Assembly (NCBI GenBank): GCA_024400395.1
Contig: JAKSMW010000008.1
Coordinates: 1 to 64,000, forward strand
Source of the DNA: Bacteroidales bacterium
GTDB taxonomy: Bacteria > Bacteroidota > Bacteroidia > Bacteroidales > F082
Reading direction: 5' to 3'
Length of the DNA stretch: 64,000 bases
Shown here piece by piece: positions 1 through 64,000 of this stretch. Under the pieces are notes generated by a model. It had not been told where the DNA came from, made no database searches, and saw nothing but the letters and a program-made list of their open reading frames with translations. The translations under genes and the position numbers were made by a program. Within the stretch, counting starts at the first letter, position 1; every line of letters starts with the position of its first letter.

Positions 1-86
1 ACGAGTGGGGCTGGAACCCGAAGTACGACCTCGACAAGATGACCGTCGATATGATAGAGACGCTGAAGGTGAAACTGCTGAAGTAA
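1..86 (+). CDS. C-terminal fragment, probable NAD-dependent epimerase (L-threonine 3-dehydrogenase type)
   Basis: The frame from base 3 runs open to TAA at 84-86 and gives 27 residues beginning EWGWNPKYDLDKMTVDMI. A WGW-P-YDLDKMT-DM tail resembles the C-terminus of the short-chain epimerase-type L-threonine 3-dehydrogenases of Bacteroidota, which oxidise threonine to 2-amino-3-ketobutyrate. Only the tail is visible, so the family call rests on recall of that ending. The gene begins outside the window. Confidence 0.5.
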   Translation, partial: EWGWNPKYDLDKMTVDMIETLKVKLLK

Positions 87-149
87 AAAAAATAACAAAC
101 TGATTATTAACCAAACATTTTGCCTATGAGATAGACGCATTAAGCGGTA

Positions 150-360
150 TGCACATCATAGAATAAGGAAAAGCGAAGTAGCTTGCACTGGTTATTCTGA
201 AACTTGGACACTTTCAGTTAATCTACCCAGAGTAAAGCAACGGCGCTCCCGCCAACAGGCGTGGGCTTTACTCGTTGTAATTGGGTAGATTAGGTAGTCC
301 AAGACCTCAGAATAACCAATGAAGGCGAAAAAGTGCCACGCTTTTTTTGTGTGCACATCA
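150..360. other. Foldback element or structured RNA flanked by 9-bp direct repeats
   Basis: No gene lies between 87 and 444. Bases 169-345 form a long imperfect hairpin. Paired arms are 169-175/339-345, 185-189/332-336, 190-200/307-317 (GGTTATTCTGA/TCAGAATAACC), 203-209/297-303, 219-229/282-292 and 231-238/265-272. A T-run follows at 342-348. The direct repeat TGCACATCA occurs at 150-158 and 352-360, just outside the fold, as a target-site duplication would. It could be a non-autonomous foldback transposable element, or a rod-shaped RNA of about 180 nt with a terminator-like 3' end. No TAnnTTTG box was seen upstream. No transposase or reverse transcriptase is visible. Confidence 0.6.
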
Positions 361-390
361 CAATGAGACCTTCGGCACGAAAAAAATTTA

Positions 391-444
391 AATCATTTAC
401 AAAAAAACCGATGAGCCGATGGGATATAACCGGCAAAATTTAAA
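391..444 (+). repeat. Conserved leader repeat, copy A
   Basis: The block directly upstream of the 445 gene is nearly identical to blocks upstream of the genes at 977 and 1270. The common core is ACCGATG-R-Y-CGATGGGATATAACCG. Inside it, ATG at 419 opens a 9-codon frame (MGYNRQNLK) whose TGA overlaps the downstream ATG (ATGA at 445-448), suggesting translational coupling. The longer upstream half present in copies B and C is missing here. Confidence 0.75.
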
Positions 445-816
445 ATGAAAAACAAAAAATTTTTGTTAACAATTTCTATGATTTTCGCTTTTACGACTGT
501 CGTAGCAACGTTGTCTTCATTTACCACACCAAAGCAGGATGTAAAATCTGAATGTTCTCAAATCAAAGCTGATGATGATTGGATGCTGTTTAGAGAAAAT
601 GTACCATATTGTGATGTCGATACTCAAACTTGTGAGGGGTATGGATATGTTTGGGTAAATAAGGCTAATTATCAGATTGCATTTTCAATTACAAAAACAG
701 GCAAAAAATATGATTTAGCGGAATATACCGGAAAAGACGGCTATAATATGCGTTTTTGGTATAACTCGAAGTATCACTATGTAAATATCTATGTTCCGAG
801 TTCGGTGTTCAATTAA
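445..816 (+). CDS. Small exported protein, function unknown
   Basis: A 123-residue protein with an N-terminal signal sequence (KNKK, then a hydrophobic stretch to about residue 25). The mature part is rich in Tyr, Trp and Asn and carries three Cys (in SECSQ, PYCDVD and TQTCEG). I do not recognise the family. The pattern GYGYVWVN followed by aromatic-rich segments loosely resembles GYRYRWTN in the neighbour at 1270, so the two may be diverged paralogues. It is first in a row of three small exported-protein genes, each behind the same leader repeat, which suggests duplication of a gene-plus-leader unit. Low G+C compared with the housekeeping part of the window fits acquired DNA. Confidence 0.65.
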   Translation: MKNKKFLLTISMIFAFTTVVATLSSFTTPKQDVKSECSQIKADDDWMLFRENVPYCDVDTQTCEGYGYVWVNKANYQIAFSITKTGKKYDLAEYTGKDGYNMRFWYNSKYHYVNIYVPSSVFN

Positions 817-875
817 TGTTCTTATGCAGTAAAACTGTTTAAAAAACGAAGACAAACGTCAATGATATGAATCCT

Positions 876-976
876 CGAAAGTTAGACGAAATACTTTTGG
901 GTACATGTCACACTTAAACAAAATCATTTACAAAAAAACCGATGGGCCGATGGGATATAACCGGCGAAAAGAAAAA
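876..976 (+). repeat. Conserved leader repeat, copy B
   Basis: The full-length repeat starts at a GAAAGTTAGAC / ATACTTTTGG partial hairpin and continues through GTACATGTCACACT to the ACCGATG-GGATATAACC core. ATG at 905 opens a leader frame beginning MSHLNKI. In this copy the leader frame has no stop before the lipoprotein ATG at 977 and is in frame with it, so leader and gene are potentially fused. Copies A and C instead end in ATGA overlaps. Confidence 0.75.
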
Positions 977-1126
977 ATGAAAAGAAAGAGATTATTAATT
1001 CTTGCAATTGTTACAATCATCACAATGTCCTTTATGACATCTTGTGCAGTAATGAATGATCCTGATTTCCAAGAAGGATTTAGACAGGGATGGAATTCAA
1101 ACTGTGCACCAGGATATGAATACTAA
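977..1126 (+). CDS. Small putative lipoprotein, function unknown
   Basis: A 49-residue protein with a basic start (MKRKR), a hydrophobic segment and a lipobox ending in SFMTSC at about residue 22, followed by a very short mature part with DFQEGFRQGWN. Start 977 was chosen over the in-frame ATG at 905 because it restores a canonical lipoprotein signal peptide and because the 905-976 stretch is the repeated leader. If 905 were used the protein would be 73 residues with an internal signal. It probably sits on the inner leaflet of the outer membrane. No family recognised; short DF-EGF-GW lipoproteins occur elsewhere in Bacteroidales. Confidence 0.6.
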   Translation: MKRKRLLILAIVTIITMSFMTSCAVMNDPDFQEGFRQGWNSNCAPGYEY

Positions 1127-1169
1127 AAATTGGATTGTAAAAACAAAAGTTATCTGTGACATGCACTTC

Positions 1170-1269
1170 AAAAGTTAGATAAAAAACTTTTGGGGTACAT
1201 GTCACACTCAAACAAAATCAATTACAAAAAAACCGATGAGTCGATGGGATATAACCGACAAAAATTAAA
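1170..1269 (+). repeat. Conserved leader repeat, copy C
   Basis: Nearly identical to copy B. The hairpin is better preserved here: GTGACATGCAC at 1156-1166 can pair with GTACATGTCAC at 1195-1205, enclosing AAAAGTT/AACTTTT. The rest runs through the ACCGATG-GGATATAACC core to the start codon at 1270. Strong DNA identity, not only protein-level similarity, indicates recent duplication or selection on the nucleic acid. Confidence 0.75.
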
Positions 1270-1273
1270 ATGA
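1199..1273 (+). CDS. Possible leader peptide in repeat copy C
   Basis: An ATG-initiated frame of 24 codons (MSHSNKINYKKTDESMGYNR, then QKLK) ends in TGA at 1271-1273, overlapping the ATG of the next gene at 1270 (ATGA). The same frame occurs in copy B, where it stays open, and its 3' half occurs in copy A, so the reading frame is partly conserved. This suggests a translated leader coupled to the downstream gene, but it may be only an incidental reading of a conserved RNA element. Confidence 0.3.
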   Translation: MSHSNKINYKKTDESMGYNRQKLK

Positions 1274-1662
1274 AAAAAATCTATTATGTTTTATTTACAG
1301 CTGTCATGGCATTTGGAATGCTGATTTCTACAGCTTTTGCTGCATCTAATTCAGACAATGCTTATTCAACACAACAACAAAAAGATGAATTAACCATCGG
1401 TTGCGGTGCTATCTACAATGTTGCTGTTTACGAATTAAAACAAGGATCTGGAACACTTACTATCAAAAAAACCATAAATGCTGAATACGATGATGAAACC
1501 GATGAAATAATAATCAACGGATATAGATATAGATGGACTAATAATCCATACTATGGAAAATCAGAATACGGAAAAGCTGCACATTATAAATATATTGTAG
1601 CTGGAAAGTACTATTTCAATTGGGAATACCAAGGAAATGGTAGATTTAGAGAAGAATTGTAA
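1270..1662 (+). CDS. Small exported protein, function unknown
   Basis: A 130-residue protein with a clear signal peptide (MKKIYYVLFTAVMAFGMLIS, then TAFAA with probable cleavage after AFA near residue 24). The mature protein is predicted to be mainly beta, with many Tyr and Asn (GYRYRWTNNPYYG, GKYYFNWEYQGNG). No known domain is recognised. The aromatic spacing recalls the gene at 445. It is last in the three-gene array and is followed at 20 bases by a strong intrinsic terminator, so the array probably ends here as a transcription unit. Confidence 0.65.
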   Translation: MKKIYYVLFTAVMAFGMLISTAFAASNSDNAYSTQQQKDELTIGCGAIYNVAVYELKQGSGTLTIKKTINAEYDDETDEIIINGYRYRWTNNPYYGKSEYGKAAHYKYIVAGKYYFNWEYQGNGRFREEL

Positions 1663-1681
1663 AAACAAACATCACGTTTTG

Positions 1682-1719
1682 AATCAAAGCGTGTCAATGA
1701 CACGCTTTGATTTTTTTTT
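1682..1719 (+). terminator. Intrinsic terminator after the small exported-protein array
   Basis: A perfect 14-bp stem (1682-1695 with 1699-1712, core AAAGCGTGTC/GACACGCTTT) with a 3-base loop runs straight into a T-run ending at 1719. Confidence 0.9.
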
Positions 1720-1722
1720 GCA

Positions 1723-1748
1723 AAATATTCACAAATTTGTGAATATTT
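1723..1748. promoter_or_regulatory. 26-bp perfect palindromic operator
   Basis: Bases 1723-1748 are a perfect inverted repeat centred on ACAAATTTGT with outer arms AAATATTC/GAATATTT. It overlaps the presumed -33 region of the promoter for the truncated antitoxin at 1791. This is the usual position for a HigA-type autorepressor operator. Binding by any protein is inferred. Confidence 0.7.
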
Positions 1749-1769
1749 ATTTTAATCTTTATACCTTCG
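1736..1769 (+). promoter_or_regulatory. Bacteroidota-type promoter for the truncated antitoxin
   Basis: TTTG at 1736-1739 and TACCTTCG at 1762-1769 (consensus TAnnTTTG with one mismatch) are separated by about 22 bases. ATG follows at 1791. Confidence 0.5.
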
Positions 1770-1790
1770 CGCCGAAACAAGACAAATACC

Positions 1791-1925
1791 ATGGAAGCAA
1801 ATAAACTTGAGCCGTTCATCCCAACCCACCCCGGTGAAATCATCAAAGATGAAATAGAATATCGCGGTATTTCGCAACGTGCATTGGCAATGCAAATCGG
1901 AGTGTCATATACTGTCATCTCCTAA
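1791..1925 (+). pseudogene. Truncated HigA-type XRE antitoxin
   Basis: ATG at 1791 opens 44 codons reading PTHPGEIIKDEIEYRGISQR, then ALAMQIGVSYTVIS, and a TAA at 1923. HPGEI--DE-E-RGISQ--LA--IGVS is the N-terminal helix-turn-helix signature of HigA/VapI-family antitoxins, which are normally about 90-110 residues. The protein stops inside the recognition helix region, so it lacks the end of the DNA-binding domain and the dimer interface. No continuation was recognised downstream. The promoter and palindromic operator upstream remain intact. An intact but different toxin-antitoxin pair lies 130 bases downstream, suggesting replacement at a toxin-antitoxin hotspot. Confidence 0.75.
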
Positions 1926-2052
1926 TTTTAGGTTGACTGTTTTTTGTCTTTGTTCCCTGTTTGTGTTGTCTCGGTTAGCCGTTTTCAGTTTTTATCGGAC
2001 GATAATATAAAAAATAATTTTTAAAATATATCTTTTTATGAAACTAATTCGT

Positions 2053-2060
2053 TACCTTTG
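2053..2060 (+). promoter_or_regulatory. -7 box of the higBA promoter
   Basis: TACCTTTG matches TAnnTTTG exactly, 25 bases upstream of ATG 2085, in an AT-rich stretch. Its position argues against the alternative TTG start at 2058, which would lie inside the promoter. Confidence 0.65.
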
Positions 2061-2084
2061 CAATCTGGAAACTACAACGCACTT

Positions 2085-2417
2085 ATGGAACGAATTTTAA
2101 TATATTCAACTGAATATCAAGCTTTTGAACAGAGTACGAATGAACGGGTACGCGAGAAATTGCACTACGCCTCTGTTATTTTAGAAACAATGCCACTCAT
2201 ATCAAGTCGATTCGTGAAAAAATTAGTCAACACTGATTTTTACGAATTACGAATAAAGGTTGACAATGAGATTCGGGTGATTTTGTTTTCAGCTGATAGT
2301 CCAAATATCAATTTGTCCAAAACCGTAGTATTCTTAAATGGTTTTATTAAGAAAGATACGAAAGATTACAAAAAGCAGATAGAAATAGCAACAAACATAT
2401 TAAGGAGAGTATTATGA
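2085..2417 (+). CDS. higB: HigB-like toxin (RelE/ParE superfamily, phage Gp49-like)
   Basis: A 110-residue protein. The conserved core of the Gp49/HigB family is visible: ELRIKVDNEIRVILF (beta-strands with the conserved Arg), then VVFLNGFIKKDTKDYKKQIE. Members are ribosome-dependent mRNA endonucleases held inactive by an XRE-family antitoxin. Start 2085 (MERILIY) fits the family length; the upstream TTG overlaps the promoter. Its stop overlaps the antitoxin start (ATGA at 2414-2417) with AGGAG at 2403-2407 as ribosome site, so the two are translationally coupled. The toxin-first order is typical of HigBA. Confidence 0.85.
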   Translation: MERILIYSTEYQAFEQSTNERVREKLHYASVILETMPLISSRFVKKLVNTDFYELRIKVDNEIRVILFSADSPNINLSKTVVFLNGFIKKDTKDYKKQIEIATNILRRVL

Positions 2418-2764
2418 GAAACTTGAATGAAGAAGAGATTCAAAAATTGAGAAAATTTGATTTTTCGAAGGCGAAAGGTTTTGTCGAAGCAGAAGATGTT
2501 TTGTCGAAAGAGATTGGAGTGCAAGGGAGCGAGCGTCGCAATGAGTTCAATGCCAAAGCGCAAGCCTGGTATTACGGAGAAATTCTTCGCGACAGACGCA
2601 AATCACTTCAACTCACCCAACAGGATCTTGCAGAACGCATCGGCAAAGAACGCACATACATAAGCCGCATCGAGAAAGGCGAGACCGACATGCAGTTATC
2701 GTCCTTTCTACAAATTGCGGAAGCATTAAATCTGAAGATCCGATTGGAAGCTGTAATGGTGTAA
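2414..2764 (+). CDS. higA: HigA-like antitoxin, XRE family
   Basis: A 116-residue protein. The C-terminal half holds a helix-turn-helix of the XRE type (LTQQDLAERIGKERTYISRI, then EKGETDMQLSSFLQIAEALN). The N-terminal part (EEEIQKLRKFDFSKAKGFVE) is probably the toxin-neutralising segment. It begins inside the toxin stop codon. By analogy with the family it should bind HigB and repress the operon promoter. No clear palindrome was recognised at this promoter, unlike at the remnant's promoter at 1723. The gene ends 19 bases before the convergent DUF2147 gene. Confidence 0.85.
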   Translation: MRNLNEEEIQKLRKFDFSKAKGFVEAEDVLSKEIGVQGSERRNEFNAKAQAWYYGEILRDRRKSLQLTQQDLAERIGKERTYISRIEKGETDMQLSSFLQIAEALNLKIRLEAVMV

Positions 2765-2783
2765 CAAATTGTTTTTCGACCGT

Positions 2784-3191
2784 TCACCTGACCCACGTCT
2801 GCGACCTGCCAAGCATTCCGGCCTTGTCGAGCGAGCCACGCAACGTGATGGTGTTGTCTTTCTTGTTATAAGAAATCTTTGCGTAATAAGTCTTCTGACT
2901 TTCAGGATCATACACGGTGCCACCCTTGAGAGTGCCTTTTTCGTCCTTCATGTCCTTGATAATCACAAGTCCCACATATTGAGGGTCGAAAATCTCCTTG
3001 CCATCCTTGTAGCAGTGAATGGTTTTCCCGCAATAGGAATTTGTGGCATCGTCAAAATAAATTGAAACAACACCTTTCGTCTCGCCCGTCTTGTCATCGA
3101 CAGTGCGCCATTCACCGAGAATCTTGTCAACCTGTGCATTGGAAACCAATGCAATAAGCAATAACATTGCCGTAAATAATACCTTTTTCAT
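2784..3191 (-). CDS. Exported DUF2147 family protein
   Basis: A 135-residue protein with signal peptide MKKVLFTAMLLLIALVSNAQ (cleavage near residue 19-20). The mature part starts with the family pattern DKILGEWRTVDDKTGETKG and ends with TITLRGSLDKAGMLGRSQTW, matching DUF2147 (lipocalin-like fold), common as a single-domain periplasmic protein in Bacteroidota. The biochemical function is not known. It lies between the convergent antitoxin gene and purN, with a low-complexity spacer upstream. Confidence 0.85.
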   Translation of the reverse strand: MKKVLFTAMLLLIALVSNAQVDKILGEWRTVDDKTGETKGVVSIYFDDATNSYCGKTIHCYKDGKEIFDPQYVGLVIIKDMKDEKGTLKGGTVYDPESQKTYYAKISYNKKDNTITLRGSLDKAGMLGRSQTWVR

Positions 3192-3240
3192 TTTTTAAAC
3201 TTTTAACTTTACAACTTTACAAACTTTATAAACTTTACAA
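3192..3240. repeat. Low-complexity AAAGTTTATAA-type spacer repeat
   Basis: Short units of TTTACAAACTT, TTTATAAACTT and TTTTAACTT follow each other between the DUF2147 start and the purN stop. The last bases of purN (codons KSL and stop) are formed by the repeat. The same family recurs at 29007-29036 and 29535-29580. Confidence 0.7.
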
Positions 3241-3855
3241 ACTTTTCAGCAATTCTTCAATGACAACCGGAAAATAATCTTTTTCCAAAATATGAATCTT
3301 CGCTGCGACATCTTCGGCCGTGTCGGTTTCCGAAAGCTCGACCGATTTCTGGAAAATGATGTCGCCGCTGTCGTAACGTTCATTCACATAATGTATTGTG
3401 ATGCCCGACTCTTTTTCATGATGCGCCACGACAGCCTCGTGGACATGATGGCCGTAGAAGCCTTTTCCGCCATATTTCGGCAACAACGCCGGATGAATGT
3501 TAATAATCTTCCCCGGAAAAGCATCAAGAAGATGCTGCGGGATGAGCCAAAGGAAGCCGGCAAGCACAATCAAATCGACATCAAGCGATTTTAGATATTC
3601 TGAAAATGCTTTATCTTGAAAATCAAACGTTTGCGAAACTTCATACTGACTTTGCAACTCAAAATCGTGGATTTTCGCCTTTGAATTGAGCATGACCAAC
3701 GGAATGCCAAGATTCTTCGCCCTGACATTGGCGTAAGCGTCTTTGTTGTTGCTGACAACACAAACGATTTTCACCTCCGGATTCGGAGCGAAATATTCGG
3801 CGATCTGTTGTAAGTTGGTGCCGCCGCCCGATACAAATATTGCAAGTTTCTTCAT
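3235..3855 (-). CDS. purN: Phosphoribosylglycinamide formyltransferase
   Basis: A 206-residue protein, the usual PurN length. It transfers formyl from 10-formyl-THF to GAR, the third step of purine synthesis, in the cytoplasm. The N-terminal KLAIFVSGGGTNLQQIAEYF carries the phosphate-binding loop. Catalytic IINIHPALLPKYGG (Asn-His pair) and YDSGDIIFQK with the conserved Asp are present. An insertion around residues 65-80 (SQYEVSQTFDFQDKAFSEY) agrees with Bacteroidota PurN. The reading frame ends in the adjacent spacer repeat. It starts 28 bases downstream of the stop of the large exported protein and may be co-transcribed with it. Confidence 0.95.
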   Translation of the reverse strand: MKKLAIFVSGGGTNLQQIAEYFAPNPEVKIVCVVSNNKDAYANVRAKNLGIPLVMLNSKAKIHDFELQSQYEVSQTFDFQDKAFSEYLKSLDVDLIVLAGFLWLIPQHLLDAFPGKIINIHPALLPKYGGKGFYGHHVHEAVVAHHEKESGITIHYVNERYDSGDIIFQKSVELSETDTAEDVAAKIHILEKDYFPVVIEELLKSL

Positions 3856-3883
3856 TTTTACAAAATTAACTATTTAACTTATT

Positions 3884-6169
3884 CTATCTCACATCTTTCA
3901 TCTCTACTCTCTTGATTTTCAATTCTTCCCTCGGATTCAGGTCAAAAAAGATGATATGTTCTCCTTTTGAAATCCGCGTTTCAAAATCCTTGTTTTCGAT
4001 TTCCATCTCCGACTTTGAGATGAGCGAAAACCCTTTCACAACATCCGGATTATTGTTTTTCAAAACAACATTCCCGTCATTATCATAATGATATTCAATA
4101 TTTTGAAGTTGTTCTTGATAAAACATGTACTTATCAATTGTGGTCGGGAGCATCAATTTCTCTTCACGAAGTTTTGCAATCCGTTCGAGAGCCTGATTGA
4201 AATCGGGTTTTGCGACAGCCTTTCCGTTTTCCATATCCCAGAAGCCGCGGAATGTCTCGACCCACGCCGGATAAGTGTGCAGGATGAGAACCGAACGGCT
4301 CTCGACTACTTTCATCAGCCTTTCCTTATTGAAATAATAATTCCACGAATCGCCAGGCTCCGTTGTGTATTCCGTTGACCAAAGCAGGAAATCCGGCTCA
4401 TCTGGAAGCCGCATCACCCTCGGTTTCGGAAACGCATCGCTGAAAAACGGATATGGCCTTTGTAAATGATTATCAAACAGATAGTTATCAAAAGGTTTCA
4501 GTTCTTCATACGCCGCATTCCAAGGATATTTCACGCCATTTTTCCGCCAAAGGTTACATATATAATAAGGTGATGACTTGTCAAGCCCATCACAGACGAT
4601 ATTCTCACGGTTATTTTCTGAAGAGTTGTTGTATCCATGATCAATCCATGAAGGCGAGCCGAAATTTTCCTTCATAAAAGCTAGAGCCTCCGAAAGATTT
4701 GAAGCCGTCGTCGTATATTGTTCAGGAGTGTGCAGACAAATGTCAAAACCTTTGTTTTTCAATTGTTTAAGGAAATCAAAGAGCAAAGAATCCGTCGTTA
4801 TTGTAGAATGAAAATCTGGAAATTCGGAGTTTTTCACGACGTTTCTTACGCTGTCGGGGTTGCAGTAGAAAACGCTTTTTGTCACGGGAATGTCGTAATA
4901 AGCGAAGCCACCGACCGCACTGTCGGCGCAGCTGACATCCTCGCTTCCGAAACACACGGCGCGATGGGTGCGAATATCTGTCCAGTCGGCATGTTCGGTG
5001 AAAATAATCGAAGATTCAAAACCGTCCCAAACCGGCATAATCCTCGGTAAATCAACAGGTTGCGTTACACTTAAGACGAAAGACGCTTTGACGACATCGC
5101 CTTTTTTAACCTCACGCATCGACTTGTCAACGAAATAATCAGAAGTGTCGTCATCAAACGGAAAATGCACGAAAGGATAATCTTTCTCATAATCCAGATT
5201 CAAAAAGACCAATCTGTTTCTCGCGTCAAGCTGTGTTGATGACAATTCATCGGGATGATAAAAATTCAATTGTTTCTCATTGATTTTCAAAGAGAAACCT
5301 TCTTGATCGAGATAATATTCACCTTCACGGAGTGAATCTTTCACGACCCGCATGTAATCGTCGAAAACCTCAAATTCGCCGTATCTGAAAGGCAGCATCA
5401 TCGCGAGCCTTTCGATTTTTACATCTTTCTTGAATTCCGTTTCCAATTCAATCCTGACATCAGGATTTTCTTTGAAAAACGTCATTTTCATTCTTGTCGA
5501 TGAAAATTCATTCTCGTTTTCAAAAACAGTAAAGACCGAATCGTCAGTTTTTTCAAATGACTTCTTTTTCCATTCAGACGATTGATTTTCAACGTATTGA
5601 CCATCACAATATCCTCGAAGCAACATCGTCAGAGGTCGTGTGAGAATGTTATTTTTTTCATCTGAAAGAACAACATTTTTTTCTTTTCTTGAAAAAAGAA
5701 TTTTAAGATCGCCAACGCCGTCAAGTTCAGGCAGATATTTCATCGAACAAGGATACTTCGGTAAATCCACCTTTGGCACAAACGACGGAAACTCAACAAA
5801 ATCAACATTATACGTCAAGCTGTCGATTGACAGAATTTCCAAATTCGGATTGTATGCGTAGCATTTTATAATTCCGTCTTCAAAAATATCGCAAGGAATC
5901 ATAATTTTTTTTGAGAAGACAGGCACGACAGGGAATGACTGCCACAAGGTAGGAGTTCCACCTTTTGTGGCAGTCACCGCATATTTTGCATACGTGTTTT
6001 CAATGCAATCGGCATGGAAGCTCACGGAGAGTTCCATTGTTTTTCCGTGAAATGACGGGGCATCTTCTATGGTGAACCCGCCGAGGTACATCTCTTGCGC
6101 TGCGGTTTTTCCGAAAGAAAGCATCATGACCGTTGCAAAAAATGCGAATATCCTCGGCAACCTCATCAT
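3884..6169 (-). CDS. Large exported protein, possibly polysaccharide deacetylase-like
   Basis: A 761-residue protein. The N-terminus has a signal peptide (MRLPRIFAFFATVMMLSFGK, cleavage near AAAQ). Residues of about 30-380 look all-beta. From about 390 on there are stretches such as IIFTEHADWTDIRTHRAVCF, GFDICLHTPEQYT, and SWIDHGYNN with VLILHTYPAWVE towards the end. The spacing of Asp/His-bearing strands is reminiscent of NodB-like deacetylase barrels, but the canonical TFDDG motif was not seen, so this is tentative. It follows ftsZ by 13 bases and may be read through from the dcw operon, with purN behind it. Function unknown. Confidence 0.6.
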   Translation of the reverse strand: MMRLPRIFAFFATVMMLSFGKTAAQEMYLGGFTIEDAPSFHGKTMELSVSFHADCIENTYAKYAVTATKGGTPTLWQSFPVVPVFSKKIMIPCDIFEDGIIKCYAYNPNLEILSIDSLTYNVDFVEFPSFVPKVDLPKYPCSMKYLPELDGVGDLKILFSRKEKNVVLSDEKNNILTRPLTMLLRGYCDGQYVENQSSEWKKKSFEKTDDSVFTVFENENEFSSTRMKMTFFKENPDVRIELETEFKKDVKIERLAMMLPFRYGEFEVFDDYMRVVKDSLREGEYYLDQEGFSLKINEKQLNFYHPDELSSTQLDARNRLVFLNLDYEKDYPFVHFPFDDDTSDYFVDKSMREVKKGDVVKASFVLSVTQPVDLPRIMPVWDGFESSIIFTEHADWTDIRTHRAVCFGSEDVSCADSAVGGFAYYDIPVTKSVFYCNPDSVRNVVKNSEFPDFHSTITTDSLLFDFLKQLKNKGFDICLHTPEQYTTTASNLSEALAFMKENFGSPSWIDHGYNNSSENNRENIVCDGLDKSSPYYICNLWRKNGVKYPWNAAYEELKPFDNYLFDNHLQRPYPFFSDAFPKPRVMRLPDEPDFLLWSTEYTTEPGDSWNYYFNKERLMKVVESRSVLILHTYPAWVETFRGFWDMENGKAVAKPDFNQALERIAKLREEKLMLPTTIDKYMFYQEQLQNIEYHYDNDGNVVLKNNNPDVVKGFSLISKSEMEIENKDFETRISKGEHIIFFDLNPREELKIKRVEMKDVR

Positions 6170-6182
6170 ATCATTTCATTAA

Positions 6183-7835
6183 TCAATCTACATCAACATT
6201 GATGTAAGTGTTATCTTCGCTGAGTCCTGAGGTCTTATTCACGGAAACGTGAGAAAGTTCCTCTGACTCTCTGCTGTTTATATCAAGTCCGAGTCGGGCG
6301 TATGCCGGAACGTTCTCCATATTTTCCAACCCACGCTGTGTCTTGAAGCTCATTCCGAGGTCGATGAGACGTTTGCGACGAAGTTCTTCCCTGAGATCGA
6401 TCTGTTTCTTCTGTACAGGTTTCACCTCCACCGCCGTTGACGTTGATGCCATGTTCCTGACTGAAGGGACATCGATGTCATCGTCATCATTGACAAACGG
6501 GTTGTCATATCTTTTGATTGAAGGCGTTGCCGAATCCTGTGCGCGGTGCACTTCAGATTGAGAATCGTTGCTGATTCTCCTCACGGTATAGCCGTTATTG
6601 TCTTCTTCAACATCTTCTTTCTTTTCCTCAACAGGTTCAGTTTCAACATCATAAAGAGTATGTGTTGTCTTTGCCGTCTGCTGTTCGTCTTTTTTCACTT
6701 CAGGCTTTGGCTGTTCAGGCTCTTCATGTTTTTTGATGACACGGATCTGTTCTTCTTCCTTTTCCGCAGCTTCAGGTTGCGGCTTCGTCTCAGGTTTCCG
6801 TTCAGGTTCCTGTTTAGGTGTCGATTTCAGCACATTCTCGGCGCAGGTGTGAACGACAGGTTCTTCCTTGGCCTTCTCCATCTCGAAACCTGTGGCGATG
6901 AGAGTGACACGGATGCCATCTTCAAGGGTCAGGTCTTCGCCGTTACCCCAGATAACCTCCGACACATTTCCGGTTGCATCTTGAACATATTCAATTATTT
7001 CCGTTACCTCATCGAGGGAGACTTCTTCATTTCCTGATGTGATATAGGCGAGGATGTTCTTTGCGCCTGTGATATCGGAGTCGTTGAGAAGCGGTGAGCT
7101 GACTGCCTCTTCGACGGCGCGCAAGGCTCTGTTTTCGCCGGCTGCGTAGCCGGAGCCCATGATGGCCTTGCCGCTTTCACGCATCACCTTGTTGACATCT
7201 TCAAAGTCAACGTTGACATAGCCGGTGACGGTGATGATTTCCGCAATACCTTTGGCGGCTATCTTCAGCACATCGTCGGCTTTCTTGAACGCCTCGGTGA
7301 GTTTCATATTGCCGTATTCCTCACGGAGTTTGTCGTTGCTGATAACAATCAAGGCATCGACGTTCTTACGGAGTTCGGCGATACCTTCCTCTGCCTGCTG
7401 CTGACGGCGTTTGCCTTCGAAGCTGAAAGGAAGTGTCACGATGCCTACTGTCAGGAGGCCGAGTTCGCGGGAGATCCTTGCCACGACAGGAGCAGCTCCG
7501 GTGCCGGTGCCGCCGCCCATACCTGCGGTGATGAACAACATCTTGGTGTCACCGCCAATGGTCTCACGGATTTTGTCTTCTGTCTCTTCAGCCGCCTTGC
7601 GACCCACTGCGGGAACGTTACCGGCTCCAAGAGAATGCTCGCCGATATGGAGCTTGTTCTCCACCGGACTCTTCTGCAACGCCTGGTCGTCAGTGTTACA
7701 CAGAATGAAATCAACACCTGTGATACCATCGCTGAACATGTGCGTCACAGCGTTGCTGCCGCCACCGCCGACACCCATCACCTTGATAATGTTAGGCTTT
7801 GTATCTGGTTCATCAAATCTTACAATATCTGTCAT
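6183..7835 (-). CDS. ftsZ: Cell division protein FtsZ
   Basis: A 550-residue tubulin-like GTPase that forms the Z-ring. VMGVGGGGSNAVTHMF opens the nucleotide-binding domain; the tubulin signature GGGTGTGAAP sits near residues 109-118. The GTPase core ends near residue 320 (IRVTLIATGFE). A long charged linker follows, rich in Glu, Lys, Pro and Gln (about residues 330-500). ENVPAYARLGLDI near residue 515 matches the conserved C-terminal peptide of Bacteroidota FtsZ, which binds FtsA. An extra tail of about 30 residues after it is unusual. Last dcw gene, 17 bases after ftsA. Confidence 0.98.
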   Translation of the reverse strand: MTDIVRFDEPDTKPNIIKVMGVGGGGSNAVTHMFSDGITGVDFILCNTDDQALQKSPVENKLHIGEHSLGAGNVPAVGRKAAEETEDKIRETIGGDTKMLFITAGMGGGTGTGAAPVVARISRELGLLTVGIVTLPFSFEGKRRQQQAEEGIAELRKNVDALIVISNDKLREEYGNMKLTEAFKKADDVLKIAAKGIAEIITVTGYVNVDFEDVNKVMRESGKAIMGSGYAAGENRALRAVEEAVSSPLLNDSDITGAKNILAYITSGNEEVSLDEVTEIIEYVQDATGNVSEVIWGNGEDLTLEDGIRVTLIATGFEMEKAKEEPVVHTCAENVLKSTPKQEPERKPETKPQPEAAEKEEEQIRVIKKHEEPEQPKPEVKKDEQQTAKTTHTLYDVETEPVEEKKEDVEEDNNGYTVRRISNDSQSEVHRAQDSATPSIKRYDNPFVNDDDDIDVPSVRNMASTSTAVEVKPVQKKQIDLREELRRKRLIDLGMSFKTQRGLENMENVPAYARLGLDINSRESEELSHVSVNKTSGLSEDNTYINVDVD

Positions 7836-7852
7836 ATCTTTCCTGTTTTTTA

Positions 7853-9202
7853 TTATTCCTTGTCAATATCTTCATCTCTGAAAAGATTCTTCGAGAAACC
7901 GGTAATCAGTCTCTCCCTAAAATTGAAGAAGAACCTGCTACTCTTCTTATCTTTATCAACGGGGTCATCTTCAATCACTTCCTGTGACACCTCGACCTTT
8001 TTCTGGTCGTTGCCGCTTGACGTATGTGTGTTCCTCTTCAGAGCCATCTCATAACGTCTGACACCTTCGATGACGAGACCGACGCCTGTCGAATACATCG
8101 GGCTTGCCAATTCCTCCGATGTCTCGTTGGCGAGATATTCGTTAGGATAACCGATTCTCACGTCAAGACCCGTCTTGAAGGCTGCGAGCTGCTGGATGTG
8201 TTTCATCATGGCGCCGCCACCTGTCAGCACAACGCCGGCGATAAGTTTATGTTGGCTATTAACTCTTTGTATCTCAACATTTACCAGGTCAAAAATCTCC
8301 TCGAGGCGGGCCTGTATGATACTCGCCAATGTCTTGAAAGAGATCTCTTTCGGGTCGCGTCCGCGGATTCCGGGGATTGAGACGACCTCATCGTCACGGT
8401 TTTCGCTTGCCACCGCCGATCCGAACTTCACTTTGATCTCCTCTGCATGTTTCTTGATGATCGAGCAACCCTGTCTGATGTCTTCCGTGATGACATTGCC
8501 GCCGAACGGGATGACCGCCGTGTGGGAAATTATATCATCGTAGAAGATGGCTATGTCGGTCGTGCCGCCGCCGATATCGACGAGAGCCACACCTGCTTCT
8601 TTTTCATCGTCACCGAGGACAGCCTCCGCCGACGCTATTGGTTCCAGAATCATGTTTTCCATCTCCAAGCCGGCACGGTTGATACATGTCAGAATGTTTC
8701 TCGCCGCCGACACTTGTCCTATGATAACGTGGAAGTTAGCTTCGAGCTTGCTTCCGAGCATCCCTTTCGGATGACGGATTCCCGGCTCATCGTCAACGAT
8801 ATATTCCTGCGGGATGACATCGATAATCTCCTCGCCAGGCGTCATGCTCAACTTGAACACGTCCTGACGCAGCTTTTCGATTTCTGCATCGTTGATCTCA
8901 ACATCAGAATTTTCGCGCATCAAAACGCCGCGGTGCTTGAGACTCTTGATGTGATGTCCGGCGATGCCGACATTCACGGTGCGAATCTCGACGTTCGACT
9001 GCTCGGACGCCTGACTGACAGCACGCTTGATGGCGTCAACCGTCTCGTCGATATTGAACACCATACCGCGCTTAACTCCCGTTGACTCGGTCTTGCCGTA
9101 GCCACGGATCACGATTTTTCCATTCTCAACCTTTTCGCCCACAAAACAGGCAATTTTCGTAGTGCCAATGTCAAGGCCTACTATATAAGCAGGATTACTC
9201 AT
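7853..9202 (-). CDS. ftsA: Cell division protein FtsA
   Basis: A 449-residue actin-like ATPase that anchors FtsZ to the membrane. Visible are the phosphate-1 motif YIVGLDIGTTKIACFVG, phosphate-2 VALVDIGGGTTDIAIF and the adenosine motif GVVLTGGGAMMKHI. The C-terminus (RFFFNFRERLITGFSKNLF) can form the amphipathic membrane-targeting helix. Its start overlaps the ftsQ stop by 4 bases (ATGA), so the two are translationally coupled. Confidence 0.98.
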   Translation of the reverse strand: MSNPAYIVGLDIGTTKIACFVGEKVENGKIVIRGYGKTESTGVKRGMVFNIDETVDAIKRAVSQASEQSNVEIRTVNVGIAGHHIKSLKHRGVLMRENSDVEINDAEIEKLRQDVFKLSMTPGEEIIDVIPQEYIVDDEPGIRHPKGMLGSKLEANFHVIIGQVSAARNILTCINRAGLEMENMILEPIASAEAVLGDDEKEAGVALVDIGGGTTDIAIFYDDIISHTAVIPFGGNVITEDIRQGCSIIKKHAEEIKVKFGSAVASENRDDEVVSIPGIRGRDPKEISFKTLASIIQARLEEIFDLVNVEIQRVNSQHKLIAGVVLTGGGAMMKHIQQLAAFKTGLDVRIGYPNEYLANETSEELASPMYSTGVGLVIEGVRRYEMALKRNTHTSSGNDQKKVEVSQEVIEDDPVDKDKKSSRFFFNFRERLITGFSKNLFRDEDIDKE

Positions 9203-9987
9203 TTTACTGTATTTTTAGTGCATACAACTTGATTTTCAAAATTAAAATTGATCTTGCAATAATTGCCGAGGTCAGGATTACCTTGCATCTGCTCAAAAAA
9301 GCACTGAAGGTTGTGCAGTTTCAGATCCGTATTTTCGCCATCACCAAGGATGACATCCAAATCCACATTGTTCATTGCCAATTCATAATTCTTGTTCTTC
9401 GCAAGATAGACCTGCTTGACGCAACAATTTGTATATGAATTATTTAGGACACTCATCATAACCGAGAAAAATTCCGGCAGATCGGTATCCTTGTATTTTT
9501 CATCATAAATGCTCGACGATGTCTTTGTCACAGCAGGGAAGTCAGCATATCCGCTTCCAATTATCAGATGCGGAACATATTGATTGTTAATCGGATAGAT
9601 ATTTCCATCCGCATCAAGATAAACTGACTTGCCAAGTTTGTTATAGACACGCATAACCGGCTGGCATTCAACGATATTTACCACCAAAATCTCGTCAAGA
9701 GAAATATTTGCCTCAGTAAAAGTCGCCCACGGGATTGTATTCAGATAGTTCCTCACCGAATCGACAGGAATCATTGTGACATCGGTGTTATTTATCGTGT
9801 CGCAGATGTTCACGATGTCGTGATAGACCTCACTATAGCTGATGAAACCCGTCTCATTCTCGCGGTCAAGCGTCAGCATCACGCCTTTCAGCGGATGCTC
9901 GATATGCTCCTTGTGAGTGAACACCCAACCGGTTACAATCGCGCCGACCGTCAAGACCCAGACTGATATTTTAAGGAATTTCTTCAT
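9199..9987 (-). CDS. ftsQ: Cell division protein FtsQ
   Basis: A 262-residue protein with a short cytoplasmic N-terminus, one membrane segment (ISVWVLTVGAIVTGWVF, residues 7-23) and a periplasmic POTRA-like and beta domain (DSVRNYLNTIPWATFTEANI, IVECQPVMRVYNKLGKSVYL). This is the divisome linker between FtsA/FtsZ and the septal synthases. Bacteroidota FtsQ sequences diverge strongly and lack long conserved motifs, so identity comes mostly from topology, the POTRA-like pattern and the place between murC and ftsA. Confidence 0.92.
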   Translation of the reverse strand: MKKFLKISVWVLTVGAIVTGWVFTHKEHIEHPLKGVMLTLDRENETGFISYSEVYHDIVNICDTINNTDVTMIPVDSVRNYLNTIPWATFTEANISLDEILVVNIVECQPVMRVYNKLGKSVYLDADGNIYPINNQYVPHLIIGSGYADFPAVTKTSSSIYDEKYKDTDLPEFFSVMMSVLNNSYTNCCVKQVYLAKNKNYELAMNNVDLDVILGDGENTDLKLHNLQCFFEQMQGNPDLGNYCKINFNFENQVVCTKNTVK

Positions 9988-9989
9988 AA

Positions 9990-11357
9990 CTAAACATCAT
10001 TTTTAGTGAACAAACTTTCAAAAACAGGCACGAAACGGTCGATATCTCCGGCACCCATTGTCATAATCAATTCTGGGTCAATGCCTTTCACCGTTGAAAC
10101 AAGATTATCCTTTGTGCAAAGCATCTTGTCTCTTGAGGTGATTTTCTCAAGAAGTGCGGACGAAGTAACACCTTCTATCGGGAGTTCCCTCGCCGGATAG
10201 ATGTCAAGCAGAATCACTCGGTCGGCGATTGACAGGCTCTCCGCGAAGCCATCCATGAAGTCACGCGTTCTGCTGAAGAGATGAGGCTGGAACACGACTG
10301 TCAACTCTTTGTCAGGAAACACTTTACGTGCCGCTGTCAAAGCAGCTTTTATCTCTTCGGGATGATGTGCGTAGTCATCGACATAGACGTGTTTTTCATC
10401 TCTGACGCGGATGTCGAAACGACGCTGCACGCCTTTGAAAGTCAGCAACGCCTCTTTTATTGTCGCAACGTCAACGCCCGAAAAAGCGCATATCATAACA
10501 GCCGCGAGCGCGTTCTGAACGTTATGATTCCCGTAAAGCGGCATCACGAACTTCTCGCCGTGAAGATTAAACACGTCATCGTCAGAAGTCATGATTTCAA
10601 ACTCAGTCAAACCATTGACAATCTGAATATTACGAGCCACGACATTGGCGTTTTCCAAGCCGTACGTAAGATGTTTTTTCGTCATCTTTATAGGAAGGTT
10701 TTCATGATAAATGACAATTCCTTCGTCAGAATTCTTATCGACAAATTCATTAAAACTTTCCGTAAGATGCTGATAATCACCGTAAATATCAAGATGATCG
10801 GCATCAATTGAGGTGACGATGCTTGCGAAAGGCGAAAGTTGCAGGAAGGAATGGTCGAACTCGTCGGCTTCCACCACGAGAAAGTCGTCGTCAGCGGCTC
10901 CGATGACCACATTGCTGTTGATGTTACGCGAGATTCCGCCGATAAACGATGAGATTTTCCTGCCTGCCGTCATCATGATGTGCGTCACCAAAGCGGTTGT
11001 CGTCGTTTTGCCGTGCGTCCCCGCCACAGCGAGTGTCTTGCACCGACGCGACAACATCCCCAAGACCTCGGCTCTTTTGACGATTTTCACATTCCGACTC
11101 CTTAAGACATTGAGTTCCTGAAGGTTAGCAGGAATTGCAGGTGTCATTACAACGAAATCGATATTTTCGGGAATCAACGAAGGATTGTCTGAATAATGTA
11201 TTTTAATTCCTTCATTTTCAAGATTTTGCGTCAGCGGAGAACAGGTACGGTCGTAGCCTGCCACTTCAAAGCCTTGAGCCTTGAAATAGCGGGCGAGGGC
11301 ACTCATTCCGATGCCGCCGATTCCCAGAAAATACACTATTCCACCGTTATTCATCAT
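9990..11357 (-). CDS. murC: UDP-N-acetylmuramate--L-alanine ligase
   Basis: A 455-residue cytoplasmic Mur ligase that adds the first amino acid to UDP-MurNAc. The N-terminal Rossmann domain starts VYFLGIGGIGMSALARYFK; the ATP-binding loop AVAGTHGKTTTTALV lies near residue 110; HNVQNALAAV and the C-terminal YVDDYAHHPEEIKAAL carry the family Asn/Asp/His residues. Length is normal. Two adjacent Met codons are possible starts. Unlike the murD position in this cluster, all three Mur ligase domains are intact. Confidence 0.97.
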   Translation of the reverse strand: MMNNGGIVYFLGIGGIGMSALARYFKAQGFEVAGYDRTCSPLTQNLENEGIKIHYSDNPSLIPENIDFVVMTPAIPANLQELNVLRSRNVKIVKRAEVLGMLSRRCKTLAVAGTHGKTTTTALVTHIMMTAGRKISSFIGGISRNINSNVVIGAADDDFLVVEADEFDHSFLQLSPFASIVTSIDADHLDIYGDYQHLTESFNEFVDKNSDEGIVIYHENLPIKMTKKHLTYGLENANVVARNIQIVNGLTEFEIMTSDDDVFNLHGEKFVMPLYGNHNVQNALAAVMICAFSGVDVATIKEALLTFKGVQRRFDIRVRDEKHVYVDDYAHHPEEIKAALTAARKVFPDKELTVVFQPHLFSRTRDFMDGFAESLSIADRVILLDIYPARELPIEGVTSSALLEKITSRDKMLCTKDNLVSTVKGIDPELIMTMGAGDIDRFVPVFESLFTKNDV

Positions 11358-11365
11358 TTTTCCAA

Positions 11366-12493
11366 CTATGAAATTCCCAAAACTTTATCTATCTCATTCA
11401 CAATATCTTCAGCCGCGTTTGGTCGTGCAAATTTAGAAATATTTTCCGACATATCGGACATTTTTTCTTTGTTTTTAAGCAGGTCAAAAACGGCTGGCAG
11501 AAGCTCGGTTTCGGTCTTGTCATTTCTCACCATCACAGCTGCGTCAGCATCGACCAAACTCTGTGCGTTTTTCGTCTGATGGTCTTCGGCTGCTGTCGGA
11601 AGCGGCACGAAAACGACAGGTTTTTTCACAAGTGAAAGCTCGGAAATCGACATTGCACCCGCTCTTGAAATCACGATGTCGGCGGCGGCGTAAGCGAGGT
11701 CCATCCGCTCGATGAACACCACCGTTTTCACTCTGTCAGAAAGATTTTGTGCTTCGACCTCCTTTGCAGCCTGTTCGATGTAAAACTTACCGGTCTGCCA
11801 AATCATCTGACAGTCATTATCTTTGAATTTATGCAATTGTGCGGATATGCCTTTGTTTATTCCGAGTGCGCCTTGGCTTCCGCCGACGAGCAGGATTATC
11901 GGTTTCTGCGGGTCGAGGCCGAAGAAACGTGCGCCTTCCTCTTTGAGGTTTTCGACAGATACGATATTGTTTCTCAACGGGTTGCCGGTCAAGACGATTT
12001 TATCTTTCGGGAACCATCTGTCCATGTTTTCATACGCAACGCAAATCTTGGCGGCTTTCGGCGCCACGATTTTGTTTGTGACGCCAGGGAACGAATTCTG
12101 TTCTTGTATTATCACCGGTATTCCCATTGCTGTTGCCTTGCGCATGGTCGGTCCGCTGGCGAATCCGCCGACGCCGACGACGGCATCAGGTTTGAAACGT
12201 TTCAAAATTTTCCTTGCCTTGCAAAGACTGCTCATCAATTTGAAAGGGAAGCTGAGGTTGTCGAATGACAGCTCACGCTTGAAACCGCTAATCCACAGTC
12301 CTTCAATAGGATAACCAGCTTTAGGCACGCGTTCCATCTCCATCCTGCCTTTTGCCCCGACGAAAAGTATCTCGGCATCAGGATGACGTCTTTTGAATGC
12401 GTCCGCTATCGCAATGGCCGGGAAGATATGGCCTCCCGTGCCGCCGCCGCTAACTATCAGCCTCGGCGATTTCAAGTTCTGTTTCTCTTTCAT
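11366..12493 (-). CDS. murG: UDP-GlcNAc:lipid I GlcNAc transferase
   Basis: A 375-residue GT28 glycosyltransferase that converts lipid I to lipid II at the inner face of the membrane. VSGGGTGGHIFPAIAIADAF is the N-terminal glycine-rich loop, VGVGGFASGPTM and the donor-binding LLVGGSQGALGINKGI with VISRAGAMSISEL follow. The start lies 44 bases inside ftsW in another frame, a long but not rare overlap in dcw clusters. Confidence 0.97.
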   Translation of the reverse strand: MKEKQNLKSPRLIVSGGGTGGHIFPAIAIADAFKRRHPDAEILFVGAKGRMEMERVPKAGYPIEGLWISGFKRELSFDNLSFPFKLMSSLCKARKILKRFKPDAVVGVGGFASGPTMRKATAMGIPVIIQEQNSFPGVTNKIVAPKAAKICVAYENMDRWFPKDKIVLTGNPLRNNIVSVENLKEEGARFFGLDPQKPIILLVGGSQGALGINKGISAQLHKFKDNDCQMIWQTGKFYIEQAAKEVEAQNLSDRVKTVVFIERMDLAYAAADIVISRAGAMSISELSLVKKPVVFVPLPTAAEDHQTKNAQSLVDADAAVMVRNDKTETELLPAVFDLLKNKEKMSDMSENISKFARPNAAEDIVNEIDKVLGIS

Positions 12494-13640
12494 TATTCTT
12501 GTATATATCTTTCGTTACACTTATTATTATCCCCAAAGATATTCCGGTGAACAGCAACGACGTCCCGCCCATGCTCACGAACGGCAACGGCTGTCCCGTC
12601 ACAGGCAGCAACCCGACTGCGACACCCATGTTTATCATTGCCTGCATGACAAGGCTGAACGCCAAACCAATGGAGAGCAAGGCGCCGAACGACTGCGGAG
12701 CTTTCCTTACGACACGCATTGCGCGGTACAGAAGTATCATGTAAATCAGAAGCACCGCGATGCCGCCGACAAGCCCGTACTCCTCAATGATTATCGCATA
12801 GATGAAGTCGGAATACGGATGAGGCAACACGTTACGCTGCGTGCTTTTTCCGGGTGACTTCCCGAAAACGCCGCCGCCGGCAATGGCGATCTCCGCCTGT
12901 TTCACCTGGAAATTAGCGTCGCTGTCAATCTCTTCTTCGTCAGAGAAAAACCTGTCAAACCTGTTCACCCATGTCGTTATTCTGTTATCAGCGTCAGGAT
13001 TTGATTTCGAGACCATCAAGCCGACAGATATGAAAAGGCTGCCGGCAACGACAACGATTCCGAGAAATCCCAAGATGTATTTCATCTCCAGCCTGCTGAT
13101 GAACATCATCACGAGGCAGACCACGAAAAGCATCGCCGCCGTCGAGAAGTTCTCCGGGAAAATAAGTCCGACGATGACAGTCACCGGAAGCATCACCTTC
13201 CAGGCCACAACCTTGAATGTGTTGAGTTTGTCGTGGTCGATGGTCAGCACGCGGGCGAGATAACCCACGAGCGCGATTTTCGCCAAGTCGCTGGTCTGAA
13301 ACGTCAGGCCGCCGATGCCGATGACACGTGAAGCGTGATTCCAATTCTGTCCGAAGAAAAGCGTATAGGCAAGCAACGGTATTGAAATCCAACACAATAG
13401 CGTCAGAATCCACGAAAATTTCCTGTATTTGACGCACGAGGCGATGACCATGAAGACAAAGCCAAGCACCAATAAAATTGAGTGTTTCAACAGCACGAAA
13501 GCGTTGCTGCCGTGATACCTGTTGTTTGCATACGACTCCGACGCGCTATAGACGGCGAGCATCGAAATCAACATGAGGAAAATCACCATGACCCAGATGA
13601 CCTTGTCCCCTTGAACCAAGTTTTTGATTTTTTCTTTCAT
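12450..13640 (-). CDS. ftsW: Septal peptidoglycan polymerase FtsW (SEDS family)
   Basis: A 396-residue polytopic protein with about ten membrane segments. The family region VGGIAVLLIYMILLYRAMRV and the C-terminal GLLPVTGQPLPFVSMGGTSL are clear SEDS signatures. Start MKEKIKNLVQGDKVIW at 13640 was chosen over an upstream in-frame ATG at 13667 that overlaps the murD-like stop and only adds lysine- and asparagine-rich residues. It works with the transpeptidase encoded by ftsI in the same operon. Confidence 0.96.
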   Translation of the reverse strand: MKEKIKNLVQGDKVIWVMVIFLMLISMLAVYSASESYANNRYHGSNAFVLLKHSILLVLGFVFMVIASCVKYRKFSWILTLLCWISIPLLAYTLFFGQNWNHASRVIGIGGLTFQTSDLAKIALVGYLARVLTIDHDKLNTFKVVAWKVMLPVTVIVGLIFPENFSTAAMLFVVCLVMMFISRLEMKYILGFLGIVVVAGSLFISVGLMVSKSNPDADNRITTWVNRFDRFFSDEEEIDSDANFQVKQAEIAIAGGGVFGKSPGKSTQRNVLPHPYSDFIYAIIIEEYGLVGGIAVLLIYMILLYRAMRVVRKAPQSFGALLSIGLAFSLVMQAMINMGVAVGLLPVTGQPLPFVSMGGTSLLFTGISLGIIISVTKDIYKNNERETELEIAEADS

Positions 13641-13663
13641 CTTCTTATTGTTTTTATTGATTA

Positions 13664-14203
13664 TCAATTGTTTCTTGCAAGTTTTACAAATTCGGAAGCG
13701 AGAACGTCATCGTTCATCTCGACAGACTTCGCAGCCGGTGAGAATATGACATTCTGGCCAGAGGCCGTCATGGTCTCGATGATTTCCATTGCTTCTTTCA
13801 TGTTTTCGGCATTTCTGACGCCGCCGCGCACCACGCCGCCGAACGACCTGTTGACATTTTCATAATCACCGCCGATGCATACAATCGCCACCACGCACTG
13901 GCGCACGACAGGGATAAGCTCGTCATAATCTTCACAGCCGCCGATGGTCAGCCAGATTGTCGGAGCCGTGGTCTCGCTCAATGTGAAATATGTGGCCGTA
14001 ATGCTTTTCGCGCCCGAATCGTCAATGAAACTCACGCCGTTTCTCGTCTCGACGACCTCATTTCTGTGTTTGATATGTTCACAGTCAACGAAGCAGTTAC
14101 GCACATTCGCCTTGCGAGCCTGAAAAATGTTGCTGCTGATTGTCGCAGCTGTTGTAAAAGTCTCTGTTCTTCTACCCTGTTTTGCAAGTTGTTCTAAAGT
14201 CAT
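13664..14203 (-). CDS. MurD remnant: stand-alone, altered C-terminal domain
   Basis: A 179-codon frame fills the murD position between mraY and ftsW. It aligns only with the C-terminal third of MurD: NIFQARKANVRNCF, then KHRNEVVETRNGVSFIDDSG where MurD has EHR--- GV-F-NDSKATN, then TIWLTIGG and NVIFSPAAKS, where MurD has LLSP--ASFD. The UDP-binding domain and the central ATP domain with GTNGKTT are absent; normal MurD is about 440-450 residues. Key C-terminal residues are changed too: DSKATN became DSGAKS and the GGKDKG loop became GGCEDYD. It cannot be an active ligase. The frame is nonetheless open, starts 31 bases after mraY and keeps operon spacing, so it may have a retained non-catalytic role. 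A true murD would have to be elsewhere in the genome. Confidence 0.8.
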   Translation of the reverse strand: MTLEQLAKQGRRTETFTTAATISSNIFQARKANVRNCFVDCEHIKHRNEVVETRNGVSFIDDSGAKSITATYFTLSETTAPTIWLTIGGCEDYDELIPVVRQCVVAIVCIGGDYENVNRSFGGVVRGGVRNAENMKEAMEIIETMTASGQNVIFSPAAKSVEMNDDVLASEFVKLARNN

Positions 14204-14234
14204 TTTTTAAAATTTTAAATATTGTTTTTTATAA

Positions 14235-15515
14235 TTATCTGATTTTCAATGTTAAAATAGCGACGGCGACGAGAATTATTGTCACAATCCAGAATCTGAC
14301 CGTGATTTTCATTTCATGAAGAAGGTCGCCTTTACCTTTATAAATCACGCTGCTTGTAGGATCCAATTTCAAGACTTGATCCATTGAAGTGCGGAAATGG
14401 TCGTGGATAGGTGTGCGTTTCCAGATGCGGCGATGCACGCCTTTGCGTTTTCCTGATACATAAAACATACGCTGTCCGATGACGGAGACGCTTTCAAGGA
14501 GGAAGATGCCGCACATCAACGGGAGCAGCAACTCCTTATGGATGATTATCGCCGAGACAGCGATGATGCCGCCGATGGTAAGGCTTCCGGTGTCGCCCAT
14601 GAACACCTGAGCCGGGAACGAGTTATACCAAAGGAAACCTATCAAAGCCCCGATGAACGCCGCAAGGAAAATCACAACTTCCTCACTGCCAGGGATATAC
14701 ATGATATTCAAATATCCGGAAAGCATGGCGTTACTCGAAAGATACGCCAGGATTCCGATGCCCAATCCGATAATCGCAGAGTTTCCGGCCGCCATACCGT
14801 CCATGCCGTCGTTGAGATTCGATCCGTTGGAGACAGCCGCCACCACGAAAACGGTCAACGCCACAAAGAAAATCCAACCGGCATAGTATTTGTAAGGCTC
14901 GCCTAAAAAGCTGAAAAGGTCGGCGTAGTTCAAGTTATTGTTCTTCAAAAACGGTATCGTCGTCCTCGTTGACTTCACGTCCGGCGACTTTACCACGATT
15001 TCCTTGTTATCTTCAATTTTTCTCTCAACGCTTTCATTCATAACGACTTGCGGACTGAAACGAAGCGTAAGTCCGACAATGAGTCCGAGTGCGATCTGAC
15101 CGAAAATCTTGTACCAACCCTTGATGCCGTCCTTGTTTTTCTTGACCGTCTTGATGTAGTCGTCGGCGAAACCTATTCCACCAAGAATTACGGTCGTGGC
15201 GAGCATCAGAATCATATAGACGTTATGCAGTTTACCGATGAGGAGACATGGAATCAGTATTGAGGCGATGATTACGATTCCGCCCATCGTCGGGACGCCT
15301 TTCTTTCCGACGTTGAACGGGTCAATCTTCGCATCACGTTGGGTTTCAGAGATGTCATGCTTTTTCATATATTTGATAAAAGTCTTTCCGAGCCATATCG
15401 ACACGACGAGTGCGATGATTATGGCGACGATGGCGCGGAAAGTGACGTAATTAAACATTCCGGCGCCCGGGAAATTCAACTTTTCATCAAGAAAATCAAA
15501 GAGATAGTACAACAT
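14235..15515 (-). CDS. mraY: Phospho-N-acetylmuramoyl-pentapeptide transferase
   Basis: A 426-residue membrane enzyme that makes lipid I from UDP-MurNAc-pentapeptide and undecaprenyl phosphate. Visible are GVPTMGGIVIIASILIPCLL, the aspartate pair in IGFADDYIKTVKKNKDGIKG, NLNDGMDGMAAGNSAI, VFMGDTGSLTIGGIIA and the His loop RKGVHRRIWKRTPIHDHFR. A loop insertion around residues 165-215 (VKSPDVKSTRTTIPFLKNNN) is typical of Bacteroidota MraY. About ten membrane segments. Confidence 0.97.
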   Translation of the reverse strand: MLYYLFDFLDEKLNFPGAGMFNYVTFRAIVAIIIALVVSIWLGKTFIKYMKKHDISETQRDAKIDPFNVGKKGVPTMGGIVIIASILIPCLLIGKLHNVYMILMLATTVILGGIGFADDYIKTVKKNKDGIKGWYKIFGQIALGLIVGLTLRFSPQVVMNESVERKIEDNKEIVVKSPDVKSTRTTIPFLKNNNLNYADLFSFLGEPYKYYAGWIFFVALTVFVVAAVSNGSNLNDGMDGMAAGNSAIIGLGIGILAYLSSNAMLSGYLNIMYIPGSEEVVIFLAAFIGALIGFLWYNSFPAQVFMGDTGSLTIGGIIAVSAIIIHKELLLPLMCGIFLLESVSVIGQRMFYVSGKRKGVHRRIWKRTPIHDHFRTSMDQVLKLDPTSSVIYKGKGDLLHEMKITVRFWIVTIILVAVAILTLKIR

Positions 15516-15527
15516 TTTCAGTCCTCC

Positions 15528-16982
15528 TTATTTTTCGTTAAAAGCGTTTTCAAGTTCTTCTCTGTCATCAAAATGATGTTTCACGCCTTTCACATCCTGA
15601 TAGTTTTCGTGGCCTTTTCCGGCTACGAGGATGATGTCGCCTTTTTTGGCGAGGGCGGCGGCGGTGCGTATGGCCTCGCGGCGGTCGGTGATGCACAGCA
15701 CTTTATTGTAAAACGCGCCGTTCACGCCGGCTTTCATCTGTGCGATGATGTCTTCCGGGTCCTCGAAACGCGGGTTGTCGCTTGTGATGATGAGCCTGTC
15801 GGACCTTGTCACGGCGGCATCGGCCATCTCCGGGCGTTTTGCCGCATCACGGTTTCCACCGGCACCGGCGACAGTTATAAGTGTCTCATTATGAGTGCGA
15901 ATCTCATTTATCGTGTCAAGAACGTTCTTCAGAGCGTCAGGGGTGTGAGCGTAATCGACGATGCCGATGACGCCGGATTTCGAATACACCATCTGGAAAC
16001 GACCCGCCGCGCTGTGCAGCTTGCTGACTCCGCACAGCAGCTCGTCTTCCTTCATCCCGAGCAATGATGCAGCACCGTAAATCGCAAGGATGTTCGATGC
16101 GTTAAACCGTCCGACAAGAAGCGTAAACAGTTCTTTCCCGTTGATTCTCAACTTCATTCCGTCGAAACAGCTTTCAAGGACGACAGCCTTGAAGTCGGCG
16201 TCGTGCAGCAACGAATACGTTTTCTTCCTCGCTTTCGTGTTCTGAAGCATCACCATACCGTTCCTGTCATCAAGATTGGTGAGAGCGAAAGCCGTTGCCG
16301 GAAGGTTATCGAAGAATTTCTTCTTGGCGTCGCGGTAAGCGGCGACGGTCTTGTGATAGTCGAGATGATCGTGGGTGAGATTCGTAAAGATACCGCCCTC
16401 GAACGTCAGACCGGCGATTCTGTCCTGGTCAACGGAATGCGAGCTGACTTCCATGAAGGCATATTCGCATCCGGCATCGACCATCTTTGAAAGTAACTCA
16501 TTGAGTTCCAGCTGGTCGCCGGTTGTATGTGTTGACGGTATGACTTTCCCGTCGATGATGTTTTCTATTGTGGAAAGAAGTCCGCAAGCATATCCGGCTT
16601 CCGTGAAGAGTCTGTAAAGCAACGTCGCGATGGTCGTCTTTCCGTTAGTTCCTGTGACGCCGACGAGACGCAGCTTTGAAGAAGGATTCCCGAAATATTC
16701 AGAGGCGGCGTATCCGAGAGCCTTGGCGCTGTTTTCGACCACGACGTATGTAACGTCAGCGTCATACATCTCCGGAAGCCGTTCACACACAATTGTCTTT
16801 GCGCCGTTCTCAATCGCCTTGGCGATATAGTCGTGGCCGTCAACCTGGGTGCCGCAGACGGCAAAGAACATGCTGTCTTTAACACATTTCCTCGAATCAA
16901 AAGCGAGCATGGTGACTTCACGGTCAGCCGTCCCGACCGTCTTCACGACATTGCAATTTCTCAATATTTCGTTTATCTTCAT
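15528..16982 (-). CDS. murE: UDP-MurNAc-tripeptide synthetase, meso-DAP type
   Basis: A 484-residue Mur ligase. The ATP loop VGVTGTNGKTTIATLLYRLF lies near residues 107-126; GIFTNLTHDHLDYHKTVAAY is the central motif. ITSDNPRFEDPEDII contains DNPR, the signature for meso-diaminopimelate rather than lysine. Family length is normal. Spacing to ftsI upstream is 8 bases. Confidence 0.97.
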   Translation of the reverse strand: MKINEILRNCNVVKTVGTADREVTMLAFDSRKCVKDSMFFAVCGTQVDGHDYIAKAIENGAKTIVCERLPEMYDADVTYVVVENSAKALGYAASEYFGNPSSKLRLVGVTGTNGKTTIATLLYRLFTEAGYACGLLSTIENIIDGKVIPSTHTTGDQLELNELLSKMVDAGCEYAFMEVSSHSVDQDRIAGLTFEGGIFTNLTHDHLDYHKTVAAYRDAKKKFFDNLPATAFALTNLDDRNGMVMLQNTKARKKTYSLLHDADFKAVVLESCFDGMKLRINGKELFTLLVGRFNASNILAIYGAASLLGMKEDELLCGVSKLHSAAGRFQMVYSKSGVIGIVDYAHTPDALKNVLDTINEIRTHNETLITVAGAGGNRDAAKRPEMADAAVTRSDRLIITSDNPRFEDPEDIIAQMKAGVNGAFYNKVLCITDRREAIRTAAALAKKGDIILVAGKGHENYQDVKGVKHHFDDREELENAFNEK

Positions 16983-16990
16983 CTTAAAAA

Positions 16991-19108
16991 TTATTTCAAA
17001 ACAAACGTTATCGTCTTACCTTTTTCCAGATTTGTTCCTGCCTCCACCGACTGTTTCTCAACTATTCCGCAGCCGTTGAAATCGGCTTTCCATCCCATCT
17101 TTTCGATGAGATATACGGCGTCTGTCACGTTCATGCCGGTCAGTTCCGGAACGCTATTCTGTTCATTCTCAACATTTTCGATTACAACTCCGCCGTTGTT
17201 AGAATGTTTCACCTTCACCCATTCAGAGCCGAGTTCGCTGTCAACCATACGCACTCCAGCCATCTGGCAATAGTTGTTCACATCGTCATAGTAGGCCTGT
17301 GACGCCTTGGTGTATTTGTCGCAGTTGGCGTCGAAGCTGCACGTCTCATCGGTGATGCCGAGTTCGGTGGCATATACCTTCTCGGATATTTCCTTGAAGA
17401 CCGGTGCTGACACCGATGCGCCGTAATATTTTCCCGCCGAAGGGTTGCAAATCACGACGATGCATGTGTATTTCGGGTTGTCGGCCGGGAAATATCCGAC
17501 GAACGAGGCGGTATAGTCTTTCTTGTTATAGCCTTTTTTTCCGCCGGAGATCTGTGCGGTTCCGGTCTTTCCCGCCACCGGGAAGGAGCAGTCGTTCATC
17601 ACCTTCGCCGTTCCGTTCTCCACCACGCCGCGCAGCAATGTCTGCAACGTCTTGACTGTCCGCTCCGAAGCGATGTGCTCGTTGATGACGACGGGGTCGA
17701 ATTTCCTCACGACCTCGTTGCCGCGACGTATCTCCTTCACGAACTGAGGCTTCATCATCCTGCCGTTGTTGGCGATGGCGTTGTAATATGTAAGAAGCGT
17801 TATAGGCGTCACCGTCAATTCATAACCTATTGACATCCAAGGTAATGAAACCTTCGACCAATATTTGCTGTCAGTGCCTTTGATATACGGTTTCCCTTCG
17901 CCTTTCAGATCGAGGTTCAGAGGTTCGTTGATTTTCGTCTTCCTGATCTGGTCGATGAACGCCTGCGGATTGCTGCCGAACGCCTCCGTTGTGAGGAAAC
18001 CGAACGCAATGTTCGACGACTCCCAGAAAGCCTGTTTGACAGTCGGCTTTCCGTTACCAACGACATGCGAGTCGGTCATTATGCGGTTATGGAATTTCAT
18101 CCTCGCCGTCGTTCCGAGGTCTAACACCCTGTTTATGTTGAAATTCGGGTCGTTCTCCAACAACGCCGTCATCGTGATGGCCTTGAAAGTGGAGCCCGGC
18201 TCGACGTTCTCGGCGATGGCGAAATTATACGACTCTTCGTATTTGTCTTTTTTCTCGTTGTATTTCAGCGAAGCCATCACCTCGATGAAACCCGTCTCGA
18301 CATCCATCATTATCACGCAGCCTTTCGCGGCCTTGTTGTCGGTGAGGCAACGACGCAGCGACTCTTCGGCAAGGTCCTGCATCTCAATGTCGATGGACGT
18401 GTATATGTCCTTGCCGTTTTCGGGCAGCACGTTGACAGAAGCCGGCACGTTGATGAAACGTCCGCCGTTCACGCGCCTCTGCATCTGAAGTCCGTTCTTT
18501 CCGACAAGACAGGTGTCGTATGCGCCTTCAAGCCCGACCTTGATCGGATTGATGGAATCGGGGATGACATAGCCGACGGTTCTCATCGCGATGTCGCCGT
18601 ACGGACGCTCCCTGACATACTGTTTCTCCACAATCAAGCCGTTGTTCCTACAGTTGAAAATCGGGAAGGAACGCAGACGCTCGTAATCGTCTTTCTTAAG
18701 TCTCTTCGCAATCTTCACATAACGTTTGTTATTGTCCCTCGCCTTATTCAACTTACTGACATACTGTGACTTGGAATAGTTTTTAAACATCACGGAAAGG
18801 CTGTCAGCCAAGGCTTTGACATTCTTTTTATAAACCGAATCGGCGATGGCGACAGGGTCGAAATGGATGTCATAAACCGGAATAGTGGTGGCGATGATGG
18901 TATTGTTCTTCGAAAAGATATTGCCTCTCATCCCTTCTGTCTCGATGATTCTGGTGCCGAATTTGTTTGCGTATTCGAGAAGTTCCTCGCGTTCGGCCAC
19001 CTGAATGTAAATGATCCGGCCCACTATAGCGAGACCGAAGAGCAACATGACGACGTATATCAGAAGTACGCGTCCCAAAGTTTCATTCTTTGAATCTGAG
19101 TTTTTCAT
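16991..19108 (-). CDS. ftsI: Septal transpeptidase FtsI (penicillin-binding protein) with PASTA domain
   Basis: A 705-residue class B PBP. It has one N-terminal membrane helix (residues 13-33), a dimerisation domain and a transpeptidase domain with S306-T-F-K309, SSN at about 364-366 and K514-T-G-T. The C-terminal SVPELTGMNVTDAVYLIEKM to the end is a single PASTA repeat. It cross-links septal peptidoglycan and pairs with FtsW. It is preceded at 15 bases by the ftsL-like gene. Confidence 0.96.
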   Translation of the reverse strand: MKNSDSKNETLGRVLLIYVVMLLFGLAIVGRIIYIQVAEREELLEYANKFGTRIIETEGMRGNIFSKNNTIIATTIPVYDIHFDPVAIADSVYKKNVKALADSLSVMFKNYSKSQYVSKLNKARDNNKRYVKIAKRLKKDDYERLRSFPIFNCRNNGLIVEKQYVRERPYGDIAMRTVGYVIPDSINPIKVGLEGAYDTCLVGKNGLQMQRRVNGGRFINVPASVNVLPENGKDIYTSIDIEMQDLAEESLRRCLTDNKAAKGCVIMMDVETGFIEVMASLKYNEKKDKYEESYNFAIAENVEPGSTFKAITMTALLENDPNFNINRVLDLGTTARMKFHNRIMTDSHVVGNGKPTVKQAFWESSNIAFGFLTTEAFGSNPQAFIDQIRKTKINEPLNLDLKGEGKPYIKGTDSKYWSKVSLPWMSIGYELTVTPITLLTYYNAIANNGRMMKPQFVKEIRRGNEVVRKFDPVVINEHIASERTVKTLQTLLRGVVENGTAKVMNDCSFPVAGKTGTAQISGGKKGYNKKDYTASFVGYFPADNPKYTCIVVICNPSAGKYYGASVSAPVFKEISEKVYATELGITDETCSFDANCDKYTKASQAYYDDVNNYCQMAGVRMVDSELGSEWVKVKHSNNGGVVIENVENEQNSVPELTGMNVTDAVYLIEKMGWKADFNGCGIVEKQSVEAGTNLEKGKTITFVLK

Positions 19109-19123
19109 AATCTTTTTGTTTTG

Positions 19124-19531
19124 TTAGTCATTATCTTGTTTTACATCTATTGTTATTTTTTTCAACGGTTCAACAGATTCCTTTATCCCCTTGTTTTTCA
19201 ATTGTTTGACAAGCTGTGTCTGCTTCGTGAGTTTCGTGATTTCCGATTTGTTGTAGATATATTCCACGTGTTTGCTTTCAAGCACGCGGTTCTGTATCAT
19301 GAGTTCGCTGTTCACGTCTTCAGCGATGTAAGTGTTTGTTATATAAATCATTGACAGTGCCACCACGTAAATGATAAATGGCAGTTGCCTCGTCACCGTT
19401 TTTTTTGTAAACAGGTCGCCGCCGATGAAATCCGGGAGAAACGATGTGTTTCTCTTTTTCGGAAGTTTTATCGTCTGTTCTTCCGGAAGATTCTGTTCCT
19501 CTTCTCTTATTGTAAGTTTATCGTCACTCAT
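19124..19531 (-). CDS. FtsL-like divisome membrane protein
   Basis: A 135-residue bitopic protein. A charged cytoplasmic N-terminus of about 45 residues is followed by one membrane segment (LPFIIYVVALSMIYITNTYI) and a periplasmic heptad-rich coiled coil (NSELMIQNRVLESKHVEYIY, then NKSEITKLTKQTQLVKQLKN). Sequence conservation is low, as in all FtsL; the call depends on topology and on the rsmH-ftsL-ftsI order. Its start overlaps the rsmH stop (ATGA). Confidence 0.88.
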   Translation of the reverse strand: MSDDKLTIREEEQNLPEEQTIKLPKKRNTSFLPDFIGGDLFTKKTVTRQLPFIIYVVALSMIYITNTYIAEDVNSELMIQNRVLESKHVEYIYNKSEITKLTKQTQLVKQLKNKGIKESVEPLKKITIDVKQDND

Positions 19532-20427
19532 TCCGACCTCCTTTCTGCCACTCTGAGCTTGGCGCTTCTCGCCCTGCTGTTGACAGCGATTTCCTCGTCT
19601 GTCGGCACAATCGGCTTGTGCGTTATTAATTTATAAGGTGTGAGTTGGTTGCCGAAGAAATCTTTCTCCACTTCGCCGCTGGCGTTGCCGCTTCTCATGA
19701 AGTTTTTCACGAGGCGGTCTTCGAGCGAATGATACGACATCACCACAAGGCGTCCGCCGGGTTTCAGCACGTCGGCGCACTGCGAGAGAAAAGCCTCAAG
19801 CACTTCCATCTCTTTGTTGACTTCTATCCTCAACGCTTGGAAAATCTGCGCGAGCATCTTGTTTTCAGCACCTTTCTGAAGATGAGCCGCCACCGCTTCC
19901 TTCAGGTCGGTCGTTGTCTCAAGCGGTTTCACCGAGCGTGCCAACTCGATGTCGCGAGCCAATGCCAAGGCGTTCTTGAGTTCGCCGTAACGCGAGAGCA
20001 CGCTTGCCAACGAACCCACTTCGTAGCCGTTCACCACTCCGGCCGCGTCAACGGGGGCGTTCTGGTTCATGCGCATGTCCAACCTGCCTTCGAAACGCGT
20101 GGAGAAACCTTTCTCCGGCGTGTCGAACTGATACGAGGAGACGCCGAGGTCGGCGAGGATGCCGTCAACCTTCGAGCGGGCATGAAGCTGCACGAAGTTC
20201 TTCATGTACTTGAAATTCTGCGGTATGAACGTGAAACGCGGGTCATCGAAGACGTTCCTCGCTGCGTCGGCGTCCTGGTCGAAGGCGTAGAGATGACCGC
20301 CGCCGAGCTGCTCCAGGATACGGCGCGAATGACCGCCGCCACCGAAAGTGACATCGACATACAGCCCGTCCGGGTTGATATTCAGCCCGTCCATGCATTC
20401 TTCTAACATCACCGGATTATGATACAT
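19528..20427 (-). CDS. rsmH: 16S rRNA (cytosine1402-N4)-methyltransferase
   Basis: A 299-residue SAM-dependent enzyme that methylates C1402 in the ribosomal P site. MYHNPVMLEECMDGLNINPD, then YVDVTFGGGGHSRRILEQLG (SAM loop), DGILADLGVSSYQFD and GRLVVMSYHSLEDRLVKNFM are the family signatures in order. It is second in the dcw operon after mraZ, as in most bacteria. Confidence 0.97.
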   Translation of the reverse strand: MYHNPVMLEECMDGLNINPDGLYVDVTFGGGGHSRRILEQLGGGHLYAFDQDADAARNVFDDPRFTFIPQNFKYMKNFVQLHARSKVDGILADLGVSSYQFDTPEKGFSTRFEGRLDMRMNQNAPVDAAGVVNGYEVGSLASVLSRYGELKNALALARDIELARSVKPLETTTDLKEAVAAHLQKGAENKMLAQIFQALRIEVNKEMEVLEAFLSQCADVLKPGGRLVVMSYHSLEDRLVKNFMRSGNASGEVEKDFFGNQLTPYKLITHKPIVPTDEEIAVNSRARSAKLRVAERRSE

Positions 20428-20444
20428 ATCTTTATTTTGTTTTG

Positions 20445-20909
20445 TTATCCATTAAAATCAACATTGCCAAGGTTTTCTTCAAGCATCTTCATGAAGTCCT
20501 CGTCCGAAACCTCCGCGTTGCTCTTTTCGAGCTGCTCACTTCCCCAGATCTGCATCCTGTCGGTCAGCGATGAGATCACCACGTCCTTCACCATGCCGCA
20601 TTTCTCCAAAAGGTCTTTCGGAATCTGGAGACGACCGCTGCCGTCAATCTTCACGAGACGCGCGCCCGCATTAATCCTGCGCTGTATTATAAGCGTCTCC
20701 TTCTTGAATGAGTTCATTCTCCCAAGGCGTTCCTGAAGCTTGCGCCAGTCATCCATCCCGAACATGTCGAGACACCGCTCATACAGCCCCGGACGCAGCA
20801 CAAAACCGTCATCCAACGCCGTTCCAAGCTGTTCCTTGAAACTGCTCGGCAACAGCAGACGGCCCTTAGCGTCTAATTTACAACCATATTCGCCTATCGG
20901 ATAAATCAT
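20445..20909 (-). CDS. mraZ: Transcriptional regulator MraZ
   Basis: A 154-residue protein with two SpoVT/AbrB-like halves: GEYGCKLDAKGRLLLPSSFK and ARLVKIDGSGRLQIPKDLLE, each with the conserved D-x-x/G-GR motif. MraZ forms ring oligomers that bind short repeats upstream of its own gene and control the dcw cluster. Such repeats are seen 42-56 bases upstream (20951-20965). First gene of the operon. Confidence 0.96.
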   Translation of the reverse strand: MIYPIGEYGCKLDAKGRLLLPSSFKEQLGTALDDGFVLRPGLYERCLDMFGMDDWRKLQERLGRMNSFKKETLIIQRRINAGARLVKIDGSGRLQIPKDLLEKCGMVKDVVISSLTDRMQIWGSEQLEKSNAEVSDEDFMKMLEENLGNVDFNG

Positions 20910-20950
20910 TTCTCATTCAATTTTTCAGGTTGTAAAAATACTACATTTTT

Positions 20951-20965
20951 TCCCACATTAACCCA
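20951..20965 (-). promoter_or_regulatory. Probable MraZ operator (direct TGGGN repeats)
   Basis: Read on the minus strand this is TGGGT-N5-TGGGA, with a degenerate third unit TGTAG after another 5 bases (20941-20945). The 10-base periodicity matches the TGGGN-N5 repeats bound by E. coli MraZ. It lies between the mraZ start and the -7 box at 21051. Confidence 0.65.
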
Positions 20966-21050
20966 CTTTTTTAATTTTTTTGAATAAAAAGTTTTCAACA
21001 TTTTAGTAACACCGTTGTAAATATCAATAAACACTGGCATTTACAGAGAC

Positions 21051-21058
21051 CAAAGTTA
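21051..21058 (-). promoter_or_regulatory. -7 box of the dcw promoter
   Basis: On the minus strand the box reads TAACTTTG, matching TAnnTTTG. The start of mraZ is about 140 bases downstream, leaving a leader that contains the MraZ repeats. Confidence 0.6.
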
Positions 21059-21097
21059 TCAACAATTGGATTTTATCTCACCTAAAGAAATTTTTAT

Positions 21098-21105
21098 TAT
21101 TTTTG
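21098..21105 (+). promoter_or_regulatory. -7 box of the engB promoter
   Basis: TATTTTTG lies 16 bases before ATG 21121, implying a very short leader. It is divergent from the dcw promoter. Confidence 0.6.
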
Positions 21106-21120
21106 CAAAAATTTATTTTC

Positions 21121-21726
21121 ATGGTAATAAAGACTGCAACTTTTCTGCAAAGCAACACGAAAATCGACAAGCTGCCGGCGGCGAACAAGCCGGAATACGC
21201 TTTCATCGGGCGTTCCAACGTAGGAAAATCGTCATTGATTAATATGCTGACGAACAACGGGAAGTTGGCGAAGGTGTCGGCGACGCCGGGCAAGACGATA
21301 ACCATCAACCATTTCATAATCAACGGTGAATGGTATCTTGTTGACCTTCCGGGATACGGTTTTGCGAAACGCTCGCTGAAAGACCGCGAGATGTGGGAGA
21401 AGATGCTCGACAGCTACATCATGAACCGCCGGAACCTGATTACGACTTTCGTTTTAGTTGACAGCCGCATCGAGCCGCAGAAAATCGATCTGGAGTTCAT
21501 GGCGAAGCTCGGCGAGAGCCAAGTGCCATTCGTGATAATCTTCACGAAAGCCGACAAATTGAAGAAAAACCAACTGATTAACAACATCGAAGCCTACAAG
21601 ACGCGGCTTCTTGAAGAATGGGAGGAGCTGCCGACGATGTTTGTTACATCATCGGAAAGCGGTCTCGGGAAAGACGACGTGCTGGATTTCATCGAAGAAT
21701 ACAACAAGGAATTCAGACAGATTTAA
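21121..21726 (+). CDS. engB: Ribosome biogenesis GTPase YsxC/EngB
   Basis: A 201-residue Era-family GTPase needed for 50S subunit maturation. G1 [17 protein letters not shown]2 around [14 protein letters not shown]3 [14 protein letters not shown]4 IFTKADKL and G5 FVTSSES are all present. ATG 21121 ([11 protein letters not shown]) was chosen because the upstream frame overlaps the -7 box. The last 4 bases overlap the stop of the convergent AAA/PD-(D/E)XK gene. Confidence 0.96.
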
Positions 21727-23279
21727 ACCCATACCACTTCCCATTCAACGATATTCTTCTTTTCGCTCGAAAACGCTACTCCGATGCGGAAAAGTTTCCG
21801 TTTGTCGGAGGCGTAAGGCTCGACGTAACCTTTGTCTTCGATTTGCTTTAGAGCTTCGGCGGCGGTGCCGTCAAGCTTGAACTCGAAGATGTAAACGTAA
21901 TCGGTGGTTTCAACGATTATGTCGGCTCTTCCGCGGGAATTTTCTTTCTCTGTAAAAGTAGTGTAACACGACAGCAGCCTGAATATCAGATAGAATGTGT
22001 AGTGATAATGGCTCTCGTAGCTCCATGCGCGTTCTTGGTAGTTCGCGTTGTACGGGATTGAGGCGAAGAAGCCGGAGAGTGCGTCGCGCATGTCATCGAG
22101 GCGGCATTGCCTGAGCATGTCGTTGATGTCGAGCACGAGATTTTTCGGGTCGTTCCTGCGACCGCAGTAGTTATTCGCAAGAAGCGTGACGAAACCGTTC
22201 TTAACCTCGTCGTTTGGGAAGTCGAGCCGATATTGTTTCCGTATCTTGTCATATCCTTTTATCGTGAGATAACCGCTCTGATAAATCATCGCCAATGGGT
22301 CTTCGATGTCCGCCTTGTAGTCCATGAAATAGTTTTTCTCATACTGTCGGTTTACTATCTCCTGCATGTTGGTCTTGCCGCGGTCGAGCAGACGTATGAG
22401 GTAAGTGGGTGTGCCCGACACAAACCAATAGTCATCCAATTTCCTGTCGTTCAATGCATTCAGCACGCTGTAAGGGTTGAAGATGTCGAGCATCTTTTCG
22501 GAGAAGTGGTAGCCGTCGTATTGTCTCTTGAGCAACAAGTACATCTCGTCTTTCGTGCAGCCGTATTCTTCGGCCATCGCTTCTATCTCCTTGTCGAAAT
22601 AACTGACGAGTTCGTCTTTCGTGATGCCGCACAGTGCGTCGAACTCGCTCTTCATGCTGATGTCCTCCGGCTGGTTGAAGCCGCTGAAAACGCTCACCTG
22701 CGAGAATTTGGTGACGCCTGTGAGAAGAACGAAACGAAGATGTTCGTCTGTTTCCTTGAAAGTGCTGTATATCTCCTTCAGCGCATCGCGGTTGAGCTGC
22801 TCCTGCGGCTCCATAAGCACGTCGAGCATCGGCTTGTCGTATTCGTCAACGAGAACCACAACTTTCCGGCCGGTCTTCTCATGTGCGGCGGCGATGACAT
22901 TGCTGAAGCGGACACCTATCTCGTTGTACTTGCTGACAACTCCGTATTCCGTCTCCCACTTGTCAAGATAATTGCTCATCGTGCTGGAAATGTAGCTGGA
23001 GTCTTTGAAATTGCCTTTGGAAAAGTCTATCCTGAACACCGGATACTGCGTCCAGTCTTTCTCCAATTTATCCATTTCCAAGCCTTTGAAAAGCTCCTTC
23101 TTCCCTTTGAAATAGCTTTCCAATGTTGATATTAACAGCGATTTCCCGAACCTGCGCGGGCGGCATAAAAAGCAGATACGCTTCTGCGCAAGTTGATAGA
23201 CAAGGTCTGTCTTATCGACATACACCATGCCTTCTTCGATGATGGTGCTGAACGTCTGGGTTCCGATGGGGTATTTCAT
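21723..23279 (-). CDS. AAA-ATPase-like / PD-(D/E)XK nuclease-domain protein, copy 1
   Basis: A 518-residue protein of the AAA-ATPase-like (PF09820) plus PDDEXK_9 (PF08011) type. The N-terminal signature [20 protein letters not shown] is followed by the P-loop variant [20 protein letters not shown] and Walker [14 protein letters not shown]. The C-terminal part [20 protein letters not shown] gives the nuclease-like D...E-x-K core. These proteins are abundant and multi-copy in Bacteroidales. Their function is unsettled; mobile-element or defence roles have been suggested. A near-identical paralogue lies at 46238. Its own promoter is 23 bases upstream. Confidence 0.88.
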
Positions 23280-23301
23280 AACGATATTATTTTTTCGGCT
23301 G

Positions 23302-23309
23302 CAAAGATA
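23302..23309 (-). promoter_or_regulatory. -7 box, AAA/PD-(D/E)XK copy 1
   Basis: On the minus strand the box reads TATCTTTG, 22 bases from the start codon. The same box stands at the same place before copy 2 (47815-47822). Confidence 0.6.
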
Positions 23310-23327
23310 GTAAAAAGTTTTTAAAGT

Positions 23328-23460
23328 GTTGAGAGTGGAGAGTTAAAAGTTAAAAGTTAAAAGAGTAGAGAGGAGAGAGGAAAGAGGAGTTTTTTGATAT
23401 GCGGGGTAGATGCCGGGCGTGCGCCAGCCTCTCTTAACACTCCTCTCTCCTCTCTTAACT
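23328..23460. repeat. GTTAAAA/GAGAGA spacer with truncated palindromic-element site
   Basis: GAGTTAAAAGTTAAAAG and GAGAGAGGAAAGAGG runs flank GATGCCGGGC followed by GTGCGCCAGCC (23410-23428). At 47931-48077 the same flanks enclose about 125 extra bases, so this copy looks like the empty site of an insertion. No gene is present. Confidence 0.6.
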
Positions 23461-23499
23461 AAAAAAGGAGACCCCACACTTAAGTGAAGCCCCCTTTTC
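23461..23499 (-). terminator. Intrinsic terminator after the fimbrillin-like lipoprotein gene
   Basis: Read leftwards, AAAAGG...CCTTTT arms enclose the palindrome CACTTAAGTG and end in a T-run, 19 bases after the stop of the gene at 23518. Confidence 0.6.
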
Positions 23500-23517
23500 A
23501 TTCATTGCATCTCAAAG

Positions 23518-25212
23518 CTATTTGGTGCTTGCAGGCACATCCTGAACAAGACGGATAGGAGCATGATTAGTAGCACCCACAGAAAGTTCTGGTTTAATTG
23601 TCCTCCAGCCTTCTTCGAAGGAAAAGAAACAACATCCATCGTCAGGAGTATTAATAAGATAATAACAACCTTGAGTATTTACATAATCTACAGCCAAGGC
23701 ACCCTGCCTCCAGCCTGCACATGGAAGAAACACAGCACCGGCACTTTCCAACTTCTTCCATTCATCATTAGTATATTCCACCGCATTAATAGTACCCAAA
23801 TTACTATCATCTTTTACAAATTCACCAAATTCCCATGTTGAGACCAAATCTTCAACTTTTGTGGTACTATTTGGCATATCCTCAGGGAGAAGTATCATGC
23901 CAGTAACACCATGCACTTTACCAATTCCGTATCTCGGCTTATCATTACCATCCTTATCTTGGCATTTCCTATTAATCAAATACCTCCATTCGGAGTTTTT
24001 AGCACTAAAATACTCAAGCCGACGCCAGCCATCTGCTGTTGTAAATGTACTGGCAAAGCCATTTTCAGCATATACGAAAAGATCCCAAGCCTCCTTATTT
24101 GTAGATTGGTTAATCACACCACTTGTATTACCGTTATATGTAGCATAATAAGTTCCAAAATTCACATTACCTTTGTCACCACCTAACGTTCCGTTGCCAT
24201 AGCTGCCGCCCATTATATCCCACTGGTGGTCGGCGAAGCGCCACACGGCTGTATTATGAGTTTCATCGGTCCCTTTTCCAAGATATTGCAGGTTGCCTTT
24301 TGAGAAACGGACTTGTTTCGTCGCCGACACGCTGAACACGCCGGGGAGGTAATCCGCCTCCGGAACTAAAATCGGTTGTCCGGTAGCACCACCCGATCCG
24401 TTACTTGCCGTGTAGTATTTATCTTTTTCAAATTTTTTGGACGAAGTCTTACTAATGACTCCATTCCCGGAAAACAAGATTCCGCCATCAACTGGCATTA
24501 TGGCCACATAATAATTAGAAGGTTGTGTCGTGGGGACATTGGACAATGTGACATCGCCATTCGTACCGGCGGCGGTGTATTGCAAAACGCCATGTTCATC
24601 AACACTGATGCAGTTTTTAGCGTTGTCTTTCATTGTGACAGCACCATCGCCGCTGAACAAATGCAGGTCAAAATTCGCCAAGGCATAAGGTACTTTAAGC
24701 GGGCTTTCATAATACTGTTTTCCTTTCTTAAAGGGGATATTCTCACTCACTGCTACGAATTTGTTCGCCAGGGTGGTGAGTGTTCCGTCCTGCGAGCTCA
24801 GGTCAACGGTCGTTTTATGTGTGGTTGCATCAAACCCGCTTGCGAAGTAATAAAAGCGGATAAAGCCGTCGTTGTTCGGGATGTTATTTAACCTGCCGCT
24901 GAATTCCGCTTGTGTCCCACCTACGCCTTTCGTAATTCTCAATTCACCGCAATACTTTCCGTCGGTGAAATCATCTGTTTGAGAACCGTAAACATAGAGT
25001 TTGTCCGTATTTTGCCATTTGAGATCCAATTTTTTCCATGCTGTCTCTATTGCGATTTTCGAGTCATCGCCTGTTGAGAAGGTGATGTACTGTGAAGTTC
25101 CCTCATAGCTTCCGTCTAACATCGGCAGATCGGGTTTTCTGCATTGTGCCATGAGCATCGTCATCGCCGACGCCGCCACTGTCATCGTAAATTTCATTAT
25201 TTTGTTTGTCAT
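23518..25212 (-). CDS. Fimbrillin-like lipoprotein with C-terminal FISUMP-like domain
   Basis: A 564-residue protein. A lipoprotein signal ends in MLMAQC. Residues of about 30-260 resemble the fimbrillin-like fold (ITFSTGDDSKIAIETAWKKL, KLYVYGSQTDD, NFDLHLFSGDG, YYVAIMPVDGG). The C-terminal half (FSVSATKQVRFSKGNLQYLG, DHQWDIMGG, GMILLPEDMP, GAVFLPCAGWRQG) belongs to the surface domain found repeatedly in gut Bacteroidales and related to FISUMP proteins. Probably surface-exposed. Start ATG 25212 (MTNKIMKF) puts the signal peptide at the N-terminus. Related to the interrupted gene just upstream, likely a tandem duplication. Confidence 0.75.
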   Translation of the reverse strand: MTNKIMKFTMTVAASAMTMLMAQCRKPDLPMLDGSYEGTSQYITFSTGDDSKIAIETAWKKLDLKWQNTDKLYVYGSQTDDFTDGKYCGELRITKGVGGTQAEFSGRLNNIPNNDGFIRFYYFASGFDATTHKTTVDLSSQDGTLTTLANKFVAVSENIPFKKGKQYYESPLKVPYALANFDLHLFSGDGAVTMKDNAKNCISVDEHGVLQYTAAGTNGDVTLSNVPTTQPSNYYVAIMPVDGGILFSGNGVISKTSSKKFEKDKYYTASNGSGGATGQPILVPEADYLPGVFSVSATKQVRFSKGNLQYLGKGTDETHNTAVWRFADHQWDIMGGSYGNGTLGGDKGNVNFGTYYATYNGNTSGVINQSTNKEAWDLFVYAENGFASTFTTADGWRRLEYFSAKNSEWRYLINRKCQDKDGNDKPRYGIGKVHGVTGMILLPEDMPNSTTKVEDLVSTWEFGEFVKDDSNLGTINAVEYTNDEWKKLESAGAVFLPCAGWRQGALAVDYVNTQGCYYLINTPDDGCCFFSFEEGWRTIKPELSVGATNHAPIRLVQDVPASTK

Positions 25213-25237
25213 ATCGTAAAAAATTAAAATTAAAATT

Positions 25238-27040
25238 CTATTCACATTCTTTAACCAGACGTACTAATCTGCCAACGCTTTTGAGGCCATTCGCCACAGT
25301 CGGTGAGACATAACCATATTCATTAACACAAAGATTCCAAGCCGACTTATCGCCTACAGCGCAGTTGGTTGAGGACCAGTAGTAGCATTCTGCGCCGACT
25401 TTTTGCAACAGATTTGTAGTACGGTAACCTCCTGCCGGCAGGAACACTGCACCTGCCGCCTCCATCACTGTCCAGTCGGCTTCAGTGAACGTATTATCAT
25501 TGAAATTAGCCATTCCCGATTCCCATGAATCAAGGAATTTCCCGTAGGTGAACGACAGTCCTTCGGGTGTGGTCCATTCATCTGGCAGGATTATGAGTCC
25601 GTTTGTCCCAGCCACTTTGCCGAGTCCCCACAGTCTGTTTCCGTTGGTGTCGGCGCGTTTCTTAAGGAGATATTCCCATTCGCCGCCTTCGCCGCCTGTA
25701 AGTGTGCGCCAGCCTTTGCCTTCGTTATAGATCTCGTTGTAGCCCCAGTCGGCTGTCGCCGGTGTTTGGCTGTCAAGATTCTTGTTATCATATCCGTAGG
25801 CGAAATATTCGCCGCGATAATCACCGACTGTTGCATACGGCTGGTAAGAGAATTTGCCATCCACCCCCTCCTGATGGAAGTAGCCCGATGTCCCCCAACC
25901 GAAGAGGTCGCGGACGGCTGCCTTGTCGTCGTCGATCATGTCAGGGCTTCCGCTGCCGGTGTTGTATTTGCCGGCGTATGTTGTTCCGAGGTCCACGTTG
26001 CCGTGGTTAGGTACCCAAGCTTCTCCGGGTCCGCCGCCGAGCACGTGCCACTGTTTCTCGGCGAAGCGCCATTTCTGTCCTTCTGGGGCCTGTCCCCAAT
26101 ATTGCAGGTTTCCCTTTGAGAAGATCACCACTTTGTTGTCGGAGACATGAAACTTTCCTGGCTCGGGTTCAATGACGGGGAACTCCACGCCATCGCCATT
26201 GTCATTCTTGGTGTAGAAGACATTTTTCGCCATTGTTACATTAGGTTTGCTTGCGACCTTGTCATTTCCTGAGAGGCAGACGGTTTTGTCTGTCACCGGC
26301 ATGGCGGCGACGATGTATCCTGCTGCGTTATCATGGCTGACGCCGTTGAATGTCGAGGTTATCCCTGCATTGTCGCCGACACTCGGGACGGCCACATTTT
26401 CCATGTTGCCGTCAGCTTTGAACCGGATACCGTTGTACTCGATTCCCGACATTTTCACTGTGGTGGAGCCTGATTCAGGCAGCAGGTTCTGCAGGTTAAA
26501 CTTCAGCACGGCATAAGGGAGTTCCATTGTCCCGCTGTACTGTCCTTCGGCGTTAACGTTGACATCGACATAAGTCACGATCATGTCCTTCAGGCTGCCT
26601 TCACCGTCGATATTGCCGTTCTGCGAAGAGAGGTCCAAGGTCGCGGTATGGGCTTCAGAGCTGAAGCCACAGCCGGAGGCGAAATAATAGAAACGGAGGC
26701 TGCCCGTTGCAGGGACGTTCTCGAGTGTGCCAGTGAACGTGGCGGTAGTCTGACCGTCACATTCAGGGTCGATGGCCAAGCTGCCACAGTACATGCCGCC
26801 GTTGAATGTCGATTATGCACTGCCATAAACATGAAGCACATCACTCCCATCCCATGTCATGTTCAATGCGTTCAGGGCATTGTCCAAACTGATTTTACAA
26901 CCATTTCCGGAGGTTGAGAATGTCACGTTTTGCGTTGTTCCGACGTATCCTGCGGCATTCATCTTGATGGCAGGCTTCATGCACTGTGACAGCCCCGTCA
27001 CCAATGCAAACGCCGCCAATAATAATGATAGTTTCTTCAT
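25238..27040 (-). pseudogene. Fimbrillin-like lipoprotein interrupted by an in-frame stop codon
   Basis: The frame opens at 27040 with a lipoprotein signal (MKKLSLLLAAFALVTGLSQC) and reads 75 codons to VLHVYGSA, then TAA at 26813-26815, then continues in the same frame with STFNGGMYCGSLAID to the normal stop at 25238. The paralogue at 23518 has LYVYGSQTDDFTDGKYCGEL over the same stretch, so the break is a single codon in an otherwise intact gene of about 600 codons. The rest carries the same fimbrillin-like and FISUMP-like domains (KVVIFSKGNLQYWGQ, GAVFLPAGGYR). Downstream initiation at ATG 26794 would lack an export signal. Nonsense mutation, sequencing error and recoding are all possible. 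Confidence 0.75.
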
Positions 27041-27111
27041 TTGTAACGATTGATTTTTTAAATTTTCAAACCTTTTTAATTTTCAAATCTCGATTCACGT
27101 TGTTTTTCGGA

Positions 27112-27249
27112 TCAGAGCGAGCCGCTGCCCACGCCGATGGTGAAACTTTTTACCGGTTGCGGTGCGCTCGCGGCGTAGCCTTGTTCTGTCATGAAGCTTG
27201 TCGCTTCGATTCTTGGGGCTTCGTAGCCCGTTTTTTTGCTGGTTTTCAT
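27112..27249 (-). CDS. 45-residue conserved-type small protein upstream of the fimbrillin-like gene
   Basis: ATG 27247-27249 opens 45 codons starting MKTSKKTGYEAPRIEATSFM and ending VGSGSL before TGA. Short proteins with the pattern (Y/T)-x-x-P-x-(I/V)-E at the N-terminus are common in Bacteroidales directly before fimbrillin-like or FISUMP lipoprotein genes. No signal peptide. Role unknown. Codon use looks genuine and it sits 71 bases upstream of the lipoprotein start, after a long untranslated leader. Confidence 0.65.
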   Translation of the reverse strand: MKTSKKTGYEAPRIEATSFMTEQGYAASAPQPVKSFTIGVGSGSL

Positions 27250-27590
27250 TTTACTTTTTTTTAGTTTCTAATTATTTTTAATGTCGTTAGTGTCGATTAA
27301 TGTCATTAATGTCTTGAAAAAAGATCCCCTGAAACTCCTGAAGCCCTTGAAACCTCCGAAACCCCCAAAGCCCCTGACTTGCGGTCAGCGGCGGAGTTTG
27401 TGTTTTTTCGTAAATTACTGATTGATAATAAATTATACAACGGGAGGGGTAATTCCCGAACGCCTCAACGCTATTTCATGCATCGGGGTCACCTGTAATT
27501 GATATGTCGTTGGTATGTCTTTCATTTCGGCGGCAAAAATACGGAATTATTCAACACAGCAAACATTTTTTTGATTTTTTTTGCACCCTG
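27250..27590 (-). promoter_or_regulatory. Long leader and promoter of the small-protein/fimbrillin operon
   Basis: There is no gene here. A -7 box on the minus strand (TATTTTTG at 27534-27541) would give a leader of about 280 bases. The leader contains a CTGAAACCC-type repeat block (27329-27379). Confidence 0.45.
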
Positions 27591-27591
27591 T

Positions 27592-27746
27592 CGGGCACAC
27601 GTGCCGGACATAATGCCGGGCGACTCCAGACACACGTGATGTGCATGCCAGACATCATGTCGGGCGGCTACGAGCACACATGTCATGCATGCCGGGCACA
27701 CGTGCCGTGTACCCGGTTATTGAGGTACTGCCCTGCGGGCAGCCCG
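27592..27746. repeat. Palindrome-rich repeat array sharing a 56-bp block with 47934
   Basis: Three imperfect units built of CACACGTG, ATGTGCATGCC, CATCATGTC and GGCACACGTGCC follow each other. The last part (27691-27746, containing TACCCGGTTATTGAGGTACT) is nearly identical to 47934-47989. No coding potential is evident. Probably a degraded or expanding palindromic element. Confidence 0.6.
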
Positions 27747-27752
27747 TTGTCC

Positions 27753-28259
27753 TCACTCCTCCATCGCCTCGAATTTCTTCACGAGTTCCTCTGGCGTGAG
27801 ACCGAGGTTTTCGATGGATGCGCGGCAGTCGGCGGCCATTTCGCCATCTGGATACAGCTCAAGATATTTCTCGTATGCGGCCTTGGCCTGTTCGACATCG
27901 TTGTAACGTGTCTCATAGATGAAACCTTTCACGAACACAGCCATCTGTGTCTTCTCATAATCAGGATATTCAGCGATGAGACGGTCGATGATGCCGAATG
28001 TCTTGGTCGGGTTGTCGAAATTCATCGAGACATCCATTGCCTTGAAAAGATATTCCGCAGACTGTTGGTTTTCCGTGTTTTGCGTCGCGAAATCGCAATA
28101 GGCGTCAACGAGCTGCTCCGCGATTTCAGGATTCATCGCGCTTTCCGTCGAGAAAGCCTGTTTTTCGAGTTTCGCAATCTTGTCCGACAGATTTTCATTT
28201 CCGCAACTGAAAATCATCATGGCAAGCGCTATTATTAATAAAGGTGTGAGTTTCTTCAT
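27753..28259 (-). CDS. Lipoprotein with tetratricopeptide-like repeats
   Basis: A 168-residue protein. Lipobox ALAMMIFSC near residue 19. The rest is helical, with TPR-like pairs (IDRLIAEYPDYEKTQMAVFV, YNDVEQAKAAYEKYLELYPD) as in BamD or YbgF-like periplasmic scaffold proteins. It is too short for BamD and lacks its conserved sequence, so the function is open. The palindromic array follows directly after its stop, and a GTTTCAAA repeat lies before its start. Confidence 0.7.
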   Translation of the reverse strand: MKKLTPLLIIALAMMIFSCGNENLSDKIAKLEKQAFSTESAMNPEIAEQLVDAYCDFATQNTENQQSAEYLFKAMDVSMNFDNPTKTFGIIDRLIAEYPDYEKTQMAVFVKGFIYETRYNDVEQAKAAYEKYLELYPDGEMAADCRASIENLGLTPEELVKKFEAMEE

Positions 28260-28261
28260 TT

Positions 28262-28375
28262 TGTTTCAAAAGTTTCAGAGTTTCAAAAGTTTCAAAGTTT
28301 CAAAAGTTTCAAAAGTTTCAGAGTTTCAAAAGTTTCAAAGTTTCAAAGTTTCAAAAGTTTCAGAGTTTCAAAGGT
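28262..28375. repeat. (GTTTCAAA)n spacer repeat
   Basis: About a dozen tandem units of AGTTTCAAA and AGTTTCAGA with small variations. The same family occurs at 44749-44825. Units of 8-9 bases without spacers exclude a CRISPR array. Confidence 0.85.
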
Positions 28376-28425
28376 GATGAAAGTAAGAGTTTTCTTGCGT
28401 CAGCCTCTTTTAACTTTCAACTCGT

Positions 28426-28998
28426 TTATCTTTTTCCTTTTTTCTTATTCGGGAAAATCATCTTGTAATCGACTTCCACGCGGCCTTCGGAGATGTTGCG
28501 CAGTTTGTTTTTAAGCAGCATCTTGCGCATCGAGCTGAGGCGGTCAACATAGACTTTGCCTTCGAGATGGTCGTATTCGTGCTGGATGACGCGTGCCACG
28601 ATGCCGGAGAACGTGTCTTCATGTTCCTCGAAATTCTCATCCAAATAATTGATTTTCACAATGCTTGGGCGTTCCACGTCTTCGCCCATTTCGGGCAGGC
28701 TGAGGCAGCCTTCCTTGAAGGTCCACGGTTCGCCGGAGAGTTCGACGATCTCGGCATTTATGAAAACCTTCTTCACGCCGGCACCGTCGGGATATTTCTC
28801 CTTGAAAGGGTCGCAGTCGATGACGAAAAGCCGGATCGACTTGTTCACCTGCGGCGCGGCGAGGCCGACACCTTCGGAATGATACATCGTCTCGAACATG
28901 TCGGTGATAAGTTTCTGAATCTCAGGTGTGTTCTCTTCAATATCTTCGGCCACTCGTTTCAAAACAGGATGGCCGTATGCAACAACTGGTAAAATCAT
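28426..28998 (-). CDS. def: Peptide deformylase
   Basis: A 190-residue metalloenzyme that removes the N-formyl group from nascent proteins. All three motifs are present: GVGLAAPQV (motif 1), EGCLSLPE (motif 2, Cys ligand) and QHEYDHLEGKVYVDRL (motif 3, HExxH). The C-terminal tail is basic (NKKKGKR). It stands next to ruvX, a common Bacteroidota arrangement. Confidence 0.97.
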   Translation of the reverse strand: MILPVVAYGHPVLKRVAEDIEENTPEIQKLITDMFETMYHSEGVGLAAPQVNKSIRLFVIDCDPFKEKYPDGAGVKKVFINAEIVELSGEPWTFKEGCLSLPEMGEDVERPSIVKINYLDENFEEHEDTFSGIVARVIQHEYDHLEGKVYVDRLSSMRKMLLKNKLRNISEGRVEVDYKMIFPNKKKGKR

Positions 28999-29058
28999 AT
29001 TGGTTGAAAGTTTGTAAAGTTATAAAGTTTGTAAAGCATTAGAGACTTTCGTCTTCAA

Positions 29059-29502
29059 TTATAAATCCGCCGGCGTTTTCCGGCTCTGGTTTTGATTGAA
29101 CTCCATGAACGACTGCAGGATCAACGTCGCGCTGATGGTGTCAACGAGTTCTTTGTTCTGCCGCTGTTTCCTGCTCAATCCGGCATCAAGCATGGCCTGA
29201 TGTGCAATCATCGAGGTGAAACGCTCGTCGTAGCGTTTTATTTCAATGGCCGGGAAAGTTTTTTCGAGCTGTCTCACGAACGGTTCGATGTACTTCGCCG
29301 ACTCCGAGGCGTTGTTTTTCATGTCTTTCGGTTCACCCACGACGATAACATCGACTTGTTCGGTCTTGACATAGTTCTGTATGAAGGCCATCAGCTCATG
29401 CGCCGGCACGTTGGTCAATCCGTTGGCGACAATACGCAACGGGTCGGTCACGGCGACACCGCAACGCTTTCTGCCATAATCAATTGCCATTATTCTACCC
29501 AT
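29059..29502 (-). CDS. ruvX: Holliday junction resolvase-like protein YqgF/RuvX
   Basis: A 147-residue RNase H-fold protein with MAIDYGRKRCGVAVTDPLRI (first Asp), IVVGEPKDMKNNASESA and YDERFTSMIA followed by a late Asp. Members act in 16S rRNA 5'-end processing and/or as resolvases. Its own promoter is seen upstream. Confidence 0.93.
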   Translation of the reverse strand: MGRIMAIDYGRKRCGVAVTDPLRIVANGLTNVPAHELMAFIQNYVKTEQVDVIVVGEPKDMKNNASESAKYIEPFVRQLEKTFPAIEIKRYDERFTSMIAHQAMLDAGLSRKQRQNKELVDTISATLILQSFMEFNQNQSRKTPADL

Positions 29503-29516
29503 TCCAAAAATTTTTG

Positions 29517-29524
29517 CAAAAATA
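29517..29524 (-). promoter_or_regulatory. -7 box of the ruvX promoter
   Basis: On the minus strand this reads TATTTTTG, 15 bases upstream of the ruvX start. An AAAGTTTATAA-type repeat (29535-29580) lies further upstream. Confidence 0.55.
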
Positions 29525-29614
29525 ACTATTTTTTAGTTAGAAAGTTTGTAAAGTTTATAAACTTTTAAAGTTTGAGAAGTGTTTTTACCGTTGAAAAAAA
29601 ATTTTCAAAAAAAG

Positions 29615-29644
29615 TTGTGCGTATTGAAAAATGTTGTACTTTTG
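29615..29644 (+). promoter_or_regulatory. Promoter of tRNA-His
   Basis: TTG at 29615-29617 (-33) and TACTTTTG at 29637-29644 (-7) have 19-base spacing. The tRNA starts 17 bases after the box. Confidence 0.75.
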
Positions 29645-29660
29645 CACCCGCAAACCCGAT

Positions 29661-29735
29661 GGTAGATGTAGCTCAGCTGGTTAGAGTACCGGATTGTGGT
29701 TCCGTGGGTCGTGGGTTCGAATCCCACCTTCTACC
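29661..29735 (+). tRNA. tRNA-His (GTG)
   Basis: The cloverleaf has anticodon GTG at about 29695-29697, T-loop GTTCGAATC and the His-specific extra G-1 (29661) opposite C73 (29735). Acceptor pair 6-67 is T-T, a mismatch. CCA is not encoded. Its terminator lies inside the convergent dapD gene. Confidence 0.95.
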
Positions 29736-29736
29736 C

Positions 29737-30546
29737 TCAGACTTGAACATCTCTCAACGCCTCGTTGAGGGATGTTTTTTTATCCGTTGACTCATTTCTT
29801 TTCTTTATTATCAGCGCGCACGCCACTTGGAAGTCGCCGGCGGGGAAATGCTTTGTAAATGAGCCGGGTACGACCACCGAGCGGGTCGGGACGAAGCCTC
29901 TGTATTCGACGGGTTCATTTCCCGTGACATCGATTATCCTTGTCGATTGCGTGATGACGGTGTTCGCGCCGAGCACGGCTTCCTCTTCAATCCTTACGCC
30001 TTCGACGATGATGCAGCGCGAGCCGATGAAGCAGTTGTCTTCGATGATGACGGGGGCTGCCTGCACCGGTTCCAGCACGCCGCCGACGCCGACGCCGCCG
30101 CTCAGATGCACGTTTTTCCCAATCTGCGCGCATGACCCGACGGTGGCCCACGTGTCAACCATAGTGCCGCTATCGACATATGCGCCGATGTTGACGTACG
30201 ACGGCATCAGAACCACACCTTTATTAATAAAGGCTCCGTAACGCACCGTCGCCGGAGGCACCACGCGCACGCCGGCCTGCTCGAAACCGTCCTTAAGAGC
30301 AATCTTGTCGTGATACTCGAAGATGCCGCTTTTACTGACTTCCATCTTGTTAATCGGGAAAAACATGATGACGGCTTTCTTGAGCCATTCGTTCACAACC
30401 CATTGTCCGTCAATCTTTTCGGCGATACGGAGCTGCCCGCGGTCGAGAAGACGCACCACCTCGCGGATGGCGTCGCAGGTGTCTTTTCCCTCAAGCAAAG
30501 AACGGTCATCCCATGCGTTTTCTATTATTTTTTTTAAGCTGCCCAT
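29737..30546 (-). CDS. dapD: Tetrahydrodipicolinate N-succinyltransferase
   Basis: A 269-residue enzyme of the succinylase branch of lysine/meso-DAP synthesis. The C-terminal left-handed beta-helix is evident (hexapeptide repeats in VNIGAYVDSGTMVDTWATVG, SCAQIGKNVHLSGGVGVGGV, IIVEGVRIEEEAVLGANTVI). Start MGSLKKIIENAWDD at 30546 gives the normal length; the upstream extension is hydrophobic and covers the promoter. Its product feeds MurE (DNPR type) of this window. The last codons overlap the tRNA-His terminator. Confidence 0.96.
   Translation of the reverse strand: MGSLKKIIENAWDDRSLLEGKDTCDAIREVVRLLDRGQLRIAEKIDGQWVVNEWLKKAVIMFFPINKMEVSKSGIFEYHDKIALKDGFEQAGVRVVPPATVRYGAFINKGVVLMPSYVNIGAYVDSGTMVDTWATVGSCAQIGKNVHLSGGVGVGGVLEPVQAAPVIIEDNCFIGSRCIIVEGVRIEEEAVLGANTVITQSTRIIDVTGNEPVEYRGFVPTRSVVVPGSFTKHFPAGDFQVACALIIKKRNESTDKKTSLNEALRDVQV
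29746..29781 (+). terminator. Terminator of tRNA-His embedded in the dapD 3' coding end
   Basis: A 14-bp stem (29746-29759 with 29763-29776, core CTCAACG/CGTTGAG, one G-T pair) with loop CCT is followed by a T-run ending at 29781. The same bases encode the last residues of DapD on the opposite strand. Confidence 0.85.
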
Positions 30547-30567
30547 AATTTTATGTAAATGAAAGTG

Positions 30568-30596
30568 CAAATGTAAGACAAAAATAAATATCTTTG
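30568..30596. promoter_or_regulatory. Divergent promoters of dapD and the ABC permease gene
   Basis: On the minus strand TACATTTG (30568-30575) and TATTTTTG (30579-30586) are candidate -7 boxes for dapD. On the plus strand TATCTTTG (30589-30596) stands 18 bases before the permease ATG. Confidence 0.6.
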
Positions 30597-30613
30597 CCCA
30601 ATAATTTTTCACG

Positions 30614-31780
30614 ATGAAAAACAAGGAATTTCTATCTCCGTCGCAGATTGCATGGCAGCGTTACAGGAAAAATGTAACCGGCATGATTTCATTGATTTTC
30701 ATTATATTATGCATTTTGGTAGCGATATTTGCATATTACATCATTCCCGACGACACTCCCGATGCGAACACTCAGATTCTCGAGATAAGCACGCAGAAGC
30801 CCGGATTTGCAGTCGATGTCCTGCTCGTCCCGAAGCCCATCCATGTCGAAAAAGCCGGATTCTGGAAGAAACTCCTCAACGGGCAGCCGAGCCAATACCG
30901 TCAGATTCCGTTTGACTCATTAGAAATCGGGGAAAAGACGACGACCGTTTATATCTTCAACCCCGAACATTCCGGCAAGGTGAAGACTGAAGTTATTGAC
31001 CACGAAATATTCACCACGAATCACACGAATAGCACGAATCGAATTGATTTCACCACGAATTGCACGAATCACACGAATTGCACGAATATTGAGGATTTCG
31101 TTGTTCACAGGCGTTATCTTCTCGGCACCGACCAGTTCGGGCGAGATTTTTTGAGCAGGCTGTTGTTGGGAACGAGGATCAGTCTTTCGGTCGGTTTCAT
31201 CGCGGTCATCCTCAGCGTGGTCATCGGTTTGCTCATCGGCGGGGTCGGTGGTTTTTTCCGCGGTCGCGTTGACGATGTGGTTATGTGGTTCATCAATGTG
31301 GTGTGGTCGCTTCCCACGTTGTTGATTGTCATAGCGATAACATTTGCGTTGGGCAAGGGCATCGTTCAGGTTTTCATCGCCGTCGGCCTCACTATGTGGG
31401 TTGAGGTAGCGCGTGTGACGCGCGGTCAGATACTTTCCATCAGGGAGACGACTTTTGTCGAAGCCGGCCGCGCCTTGGGATTCAGAAACGCACGAATCAT
31501 CATCCGACATATCATCCCGAACGTGATAAACCCGATAATCGTCATCTCCGCCGCGAACTTCGCCACCGCGATATTGCTTGAGGCGGGATTGAGTTTCCTC
31601 GGCATCGGCGTGCAGCCCCCGATGCCGTCGTGGGGCTCGATGATTAAAGAAAACTACGCATATATCATCTTGAACGACGCGTATTTAGCGATACTCCCCG
31701 GCATCGCCATCATGCTTCTGGTACTCGCCTTCATGCTGATGGGCAACGCATTACGCGAGGCACTGAACGTCAAGAAATAA
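30614..31780 (+). CDS. ABC transporter permease, DppC/OppC family
   Basis: A 388-residue inner-membrane permease of the peptide/nickel class. There is an N-terminal membrane helix (residues 22-42), a periplasmic region, HRRYLLGTDQFGRDFLSRLL (the DppC signature around residue 170), and the EAA loop EAGRALGFRNARIIIRHIIP with five further membrane segments. Partner genes (DppB, ATPases, binding protein) are not in the window. The periplasmic region holds an in-frame low-complexity insert, NHTNSTN...NCTNHTNCTN, encoded by the CACGAAT repeat at 31012-31087, not expected in the family. Confidence 0.9.
   Translation: MKNKEFLSPSQIAWQRYRKNVTGMISLIFIILCILVAIFAYYIIPDDTPDANTQILEISTQKPGFAVDVLLVPKPIHVEKAGFWKKLLNGQPSQYRQIPFDSLEIGEKTTTVYIFNPEHSGKVKTEVIDHEIFTTNHTNSTNRIDFTTNCTNHTNCTNIEDFVVHRRYLLGTDQFGRDFLSRLLLGTRISLSVGFIAVILSVVIGLLIGGVGGFFRGRVDDVVMWFINVVWSLPTLLIVIAITFALGKGIVQVFIAVGLTMWVEVARVTRGQILSIRETTFVEAGRALGFRNARIIIRHIIPNVINPIIVISAANFATAILLEAGLSFLGIGVQPPMPSWGSMIKENYAYIILNDAYLAILPGIAIMLLVLAFMLMGNALREALNVKK
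31012..31087 (+). repeat. CACGAAT repeat expansion inside the permease gene
   Basis: The unit CACGAAT(TG/CA/AG) repeats about eight times and reads in frame as Thr-Asn-(His/Cys/Ser). The same motif, CACCACGAATTTTCACGAAT, occurs in non-coding DNA at 49481-49500. Confidence 0.85.
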
Positions 31781-31790
31781 ATTTGAAAAA

Positions 31791-31824
31791 TTTGTTTTTC
31801 CTGCAAAAAAATTTTGTATTTTTG
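31791..31824 (+). promoter_or_regulatory. Promoter of tRNA-Leu (and possibly tig)
   Basis: TTTG at 31791-31794 and TATTTTTG at 31817-31824 fit the -33/-7 pattern. The tRNA starts 27 bases later. No terminator lies between the tRNA and tig, so both may share this promoter. Confidence 0.65.
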
Positions 31825-31850
31825 CGCGCTAAAAAAATTTAAGTTAAACA

Positions 31851-31932
31851 GCGGATGTGGCGTAATTGGTAGCCGCGCCAGACTTAGGATCTGGTTTCGT
31901 AAGAAGTATGGGTTCGAGTCCCTTCATCCGCA
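31851..31932 (+). tRNA. tRNA-Leu (TAG)
   Basis: Acceptor stem GCGGATG/CATCCGC, anticodon loop CTTAGGA with anticodon TAG, a variable arm and T-loop GGTTCGAGTCC. Discriminator A73; CCA is not encoded. Confidence 0.95.
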
Positions 31933-31955
31933 CTAATAATCAATATATTACAGAA

Positions 31956-33056
31956 ATGAAGACAACACAGACAGCAAAAGGCGACCTTCTCGCCACGATT
32001 CAGATTGAGATAGAAAAAGCCGACTACGCAGGCGAAGTCACAAAGGCATTGAAAGATTACCAGCACAAGGCTTCAGTCCCTGGATTCCGTCAGGGCAAGG
32101 TTCCGTTCGGGATGATTCAGAAAATGTACGGTGCGGCGGTCACTTTCGACAAGCTGAACCAGAAGGTCTCTGAAGCTCTTAACCAGCATATCAAAGACAA
32201 CAACCTCGACCTCATGGGCTACCCGCTTTCAGATCCTGAGAAAGAGCAGCCGGCGGACCCCGAGACTCAAGAGACAATGACATTCTACTTCGAGGCGGGT
32301 CTCAAGCCGGAAGTAAAAGTCAACCTCGCCGAGATCAGCATGGATTACTACAACATCAAGGCTTCGGAAAAAGAAATCGACGCCACGGTGACACGTATCC
32401 AGGAAAACAACAAAGCCGAAGACGGCACCGTCGCGGAACTCAACGAAGAGTTCTTCAAGAAGTTCTTCCCGGGCAAAGACATCAAAGACATCGAGACATT
32501 CCGCAAGGAAGTCGCCGCCGAGATGGAGAAACAGTATGTCATCGAAGCCGACAGGATGTTCTACAACCTCGCCATCGACAAGCTCGTGAACGAGATTAAG
32601 TTTGACATGCCTGACGCTTTCCTGAAACGCTGGATCGTCGCCAACAGCGAAGGCAAAATCACAGCCGAAGACGCAGAAAAGAATTACGACAACACATATT
32701 CAAAGACATTCAGATGGCAGCTCATCGAAGAATCCATTGCGAAGGCGAACCCTGAACTCGTTCTCAAAGAAGAAGAAATCAGGGAGTTTGTCACCAAGAT
32801 GTACTTCGGCCAGCTTGACATAACAAGCATGAACGAAGAGATGAAAGGCCGTCTCAACGGCATCGTTGACTCCATCTTGAAAGACGAGAAACAGCGTGAG
32901 ACGATTTACAACCAGGTCGCAGACCAGAAGTTCACAGCTTTCTTCAAGAACAACATGAAGGTCAACAATGTTGAGACAGACTATGAAGGCTTCGTGAAGG
33001 CAGTCATGCCGGAGATGCCAGAAATGCCGGCAGCCGAGACAACAGAAGAGAAATAA
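31956..33056 (+). CDS. tig: Trigger factor lacking the PPIase domain
   Basis: A 366-residue ribosome-associated chaperone, against about 430-450 in the family. The ribosome-binding domain is complete with the signature PGFRQGKVP at residues 42-50. Residues 121-150 (KVNLAEISMDYYNIKASEKE, IDATVTRIQE) are the linker that normally leads into the FKBP-type PPIase domain. Here they run within about ten residues into AELNEEFFKKFFPGKDIKDI, which in relatives follows the PPIase domain. The C-terminal chaperone domain is present, so the middle domain is cleanly missing. ATG 31956 was chosen because the upstream in-frame ATG lies inside the tRNA-Leu gene. The 3' neighbours clpP and clpX are the usual ones. 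Confidence 0.93.
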   Translation: MKTTQTAKGDLLATIQIEIEKADYAGEVTKALKDYQHKASVPGFRQGKVPFGMIQKMYGAAVTFDKLNQKVSEALNQHIKDNNLDLMGYPLSDPEKEQPADPETQETMTFYFEAGLKPEVKVNLAEISMDYYNIKASEKEIDATVTRIQENNKAEDGTVAELNEEFFKKFFPGKDIKDIETFRKEVAAEMEKQYVIEADRMFYNLAIDKLVNEIKFDMPDAFLKRWIVANSEGKITAEDAEKNYDNTYSKTFRWQLIEESIAKANPELVLKEEEIREFVTKMYFGQLDITSMNEEMKGRLNGIVDSILKDEKQRETIYNQVADQKFTAFFKNNMKVNNVETDYEGFVKAVMPEMPEMPAAETTEEK

Positions 33057-33078
33057 TCATTTAATTAAACAAAGGATG

Positions 33079-33105
33079 TAGAGGCGCCACCGTGTGACGT
33101 CTCTA
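33079..33105. repeat. Palindromic spacer element between tig and clpP
   Basis: TAGAGGCGCCAC and GTGACGTCTCTA form a 12-bp stem with one G-T pair and one mismatch. It lacks a following T-run, so it may be a REP-like element or an RNA processing site. Similar TAGAGACGT...ACGTCTCTA palindromes are dispersed in many Bacteroidota genomes (recalled, not searched). Confidence 0.55.
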
Positions 33106-33128
33106 TATTCGTCTAAACAAACAACATT

Positions 33129-33800
33129 ATGAACACCAACAACGAATTCTACAAGTACGCCACCAAGCACATGGGCATCAACGGATTAGGTCTTGAAAAA
33201 TACGCCAACAACGTCACGAGCTACATCTCCCCCACCATCATTGAGGAGCGTCAGCTCAACGTCGCCCAGATGGACGTCTTCTCACGTCTCATGATGGACC
33301 GCATCATTTTCCTCGGCGACCAGATTGACGACTACGTGGCGAACATCATCCAGGCCCAGCTGCTGTTCCTGGAGTCGTCAGACCCGAAACGCGACATTCA
33401 GATTTACCTCAACTCACCCGGCGGCTCGGTCTATGCGGGACTCGGCATCTACGACACGATGCAGTTCGTTCAGCCTGATGTCGCGACCATCTGCACCGGC
33501 ATGGCAGCGTCGATGGCGGCCGTCCTCCTCTGCGCAGGCGCAGCGGGAAAACGTTCTGCCCTCAAACATTCACGCATCATGATTCACCAGCCGATGGGCG
33601 GGATGCAGGGACAGGCATCTGACATCGAAATCACAGCGAGAGAGATTCAGAAACTCAAGAAAGAACTCTACGACATCATCGCCACACATTCAGGACAGCC
33701 TTTCGACAAGGTGTGGGCCGACTCCGACCGCGACTACTGGATGACTTCGGCGGAAGCCAAGGAATACGGAATGATTGACGAAGTGCTATCGAAAAAATAG
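33129..33800 (+). CDS. clpP: ATP-dependent Clp protease proteolytic subunit
   Basis: A 223-residue serine protease. DRIIFLGDQIDDYVAN, then QIYLNSPGGSVYAGLGIYDT, the catalytic Ser in CTGMAASMAAVLL and the catalytic His in HSRIMIHQPMGG; the Asp lies further on in the ITAREIQ / DRDYWMTSAEAKEYG region. It forms the 14-mer degradation chamber fed by ClpX, encoded 30 bases downstream. A GTTAAAA/GAGAG spacer repeat separates the two genes. Confidence 0.98.
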   Translation: MNTNNEFYKYATKHMGINGLGLEKYANNVTSYISPTIIEERQLNVAQMDVFSRLMMDRIIFLGDQIDDYVANIIQAQLLFLESSDPKRDIQIYLNSPGGSVYAGLGIYDTMQFVQPDVATICTGMAASMAAVLLCAGAAGKRSALKHSRIMIHQPMGGMQGQASDIEITAREIQKLKKELYDIIATHSGQPFDKVWADSDRDYWMTSAEAKEYGMIDEVLSKK

Positions 33801-33830
33801 TTAAGAGAGTAGAGAGTTAAAAGTTAAAAG

Positions 33831-35048
33831 ATGACAAAGAGACCGGAAAACTGCTGCTCGTTCTGCGGAAGACCAGAGAGCAAGGTGAATTTTTTGATAA
33901 CAGGATTGAACGGATTCATCTGCGGTGAATGTCTTGAGCGCGCACATCTGTTACTCAAGGAAGAGGAAAACTACCGCAAGAAATCTGTGACGCCCGACTT
34001 TAAACTTATGAAGCCATTGGAAATCAAGAACTTCCTTGATCAATACGTCATCGGGCAAGACAATGCGAAACGTGTTTTGGCAGTGGCGGTTTACAATCAT
34101 TACAAACGCCTTAACCAAGTTGACGACAAAAACGACGTGGAGATTGAGAAGTCGAATGTCGTCCTCGTTGGCGAGACCGGAACCGGCAAGACACTTTTGG
34201 CCAAGACGATAGCCCGTATGCTCAACGTGCCGTTCGCCATCGCCGACGCCACAGTGCTGACCGAAGCCGGTTATGTGGGTGAAGACGTGGAAAACATCCT
34301 CGTCAAACTGCTGCAGGCCGCCGACTACGACGTCGCCGCCGCTGAAAAAGGCATCGTCTTCATCGACGAAATCGACAAGATCGCGAGAAAAGGCGACAAC
34401 CCAAGCATCACTCGCGACGTGTCGGGAGAAGGCGTCCAGCAAGCCATGCTCAAACTCCTCGAAGGCACCGTGGTGAACGTCCCGCCACAAGGAGGACGAA
34501 AACATCCCGAACAGAAGATGATTCAGGTAAACACCAAAAACATACTGTTCATCGCCGGCGGCGCATTCGACGGAATCGACAAGATTATCGCCAACAGAGT
34601 GGGAACCAACGCGATAGGCTACGGCTCCGACCTCAAAGAACAAATCGACCGCGACAACCTACTGCAATATATCGCTCCGTCAGACCTGAAGAAATTCGGT
34701 CTCATACCGGAAATCATCGGACGTTTCCCGATACTCACATATCTGAATCCTTTGGACAGACCGACCCTGAAACGTATCCTCACCGAACCGAAAAACGCCA
34801 TCACAAAACAATTCACGAAACTGTTTGCGATGGACGACATCAATCTGATTATCAACGAGGAAATCCTTGATTTCATCGTTGACAAAAGCATAGAGTTCAA
34901 ACTCGGCGCACGCGGACTGCGTTCAATCCTTGAAGCCATTCTCAATGATGCGATGTTCGACATGCCATCATCGGGTGAAAAGGAACTTAAAATTGACTTG
35001 GCATACGCAAAGGAGAAATTGAGCAAATCGAAAATTTCGGAGATTTAA
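33831..35048 (+). CDS. clpX: ATP-dependent Clp protease ATP-binding subunit
   Basis: A 405-residue AAA+ unfoldase. The N-terminal zinc-binding domain [10 protein letters not shown]...ICGECLE has four Cys; Walker [16 protein letters not shown]; Walker [15 protein letters not shown]; sensor and C-terminal domain [20 protein letters not shown] and [20 protein letters not shown]. Normal length. It converges on the sugar transferase gene with an 8-base gap. Confidence 0.98.
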
Positions 35049-35056
35049 AAGGCTGA

Positions 35057-36484
35057 CTATTTCCCGCGACCTTGCACGACAATCAACACAGTGTAAATCA
35101 ATATCTTGATGTCAACTGCGAGGTTCATGTTTTCAACATAAAGGATGTCGTATTTCAGACGTTCCACCATTTCATCGACTGTCGAAGCGTAACCATATTT
35201 CACTTCGCCCCAGCTTGTGATTCCTGGTTTTATCTTCAGAAGCATCCTGTAATGCGGTGCTTTCTGGACGATTTGGTCGATATAGAACTGGCGTTCCGGC
35301 CTGTAACCGACGATTGACATTTTCCCACCGAGAACAGTGAAAAACTGCGGTATCTCATCAAGTCGGACTTTCCGCATAAACCTGCCCCATTTTGTGACTC
35401 GCGGGTCATCGTCTGTTGAGAGCTGCGGTCCCATATCCTCTGCGTTGACGTACATACTTCTGAATTTCAACATGTTAAACGGACGGCCATGTTTGCCGAT
35501 TCGTTCCTGACGATAGAAGACGGGACCCGGCGACGAACGTTTCACCATTATCGCGGTGAACAGATACACCGGCGACAGGATAATTATCACCAAAATTGAA
35601 GCGATGATGTCAAAAGCGCGTTTCGCCACCGACTGCCACACCGGCATCGGCTCCGGTGAAATCTCTATCAACGGGGCGTGCCAGATTCCCTCCTGCTTGA
35701 CGGTTCCGAAAACCAAATCCTGCATTATCGGTATGATTTTCACAGTGGCATTCGTGAGTTCCAAGGCGACAAGAATCTTATCGATAGTCTCAGTCTCCGA
35801 ACGCTCAATGGCGATTATAACCTCCTCAATATCATAGTCTTTGATAATCTGCGCCACGTCTTTGTAATAACCGAGACGCGGAACGTATTTCTCAAGTTTA
35901 TAAATGCTCTTGTCATAGACATTCACGAAGCCAACGATGACACTTCCTGATGGAAGTTCTTGATTTTCAATCTCTTTATAAATATCACACGCATTGCCAT
36001 TGCTGCCGATAATCAACGTGTTGTAACCGATTTTCTTATTGTGAATCTGCCTTGCCGTAACAGTGGTTATTGTCAATCTTCCGCAATAGCTTATGAAAAA
36101 CTGCAGGAAATAAAGCACCATGAACGACGAGTAATACGTCTTGTAAGTGACAATTGTGTCGTTAAGGATTGTGGCGAAGAAAAGTATCACGGTGCCAACA
36201 AGCGTCACCAGCAAGGTCTCGCCGAGTTCGCTGACACGTGATTTGAAATAGACTTTTCGATATGAACCGGCAAGCAGATAAAGAAACACCCATCCTATCG
36301 GGATGAAAATGATGCCGATCCAAAAATTAAGGTCGTCATAAACCACATCAAACCTGTCCAAGAAATCAGGCAATTCAGTGCTTTTGCGATAGCAGAAAAA
36401 CAGGAACCACGTCAAGACCGACGCGATCCAGTCCCACATCACATATTTGAATGTCTGTTTTTTCTTATTTATCTTTTTAATCAC
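35057..36484 (-). CDS. Exopolysaccharide polyprenyl-phosphate glycosylphosphotransferase
   Basis: A 475-residue protein. There are four N-terminal membrane segments, a CoA-binding-like Rossmann region (NTLIIGSNGNACDIYKEIEN), a fifth membrane helix, and the C-terminal bacterial sugar transferase domain with SSPGPVFYRQERIGKHGRPF, MLKFRSMYVNAEDMGPQ and KVRLDEIPQFFTVLGGKMSI. Relatives (WbaP/WcaJ type) transfer sugar-1-phosphate to undecaprenyl phosphate to start capsule or O-antigen units. The sugar cannot be told from sequence. It begins 8 bases inside the end of the upstream lipoprotein gene, so they are co-transcribed. Confidence 0.92.
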   Translation of the reverse strand: MIKKINKKKQTFKYVMWDWIASVLTWFLFFCYRKSTELPDFLDRFDVVYDDLNFWIGIIFIPIGWVFLYLLAGSYRKVYFKSRVSELGETLLVTLVGTVILFFATILNDTIVTYKTYYSSFMVLYFLQFFISYCGRLTITTVTARQIHNKKIGYNTLIIGSNGNACDIYKEIENQELPSGSVIVGFVNVYDKSIYKLEKYVPRLGYYKDVAQIIKDYDIEEVIIAIERSETETIDKILVALELTNATVKIIPIMQDLVFGTVKQEGIWHAPLIEISPEPMPVWQSVAKRAFDIIASILVIIILSPVYLFTAIMVKRSSPGPVFYRQERIGKHGRPFNMLKFRSMYVNAEDMGPQLSTDDDPRVTKWGRFMRKVRLDEIPQFFTVLGGKMSIVGYRPERQFYIDQIVQKAPHYRMLLKIKPGITSWGEVKYGYASTVDEMVERLKYDILYVENMNLAVDIKILIYTVLIVVQGRGK

Positions 36485-37439
36485 GATAAATCAGCTTTAT
36501 GTTGTCGAAATAAAAGTCCGCCGTCTCGCCATCCAGGATGGAACCGGCCAAGAACAGCTTGAAATATGACGCGCTTTGGTTGTTTGTGACGGTCGGGCCG
36601 ATGTTGACATACGTCTTTTTCCATTCGCTCGTAGGCCTGAGATAAATAAGCTCGAACGTCTCAATTCCGTTCTTTGTTTTCGCAAAAAGTCCGATTTCAA
36701 ACTCCACATCGCATTTATAATCAATCTCAAGCAAGATGTAATCACCTTGATTCGGCAGCCCATATATCGGGTCGGTTGCGATGCAGAAATATTTGGTTGA
36801 ATCGCCGAGCCAGACATGACCGGAATAGACCGAATGTGCCAAATCGCCGGTCCATGCGTTCGGGTCGGTGAGTCGGCTCGCCTTGACGATTGTCGTATCA
36901 CTGTTGTTCGTCTTGATAAACTTCAGCTGCGGGCTTTCAAAATCCTCCATCAGCTTGAAATGCATAAACCCTTCATCAATGTTATAATATTCCGTTGACG
37001 GGACAATAGTGTCAATTTTCCCGGGAACAAATTCGTAATCATTGATTTTGAATGGTTTATAGAATGGATATTGGATTCTCGTGGAAGCTATCCCGTTAAG
37101 TTTCACACCCGGATATAAAATCACATCGTGTTTCCCTTTGCTTAAAATCGGAAATGTGACTGATTCATCAATTATCGTATCAATTTGGTGAGTTACTGGA
37201 TTTTCCTTTACAGAAACTTTCGGACGGATCTCATAACAGCCGTGGACGTTGCCGTCAACATAAATCCATGCATCGGTGATAGCTTCTGTCGCCGCGCCTT
37301 CACGGGTGTAATCGGTCGCAAAATCCCATGACTTAATGCACATGTATGCGGGAATCTCCTGATTTCCCTTGAATTTCGTACAAGACATGAACGATACGAC
37401 AACTATTCCGATTAGGAACAAACCATGTAATTTCTTCAT
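36477..37439 (-). CDS. Lipoprotein of a Bacteroidota family of unknown function
   Basis: A 320-residue protein. Start at 37439 (MKKLHGLFLIGIVVVSFMSC) gives a lipobox at residues 17-20; an upstream in-frame ATG would bury it. The mature part has TKFKGNQEIPAYMCIKSWDF and an ITDAWIYVDGNVHGCYEI segment, followed by LSKGKHDVILYPGVKLNGIA, a pattern I recall from uncharacterised Bacteroidota lipoproteins. The C-terminal half (LLEIDYKCDVEFEIGLFAKT, DFYFDNIKLIYRD) resembles a carbohydrate-binding beta-sandwich. Coupling to the sugar transferase suggests an envelope role, unproven. Confidence 0.75.
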   Translation of the reverse strand: MKKLHGLFLIGIVVVSFMSCTKFKGNQEIPAYMCIKSWDFATDYTREGAATEAITDAWIYVDGNVHGCYEIRPKVSVKENPVTHQIDTIIDESVTFPILSKGKHDVILYPGVKLNGIASTRIQYPFYKPFKINDYEFVPGKIDTIVPSTEYYNIDEGFMHFKLMEDFESPQLKFIKTNNSDTTIVKASRLTDPNAWTGDLAHSVYSGHVWLGDSTKYFCIATDPIYGLPNQGDYILLEIDYKCDVEFEIGLFAKTKNGIETFELIYLRPTSEWKKTYVNIGPTVTNNQSASYFKLFLAGSILDGETADFYFDNIKLIYRD

Positions 37440-37497
37440 TTTCAAAAAGATTATAACACTTTTGACATTGCTAACGTGCAATAGTGAAATTTATTGC

Positions 37498-38493
37498 TTA
37501 ACTTAAATGTTTTTGAAGCAATTCCTGATGCCTGTTGATTTCATCGAGGATCATATAGGCAGTCTTCAGGACTTCTACTCCGTCTTCTATTGTGACAGGC
37601 GGCACGGTGTCGTTCACGATGGCGTCGTGGAAACGTTCAAGTTCGGTCTTGATTGCGTTTATCTGATTGATTTCCAATTCTTCAATGGAAATTTTCTTGC
37701 TTATTCCGTTTGGAAGGTCAATCGTCATGTCGAATGGTCCCGGGATCCCGTTCACGTCTTCAATCTTGACGACATCGGCTTTCTTCTCCAGGAAATCCAT
37801 TGTGATATAAGCGTCTTTCTGGAAGATGCGAAACTTTCTCATGTTTTTCAACGAAATACGGCTTGTCGTGAGATTCGCCACGGCTCCGTTTTCAAATTCG
37901 ATTCTCGCCGTCGTGATGTCAGGCGTGGGACTTACGATCGAGACGCCGCTTGCACCAATTGACTTTATCTTCGACTTGACAATCGTGAGAAGGATATCGA
38001 TGTCATGGACAGTGAGGTCGAGGACAACCGGGACATCGCATCCACGCGGGTTGAACATCGCAAGTCGATGAGCCTCAATGAATAACGGGTCGTTGATATA
38101 TGGCTCCGCGGCGATGAAAGCCGGATTGAAACGCTCGACATGGCCGACTTGAACCTTGACGTTCGCATCTTTAGCGAATTTGACGAGTTTGTTGGCTTCA
38201 TCAACTGTCGCAACAATTGGTTTCTCTATGAAGACATTCTTGCCCTTCGCGATGGCTTTTGAAGCGCAGGCGAAGTGTGCGATTGTCGGTGTCACAATGT
38301 CCACAACGTCAACATTATCAATAAGTTCATCGATAGAATCATAATTTTTCACACCCATATCGGCAGCCACTTTAGTTGCCGTGTTAGAATCTTGGTCGTA
38401 GAATCCGACGAGTTGGTATTTTTCAATTTGCTTGAGGCAGTTGATGTGGATTTTTCCAAGATGACCTGCGCCCAAAACCCCTATTTTTAACAT
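37498..38493 (-). CDS. Gfo/Idh/MocA family oxidoreductase
   Basis: A 331-residue protein. N-terminal Rossmann fold LKIGVLGAGHLGKIHINCLK; ENKP-type motif NVFIEKPIVATVDEANKLVK with the conserved Lys; C-terminal domain VGHVERFNPAFIAAEPYIND. It probably oxidises or epimerises a nucleotide sugar or free sugar with NAD(P). The specific substrate is not predictable. Start MLKIGVLG was chosen over an upstream Met that precedes the Rossmann fold by 20 basic residues and overlaps the promoter. Confidence 0.9.
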   Translation of the reverse strand: MLKIGVLGAGHLGKIHINCLKQIEKYQLVGFYDQDSNTATKVAADMGVKNYDSIDELIDNVDVVDIVTPTIAHFACASKAIAKGKNVFIEKPIVATVDEANKLVKFAKDANVKVQVGHVERFNPAFIAAEPYINDPLFIEAHRLAMFNPRGCDVPVVLDLTVHDIDILLTIVKSKIKSIGASGVSIVSPTPDITTARIEFENGAVANLTTSRISLKNMRKFRIFQKDAYITMDFLEKKADVVKIEDVNGIPGPFDMTIDLPNGISKKISIEELEINQINAIKTELERFHDAIVNDTVPPVTIEDGVEVLKTAYMILDEINRHQELLQKHLS

Positions 38494-38507
38494 GTTCAAA
38501 ATTTTTG

Positions 38508-38535
38508 CAAATTTAGGAATTTTTTGTATTTTCGC
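38508..38535. promoter_or_regulatory. Divergent promoters of the oxidoreductase and pcm
   Basis: On the minus strand TAAATTTG (38508-38515) precedes the oxidoreductase start by 14 bases. On the plus strand TATTTTCG near 38527-38534 is a weaker -7 candidate for pcm. Confidence 0.45.
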
Positions 38536-38551
38536 AACATAAAATTTAAAC

Positions 38552-39211
38552 ATGCAGGAAGATAATTATCGTCACAGGGGGATGCGCCAGAATTTGGTGC
38601 AAGTGCTTAAGGATAAAGGCATTAGCGATGTCAATGTATTAAATGCCATCGGTGAGGTGCCGCGTCATGTTTTCCTTGAATCGTCGTTTGTCGAGTTCGC
38701 GTATCAGGACAGGCCGTTCCCGATTGGTTCGGGGCAGACCATCTCACAGCCTTTCACTGTGGCGATGCAGAGCCAGCTTCTGATGGTGACGAAAGGCATG
38801 AAGGTGCTGGAGATTGGCACCGGTTCCGGTTATCAGGCGTGCGTTTTAGCGCAGATGGGCGCGAAAGTGTTCACCATCGAACGGCAACGCAACCTTTATA
38901 ACAAGACAAAACCGCTGTTGGCGGAGCTGCATTATCACATAAAAACATTTCTCGGCGACGGCAACAAAGGGCTTCCGACGTTCGCGCCTTTCGACCGCGT
39001 GATAATCACGGCGGCGGCGCCGGAAATCCCTCAAAACCTCGTTGACCAACTGAAAACCGGCGGCATCATGGTCATCCCGCTCAACGACGAGACCGACGCC
39101 ATGAAACAGCGTATGCTACGCCTCACCAAATTAGAAGACGGGACCCTGAAAAGAGAAGAGTTCGGAGAATGCAAGTTCGTCCCGATGCTCAAAGAAGTCG
39201 GAAACGATTAG
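38552..39211 (+). CDS. pcm: Protein-L-isoaspartate O-methyltransferase
   Basis: A 219-residue SAM enzyme that starts repair of isoaspartyl residues in damaged proteins. PRHVFLESSFVEFAYQDRPF, then the substrate motif PIGSGQTISQPFTVAMQSQL, SAM motif I VLEIGTGSGYQACVLAQMG and motif II FDRVIITAAAPEIPQNLVDQ. Length and motifs are standard. Confidence 0.96.
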   Translation: MQEDNYRHRGMRQNLVQVLKDKGISDVNVLNAIGEVPRHVFLESSFVEFAYQDRPFPIGSGQTISQPFTVAMQSQLLMVTKGMKVLEIGTGSGYQACVLAQMGAKVFTIERQRNLYNKTKPLLAELHYHIKTFLGDGNKGLPTFAPFDRVIITAAAPEIPQNLVDQLKTGGIMVIPLNDETDAMKQRMLRLTKLEDGTLKREEFGECKFVPMLKEVGND

Positions 39212-39230
39212 TTGATAAAAATTAGAATTG

Positions 39231-39899
39231 TTATTGCTTGTTAATCTGATACTTCAAGTATTTGATTGTCAGCCCCTGCTTCAGCCAGATGCCTTCGTAG
39301 TAAGTACGAATGGACTTCACCTCCAAATCATCGTCGTTGGCGTATAAGTCGTTGGAATTGTAAGCCAAAGGGAAACCGTTTTCCTTGATGAGGTCGCAAG
39401 TGAACTCATAGAGAATATCGCTGTCGGTCTTGAGATTCACGTAGCCGTCGTGTTTCAGAAACGTGCGGTATCTCTCTACATACGGCATCGCGGTGAGACG
39501 TTTGCGGGCCTTAAGTATCTGAGGGTCAGGGAAAGTGATCCATATCTCGGAGATTTCGTCCTTGTCGAAGAAATTCTCAATCAGTTCGATGCGGGTGCGT
39601 ACGAAGGCGACGTTTTTCAGTCCTTCCTCGATTCCTTGTTTTATTCCGACCCACATCCTGGCGCCTTTGATGTCAACGCCGATGTAGTTGTTTTCAGGAT
39701 GAACCTTGGCAAGGCCGACGGTGTATTCACCTTTCCCGCAGCCGAGTTCAAGGATTATCGGGTTGTCGTTCCCGAAGAACTCATGCCATTTCCCTTTCAT
39801 GGGGAATTTCTCGTCACGGATTCGTTCAAAAGAGTATTCAAAAAGATTCGAAAATGTCTTGCATTCGGCGAAGCGTTCGAGTTTGTTTTTCTTTCCCAC
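39231..39899 (-). CDS. trmB: tRNA (guanine46-N7)-methyltransferase
   Basis: A 222-residue protein. PIILELGCGKGEYTVGLAKV is the SAM site, NNYIGVDIKGARMWVGI motif II, and the family signature IWITFPDPQILKARKRLTAM is intact. The C-terminal NLKTDSDILYEFTCDLIKEN carries the T-D/E region. It makes m7G46 in the variable loop. It lies 4 bases after the HU/SPOR gene. Confidence 0.95.
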   Translation of the reverse strand: MGKKNKLERFAECKTFSNLFEYSFERIRDEKFPMKGKWHEFFGNDNPIILELGCGKGEYTVGLAKVHPENNYIGVDIKGARMWVGIKQGIEEGLKNVAFVRTRIELIENFFDKDEISEIWITFPDPQILKARKRLTAMPYVERYRTFLKHDGYVNLKTDSDILYEFTCDLIKENGFPLAYNSNDLYANDDDLEVKSIRTYYEGIWLKQGLTIKYLKYQINKQ

Positions 39900-39903
39900 G
39901 TTC

Positions 39904-40968
39904 TTATTTTTTTATCAGGAGCCAAGCTGACTCGTTTACTGTATTCCTTATTACTTCAAGACGTTCTATCGCGGCTTCTTTTCCGGCAACAGCTTCATAT
40001 TCAACACGATATTTGCCGTTCTTCTCCGGCAAAACCTGTGCGTTCTCAAAACCCGACCTCCTGAATTTTTCAGCGCATCTCTCGGCGTCTTCCACATTAT
40101 TCAACGAAGCCCCGATTATGCTGTAATATTTTTCATTTCCGACGGTTTTCGGTTTTTCGACTTCAAACTTCCTCAATGTGATTTCGGGATTGAATTCAAA
40201 GACGGGAATTTTGACATCAACGGAGTTGAGTCCGTCAACGATAAAAGTCTCGCGGGCATTGAATTTCTCACTTAAATGTTTGACTACAAACTCATTAGGT
40301 GAGGAATAGAACAGTGGGTTCCACGACGCCAACTTGGAGCCATTCTTGTCGGCGCCCCATCCGAGAAGCACCAACGCCGTCGCCACGAGCGTCGAATAAG
40401 CAGCCGCACGATACCATTTGTAGTTTGAACGCGTAATCTTGTGAGGTGCCGTTTCTTCGACTTCACCGACAACCGTCATCGGGGTGTTTTTCGCTTTCTG
40501 CTTCTCTTCGATATCTGTCTGCAACTGCCGATATGTCTCGCTTCTGTAAATAGGCTGGACGGTGAAGATCTCTAACCCGAACGCGTCGCCGTTGAAATTG
40601 ACGTTTGCATCCGCCACAAATGTAACATCTTGACTGTTAATATAATAGAGTGTTCCTATTCCTTCAAGATTCAGTTCCTTGTCAACTTCAAGTTTTGCGA
40701 GGCACTGCATCGCGAAATCATGCAGCTGCGAAGCGGCTTTCTGATACGTAACATGCTGTTTCTCACTGAGATAATTTGCAAAGACATCGTCATCGGAAAC
40801 GAGCTGCGCGTTAAACACAAATTCCTTTGACGGAGGCGTGAGGCGATGCACGGCATAGTCGAGACGCGCCGGACGGTCCTTGGAGATGAAAGCACCGAAT
40901 TCAGGTATAATCACGCATTCGTGATCATGCATAAGTTCGGCTAAACATTTAATTATCAAAGTGTTCAT
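39904..40968 (-). CDS. HU-CCDC81 and SPOR domain membrane protein
   Basis: A 354-residue protein typical of Bacteroidota. Two HU-like CCDC81 domains occupy residues 1-150 (CVIIPEFGAFISKDRPARLD; LNLEGIGTLYYINSQDVTFV). A membrane helix follows at about 200-220 (AAAYSTLVATALVLLGWG). A C-terminal SPOR domain (YSIIGASLNNVEDAERCAEK) should bind denuded septal glycan. This suggests a link between a cytoplasmic partner (DNA or protein) and the division septum. Start 40968 (MNTLIIKCLAEL) follows the family. Confidence 0.9.
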   Translation of the reverse strand: MNTLIIKCLAELMHDHECVIIPEFGAFISKDRPARLDYAVHRLTPPSKEFVFNAQLVSDDDVFANYLSEKQHVTYQKAASQLHDFAMQCLAKLEVDKELNLEGIGTLYYINSQDVTFVADANVNFNGDAFGLEIFTVQPIYRSETYRQLQTDIEEKQKAKNTPMTVVGEVEETAPHKITRSNYKWYRAAAYSTLVATALVLLGWGADKNGSKLASWNPLFYSSPNEFVVKHLSEKFNARETFIVDGLNSVDVKIPVFEFNPEITLRKFEVEKPKTVGNEKYYSIIGASLNNVEDAERCAEKFRRSGFENAQVLPEKNGKYRVEYEAVAGKEAAIERLEVIRNTVNESAWLLIKK

Positions 40969-41007
40969 CGTTACGTAAAGTTTAGATGCATTATTTTTTA
41001 ATCGCCG

Positions 41008-41015
41008 CAAAATTA
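41008..41015 (-). promoter_or_regulatory. -7 box of the HU/SPOR gene promoter
   Basis: On the minus strand this reads TAATTTTG, 40 bases upstream of the start at 40968. Confidence 0.5.
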
Positions 41016-41057
41016 CACATTTCTGAAATATCAGGCGACATCAAAAAAATTAATTTA

Positions 41058-41807
41058 TCAACAATTTTTAAAAACCGACTCTATTTTCCTGATGTCGTCA
41101 GGGACGTCAACCGAATAGCTCTCAAATTCGGTGACACCCATCCTCACGGAGTATCCGTTTTCGAGCCAGCGCAGCTGTTCCAACGACTCCGACAATTCCA
41201 ACCCTGACTGCGGAAGTGCGGAGATCTCTTTGAGAACCAACGACTTATATGCATAGATCCCGACATGTCTGTAATATGTCCTCAAATCCATCCATTTGCT
41301 TGTGTCGTTTTCGTTTCTTTGGAAAGGGATGGTATATCTGCTGAAATACAACGCCTTGCCGTTTTTGTCGATGACCACTTTCACAGCGTTGTGGCTCAAC
41401 AGTTCGTCAAGGTCGTGAATCGGTTTGCAAAGTGATGCGATTTGCGTGTCCTCATCTGAAATCAACTCGGCTATCTGATTGATTTGCAGCGGATTGATAT
41501 AAGGTTCATCGCCTTGGATATTAATCACGGCGTCGAAGCCGGAGCCGATTTTCTCGATGACTTCGCGGCATCTGTCCGTCCCGCTTTTATGGCTCGATGA
41601 TGTCATGACGGCCTTGCCGCCGAATGCGGTCACGGCGTCGAAGATTCGTTGGTCATCGGTGGCGACGGCGACATCCGACAGCCGGTCGGCCTTTTTCGAC
41701 TGCTCGTAAACCCGCTGAATCATCATCTTGCCATTGATGAGAGCGAGAGGTTTGCCTTCAAAACGAGTGGAGCCGTAACGTGCTGGTATGATTCCTAAAA
41801 TATTCAT
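41058..41807 (-). CDS. kdsB: CMP-Kdo synthetase
   Basis: A 249-residue cytidylyltransferase that activates Kdo for lipopolysaccharide. GIIPARYGSTRFEGKPLALI is the nucleotide-binding start; AVATDDQRIFDAV, SHKSGTDRCREV and VINIQGDEPYINPLQI are family motifs. It lies 2 bases after the deoxynucleoside kinase gene, in the same operon. Confidence 0.97.
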   Translation of the reverse strand: MNILGIIPARYGSTRFEGKPLALINGKMMIQRVYEQSKKADRLSDVAVATDDQRIFDAVTAFGGKAVMTSSSHKSGTDRCREVIEKIGSGFDAVINIQGDEPYINPLQINQIAELISDEDTQIASLCKPIHDLDELLSHNAVKVVIDKNGKALYFSRYTIPFQRNENDTSKWMDLRTYYRHVGIYAYKSLVLKEISALPQSGLELSESLEQLRWLENGYSVRMGVTEFESYSVDVPDDIRKIESVFKNC

Positions 41808-41809
41808 AA

Positions 41810-42421
41810 TCAGAATAATCCGTTCAACGAAGCGTTGATATTATCAATAATCACACTTAAATCCTCCGGATTCTCGAGTTCGATATTGTCACTCTCGATG
41901 ATGAGAAGCTTGCCTTTGTTGTAAGTCGAGATCCAGCTTTCGTAACGTTTGTTCAACGCCTTGAGGTAGTCGAGTCGGATTGACTGTTCGTAGTCGCGGT
42001 TACGTTTCTGAATCTGTCTGACGAGTGTCGGGACGCTCGCCCTCAAATATATAAGGAGGTCTGGGGCCTGGATGAACGACGTCATCAGTTCGAAAAGCGA
42101 CTGGTAATTCTCGTAGTCGCGGGTCTCCATGAGTCCCATGTCGTAGAGGTTCGCCGCGAAGATGTACGCATCCTCATAAATCGTCCTGTCCTGAATGATG
42201 TTCTGTCCGCTCTGTCTGATGTCGAGGACCTGCCGCAGTCTGCTGTTGAGGAAATAGACCTGAAGGTTGAACGACCAGCGTTGCATGTCGTCATAGAAGC
42301 TTTCGAGATACGGGTTGTTGTCAACCTCCTCGAAATGTGGTTTCCATCCAAAATGTTTCGCCAGCAGGCGTGTCAGTGTGGTCTTTCCTGAACCGATATT
42401 TCCAGCTATAGCTATATGCAT
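41810..42421 (-). CDS. Deoxynucleoside kinase
   Basis: A 203-residue P-loop kinase of the dAdo/dGuo-kinase type. Walker A HIAIAGNIGSGKTTLTRLLA; WKPHFEEVDNNPYLESFYDD carries the catalytic Glu; QDRTIYEDAYIFAANLYDMG holds the DR(S/T) motif; PDLLIYLRAS and the lid region KRNRDYEQSI follow. It salvages deoxynucleosides to dNMP. Base preference cannot be told from sequence. Confidence 0.92.
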   Translation of the reverse strand: MHIAIAGNIGSGKTTLTRLLAKHFGWKPHFEEVDNNPYLESFYDDMQRWSFNLQVYFLNSRLRQVLDIRQSGQNIIQDRTIYEDAYIFAANLYDMGLMETRDYENYQSLFELMTSFIQAPDLLIYLRASVPTLVRQIQKRNRDYEQSIRLDYLKALNKRYESWISTYNKGKLLIIESDNIELENPEDLSVIIDNINASLNGLF

Positions 42422-42430
42422 GATATTTAA

Positions 42431-43504
42431 TTATTTAGGTGCTTTTATTACAAAATAAATTCCGAATATCGAGAAGATGATGTTAGGCAGCCATCCGGCG
42501 AGGGCGGGCGACATGCCTCCCGACATCGCGAAGACTCTTGAGAACTCGATGAAGATGATGTAAGCGAAGGTGATCGTGATTCCGATGCCGAGGCTGAGTC
42601 CCATCCCGCCTCGCGTCTTGCGGCACGACACCGCCATCCCGATGACAGTCAGGATGATGATGGCCGCCGGCGACGCCAGACGTTTGTGCATCTCAATCTC
42701 ATACGTCAGGACGTTGTCCGCGCCTTTCATCTTCTGGTAGTTGATATAGTCTTTCAGTTCTATGAGATTCATCTCCTCGAAATCCTCAAAGACGTTGTAC
42801 AGGTCGGTGGGCCGCAGCATAATCGTGGTGTCTTTCGACTTGCCTCTCACGAGATATTCCTCAGGCTCGATGAAATGCTCCACGTAATTCGCGATGTTCC
42901 AGTTGCCGTTCACGGTGTCGTACTTGATCCTGTCGGCCATGATTTTATACGTAAGGGAATGTTTGTCAAACTTCTCCATGGTGAACTTGTACCCGGTATG
43001 GCGTTTCACATCGTAATTGGCGACATAGACGTATGTGTCGGGGCTTATCTGCGCATGGATGTTCACCCCTGCGCTGCGGGCGAGCACCGTGATGTATTTG
43101 TTCTTGAATTCTCTTCTGATCTTGTCTGTCCTCGGAATGAGGAAGTTGCCGAGATAGAACGATGTCACCGCGAGCAGCAGAGCCGCCACCATGTAAGGTT
43201 TCAGCAGCCGCCAGAAACTCACGCCGCTGCTCAAGATGGCGATGATCTCGGTATGTCCGGCCATCTTTGAAGTGAAGAAGATGACGGAAATGAATGTGAA
43301 AAGAAATATGAACAGGTTGATGAAATAAGGTATGAACGGCAGGTAGAAGTCAAACACGACCTCTTTCAAGGTGGCGTGGTTGGTGATGAAATCGCCGACA
43401 TTCTCCGCCACGTCGAACACTATCACGACTACAATGAGCAGACTGATGGCAAAGAAGAATGTGCCAATGTATTTTTTGAAGATATACCAGTCAAGTTTCG
43501 TCAT
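42431..43504 (-). CDS. LptF/LptG family permease (YjgP/YjgQ)
   Basis: A 357-residue membrane protein with three N-terminal helices, a periplasmic jellyroll-like domain (residues of about 130-260) and three C-terminal helices (SPAAIIILTVIGMAVSCRKT; LGIGITITFAYIIFIEFSRV). This is the permease of the Lpt complex that takes lipopolysaccharide out of the inner membrane. The tgt-lptG order is conserved in Bacteroidota, favouring LptG. The nearby kdsB fits a lipopolysaccharide context. Confidence 0.92.
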   Translation of the reverse strand: MTKLDWYIFKKYIGTFFFAISLLIVVVIVFDVAENVGDFITNHATLKEVVFDFYLPFIPYFINLFIFLFTFISVIFFTSKMAGHTEIIAILSSGVSFWRLLKPYMVAALLLAVTSFYLGNFLIPRTDKIRREFKNKYITVLARSAGVNIHAQISPDTYVYVANYDVKRHTGYKFTMEKFDKHSLTYKIMADRIKYDTVNGNWNIANYVEHFIEPEEYLVRGKSKDTTIMLRPTDLYNVFEDFEEMNLIELKDYINYQKMKGADNVLTYEIEMHKRLASPAAIIILTVIGMAVSCRKTRGGMGLSLGIGITITFAYIIFIEFSRVFAMSGGMSPALAGWLPNIIFSIFGIYFVIKAPK

Positions 43505-43546
43505 TGTATTCGTTTATTTCCGTTATCTTTAATAGTCTAATTCAGG

Positions 43547-44680
43547 TCAAGAAATCCTGTTTGTCACCTTCGGCAGGATCATGTCGCGCCATTCGGTGAA
43601 GTCGCCTTCGATGATATGTTTCCTTGCTGTCTTGGCGATCCATAGATAGAAGCCGAGGTTGTGCACTGTGGCGATCATCGGGCCGAGTATCTCCTTTGAG
43701 ATGATGAGATGTCTCAGATATGCCTTTGAATAATGGCGGTCAACGTAAGTCGTGCCGTTTCCGTCGAGTGGTGAGAAGTCGTATTTCCAGCGTTCATTCT
43801 TGATGTTTATGATGCCTTCGGATGTGAAGAGCATCCCGTTGCGTCCGTTGCGGGTAGGCATGACGCAGTCGAACATGTCCACTCCCCGCGAGATCGCCTC
43901 GATGATGTTGGCGGGTGTGCCGACGCCCATGAGGTAACGTGGTTTGTCTTTAGGCAAAATGGCATTCACCACTTCAATCATCTCGTACATCACCTCTGTC
44001 GGTTCCCCGACGGCGAGGCCGCCGATGGCGTTGCCGTCAGCGTTCTTCGAGGCGATGAACTCCGCCGACTGTTCGCGCAGGTCCCTGAAGGTGCATCCTT
44101 GGACAATCGGGAAAAGCGACTGATGATAAACGTATTGCGGTTCCGTCTCGTTGAAACGTTTCAGGCATCTGTCGAGCCAGCGGTGCGTGCGTCCCATCGC
44201 CTCCTTCGCGTATTTGTATTCGGAGGTGCCGGGTGCGCATTCATCGAAGGCCATCATGATGTCGGCGCCGATGGTGCGCTCGATGTCCATCACACGCTCC
44301 GGCGTGAAAAGATGCTTCGAGCCGTCGATGTGAGAGCGGAACTCCACGCCTTCCTCTTTCATCTTACGGATGTCCGTCAGAGAGAAGACCTGAAATCCGC
44401 CGCTGTCGGTGAGTATCGGGTGATGCCAGCCGTTGAACTGATGCAGGCCGCCGCATTCGTGAAGCACGTCAAGACCGGGACGAAGATACAGATGATAGGT
44501 GTTCCCAAGAATAATCTGCGCCTTGATCTCGTCTTCCAAGTCCCTGATATGCGTGGCTTTAACACTTCCCACCGTCCCGACAGGCATGAAAATCGGGGTC
44601 TCGATTTCGCCGTGGTCGGTGGTCAGGATGCCGGCTCGCGCATTGCTTTTCGTATCGTTTTTTACTAATTCGTACTTCAT
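43547..44680 (-). CDS. tgt: tRNA-guanine(34) transglycosylase
   Basis: A 377-residue enzyme that inserts preQ1 at the wobble position of GUN tRNAs, including the His tRNA in this window. PIFMPVGTVGSVKATHIRDL, LTDSGGFQVFSL (catalytic Asp), ADIMMAFDECAPGTSEYKYA, QGCTFRDLREQS and GLAVGEPTEVMYEM are canonical. The C-terminal zinc site appears incomplete: I see MPTRNGRNGM and the late His residues, but not the usual C-x-C-x2-C cluster. Promoter upstream at 44695. Confidence 0.96.
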   Translation of the reverse strand: MKYELVKNDTKSNARAGILTTDHGEIETPIFMPVGTVGSVKATHIRDLEDEIKAQIILGNTYHLYLRPGLDVLHECGGLHQFNGWHHPILTDSGGFQVFSLTDIRKMKEEGVEFRSHIDGSKHLFTPERVMDIERTIGADIMMAFDECAPGTSEYKYAKEAMGRTHRWLDRCLKRFNETEPQYVYHQSLFPIVQGCTFRDLREQSAEFIASKNADGNAIGGLAVGEPTEVMYEMIEVVNAILPKDKPRYLMGVGTPANIIEAISRGVDMFDCVMPTRNGRNGMLFTSEGIINIKNERWKYDFSPLDGNGTTYVDRHYSKAYLRHLIISKEILGPMIATVHNLGFYLWIAKTARKHIIEGDFTEWRDMILPKVTNRIS

Positions 44681-44694
44681 CGAAAAATTTTGTG

Positions 44695-44702
44695 CAAAGG
44701 TA
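44695..44702 (-). promoter_or_regulatory. -7 box of the tgt promoter
   Basis: On the minus strand this reads TACCTTTG, 15 bases upstream of the tgt start. Confidence 0.65.
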
Positions 44703-44748
44703 AGAAAGTTTTTGAATGGAAAGTGGGGAAAGGAAAAAAGTTTTTAAT

Positions 44749-44918
44749 GGTTTCAATGTTTCATAGTTTCAAAGTTTCAATGTTTCAAAGTTTCAATGTT
44801 TCAAAGTTTCAATGTTTCAATGTTTCATCCTGAAACCACTGAAACCCTTGAAACCCTTGAAACCCCTGAAACCCCTGAAACCCCTGAAACTTTTGAATCT
44901 TTTGAACCCCTGAAACCA
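44749..44918. repeat. Back-to-back GTTTCAAA and CTGAAACCC spacer repeats
   Basis: GTTTCAA(A/T) units (44749-44825) are followed by CTGAAACCC or CTTGAAACCC units (44830-44918), the two halves being partly inverted copies of each other. No start codon or ribosome site is convincing inside; the open frame reading ETPETPETPE is produced by the repeat. The glycosyltransferase promoter follows directly. Confidence 0.85.
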
Positions 44919-44927
44919 AAAAAACAC

Positions 44928-44935
44928 TATCTTTG
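44928..44935 (+). promoter_or_regulatory. -7 box of the glycosyltransferase promoter
   Basis: TATCTTTG, 28 bases before ATG 44964. A TTTG at 44901-44904 may be the -33 element, formed by the repeat. Confidence 0.55.
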
Positions 44936-44963
44936 CAACTTGATTTTCAAACTTTCAACAAAT

Positions 44964-46130
44964 ATGATTTTAAGCGACAATATATTGAGCATCATTATTT
45001 TAGGAGTTTTTTTATTATCATGGGCGATTCAGATGGCGTACATCTGGGGGCTTTTCAGCCGACTTGCGTTTTTCAAGAGAAACAAATACGAAAGCAGGGG
45101 TGTGGCCACTTACGAGCCCGTCTCCGTCATCGTCTGCGCCCGCGACGCCTACGAGTATCTCGTTGACTTGGTGCCCAAAATACTTTCGCAGGATTATCCT
45201 GATTTCGAATTGGTTATAGTGAACGACTGTTCCGTTGACGAGACGACGGAATATCTCAAGGAGCTTGCGATACAGCATCCCGAAGTGAACATCGTGTCGC
45301 TGACACAGAGCCTGAATTTCTTCCACGGGAAAAAATTCCCGCTCAGCGTAGGCATCAAGTCGGCGAAGAACAACCTGCTGCTCCTCACCGACGCCGACTG
45401 CATGCCGAACGACGACAAATGGATCCGCAACATGGTCGGTGCGTACCGCAACGGCACGGAGGTGGTCCTCGGATACGGGCCGTATATCAGACGTAAAGGC
45501 CTGTTGAACAAACTGATACGTTTCGACACACTTTACACTGCGATGCAGTATATCTCGATGGCGTTGGCGAAGATGCCGTACATGGGTGTCGGACGGAACC
45601 TCTCATACCGCCGCGAGACTTTTTACAAAAACAAAGGATTCACCTCACATTACAACATTCCGTCGGGCGATGACGACATCTTCATCAGTCAGGTGGCGAA
45701 CAAGAGAAACACCCGCATCTTCATCGATCCGAACAGCAGAATCGAATCGGAACCGAAACATTCTTTTGGCAACTGGGTCCGCCAGAAACGCCGCCACTAC
45801 TCCACCGCAAACATGTACAAACCGCTGACAAACAGAATATTAGGAACACTTCTGGCGAGCCGTCTTTTCTATTACGGTTCACTGATTGCCTTGTTCTGTC
45901 TGCCTCACGCCTTCGACATCGCGACAGGTAACTTCTATTACTACGTAGTCATCGCCACGTTTGCGGTCCTGCATTACGGCAGCATGTTCACGATGTATTT
46001 CCTTTCCGCGAAGCAACTCGGCGAAAAGAAACTCGGACTTGTTTTCGTACCGTTTTATGACATCTTCTTCGTACTGTTCACCACACTGCTCGGATTGAGG
46101 AACATGATTTCCAAGCCGAAGGGGTGGTAA
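44964..46130 (+). CDS. Membrane-bound family 2 glycosyltransferase
   Basis: A 388-residue protein. One N-terminal membrane helix (ILSIIILGVFLLSWAIQMAY), GT-A domain with PVSVIVCARDAYEYLVDLVP, VIVNDCSVDETTEYL, LLTDADCMPNDDKWIRNMVG (DxD region), PSGDDDIFISQVANKRNTRI and QKRRHYS (similar to QxxRW), then three C-terminal helices. It probably makes a cell-surface glycan; donor and acceptor unknown. ATG 44964 was chosen because the upstream frame is repeat-derived. Confidence 0.88.
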   Translation: MILSDNILSIIILGVFLLSWAIQMAYIWGLFSRLAFFKRNKYESRGVATYEPVSVIVCARDAYEYLVDLVPKILSQDYPDFELVIVNDCSVDETTEYLKELAIQHPEVNIVSLTQSLNFFHGKKFPLSVGIKSAKNNLLLLTDADCMPNDDKWIRNMVGAYRNGTEVVLGYGPYIRRKGLLNKLIRFDTLYTAMQYISMALAKMPYMGVGRNLSYRRETFYKNKGFTSHYNIPSGDDDIFISQVANKRNTRIFIDPNSRIESEPKHSFGNWVRQKRRHYSTANMYKPLTNRILGTLLASRLFYYGSLIALFCLPHAFDIATGNFYYYVVIATFAVLHYGSMFTMYFLSAKQLGEKKLGLVFVPFYDIFFVLFTTLLGLRNMISKPKGW

Positions 46131-46237
46131 AGAATGACGAAGGCATTGCAAATCAATGCGAAAGAACGGAAACTGACGCACAAGGAAGAAAAACCTCGTG
46201 TGCCAGCCTCTCTTAACTCTACTCTCTACTCTTTTAA

Positions 46238-47791
46238 CTAAAGAACCACCTCCCACTCAACGATATTCTTTTTCTCGCTCGAAAACGCTACTCCGATGCG
46301 GAAAAGTTTCCGTTTGTCGACGGCGTAAGGCTCGGCGTAGCCTTTGTCTTCAATCTGTTTTAGGGCTTCCTCGGCGGTTCCGTCAAGCTTGAACTCGAAG
46401 ATATAGACGTAATCGGTGGTTTCAACAATCATGTCGGCTCTGCCGCGGGAATTTTCTTTCTCTGTAAAAGTAGTGTAACACGACAGCAGCCTGAATATCA
46501 GATAGAATGTGTAATGATAGTGGCTCTCGTAGCTCCAGACGCGTTCCTGGTAGTTGGCGTCGTAAGGAATTGAGGCGAAGAAGCCTGTCAGAGCGTCGCG
46601 CATGTCGTCGAGGCGGCACTGCCGGAGCATGTCGTTGATGTCCAAGACAAGGTTTTTCGTGTCGCTCCTGCGACCGCAGTAATCGTTTGCGAGAAGCGCG
46701 ACGAAGCCCTTCCGCACCTCGTTGTTCGGAAAGTCGAGCTTGTATTGATCCCTCGTTTCATCATAGCCTTTGATGGTCAGATACCCGCTCTGGTAAATCA
46801 TCGCTAAAGGGTCTTCGGTGTCGGCCTTGTAGTCCATGAAATAGCTTTTGTCATACTGTCGGCTCACTATCTCCTTGATGTTCGTCTTGCCGCGGTCGAT
46901 GAGTCTTACAAGGTATGTCGGCGTTGCCGTCGCAAACCAGTATTCGTCTAATTTTTTGTCATTCAATGCATTGAGTACACTGAACGGGTTGAAGATGTCT
47001 GTCATACCCTCGGAGAAATGGTAGCCGTCGTATTGTTTTTTGAGGCGAATGTACATCTCCTCCTTTGAGCAATTCTTTTTCTCGGCCATCGCCGCAATCT
47101 CCCCGTCGAAATAGCTCACGAGTTCGTCTTTCGTGATGCCGCACAGCGCGTCGAACTCGCTCTTCATGCTGATGTCCTCCGGCTGGTTGAAGCCGCTGAA
47201 AACGCTCACCTGCGAGAACTTGGTGACACCTGTGAGCAGCACGAAACGCAGGTGTTCGTCGGCGACCTTGAACGTGCCGTAGAACTCCTTCAGCACAGCG
47301 CGGTTCTCGGCTTCCATCGGCTCCATCAGCACGTCTAACAGAGGCTTGTCGTACTCGTCGATGAGGACGACGCACTTATGGCCGGTCTGACGGTGTGCTT
47401 CGCCGAGTATTTTTGCGAAACGGAGACCTGGCTTTTCGTATCTGTTCTCAATCCCGTAAAGTTCCTCCCAACTGTTCAGATAAGATGAAATCGTCTCCTT
47501 CAGGCCTTCTGTATCCTCAAAGCCGCCTTGTGCGAAATCTATCCTGAACACCGGATATTGCGTCCAGTCTTTCTCCAATTCATCAATTTCCAAGCCTTTG
47601 AAAAGCTCTTTCTTTCCTTTGAAATAGCTTTCCAATGTTGATATTAACAGCGATTTCCCGAACCTGCGCGGACGGCACAGGAAGCATACATGTTTCTGCG
47701 CGAGGTCATAAACGAGGTCTGTCTTATCCACATACACCATGCCTTCTTCGATGATGGTGCTGAATGTCTGGGTTCCGATGGGGTACTTCAT
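46238..47791 (-). CDS. AAA-ATPase-like / PD-(D/E)XK nuclease-domain protein, copy 2
   Basis: A 517-residue paralogue of the protein at 21723. The N-terminal 65 residues, the region [20 protein letters not shown] and the C-terminal 130 residues are almost identical between copies, while residues of about 75-150 and 230-300 differ more, a mosaic suggesting gene conversion. P-loop variant [10 protein letters not shown] and Walker B CVVLIDEYDKPLLD are intact, as is [20 protein letters not shown]. The non-coding flanks are also shared with copy 1. Confidence 0.88.
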   Translation of the reverse strand: MKYPIGTQTFSTIIEEGMVYVDKTDLVYDLAQKHVCFLCRPRRFGKSLLISTLESYFKGKKELFKGLEIDELEKDWTQYPVFRIDFAQGGFEDTEGLKETISSYLNSWEELYGIENRYEKPGLRFAKILGEAHRQTGHKCVVLIDEYDKPLLDVLMEPMEAENRAVLKEFYGTFKVADEHLRFVLLTGVTKFSQVSVFSGFNQPEDISMKSEFDALCGITKDELVSYFDGEIAAMAEKKNCSKEEMYIRLKKQYDGYHFSEGMTDIFNPFSVLNALNDKKLDEYWFATATPTYLVRLIDRGKTNIKEIVSRQYDKSYFMDYKADTEDPLAMIYQSGYLTIKGYDETRDQYKLDFPNNEVRKGFVALLANDYCGRRSDTKNLVLDINDMLRQCRLDDMRDALTGFFASIPYDANYQERVWSYESHYHYTFYLIFRLLSCYTTFTEKENSRGRADMIVETTDYVYIFEFKLDGTAEEALKQIEDKGYAEPYAVDKRKLFRIGVAFSSEKKNIVEWEVVL

Positions 47792-47814
47792 AACGGTATT
47801 ATTTTTTTCGGGTG

Positions 47815-47822
47815 CAAAGATA
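47815..47822 (-). promoter_or_regulatory. -7 box, AAA/PD-(D/E)XK copy 2
   Basis: On the minus strand this reads TATCTTTG, in the same place as for copy 1. Confidence 0.6.
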
Positions 47823-47933
47823 GTAAAAAAGTTTGAAAGTTTATAAAGTGTTAAAAGAGGAGAGTTAAAAGTTAAAAGAGGAGAGAGGAGAGAGGAAAGA
47901 GGAAAGAGGAGTTTTTTGATCTGCAGGGCAGAT

Positions 47934-48067
47934 GCCGGGCACGCGTGCCGCGTACCCGGTTATTGAGGTACTGCCCTGCGAACAGCCCGCAAGCCCGGCG
48001 GTGCCTGTAAGGCACTATCTCAATAACCGGGTACATGGAGGCGAAGCCGACATATGTCCGGCAAAAT
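47934..48067. mobile_element. Palindromic insertion-like element
   Basis: The arms GTACCCGGTTATTGAG (47952-47967) and CTCAATAACCGGGTAC (48019-48034) are a perfect 16-bp inverted repeat; smaller hairpins (GTGCC-TGTAA-GGCAC, 48001-48015) lie between. The outer flanks GATGCCGGGC and GCGCCAGCC are contiguous at 23410-23428, so about 125 bases look inserted here. A related half is at 27691-27746. No coding sequence, so it would be non-autonomous. Confidence 0.5.
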
Positions 48068-48079
48068 GCGCCAGCCAAC

Positions 48080-48129
48080 TCCACTCTCAACACTAAAGAC
48101 TAAAAACCAAAAACTAAAAACTAAAGACT
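48080..48129. repeat. CTAAAGA/CTAAAAAC spacer repeat
   Basis: ACTAAAGACTAAAAACC and AAAAACTAAAAACTAAAG units fill the spacer before the terminator. No gene. Confidence 0.6.
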
Positions 48130-48169
48130 AAAAGAGAAAGCCCCACTTTTTCGTGAGGCTTTCTCTTTT
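48130..48169 (-). terminator. Intrinsic terminator after the FISUMP gene
   Basis: A 13-bp perfect stem AAAAGAGAAAGCC/GGCTTTCTCTTTT with a further CAC/GTG pair. It can work in both directions because both sides carry A/T runs. Confidence 0.85.
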
Positions 48170-48215
48170 CTTCAGATTGCCCCGCTTAAGGACAAGGCAG
48201 GTTAAGTTCTAAGAG

Positions 48216-49280
48216 TTACCGCACCGGGCGCACTGTGAACCCGTAGTACCGATCGTCGTAGTTCTGCGGATAGACAGAGCCGGAATAGAAGCTCATGAAG
48301 TACGCGTTGTCCGGGCTGCCAATGTCGAGCGAACTCGACCAGTAGTAGCTGAGGGAACCCGCATATTTGAGGCTCGTGCCATCGCGGTAGCCGGCAGCCG
48401 GAAGGAAGATGTATTTGCTGCTGTCTGTTTTGCTCGTGAATTTACGGCCAGCCACACCATTCTCTGTAGTCCATGTGCAATCCGTGTTGTCGTACAGCTC
48501 CTGCCACTCTCCCGCCGTAGGCATCCGCCAGCCGCCGCCCCAGTTAGCGGTCGCGGCATCGCGAGTTGAAGCGAGGATATTGTCACTGCCGTACGGCTTT
48601 TGCGTCCATTCGGCAAAACTGCTCGTACCGCCTTGGGAGTACGACTGCCACGCGTAGCCAGATGTGAGGACTGTGTTCCCGGCACCTGTCGTCATGCTTC
48701 TCCAAGTGCTGCACGGATTGTCCTGGCTGTGGCCGTCGGCGTAGTACGGCAGAACCTCGCCCCAAGCGTAGTAGTCACCGTATTCTTCGGGCTTACTCGC
48801 GCCGACGTTGCACGTCGCCCATAAGAGGCCGCTCGGGAGACCGAGGTCAACATAATCGTGGTCGCCACCGCCACCGCTCAGCGTGGTGAAGCTCTTCTGC
48901 TCGCCGTAGCTCGTCCCTTCGCTGTTGGTGGCGTATGCACGAACGTAATATGTCGTATTTTCCGTCAGTCCTGTGATGTTGCTCGTGAAACTGCCGGTCC
49001 CGCTGCCGTCGGTGGTGTGCGAGTCGGAGACCGTCGGGTTCTGCGACGTGCTCCAGCACACGCCGCGGGCAGTAACCGCCGCGCCGCCGTCAGATGTCAC
49101 CTCGCCGCCACAGGTGGCAGTGGTCTGGATGATGTCGGTGACATTGTTTGTCGTCACTGTCGCGACGGTCTGCGTCCCGCCGCCGCCCGGATTGTTGTTG
49201 TCGTCCTTCTTGCACGACACGCACAGTGCCATCGCCATGCACACCATCACCGTGGTGAATAATCTGATTCGTCTTTTCAT
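48216..49280 (-). CDS. FISUMP-domain surface lipoprotein
   Basis: A 354-residue protein. The lipoprotein signal ends in AMALCVSC. A fibronectin III-like domain follows (TTNNVTDIIQTTATCGGEVT, GLTENTTYYVRAYATNSEGT). The C-terminal FISUMP domain (Fibrobacter succinogenes major paralogous domain) shows DYVDLGLPSGLLWATCNVGA, YYAWGEV, WGGGWRMPTAGEWQELYDNT, YIFLPAAGYRDG and YYWSSS. Function unknown; such proteins are surface-exposed and multi-copy in gut Bacteroidales. Start 49280 places the signal at the N-terminus. Confidence 0.9.
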   Translation of the reverse strand: MKRRIRLFTTVMVCMAMALCVSCKKDDNNNPGGGGTQTVATVTTNNVTDIIQTTATCGGEVTSDGGAAVTARGVCWSTSQNPTVSDSHTTDGSGTGSFTSNITGLTENTTYYVRAYATNSEGTSYGEQKSFTTLSGGGGDHDYVDLGLPSGLLWATCNVGASKPEEYGDYYAWGEVLPYYADGHSQDNPCSTWRSMTTGAGNTVLTSGYAWQSYSQGGTSSFAEWTQKPYGSDNILASTRDAATANWGGGWRMPTAGEWQELYDNTDCTWTTENGVAGRKFTSKTDSSKYIFLPAAGYRDGTSLKYAGSLSYYWSSSLDIGSPDNAYFMSFYSGSVYPQNYDDRYYGFTVRPVR

Positions 49281-49399
49281 CTTTTTGTGTGATTTTGAAT
49301 TTTCAAGGGGACTTCTGTTTTTTTCTCTTTCCACGCCGCCGTTCTGAATTTCGCGAAGTCCGTTGAACGAAATCCAAAAAGGAAACGACGGCGCAAAGA

Positions 49400-49596
49400 T
49401 AGGAACTTTTCCACTTCAACGGCACGGACGCAAAAAAATATTTTATGTAATATTTTTATACACTTTTCATGGAAGTTCTTCACCACGAATTTTCACGAAT
49501 AGTCTTCGGTGGTGCGCCAGCAGTTTTGGTTTTGGGTTAAAAAGTTTTTCTCTCTAATCTCTCATCTCTAAACTCTAAACTCTAAGCTCTAAACTC
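49400..49596. repeat. Spacer with CACGAAT and CTCTAAA repeats
   Basis: There is no gene between the FISUMP start and the protease stop. CACCACGAATTTTCACGAAT (49481-49500), GTGCGCCAGC (49512-49521) and a CTCTAAACTCTAAGCTCTAA run (49563-49596) belong to the dispersed spacer families. Confidence 0.6.
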
Positions 49597-52074
49597 TCAT
49601 CTCTTAATCACCTTCTCAAACCTATTGCCGACGCTGACGAGATACACTCCTGCGTCGAGGCCGGCGACATTCACCTGCACGGTGCCGGTCATTCCGGCAA
49701 GGCGTTTAATCACCTGACCAAGACAGTTGAATATCTCCACGTCCGACGTCGCATCGCCAAGTTCGATGTTAATCACATCACCGGCAGGGTTTGGGAATAT
49801 CACGATTTGATTTCCTGCAAGTTCCTCAACGTCGGCAGTGCCTTGATATTCGATGGCTCCGAGGTCGATCTGCGGCCCGATGATGCGTTGGTTTCCAAGG
49901 ATATCCGGGCCAGCCACGCCAGTGACAGACTTGTCGCCTCTATTAATCAAAGGTGAGTTTGCCATGAGGCTGTAGTCGCCGTTTTCGGCATCGGTGAAAC
50001 ACGGATTGTCTATTGTAATCATGTGTTCGCCGTCGAGGCCGCCCTGCACGGCGCAATAGTTGAATTTGGAGTCGCCGTCGATTTGGTTGTAAACGCCGTT
50101 GGCCTTGTTTCCCCAGAAAATGCTGTTGTAAATCTTGCTGTAATGGTTGTCGTTATGCAGACCGCCGCATGTCTCAACGGCTTCATTGTCAACGATGTCG
50201 CAGTTTATCATGGTAAACTTGCCGCGGTTGTAGATCGCGCCGGCTTCCTTGGCGGAGTTCTTCGCGAAGATACAGTTTGTGATTTTCGGTTGCTTGTTTG
50301 TATAGACATAATATGCGCCGCCTTTGGTGTTCGCCGAGTTGTTGCGGAAGTCGCAGTTGAGCAGGGTGATGCCGAGCATGTCGCAGATGCCGCCGCCCAT
50401 GGAGCCGTGGTTGTTTTCAAAAGTGCAGTTCTCGAATTTTACCGAAGCGTTTTCATAATAAGCCGAGATGACATAGACGCCGCCGCCGAAGCCTGTAGCG
50501 TTGTTATTCTGGAACTTGCAGTTCACGAAGCGGCTGTTGGAGCAGAGATACGCTCCCGCGCCGGCGCCGCTGTTTCCGTTCTGGATAGTGAAGCCGTCCC
50601 AGATGGAATAGGCGGCGTTCTGGAAGTGGTCCGACTGGAACACGACGCGGCGTTGGTTCATGCCGTCGAGGATGGTGGGGTTAGCTTCGAGGTCACGGTC
50701 GTCGAGGTCGAAGTCGGCCGGCTCGTCGCCGGTGAAACCGCCGTAGATCCTGTTGTTGTCATAGATGGTGAACGCGCCGTTGTTGTTCTCCAGGTCGCCG
50801 TAGTACGTGCCGGCTTTCACCCAGATCTGGTTTGAGACTTCGGTGGCGACAGACGACGCGAACTCGAGGTGTTTCGTGGCGTTCGTCCACGAAGAACCGT
50901 CGCCGGTGCCGTCGGCGGAGACGTAGATGATGCCGTTGGCGTCGGAGTTGATTGCCAACGGGACGATGTTCATCACGACAGCCTCGTTCTGGTTGAAGCC
51001 CGCCACGTCGTTGATGTCGTAGAAGCCGTTTCCGGAGCCGCTCCATCCGAGGTTGAAGCTGAAGTAGTCGCGGTCGTCGTAGCCGTCGCACACTATGGCG
51101 TGCCCGCCAGGTTCTCCCGAGCCGGAGAAATACATCGGGTGACCTTTGTCGAGGTCGCCCTTCAGCATCGCGATCCATTCGTCCTCAGTGTATTGTGAAC
51201 GTTCCTTGTATGTCGCAGAGCAATATCCGAAATATTTACGCATTGCTGTCTCTACGTCGTGCGACTGCGCCCCGCTGCCGTCAGGGCCGAAGTCCATGTT
51301 GACGCTCACGCCGCAGTGATACATCAACGTCGCGATGGCGATGTTGTCGTTCCATATCTCGTTGGGCATGTTGTCCCAGTCGTAGGTGGTGGCGCCGAAG
51401 TTCGCCGACTGCGTGCCGTATTCGTGGTGGACATACGAGTGCGAGCCCCTGCCCTGTGCGGGGTGGTTCCAGAATTTCATAACCTGCGACATCGCGCATG
51501 CCACGCAGCCCGCATAGCAGTGCCCGCACGGGCCGCCGCCCCACCAGCCGCCGCCCGTCGAAGGCGCAAGCTCGTTGTAATAGCAGTCCTGATTCCATCT
51601 CGTCTGGATGAGAGGATCGACGACATTGACGTTTTTAGCAGCAGGCAACACCTTGTCTTCCAACGACTTCCACATCACAGCCACATCGTCGTCAGCCGCA
51701 CGGTTCACCTTATTATAATATTCCACATTCCGACGGTAGTTGTCGATGAAATATCTCGCCGTCTCCGGAATCTCGCCCTCGTATGAATTTTTATCCGAAT
51801 AAGCCATGATGGGATTCAGGTTCTTGGAAGCCGAGACGATGACGAAGCCGCCGCCTTCCACGTTGAAGATGTACAACGCCGGATTGCCGTCCGAGCCGTT
51901 CTCGACATGAAAAACATCAAGTTGGACATCGGATTTCCCGGTCTTCAATTCAATGAAATTCTTTCCGATTTTATTTGCATATAATTCATTGACAAATGAT
52001 TGGGCGTTTGATTTCCCCAATGAAAACATGGCTATCAACAAAGCCAAAGCGAGTTTGAAAAAATTTTTCTTCAT
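49597..52074 (-). CDS. T9SS-exported C10 (streptopain-type) protease with beta-helix
   Basis: An 825-residue protein. Signal peptide ending near SNAQ (residue 25), a Spi-like propeptide (about 26-145), then the C10 peptidase domain with catalytic Cys190 in AGCVACAMSQVMKFW and His325 in EPGGHAIVCDGYDDRDYFSF followed by NLGWSGSGNG. A parallel beta-helix follows (about 395-720; repeats such as VNCKFQNNNATGFGGGVYV-type strands). Residues of about 755-825 (VIFPNPAGDVINIELG, DAGVYLVSVG) are a type A T9SS sorting domain, so it is displayed on or released from the surface. Comparable to periodontain/interpain relatives. Promoter at 52094. Confidence 0.93.
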   Translation of the reverse strand: MKKNFFKLALALLIAMFSLGKSNAQSFVNELYANKIGKNFIELKTGKSDVQLDVFHVENGSDGNPALYIFNVEGGGFVIVSASKNLNPIMAYSDKNSYEGEIPETARYFIDNYRRNVEYYNKVNRAADDDVAVMWKSLEDKVLPAAKNVNVVDPLIQTRWNQDCYYNELAPSTGGGWWGGGPCGHCYAGCVACAMSQVMKFWNHPAQGRGSHSYVHHEYGTQSANFGATTYDWDNMPNEIWNDNIAIATLMYHCGVSVNMDFGPDGSGAQSHDVETAMRKYFGYCSATYKERSQYTEDEWIAMLKGDLDKGHPMYFSGSGEPGGHAIVCDGYDDRDYFSFNLGWSGSGNGFYDINDVAGFNQNEAVVMNIVPLAINSDANGIIYVSADGTGDGSSWTNATKHLEFASSVATEVSNQIWVKAGTYYGDLENNNGAFTIYDNNRIYGGFTGDEPADFDLDDRDLEANPTILDGMNQRRVVFQSDHFQNAAYSIWDGFTIQNGNSGAGAGAYLCSNSRFVNCKFQNNNATGFGGGVYVISAYYENASVKFENCTFENNHGSMGGGICDMLGITLLNCDFRNNSANTKGGAYYVYTNKQPKITNCIFAKNSAKEAGAIYNRGKFTMINCDIVDNEAVETCGGLHNDNHYSKIYNSIFWGNKANGVYNQIDGDSKFNYCAVQGGLDGEHMITIDNPCFTDAENGDYSLMANSPLINRGDKSVTGVAGPDILGNQRIIGPQIDLGAIEYQGTADVEELAGNQIVIFPNPAGDVINIELGDATSDVEIFNCLGQVIKRLAGMTGTVQVNVAGLDAGVYLVSVGNRFEKVIKR

Positions 52075-52093
52075 TTTAAAATAAATAAGGCTG

Positions 52094-52118
52094 CAAAATT
52101 AGAAAATTATTAACTTTG
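52094..52118. promoter_or_regulatory. Divergent promoters of the C10 protease and hutU
   Basis: On the minus strand TAATTTTG (52094-52101), 20 bases before the protease start. On the plus strand TAACTTTG (52111-52118), 37 bases before hutU. The two -7 boxes are 9 bases apart. Confidence 0.65.
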
Positions 52119-52154
52119 CAGGTCAAAAAAATTTGAAAAAATATCACAAAGTAT

Positions 52155-54152
52155 ATGCAAATGAATGATTTTCAAAAAGAGATACTTGCAGGCATTCCTG
52201 AACAGTTGCCTGAAGTGAAGGAATACGACAAGAATATCAATCATGCGCCGAAACGCAAAGACATTTTGACGAAGGAACAGAAGAAGTTGGCGTTGAAGAA
52301 CGCGCTCCGTTATTTCCCGGAGAGGCTTCACGCGCAGCTCGCGCCGGAGTTCTACGAGGAATTGGAGAAATATGGCCGCATCTACATGTACCGTTTCCGT
52401 CCTTCCTACGCGATGTACGCCCGTCCGATCGACGAATATCCGGCGAAATGCCGTCAGGCCGCAGCCATCATGCTGATGATTCAGAATAACTTAGACCCGG
52501 CGGTGGCGCAGCATCCGCACGAGCTCATCATCTACGGCGGCAACGGCGCCATCTTCCAGAACTGGGCGCAATACCGTCTCGTGATGCAGTACCTCGCCAA
52601 CATGACCGACGAGCAGACCCTCGTCATGTATTCAGGCCACCCGATGGGGCTGTTCCCGTCGCACAAGGAAGCTCCGCGCGTCATCGTGACAAACGGCATG
52701 ATGATCCCAAACTATTCAAAACCAGACGACTGGGAGCGTTTCAACGCACTCGGCGTGACGCAATACGGACAGATGACGGCAGGCTCGTATATGTACATCG
52801 GGCCGCAGGGCATCGTCCACGGCACCACGATCACGGTGCTGAACGCCTCGCGCAAGCAGGGCGGCACGCCGGCGGGCAAGCTGTTCATCACGGCGGGCCT
52901 CGGCGGCATGTCGGGCGCACAGCCCAAGGCCGGCAACATAGCCGGTGTCGTCTCCATCACGGCGGAGATCAACCCGTCGGCGGCTTTGAAACGTTACAAC
53001 CAAGGCTGGGTCGATGAGATTCACGAGAACTTAGACGAGCTGTTCGTGAAGGTGAACGAAGCCATCGAGAAGAAGATCGCACGCTCGTTCGCATACCAGG
53101 GCAACGTCGTTGACCTCTGGGAATATGCCGCGGCGAAAGGCATACACGTCGATCTCGGCTCCGACCAGACCTCGTTGCACAACCCGTTCGCGGGCGGCTA
53201 CTACCCTGTCGGATATTCATTCGAGGAGTCGAAACGCATGATGGCCGAAGAGCCGGAGAGGTTCAAGGAGGCGGTCTATGCGTCGCTGCGCCGTCACGTG
53301 GCGGCGGTCAACAAGCTCACCGCCAAAGGCATGTACTTCTTCGACTACGGCAACGCGTTCCTGCTTGAGAGCAGCCGCGCCGGTGCCGACATCATGAAAG
53401 ACGGCAAGTTCCGCTATCCGTCATACGTCCAGGACATCATGGGGCCGATGTATTTCGACTACGGCTTCGGCCCGTTCAGATGGGTCTGCACGTCGGGCAA
53501 GCCGGAAGACCTCGCCGTCACCGACGAGATCGCGTGCAAGGTCCTCGAAGACATCGCGAAGTCGTCGCCGAAGGAGATCCAGCAGCAGATGCACGACAAC
53601 ATACAGTGGATCAAGGGTGCACAGGCCAACCATTTGGTCGTCGGCTCACAGGCGCGTATCCTCTACGCCGACTGCGAGGGCCGCACGAAGATAGCAGCCG
53701 AGTTCAACAAAGCCATCGCCGACGGCAGGCTGAGCGCACCGGTGGTGTTGGGCCGCGACCATCACGACGTGTCAGGCACCGACTCGCCGTTCCGTGAGAC
53801 ATCGAACATCTATGATGGTTCGAGCTTCACCGCCGACATGGCGATACAGAACGTCATCGGCGACGGATTCCGCGGCGCCACATGGGTCAGCATCCACAAC
53901 GGCGGCGGCGTGGGCTGGGGCGAAGTCATCAACGGAGGCTTCGGCATGGTCCTCGACGGCACACCGGAAGCCGACAGACGCCTGCACTGCATGCTCCACT
54001 GGGACGTCAACAACGGCATCGCAAGAAGAAGCTGGGCTCGCAACGAACCCGCCATGTTCGCCATCAGACGCGCCATGGAGGTCGAACCGAGACTCAAAGT
54101 CACAATGCCGAACATCGCCGACGACGAGATGATAGCGAAAATCGTAAAATAA
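52155..54152 (+). CDS. hutU: Urocanate hydratase
   Basis: A 665-residue NAD-dependent enzyme of histidine degradation (urocanate to imidazolonepropionate). Family landmarks are RPIDEYPAKCRQAAAIMLMI, LIIYGGNGAIFQNWAQYRLV, TLVMYSGHPMGLFPSHKEAP, TAGSYMYIGPQGIVHGTTIT and HNGGGVGWGEVINGGFGMVL. It belongs to the longer urocanase form of Bacteroidota. No other hut gene is in the window. G+C and codon use are those of the core genome. ATG 52155 or the next in-frame Met at 52161 are both possible starts. Confidence 0.95.
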   Translation: MQMNDFQKEILAGIPEQLPEVKEYDKNINHAPKRKDILTKEQKKLALKNALRYFPERLHAQLAPEFYEELEKYGRIYMYRFRPSYAMYARPIDEYPAKCRQAAAIMLMIQNNLDPAVAQHPHELIIYGGNGAIFQNWAQYRLVMQYLANMTDEQTLVMYSGHPMGLFPSHKEAPRVIVTNGMMIPNYSKPDDWERFNALGVTQYGQMTAGSYMYIGPQGIVHGTTITVLNASRKQGGTPAGKLFITAGLGGMSGAQPKAGNIAGVVSITAEINPSAALKRYNQGWVDEIHENLDELFVKVNEAIEKKIARSFAYQGNVVDLWEYAAAKGIHVDLGSDQTSLHNPFAGGYYPVGYSFEESKRMMAEEPERFKEAVYASLRRHVAAVNKLTAKGMYFFDYGNAFLLESSRAGADIMKDGKFRYPSYVQDIMGPMYFDYGFGPFRWVCTSGKPEDLAVTDEIACKVLEDIAKSSPKEIQQQMHDNIQWIKGAQANHLVVGSQARILYADCEGRTKIAAEFNKAIADGRLSAPVVLGRDHHDVSGTDSPFRETSNIYDGSSFTADMAIQNVIGDGFRGATWVSIHNGGGVGWGEVINGGFGMVLDGTPEADRRLHCMLHWDVNNGIARRSWARNEPAMFAIRRAMEVEPRLKVTMPNIADDEMIAKIVK

Positions 54153-54171
54153 ATTAAACAATTGACAAAAC

Positions 54172-54269
54172 TGGATTAGCAGGATTGACAAATAGCAACA
54201 AAAAACTCGTGAAACTTGTGTCATAAACTCGTGAAACTTGTGTTAAAAACAGTCAATCCTGTCAATCCA
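54172..54269. repeat. Inverted repeat enclosing a duplicated 18-bp unit
   Basis: TGGATTAGCAGGATTGAC (54172-54189) faces GTCAATCCTGTCAATCCA (54252-54269), 16 of 18 paired. Between them AACTCGTGAAACTTGTGT occurs twice (54204-54221 and 54226-54243). It may act as a terminator for hutU, though no T-run follows. No gene. Confidence 0.6.
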
Positions 54270-54311
54270 AAATAAGAGAAAATAAATTAACAATTTTAAA
54301 TTCAAACGCTT

Positions 54312-55049
54312 ATGAAGAAACTATTACTTTCATTGACAATGGTGCTTGCGATGTTCGCGGCATCAGCACAAAACATCACAGTGACCGAAAAAGAGACAGG
54401 CAATGTCGTTGAAAACGGCGCAAGCTATGTCGTCTATGGAGACGGCTCGGCGGCGTGGGGCGTACCGGGCGACGAAATGTTCATTGAGTTTGACATCGTC
54501 GCAAACGAAGACATGAGACTAATCGGAAAGAAAATCGAGAACAATGTTGTCGAAGGCTCAATGAACTACATCTGCTTCGGACAATGCCTCGCTCCCTTTG
54601 TCTATGAGACAGAAGCTATTCCGACAGCAGTCGGCGATACAATGCTTTTCAGCGCACACTACATGGCTGAAGAAGATTATTTGTTAATCGCCGGCGAAGA
54701 ACAGAGCATGACATACGAGATCTGGGACGCAGCCAACCCGGATGAGAAATTCGTCATCAACGTCATCTTCAAGTATTCACTTGATGATGTTGAGGAAGTT
54801 TCAGCCCAGAACGTCATCAGCGCATATCCGACACCGGCCACCGACATCATCAACTTCGACTACAATGTCAACGGCAGAGCCATGGTTGTGATATACAACA
54901 TGATGGGTCAGGAAGTGATGAGAAACGAAATCGCCGGTCAGAACGGAACGCTCAGCATGAACGTCAGCGACCTCAGCGGCGGCGTTTATTTTTACAACTT
55001 GGTCGTAAACGGCAAGACAGAGAAATCGAGTAAAATCGTCATCAAATAA
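54312..55049 (+). CDS. Small T9SS cargo protein, function unknown
   Basis: A 245-residue protein. Signal peptide KKLLLSLTMVLAMFAASAQ with cleavage near residue 20. A central domain (residues of about 25-160; NITVTEKETGNVVENGASYV, MFIEFDIVANEDMRLIGKKI, TYEIWDAANPDEKFVINVIF) looks like an all-beta sandwich and has no recognised family. The C-terminal VISAYPTPATDIINFDYNVN and VSDLSGGVYFYNLVVNGKTE is a type A T9SS sorting domain. A strong terminator follows. Confidence 0.8.
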   Translation: MKKLLLSLTMVLAMFAASAQNITVTEKETGNVVENGASYVVYGDGSAAWGVPGDEMFIEFDIVANEDMRLIGKKIENNVVEGSMNYICFGQCLAPFVYETEAIPTAVGDTMLFSAHYMAEEDYLLIAGEEQSMTYEIWDAANPDEKFVINVIFKYSLDDVEEVSAQNVISAYPTPATDIINFDYNVNGRAMVVIYNMMGQEVMRNEIAGQNGTLSMNVSDLSGGVYFYNLVVNGKTEKSSKIVIK

Positions 55050-55072
55050 TTTTGATTTTTTTTTCATTTTCC

Positions 55073-55105
55073 CCGTCAGGAAGCGATTCCTGACGGTTTT
55101 TTTTT
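55073..55105 (+). terminator. Intrinsic terminator after the T9SS cargo gene
   Basis: Stem CCGTCAGGAA/TTCCTGACGG with loop GCGA, then nine T. It separates the gene from the convergent R-M island. Confidence 0.92.
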
Positions 55106-55113
55106 GCATGAAA

Positions 55114-57444
55114 TCATGATTTCCAGCACAGACCCGCACCTGTGACATATACCGGCGCGCCATCAAGCGGAGAGCCTTTCTGAACTTGTTTGGCTTCCAG
55201 GATTTCAGAGAGATTGATTTCCTTTGACGACAGCTGAGCCGCCAACGCATAAAGCAGATATTTCTCGCCTTTGGGAGAAGGATAACCCAATCTTTCCATA
55301 TCCTCTTTTTTATAAACCCATTGTCGGTTTTCCAAACGATATAGAGAATATGTTGACGGATTTTCAAAATCGTAAAGGATTAAAAATCTTGCTGTAACAA
55401 CTTGCTCGTCGTTTTCCTTCACGGCACCGCGGCGGTCACCGAGACGGACATTGTACTTCTTATTATTCTGAATCCACTGCAAATGTTCCTCGTTCTTGTA
55501 ACATCCGATGAGGAAAACCGAATCCTTGAAATCCTCAAGTTTGAATTTTGATTCGTATAAAGACTGCTCTTCGGCAGCGACGGAAAGCACACCATACTGA
55601 TTCTGATAAAAATCGTATGAATGTTTTTCAACACGTTTTCTCTTCATCTCATCCATCGTTTCCTTCGGGTCGTCACCCAATTTCGGCAACTTGTACACAT
55701 CAAAATCTTCCTCCAATGCCGCAATCAGAGCGAGATCGTCGGCTTTTGTCGCACGGAACATCATGAAATCGGCAGACCGTTTTTCCGCAACATCTTCTTT
55801 TTCCAACGCCAAATAAAGCAAGGGCGGCTCCTGTTCCGGATACGGGCAGAACACCTTGCCGTTGATTTTGCGGAAATGTTTGTCTATAGCGGCTTGCAAA
55901 TTGTTTTTATCCGTTGTGAGAATCCAAAAATCATACAACAAGTTAAACCGATTCAGCAAATCTTCTCTGAATTTCTTTCGGAAGTGTTCCTGTATGCCCT
56001 TGTCCGCGCCCTGTACATAATGCGCTAAAACATACAGGAAATTGATGTTGTAGGTTTGCAAAACGAATGTGTCGCGGTCGAAAAGGCGGTTGGGGAAATG
56101 ATAATTGACGAGCTTATTCTGCTTGTCTTTGACATCATCATCATATTCATTTTTCAAGCCATCTTCGGTGTAACCATACAAGCTATTGTCTTTTTTAATC
56201 GCGCTTGCGCGGATAAAGAAATTGGGCGTGATATTATAACCTTCTGTCAGTTCATCGCGATACTGAAGTTCGTCAGGATATTGTTTGTTTTTATTAAAAA
56301 TATCAATATGATACTGAATGATGTTTTTGGCGTAGGTAAACTGCTTATAAACAGCCGTTTCACCCAAATCGGTGCTTTCCTTGTAGTATTTGCTGTCGCC
56401 GATGAAATAGATTTCACCGCCATTGTTGATGAGCGAAGGTTCTTTGTATAAATGGTCGAGGCGCTTGCCGTCTTTCTGGTGCTTGAGTTTCAGCAAATCA
56501 TCATTCCCCTCATTTCCGCCGATGAGCTGGTCGATCATATCTTCGAAAATGATGTTGAATTTGACGGCCAGCAACTTTTCTTCGTGATATTTGCCGGAAG
56601 CGATTTTCTCTGCTTTATCAAAGAAAACATAGAGCAGATTCCACAGCTTGACAAGTTCGTCGGTGAAGTATTTCTTGCGGATGGCACGCAGGCGGCGGGT
56701 ACCCTGTCCTTGCGCTATCATCGATTCTATTTTCCGCACCGGAATGAGGTCGTAGCGCAAATCGCACACTGTTTTGAACCGCATTTTCTCCTGCAAGAAA
56801 CGAAGCGTGGAATAGAACAGCACAATCAGTTCCTCATCGAAATTGATGGATTTGGTCTTGTTGTAGAAATCCATATAGACGGGTGCGCCGTCTTGCAGAA
56901 AGGGCTGCACTTTGCGCACGGTCTTGTTCCAGTTGATTTTGTGCGTGCCGCTGCGGTTGACGATGGAAATGAAAGTAAACAGGTGGCGGTGTTCTTTCTG
57001 GAATTTCTGAAGTTGTAGAATGATGTCTATGTAGGTCTCGCATTTCTCGCCTTTGGAAGAAGCAATCTCCTGCACGTTCGACATCTTGACGATTTCGGTT
57101 CCGGGGTTGCGCTCCACGAAGTGCGCGATGGCCTGATACAGCCAGGCGGAGAGTTCGAAGACGGTTTCCTTTTCGTCATCAAGACTCTTGTCCGACAAAG
57201 AATCAAGTTTGATGATTTCTTCTGGTTTGTATTTCCCGAAAGCGGTGCCGTCTTCTTTGATAAAAACCTTGGGCAGCACGAAAACCACGTCGTTCACTTG
57301 CGGATTCGTGCAGTAGAAATAGCCCACGCAGCCCACCTTCACGCCGTTGGCGGTTTCGATGAGATAGGCCCCGTCAACGCACTGCTTGATCAGCGCGATG
57401 TTGTCGGCATTTGCATATTGGTATTCTTCGAAGAGGAGGATCAT
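55114..57444 (-). CDS. LlaJI/McrC-like restriction nuclease subunit with extra C-terminal domain
   Basis: A 776-residue protein. Residues of about 1-290 correspond to the N-terminal region of the LlaJI/McrC family. A PD-(D/E)XK core follows: EDMIDQLIGG (about 301-310), KRLDHLY (D330) and FIGDSKYYKES (D350, K352). Such subunits cut DNA when driven by a McrB-like NTPase, which is encoded upstream at 58096. Residues 641-736 (DSVFLIGCYKNEEHLQW, VRLGDRRGAVKENDEQVV, ENPSTYSLYRL, YLLYALA) are related to the C-terminal domain of the methyltransferase at 62096. McrC itself is about 350 residues, so this protein is much longer. It is last in the island, 47 bases after a DUF1016-type remnant. Confidence 0.82.
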   Translation of the reverse strand: MILLFEEYQYANADNIALIKQCVDGAYLIETANGVKVGCVGYFYCTNPQVNDVVFVLPKVFIKEDGTAFGKYKPEEIIKLDSLSDKSLDDEKETVFELSAWLYQAIAHFVERNPGTEIVKMSNVQEIASSKGEKCETYIDIILQLQKFQKEHRHLFTFISIVNRSGTHKINWNKTVRKVQPFLQDGAPVYMDFYNKTKSINFDEELIVLFYSTLRFLQEKMRFKTVCDLRYDLIPVRKIESMIAQGQGTRRLRAIRKKYFTDELVKLWNLLYVFFDKAEKIASGKYHEEKLLAVKFNIIFEDMIDQLIGGNEGNDDLLKLKHQKDGKRLDHLYKEPSLINNGGEIYFIGDSKYYKESTDLGETAVYKQFTYAKNIIQYHIDIFNKNKQYPDELQYRDELTEGYNITPNFFIRASAIKKDNSLYGYTEDGLKNEYDDDVKDKQNKLVNYHFPNRLFDRDTFVLQTYNINFLYVLAHYVQGADKGIQEHFRKKFREDLLNRFNLLYDFWILTTDKNNLQAAIDKHFRKINGKVFCPYPEQEPPLLYLALEKEDVAEKRSADFMMFRATKADDLALIAALEEDFDVYKLPKLGDDPKETMDEMKRKRVEKHSYDFYQNQYGVLSVAAEEQSLYESKFKLEDFKDSVFLIGCYKNEEHLQWIQNNKKYNVRLGDRRGAVKENDEQVVTARFLILYDFENPSTYSLYRLENRQWVYKKEDMERLGYPSPKGEKYLLYALAAQLSSKEINLSEILEAKQVQKGSPLDGAPVYVTGAGLCWKS

Positions 57445-57449
57445 AGCGG

Positions 57450-57573
57450 TTATTGGTTTTGTTGGCGCAAAAATTCCATCATCTTGTTCTTAGTTGGTAT
57501 CAATCTGGCGTTGCAGTTCGCGCACGCTCCAAGTGTCGCGGATAGCCATTGTTGCGTAAAAATCGTTTGCCAT
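57450..57573 (-). pseudogene. Collapsed remnant, DUF1016 N-terminal start joined to a foreign-frame tail
   Basis: ATG 57571-57573 opens MANDFYATMAIRDTWSVREL, then QRQIDTN, and stops at 57490. WSVRELQRQID is the hallmark N-terminal motif of DUF1016 (YhcG-type) nucleases. In another frame the next bases read IPTKNKMMEFLRQQNQ and a TAA at 57450, which looks like the authentic end of a protein. Beginning and end are thus retained with the middle lost and a frame change. A DUF1016 C-terminus is present at 63684. Confidence 0.55.
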
Positions 57574-57620
57574 AATCACATTCGTTTTTTCAATTATTAT
57601 TCAGCAATACAAGTAACATT

Positions 57621-58062
57621 CTATTCTTTCTCATCCTCCGTCGGCAACAGATAATCGCTTGCCTTGGATGCCGAAATGGCGGACTTCCCTGTTTTGCTCT
57701 CCAACTGTTTTCGTGCGGCTTTCGCAACGCTGCCGCCCCTGCGCCATCCAGATTTTGAACGGTTCTGCTTTTGGTGAAGGTATAGACTGGATAAGGCGGA
57801 AAAGACCTTGTGGTGAAGCACAGTTAACCCTTTGTTTGCCTCCTTGGGTTTGCACGGAAAGGGGGGTGACAATTTGTCCCCACCCTTCTGCAAGGGACGG
57901 GTCACGTTTCTTCATTTTTTTAATGTAATCGCTTGGGTTCACACTATCCGTGAGGGCTTCCACAACATCTACCACACAAAAGTACCATTGTTCGGTTTCA
58001 GAATCCCAAACGGTGCGGACTTTTTTCTCTTCAAAAAGTTGGATTTCCTGTTTTTTCGGCAT
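57621..58062 (-). pseudogene. Bro-N domain protein with internal deletion and frameshift
   Basis: From 58062 the frame reads MPKKQEIQLFEEKKVRTVWD and the Bro-N core WYFCVVDVVEALTDSVNPSD, SPQGLFRLIQSIPSPKAEPF, KIWMAQ (about residue 108). At about 57738 the family sequence jumps to another frame, reading GGSVAKAARKQLESKTGKSA and ending with TEDEKE at 57621. Intact relatives have well over 100 residues between these blocks and end in GG-VAKAARKQLE--TGKSVIS. The gene has lost its middle. Bro-N proteins are DNA-binding, often phage antirepressors or companions of R-M genes. Confidence 0.75.
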
Positions 58063-58095
58063 GGTTTTTTCATCTTTAAATGGATTAACGAACTA

Positions 58096-59658
58096 TTATT
58101 CTTCTCCTGCTTCAGTCGCCGCAGCCTTTTCATCCTCAATATTCACTTCCGGCACTTCCAGCTTCTTCATAAAGCCCTGCAACAATTCTGTTGCGTTTCC
58201 CCTGAAGAGGTCGTTGAAAGAGAACTGATTCTCAACATCTTGCCCGTTTTCATTTTTCGTCTTTTGCACGAAGAATGGATTTGTTGAACCATACAAATCC
58301 TTGCCCACTTCGCTCCAGAGGTAGTACATCACCTTGTTGATGAACGTCTTATAGTCAACGCTCTTCTTGATGAAGTACTCGCCCATCTGCTTGTCTTCGG
58401 AATCGGTGACGGACAGGATCTTTGTGTTGACTTTTTGTAAGAAATCAACCCATTTATATTTCTTATCTCCAATTTCAATTTCGAACGTATGGAAATTATC
58501 TTTTTCGTCTTTCGCTTCGGCGGCGGAATAGCGGATAGGCACAAACTCCCAATCCCATCTTCTCTTGAAGGCCGAATCCATCGGGAAGAGGCTTTGGTCG
58601 GAGGTGTTCATTGTGGCGAGGAGGTTGAGGTTGGGAGGCAGGCAGAGTTTGCCGTTCTTGATGCCTTCACTATCCGCGCCAAGTTCTTTGACCAGGTAAT
58701 TCTTCAAATCCTCGTCAATGTCTATGGGATATTCCGAATAACCGTTCTCGTTTCTGTCAAGCAGTTGGAACAAGTCTCCGAAAATCTGGGCGCAGTTGCC
58801 GCGGTTGATTTCCTCAATGACGAGGTAAACGGGTTTTAGTGTTTCTTGTTCCGTCTCAGTTCCATCTTCTTTTTTCACTTTGACCTTTACCTTTTCATCT
58901 TTTGCAATAATTTCCCACGCCTTGACGTAGGCTTTGGTGAAGACTTGAGGGATGAAGGAGTATGTGATATCTGCGTTATTTTGTTGATAATTTCTTCCCA
59001 AATCAATTCCATCATTAAGTTCTGGTGATTGGGTGTCCTTTCCACAATCTTTCAAAAATTGGGTTTTATTAATGGTATCAAACGATTCCCAATATTGGAA
59101 ACCAATCTTGCACAATTTATGAGGTTCAGAAATTGTACCAAAAACATTTAAAAGTTGAGCATGATCCAACAAGGGCATTTTCTCTTTCGTCGGCTTATAG
59201 CAACCCACAAAGCTTGCGTAATCGTAATCGGGATGGAAGGTGGTGCGGAAGATGTTTTCCTCGGGCACACCTGCCAATTTTTCGCTCTTCACTTTGTAGC
59301 TTTTCCCTGTGCCGGGCGCGCCGTAGAAGATGGTTTGGAGAGGGAGATTAAGTAATTTTGTAATTTTTCCACCGTCATTTTGAATAGGAGGAAATATGTA
59401 TTTCCCTGCTTTAAGATTTATCCATGCATTTATTCCGCCACTGAAATAAGCCTCACTACCAGAATTAAAACCTGCATCAAGTAATAATTGTCCATAATTA
59501 CCTTTATAGTATTTTGTAATAGCTTCACCATGAGTAAAACCAAAAAACATACAAAAATCATTTTTTGAAATGATTCTATTAGTAAAATCTTGAAATCCTT
59601 TTTTTGCCAATTCAACAAGTTCTTCTTTTGAGTTGGCTGTCTCTCTAAATGGAACCAT
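58096..59658 (-). CDS. McrB-like restriction NTPase
   Basis: A 520-residue AAA+ protein. An N-terminal region of about 90 residues is of unknown fold (possible specificity part). Walker A TIFYGAPGTGKSYKVK (residues 113-120), Walker B VYLVIEEINRGNCAQIFGDL (about 277-296) and the McrB signature LLATMNTSDQSLFPMDSAFK (MNTxD, about 347-366) with arginine FKRRW. These use GTP or ATP to translocate and activate the McrC/LlaJI nuclease. ATG 59658 (MVPFRETANS) is preferred to a TTG at 59688. It overlaps the methyltransferase upstream by 14 bases, so the genes are co-expressed. Confidence 0.88.
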   Translation of the reverse strand: MVPFRETANSKEELVELAKKGFQDFTNRIISKNDFCMFFGFTHGEAITKYYKGNYGQLLLDAGFNSGSEAYFSGGINAWINLKAGKYIFPPIQNDGGKITKLLNLPLQTIFYGAPGTGKSYKVKSEKLAGVPEENIFRTTFHPDYDYASFVGCYKPTKEKMPLLDHAQLLNVFGTISEPHKLCKIGFQYWESFDTINKTQFLKDCGKDTQSPELNDGIDLGRNYQQNNADITYSFIPQVFTKAYVKAWEIIAKDEKVKVKVKKEDGTETEQETLKPVYLVIEEINRGNCAQIFGDLFQLLDRNENGYSEYPIDIDEDLKNYLVKELGADSEGIKNGKLCLPPNLNLLATMNTSDQSLFPMDSAFKRRWDWEFVPIRYSAAEAKDEKDNFHTFEIEIGDKKYKWVDFLQKVNTKILSVTDSEDKQMGEYFIKKSVDYKTFINKVMYYLWSEVGKDLYGSTNPFFVQKTKNENGQDVENQFSFNDLFRGNATELLQGFMKKLEVPEVNIEDEKAAATEAGEE

Positions 59659-60838
59659 AATTATTGGAATTAAATAGATGTTTCGCAAATATTTTTACAC
59701 ATTCAACATTTACTGCATTACCAAACTGCTTGTATGCCTGTTGCTGTTTGATGTCTGGTTGAAAGTCCTCTGGAAAACTCTGAAGTCTCGCACATTCTCT
59801 AGGTGTCAAGAAACGTTTCTTTGAACCAATAATTGAAGTCTGTACTATTGCAACGAGAGCGGGAAAGTAAGTATTAACCTTCACTCGAATACCGGAGGGC
59901 CGCAATTGGAATATTTGTTTCCAAATATCTGGATGTTTCGTCTGGCCAGCTTGCCATTCTAATTTCGCCTTGGCACCAAAGAAAAGAGGATTCTGGCGCG
60001 CTCTCTTAAGCCATTCATCAATAAACTCACGATTATTCACATAGAGTTCATTATTCTTGAGAATAAAATTCTGTTTCCAAGCAGGATATTGCACCAAGTT
60101 CTCATTAGGGTCAAGATCACACAATCTATCAGACCACACGGGAAAACCTGGCAATCTTTTAACTTTGATCTTCTTAATAAATTCATTCCACAAATCAATA
60201 AGATTTTCCATTTCCGATGAGATGCAATATTCTTTTATATTTGGAATGTCTTTATCATCCAACAAGACATCTTCAATAGAGCATTGTGGTAATTTCTTTT
60301 TATCAAAAACAAATGGTTTAACACTTCCGACATCCTGACGCACACACATAATATAGACTCGCTCACGATGTTGCGGTATGCCAACATAATGAGGGCTAAA
60401 AATAACTGGTTCCGGCAACAAATTATACCCAAGTTCGTCCAATTTGTTATGAATCACACGCCAAGTATTGCCATGATCGTGACTTGCTAAATTGCGGACA
60501 TTTTCAAGCAAAGCATACTTTGGTCTATGATATGCCATTATGCGACATACATCAAAAAACAACGTACCCTTAGTTTCATCTTCAAAACCAAGGCGTTTAC
60601 CTGCTTTCGAAAATGCCTGGCATGGGAATCCTGCACAAAGAACATCATGTGCAGGAATGTCTGCTGCATCAATTTTTGTAATATCACCTGCTGGAGCAAT
60701 ACCATAATTTGCTTCATAAGTCTTACGACAATCTTCATCTATATCGCTAGCAAATACACATTTTCCACCAAGTGATGTCATGGCCTGATGGAATCCGCCG
60801 ATGCCACAAAATAAATCTATAAATTTAAATGAGTTCAT
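59645..60838 (-). CDS. DNA C5-cytosine methyltransferase B
   Basis: A 397-residue enzyme. Motif I FIDLFCGIGGFHQAM, motif IV GFPCQAFSKAG with catalytic Cys73, motif VI LLENVRNL, motif VIII PQHRERVYIMC, motifs IX/X RECARLQSFPEDF and YKQFGNAVNVECV. The target-recognition region lies between about 180 and 320. Its ATG shares one base with the stop of the preceding gene (TAATG), so they are translationally coupled. It lacks the extra C-terminal domain of methyltransferase A. Confidence 0.95.
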   Translation of the reverse strand: MNSFKFIDLFCGIGGFHQAMTSLGGKCVFASDIDEDCRKTYEANYGIAPAGDITKIDAADIPAHDVLCAGFPCQAFSKAGKRLGFEDETKGTLFFDVCRIMAYHRPKYALLENVRNLASHDHGNTWRVIHNKLDELGYNLLPEPVIFSPHYVGIPQHRERVYIMCVRQDVGSVKPFVFDKKKLPQCSIEDVLLDDKDIPNIKEYCISSEMENLIDLWNEFIKKIKVKRLPGFPVWSDRLCDLDPNENLVQYPAWKQNFILKNNELYVNNREFIDEWLKRARQNPLFFGAKAKLEWQAGQTKHPDIWKQIFQLRPSGIRVKVNTYFPALVAIVQTSIIGSKKRFLTPRECARLQSFPEDFQPDIKQQQAYKQFGNAVNVECVKIFAKHLFNSNNYGSI

Positions 60839-62082
60839 TATTGATTATAGGTATAACGGAAAACAACAAAGTTGTCATTCTCCAGCACTTTCTTGTTAAT
60901 ATTAAATTTTGGCTTTCTCGCATTTCCATCTGGCTGATGACCCTGATTGAAGTCAGTTAATGCCTCGCGGAAATTAACGCGATTAAGTTCTATGATTGAC
61001 ATCTTCATGAACTTAACCGAATTCTTCATTCGCTCATGATAAGACATTTCATCCTTATCATAAGAAGAATCAACGCTCTTTATATAGCGATTTCTTGCCT
61101 TTGTCGCCTCATAGTTTGTCGCCTCACAATCCTTTATCGTCTCGTGTTCATAGATAACATACCAAAACTTATCGAACTGATAAATACACTCAACAAGGTT
61201 CTCTTGATCATTACCCGGAGTCTCTTTTTTCTTAATATCGCTTGCCTTCAAGTCGCCATAGAAATCTTCTTCATCAAAGCGAATGTCAAAATCTAGATCG
61301 CCCTCACGCTTCAGAGAACTACCAACGTAGCGCATCTGATTTGTGACATTATTATCAATGGTAAACTTGTTGAATTTGTATTCTAAGAACCAGCCTGCCC
61401 ATTCTGCTTGTCTCCATTGAGGCCATTCATTCTCATGCATTTCCTTAATAACTTCAAATGCTTTGAGCCATTGTCCAAAGGTGAATCCACAATTGAATTT
61501 TCGGAACAAATCGAATAGAGAGTTCGTCGCAGTCACATTACCTGTAATGTAATCACGAAACTTATCTTTACGAATTGCAGAAATATTATTACCAAAATAA
61601 TCTTCTTTGGTAAAAACACCATAAGTCATAGCCTGAAACAGGTCATTTGTATAGACGTGTGCGGATGAGTTGTGACCTTTCTTTGTAAGATAAGTGTCTT
61701 TCTTGAAATCCACAAATATAACATTATCACCATGATGTTCGTCACCATAATGATAGACACCTATGTAACGAACATCAATATTTGAGTTCTGCATATTTGT
61801 GGCATTTGTATATTCATTAAACCAAAGAGGCAACTGAACTCTTTTCTTAAATATCGGGTGAGGGTTGCCCAAGTATGTACAAGTACGAACAAGAAGATGA
61901 TAGATCTTCCCGTCATCAATATATTCCAGAATCCACTTACGATACGGAACTTTAAGAATCCTACACTTTTCTTTTCCTAAAGCATCTATAAGACATGTTT
62001 GGAGTTGCTTATCAGATAGTGGTTGATCTTGAGCCACAACAAGACTTTTATCAAGAGTTATTTGTTCGCTATCAACATTCAT
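60838..62082 (-). CDS. Candidate type II restriction endonuclease
   Basis: A 414-residue protein lying between two cytosine methyltransferases, the expected place for a cognate endonuclease. No close family was recognised. A PD-(D/E)XK-like core can be read: EWAGWFLEYKFNKF (Glu candidate), GDLDFDIRFDEEDFYGDLKA (Asp residues at about 262-266, then D277-x-K279). The N-terminal half is rich in aromatics (YIGVYHYGDEHHGDNVIFVD). Start ATG 62082 (MNVDSEQITL) is 13 bases after the methyltransferase A stop; an upstream ATG at 62109 would overlap it. AT-rich, as is methyltransferase A. Confidence 0.6.
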   Translation of the reverse strand: MNVDSEQITLDKSLVVAQDQPLSDKQLQTCLIDALGKEKCRILKVPYRKWILEYIDDGKIYHLLVRTCTYLGNPHPIFKKRVQLPLWFNEYTNATNMQNSNIDVRYIGVYHYGDEHHGDNVIFVDFKKDTYLTKKGHNSSAHVYTNDLFQAMTYGVFTKEDYFGNNISAIRKDKFRDYITGNVTATNSLFDLFRKFNCGFTFGQWLKAFEVIKEMHENEWPQWRQAEWAGWFLEYKFNKFTIDNNVTNQMRYVGSSLKREGDLDFDIRFDEEDFYGDLKASDIKKKETPGNDQENLVECIYQFDKFWYVIYEHETIKDCEATNYEATKARNRYIKSVDSSYDKDEMSYHERMKNSVKFMKMSIIELNRVNFREALTDFNQGHQPDGNARKPKFNINKKVLENDNFVVFRYTYNQ

Positions 62083-62095
62083 ATTTTTATATTTA

Positions 62096-63511
62096 TTATA
62101 AATTTTCAATTGTTGTAAAATAAGGAGAATAGCATCTCTGATTGTAATTCAAATGAACATCATTATTGTCAAAACTTTTTACGTTTTTAGGTTTTGTGCT
62201 CTTTAATCTGAAACAGAGATAAATATCTCCGGATACCTCAAACCCTAATGTTTTCAAAAAAGAAGCATCTGCTATTATCGGCTCTTCTTCCTCTAAATCA
62301 TATATTCCAGCATTTTCTTTGTGATGGAGTAACAAGTATTTAGGTATTATAGAACAATCTTCTTTGAATATGGATCCCCTTCTACCATCTGAACGGACAT
62401 AATACAACTTATTCTGTAGTATGAGTTGTTTATGCCAATCACCTTTATAGTAACCAACAAGGATTGTACTATCCGATGTCTTCGCTTGTTGAACTTGAAC
62501 AGAAAGAGCAACTTCAATACGATTAAGAGCATTCAGTATGGATTTCGCTATCTCATTTCCAAGACGTGGCGGAACGGCATTTCCTATCATCTTGTATGCA
62601 TCCTTTATGTCGTTGTATTCAAAGATGAAGTTGTCAGGAAACGTCTGTATTCTAGCACATTCGCGGACACTAAATCTTCTATATTCGCTCATTTTGTCTT
62701 TTTGAAAGTTCCAGTTCTCATGACCGAAATACATCATTTTGGGAGAAGATGGATGTAAGGGGGCAAAATCTGCCGTTGCATTTATTGTAAAAGAGGGTTG
62801 CTGCCAGCCCCTACGTCTATTGCCTCGATAATAAAAAGAACCAAATTTAGATGTCAAAACATCGTGGTTAGGACGGTTATGCTTCACGACATTGTCTTCT
62901 TTTCGACCAGAGTAAAAATTAGGTTCTTCCGTAATATCGCCAATCGCTCTTTTAAGAGTGACAGGTTCATCACAAGTAGGGTTAGGGAATGTAAACGTTA
63001 TATTCAATTCCTTCCTAAAACCAACAAAGAATACCCTTTCACGATTTTGAGGAATGCGGAAATTCACAGCATCAAGCAATGACCATTGAACATCATAACC
63101 TGCGCTGTCAAGCCTATTTACGAAATCCTCAAACACTTCCTTGAACTTATCATCCAATATACCTTTCACATTTTCTATTACAAAGAACTTTGGTTTCTTG
63201 ACATTAATGAGTTCAATATATTTAATAAACAATCGCCCTCGTTCGTCCTCAAGTCCCTTTTGCTTGCCTCCCACACTCCATGACTGGCAAGGTGGTCCAC
63301 CAATAAAACCGTCACAATCTGGAATCGAATCAGGGTCAATCTTGCAGACATCACCAAGAGCAAACTTAGTGTTGGGATGATTACGAATGTATGTTGCACG
63401 ACAATATTGCTCGAACTCATTAGCCCAAACCACATTGAATCCAACCTGCTCAAAGCCAAGGTCAAGACCGCCGCATCCTGCAAAAAATGAAGCAACAGTA
63501 TATTTCATCAT
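62096..63511 (-). CDS. DNA C5-cytosine methyltransferase A with extra C-terminal domain
   Basis: A 471-residue enzyme, longer than the usual 330-400. Motif I VASFFAGCGGLDLGFEQVGF, motif IV GGPPCQSWSVGGKQKG (Cys75), motif VI VIENVKG, motif VIII PQNRERVFFVGF, motifs IX/X RECARIQTFPDNF and YKMIGNAVPPRLGNE end near residue 320. Residues 346-437 (DSTILVGYYKGDWHKQL, YYVRSDGRRGSIFKEDCSII, IYDLEEEEP, YLCFRLKS) form an additional domain related to the C-terminus of the LlaJI/McrC-like nuclease of the same island. It is first of the intact R-M genes. Confidence 0.94.
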   Translation of the reverse strand: MMKYTVASFFAGCGGLDLGFEQVGFNVVWANEFEQYCRATYIRNHPNTKFALGDVCKIDPDSIPDCDGFIGGPPCQSWSVGGKQKGLEDERGRLFIKYIELINVKKPKFFVIENVKGILDDKFKEVFEDFVNRLDSAGYDVQWSLLDAVNFRIPQNRERVFFVGFRKELNITFTFPNPTCDEPVTLKRAIGDITEEPNFYSGRKEDNVVKHNRPNHDVLTSKFGSFYYRGNRRRGWQQPSFTINATADFAPLHPSSPKMMYFGHENWNFQKDKMSEYRRFSVRECARIQTFPDNFIFEYNDIKDAYKMIGNAVPPRLGNEIAKSILNALNRIEVALSVQVQQAKTSDSTILVGYYKGDWHKQLILQNKLYYVRSDGRRGSIFKEDCSIIPKYLLLHHKENAGIYDLEEEEPIIADASFLKTLGFEVSGDIYLCFRLKSTKPKNVKSFDNNDVHLNYNQRCYSPYFTTIENL

Positions 63512-63541
63512 CCTCTTTATTACTTTTCAAACACTCTTTCC

Positions 63542-63680
63542 CTATGCCACTCTAAAAACTGCTTGTTCGGCAAGTGTTTTTAGGGGAGGAAATTTTTTTT
63601 CAATTATTGTTCTTGCACCATCATCTTTCTTTACCGCACCCCGCGAACAAATCGATGAATGTATATTTTTTCTTTTTCAT
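63542..63680 (-). pseudogene. Collapsed third C5-cytosine methyltransferase
   Basis: ATG at 63678-63680, 3 bases after the DUF1016 stop, reads MKKKKYTFIDLFAGCG, the N-terminal motif I of a C5-methyltransferase, then KER and TGA at 63621. In an overlapping frame the following bases read RGAVKKDDGARTIIEKKFPP and LKTLAEQAVFRVA before TAG at 63542. RGAVK-DD---II--KF resembles RRGAVKENDEQVVTARF in the C-terminal domain of the nuclease at 55114. So the start and the end of a methyltransferase with that domain appear joined near a GGGGTGCGG microhomology, with about 400 codons lost. Confidence 0.6.
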
Positions 63681-63683
63681 AAC

Positions 63684-64000
63684 TTATCCTTCCTTTATGT
63701 TTTCTTTTTCCATCCTATCGGCAAGTTTATCTTCAATTTCCTCGATGGTAGGTATCATACCTTCCACTTGGGTTGGATAGAGTTTTTCCAACTCAAACTC
63801 CGAAATGCCAATCGGTTGATTGCTCGATTCAAGTGCATATTGCGCCAAGAGATTGTCTTTGTTTTTGCAAATAAGCAGTCCGATAGTTGGATTATGGCAT
63901 TCCTGCTTTAAAATATGGTTGCAAGCCACAACGTACGTTCCCAATTGTCCAACATCTGGTGCGTCAAATTCGCCAATCTTAACTTCTATCACCACATAGC
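63684..64000 (-). CDS. DUF1016 (YhcG-type) PD-(D/E)XK nuclease, C-terminal part
   Basis: The frame is open to the right edge of the window and ends at 63684. It reads YVVIEVKIGEFDAPDVGQLG, where E-V-K completes a PD-(D/E)XK core, then HNPTIGLLICKNKDNLLAQY, the conserved C-terminal block of DUF1016. About 105 residues of a protein normally of about 340 are visible. Such genes often sit next to R-M systems. A remnant of the N-terminal domain of the same family lies at 57490. Confidence 0.85.
   Translation of the reverse strand, partial: YVVIEVKIGEFDAPDVGQLGTYVVACNHILKQECHNPTIGLLICKNKDNLLAQYALESSNQPIGISEFELEKLYPTQVEGMIPTIEEIEDKLADRMEKENIKEG

Follow-up and report, generated by a model that had tools for sequence, protein, structure and literature searches.

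A predicted PUA-like C-terminal domain shared by McrC-like nucleases and DNA methyltransferases of Bacteroidota

The window, a 64,000-nucleotide stretch of the Bacteroidales contig JAKSMW010000008.1, ends in a row of restriction and modification genes on the minus strand. In minus-strand order, the row runs from the end of a YhcG-type gene through a remnant, m5C methyltransferase A (MT_A), an MTaX1 gene, m5C methyltransferase B (MT_B), an McrB-like gene and a BRO-N gene to an McrC-like gene. The features and the evidence for each are as follows.

63684-63998 (-): end of a YhcG-type nuclease gene.
63542..63680 (-): 5' remnant of a further m5C methyltransferase, without a copy of the shared domain (sequence; domain HMM 1.2 bits; tail without relatives).
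62096..63511 (-): MT_A, 471 aa (PF00145 3.9e-90; motifs).
62099..62476 (-): predicted PUA-like C-terminal domain of MT_A, residues 346-471 (BLASTP, HMM, tail-inclusive alignment, profile-profile comparison).
60838..62109 (-): MTaX1 protein, restriction-enzyme-like (PF20296 2.5e-21; PADLOC REase_II 4.8e-82; GDLK motif at 285).
59645..60838 (-): MT_B, without the shared domain (PF00145 1.2e-81; absent from the domain HMM hits).
58096..59688 (-): McrB-like AAA GTPase, 530 aa (AAA_5 6.7e-9; GAPGTGKS 123, EEINR 292, NTSD 361).
57631..58062 (-): BRO-N gene, apparently shortened (PF02498 4.3e-13; PDC-S13 profile 1-134 of 286).
55114..57444 (-): McrC/R2.LlaJI-like nuclease, 776 aa (core HMM; PD-(D/E)XK-type motif IGDSK at 348).
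55117..55524 (-): predicted PUA-like C-terminal domain of the McrC-like nuclease, residues 641-776 (BLASTP, HMM, tail-inclusive alignment, model).

All m5C motifs searched for are present in MT_A and MT_B. MT_A also has the usual region between motifs VIII and IX, which in m5C methyltransferases serves target recognition. The McrC-like nuclease has no significant Pfam match, whereas its relatives match PF09823 and PF04411; we grouped it with the DUF2357-PDDEXK_7 proteins using a core HMM built partly from the window protein itself. The row resembles LlaJI in combining two m5C methyltransferases with McrB-like and McrC-like genes, and one related locus (L029) has a similar order of two DNA_methylase genes, an AAA protein with weak Pfam AAA matches only, and a domain-bearing McrC. 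It differs from LlaJI by the added MTaX1 gene and by the BRO-N gene, which is placed between the McrB-like and McrC-like genes. R2.LlaJI is also much smaller (48.8 kDa) than the window's McrC-like protein. According to sections of the LlaJI study (PMC1459862), it is R1 that binds the site, and no binding was seen for the McrC-like subunit R2.

The sequence-only reading of the window had placed a decayed methyltransferase with a third copy of the shared domain at 63542. A broken m5C methyltransferase start is indeed present at 63680 (MKKKKYTFIDLFAGCG), but the domain copy is not. The motif RGAVKKDD near 63640 comes from reading in another frame (SRGAVKKDD) the bases for FAGCG, which is motif I of the truncated methyltransferase starting at 63680. 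That reading scored 1.2 bits with the domain HMM, and in 295 genomes the remnant's tail had no match better than E 0.2 except itself.

The C-terminal regions of the McrC-like nuclease and MT_A share a common pattern, which had been located correctly at residues 641-736 and 346-437, respectively. BLASTP, HMM and profile-profile comparisons agree that this is one homologous domain on one cutting and one modifying enzyme. The two full-length proteins align by BLASTP with E 3e-10 and 24% identity over 220 columns, and the similarity is concentrated in the C-terminal block. When the MT_A domain was searched against the window's own genome (83% complete), it matched itself and the McrC copy (E 9e-9) and nothing else. 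The profile-profile comparison that had been suggested as a check, with 7 methyltransferase domains against 33 McrC domains, gave an hhalign probability of 99.9% (E 5e-32), versus at most 0.4% for each of 20 column-shuffled control alignments. The domain HMM scored E 4e-36 to 3e-18 across 48 proteins, many of which were also in its training set.

The boundaries first given for the block were too short. The shared domain comprises about 130 aa (McrC 641-776, MT_A 346-471) because the conserved region continues to the end of the protein. A tail-inclusive alignment contains a conserved tail block, '...G...P-F-x-x-x-L-x-E-L', and 46 of the 48 carriers have 26-52 more residues beyond the matched part (L068 has 7 and L144 has 2). 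The domain is C-terminal in the carriers examined.

A search for the domain fused to other restriction-modification proteins, also proposed in the sequence-only reading, found 48 distinct carriers after 84 domain hits were merged by identical domain sequence, so the domain is not special to this island. The commonest carrier core is that of the DUF2357-PDDEXK_7 McrC-like proteins (PF09823 + PF04411), with 36 of 48 carriers as judged with an HMM built in this analysis. The others are seven m5C methyltransferases, two N6/N4 methyltransferases, a type IIG-like specificity protein, a NOV_C nuclease and one protein without a recognised kind (L042). The domain is spread over at least five enzyme kinds. 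Among representatives chosen for Pfam searches, L029, L031, L032 and L071 are DUF2357-PDDEXK_7 proteins, L034 and the window's MT_A are DNA_methylase proteins, the L040 and L066 carriers are N6_N4_Mtase, the L073 carrier is NOV_C and L046 has no Pfam match. L072 resembles the specificity end of a type IIG enzyme (PADLOC 2.2e-19; Pfam TaqI_C merely E 0.015). At L065, a PDDEXK_7 protein carries the domain and the neighbouring frame matches the McrC core HMM. The GTPase partner at L031 matches the PADLOC candidate PDC-M26A at 2.6e-53, and the nuclease matches PDC-M26B at just 0.003.

Within the window's own order, 24 of 393 genomes match at E<=0.01 (26 places), and an iterated HMM confirms 21 proteins in 20 genomes. 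Five of the 26 places (L020, L021, L023, L024 and L025) were dropped after failing the iterated HMM in the wider loci L044 and L047-L050. A phylum-wide search found matches at E<=0.001 in 15 of 395 genomes. Two further orders gave 13 of 128 and 4 of 176 genomes, some of which overlap with the phylum search. A scan of additional genome contigs yielded four loci, two of them on the same contigs as L027 and L028. One candidate carrier (L145, E 7e-5) was rejected as missing from the final HMM hits, and L084, with a partial match of 6 bits, was counted as lacking the domain. Three matches, one at E 0.05, lie in unverified, unannotated faecal scaffolds labelled phage (L071-L073), and all three score well with the domain HMM. 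The plasmid sequences searched gave no match to the domain; in viral contigs the patterns matched stretches, none of which encodes a relative of it.

PF04411, a model that misses the window's own nuclease, was found in 7 of 198 genomes of the order, and six of those seven proteins carry the shared domain. Among 72 m5C methyltransferase matches in 60 genomes (two pairs of which are pieces of one frame), two are confirmed carriers, namely the window's MT_A and a G003 protein. The domain is absent from the eight plasmid-borne DUF2357 relatives examined (10 records matched), which differ in this respect from the carriers of the same core. The eight relatives lacking it come from Pseudomonadota, Bacillota, Spirochaetota, an archaeon and Salinibacter; seven belong to phyla other than Bacteroidota, and the eighth, from Salinibacter, is listed as Rhodothermota. 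Judging from these frequencies, the domain seems to be regularly present in one Bacteroidota branch of McrC-like nucleases and to be added to methyltransferases only occasionally.

The domain had been described as belonging to no named family, and this holds in the libraries searched. Of the 24,736 Pfam models, none recurs in the 47 members examined, and the 18,950 NCBIfam models gave a single weak match to one member, with no recurring family. In the titles and abstract openings of the open-access papers searched, we found no description of it. One article (PMC11090510) announces a forthcoming publication on methyltransferase-associated McrBC systems, which may well cover this domain.

Structure models suggest what kind of domain it is. 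The model of the McrC copy (residues 632-748) is fair (pLDDT 82.5, pTM 0.75), and that of the MT_A copy (residues 338-447) is weak (pLDDT 56.0); the order of strands and helices agrees between them where assigned. In Foldseek, the McrC-copy model resembles ASCH, YTH and EVE folds, all of the PUA superfamily, with matches that cover most of the domain, and VcaM4I is among the rows. A PUA-superfamily fold is thus predicted for the McrC copy only, and sequence profiles do not confirm the membership. None of the 47 members matches the Pfam models of EVE (PF01878), ASCH (PF04266) or DCD (PF10539) at E<=1. Against a five-sequence EVE alignment, hhalign gave 1.6% and 5.8%. For YTH, there was no Pfam match either, and a PDB profile search with the 47 members found no solved chain at E<=10. 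The DCD model exceeded its cut-off in none of 123 genomes of the order and was present below threshold (E<=0.1) in 10 of them.

The PUA superfamily is one of base readers. Sections of published work describe the EVE domain of VcaM4I as flipping 5mC or 5hmC into a pocket (PMC7897488), EVE as a module that gives restriction systems their specificity (PMC7641849), and McrB proteins as reading via DUF3578, EVE or YTH domains (PMC11090510, PMC12707154). EVE, as in VcaM4I and EVE-McrB fusions, has the same superfamily fold as that predicted for the shared domain and is likewise used in restriction systems, but it differs by the lack of Pfam matches and the low hhalign values given above. YTH differs in its host: a natural YTH fusion is with McrB, whereas the shared domain is on McrC or methyltransferases. 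Another comparison is with the EVE-like DCD, which Bell et al. 2020 (PMC7641849) describe as frequently fused to Rossmann-fold methyltransferases and also to PD-(D/E)XK enzymes and McrB-like proteins. The same authors state that DCD is rare in prokaryotes, mostly in archaea and hyperthermophilic bacteria, and suggest extra methylation of already modified DNA. Its partner range is similar to that of the shared domain, but no DCD model matched the 47 members.

On balance, we consider it probable that the shared region is a mobile C-terminal accessory domain of about 130 residues and of the PUA superfamily (EVE/YTH/ASCH-like), most likely with a base-reading role. We propose base reading because of the analogy with EVE, YTH and DCD domains. 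Among the three roles suggested in the sequence-only reading, modified-base reading fits best with the predicted PUA-like fold. By this analogy, the domain would bind DNA and flip out a single, probably modified base, which it would hold in a pocket. On McrC-like nucleases, it could act as a second reading head for the McrBC machine, beside McrB. On methyltransferases, it may be a tether or a gate set by the modification state of nearby DNA, such as the product of the enzyme itself or of its sister on hemimethylated DNA, or phage modifications.

The C-terminal placement on very different enzymes would also be expected of a docking tag, that is, of a domain for protein docking that brings restriction and modification subunits together or attracts a host partner common to them. 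In the order, 19 of the 20 genomes with confirmed copies have one, and two copies were confirmed in the window genome alone; these counts are lower bounds since a single query sequence was used. Each of the 14 matching genomes of the phylum search besides the window genome also has one match. A second domain-bearing partner is usually not seen, because most matching genomes show one copy. This copy number, and a predicted fold of a type that handles nucleic acids, make docking unlikely in our view.

The shared domain had also been suggested to send both enzymes of the island to the same place, an idea that the evidence does not support. A sequence-target recognition domain that brings nuclease and methyltransferase to one site would suit their presence in one gene row. 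It would also suit the McrB-like protein, which lacks an obvious DNA-recognition domain because only about 120 aa precede its P-loop. However, the two window copies are only 27-31% identical, and in the domain tree (47 rows; the incomplete L144 was omitted) they fall in different well-supported (starred) clades. The set of the McrC copy contains L026 (McrC), L010, L072 and L073. L010 is an m5C methyltransferase, the same protein as that of L034, which adjoins a HaeIII-type nuclease. The set of MT_A contains five other m5C methyltransferases, both of the N6/N4 methyltransferases and a further two McrC proteins. Joining the two window copies was rejected by the AU test (p 1.1e-5). A single clade of all seven m5C methyltransferases, a group that includes long-branch rows, was also rejected (p 0.005). 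The tree contains long branches (L006, L026 and L010), and without L006 and L026 the window copies are still in separate starred sets. These tree and AU results suggest repeated transfer of the domain between nucleases and methyltransferases, and an old relationship between the window copies instead of recent sharing as a pair.

The neighbourhoods of the relatives also argue against a common target. The nearest relatives of MT_A (L067 and L068; domains 65 and 71% identical) are in loci where the core HMM detected no McrC core, and L067, covering 12.3 kb, has the same MT_A-MTaX1-MT_B order as the window. In all, the core HMM found nothing in six loci (12-20 kb each), which are those of the m5C methyltransferases that carry the domain besides MT_A. 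The domain is further present on m5C methyltransferases adjoining HaeIII-type nucleases (L027, L030 and L034) and on N6/N4 methyltransferases, enzymes that have their own target recognition. Since the copies belong to different sublineages and the MT_A module occurs without a detected McrC, the idea of one island with one target is not supported, and we regard shared target recognition as improbable. The presence of both copies in one island seems coincidental, a meeting of two systems that each bear the domain; these systems may still be functionally linked, because the genes could form one transcript.

A further candidate is an ASCH-like enzyme domain with nucleosides or RNA as its substrates. 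It is suggested by the best Foldseek row, the Zymomonas ASCH protein ZmASCH (E 0.012, probability 0.99), and by a conserved N/Y-x-R after the first helix of the shared domain, presumably roughly where ASCH domains have E-x-R. However, no member matched ASCH in Pfam, and the nearly invariant residues of the shared domain (Y, R, G, L, Y and P) include no acidic one. Fusion to DNA restriction and modification enzymes also favours binding, and we consider such an enzymatic role very unlikely. Finally, although pairwise domain identity is merely about 30%, a chance or compositional resemblance of the two copies without homology is refuted by the BLASTP, HMM and shuffled-control hhalign values described above.

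In the best reading, the probable base-reading accessory domain is new as a family, and its kind, a PUA-like reading module, is already known. Sections of earlier reports describe McrC homologs that can bear extra domains, including EVE-superfamily ones (PMC11090510), and methyltransferases, chiefly of archaea and hyperthermophiles, that carry the EVE-like DCD (PMC7641849). What we add is a domain family, without a name in the libraries searched, that occurs in Bacteroidota on McrC-like nucleases and on both m5C and N6/N4 methyltransferases. Annotators could now name a C-terminus that is left blank. We tentatively entertain a broader possibility, in which nucleases, specificity proteins and methyltransferases of the m5C and N6/N4 kinds exchange a Bacteroidota-wide PUA-like head that differs from EVE, YTH, ASCH and DCD. 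If this is true, methylation by some type II methyltransferases would depend on modification already on the DNA (modification-gated methylation), and the same head on McrC would give McrBC a second modification check. The domain offers a small and concrete protein with which it can be tested why an enzyme that marks DNA would need a base reader.

Outside the restriction-modification row of the window, the predicted PUA-like domain ends a protein that matches no Pfam or PADLOC family, and the row itself contains a gene remnant and a probably decayed gene. The features concerned, with one methyltransferase of a relative, are as follows.

L042:9069-10316, 415-residue protein that ends in the domain
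L067:7634-9289, m5C methyltransferase MT_B of a Prevotellaceae relative
63542-63680, (-) strand, remnant of the 5' part of an m5C methyltransferase gene (MKKKKYTFIDLFAGCG)
57631-58062, (-) strand, BRO-N gene flanked by those of the McrB-like GTPase and the McrC-like nuclease

The 415-residue protein had no match in Pfam or PADLOC. Its gene lies next to that of an M20 peptidase, and no restriction gene was recognised beside it in a Pfam scan that covered this peptidase as the only neighbour. MT_B of the relative has a C-terminal extension of about 160 residues that window MT_B lacks; the extension did not match the window McrB-like protein. The methyltransferase remnant is immediately ahead of MT_A, with a YhcG-type nuclease gene on its other side, and its tail had no relatives in a search of 295 genomes. 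The window's own genome (2.1 Mb assembly, 83% complete) has nine m5C methyltransferase matches, the highest number among the 60 genomes compared.

The BRO-N gene is probably decayed, because its PADLOC PDC-S13 match is limited to positions 1-134 of 286 and a later part apparently lies in another frame (57621-57905, judged by eye). In the McrB-like GTPase (58096-59688, (-) strand), only about 120 residues precede the P-loop, leaving no obvious space for an N-terminal reader. The C-terminal domain of the McrC-like nuclease might stand in for this reader.
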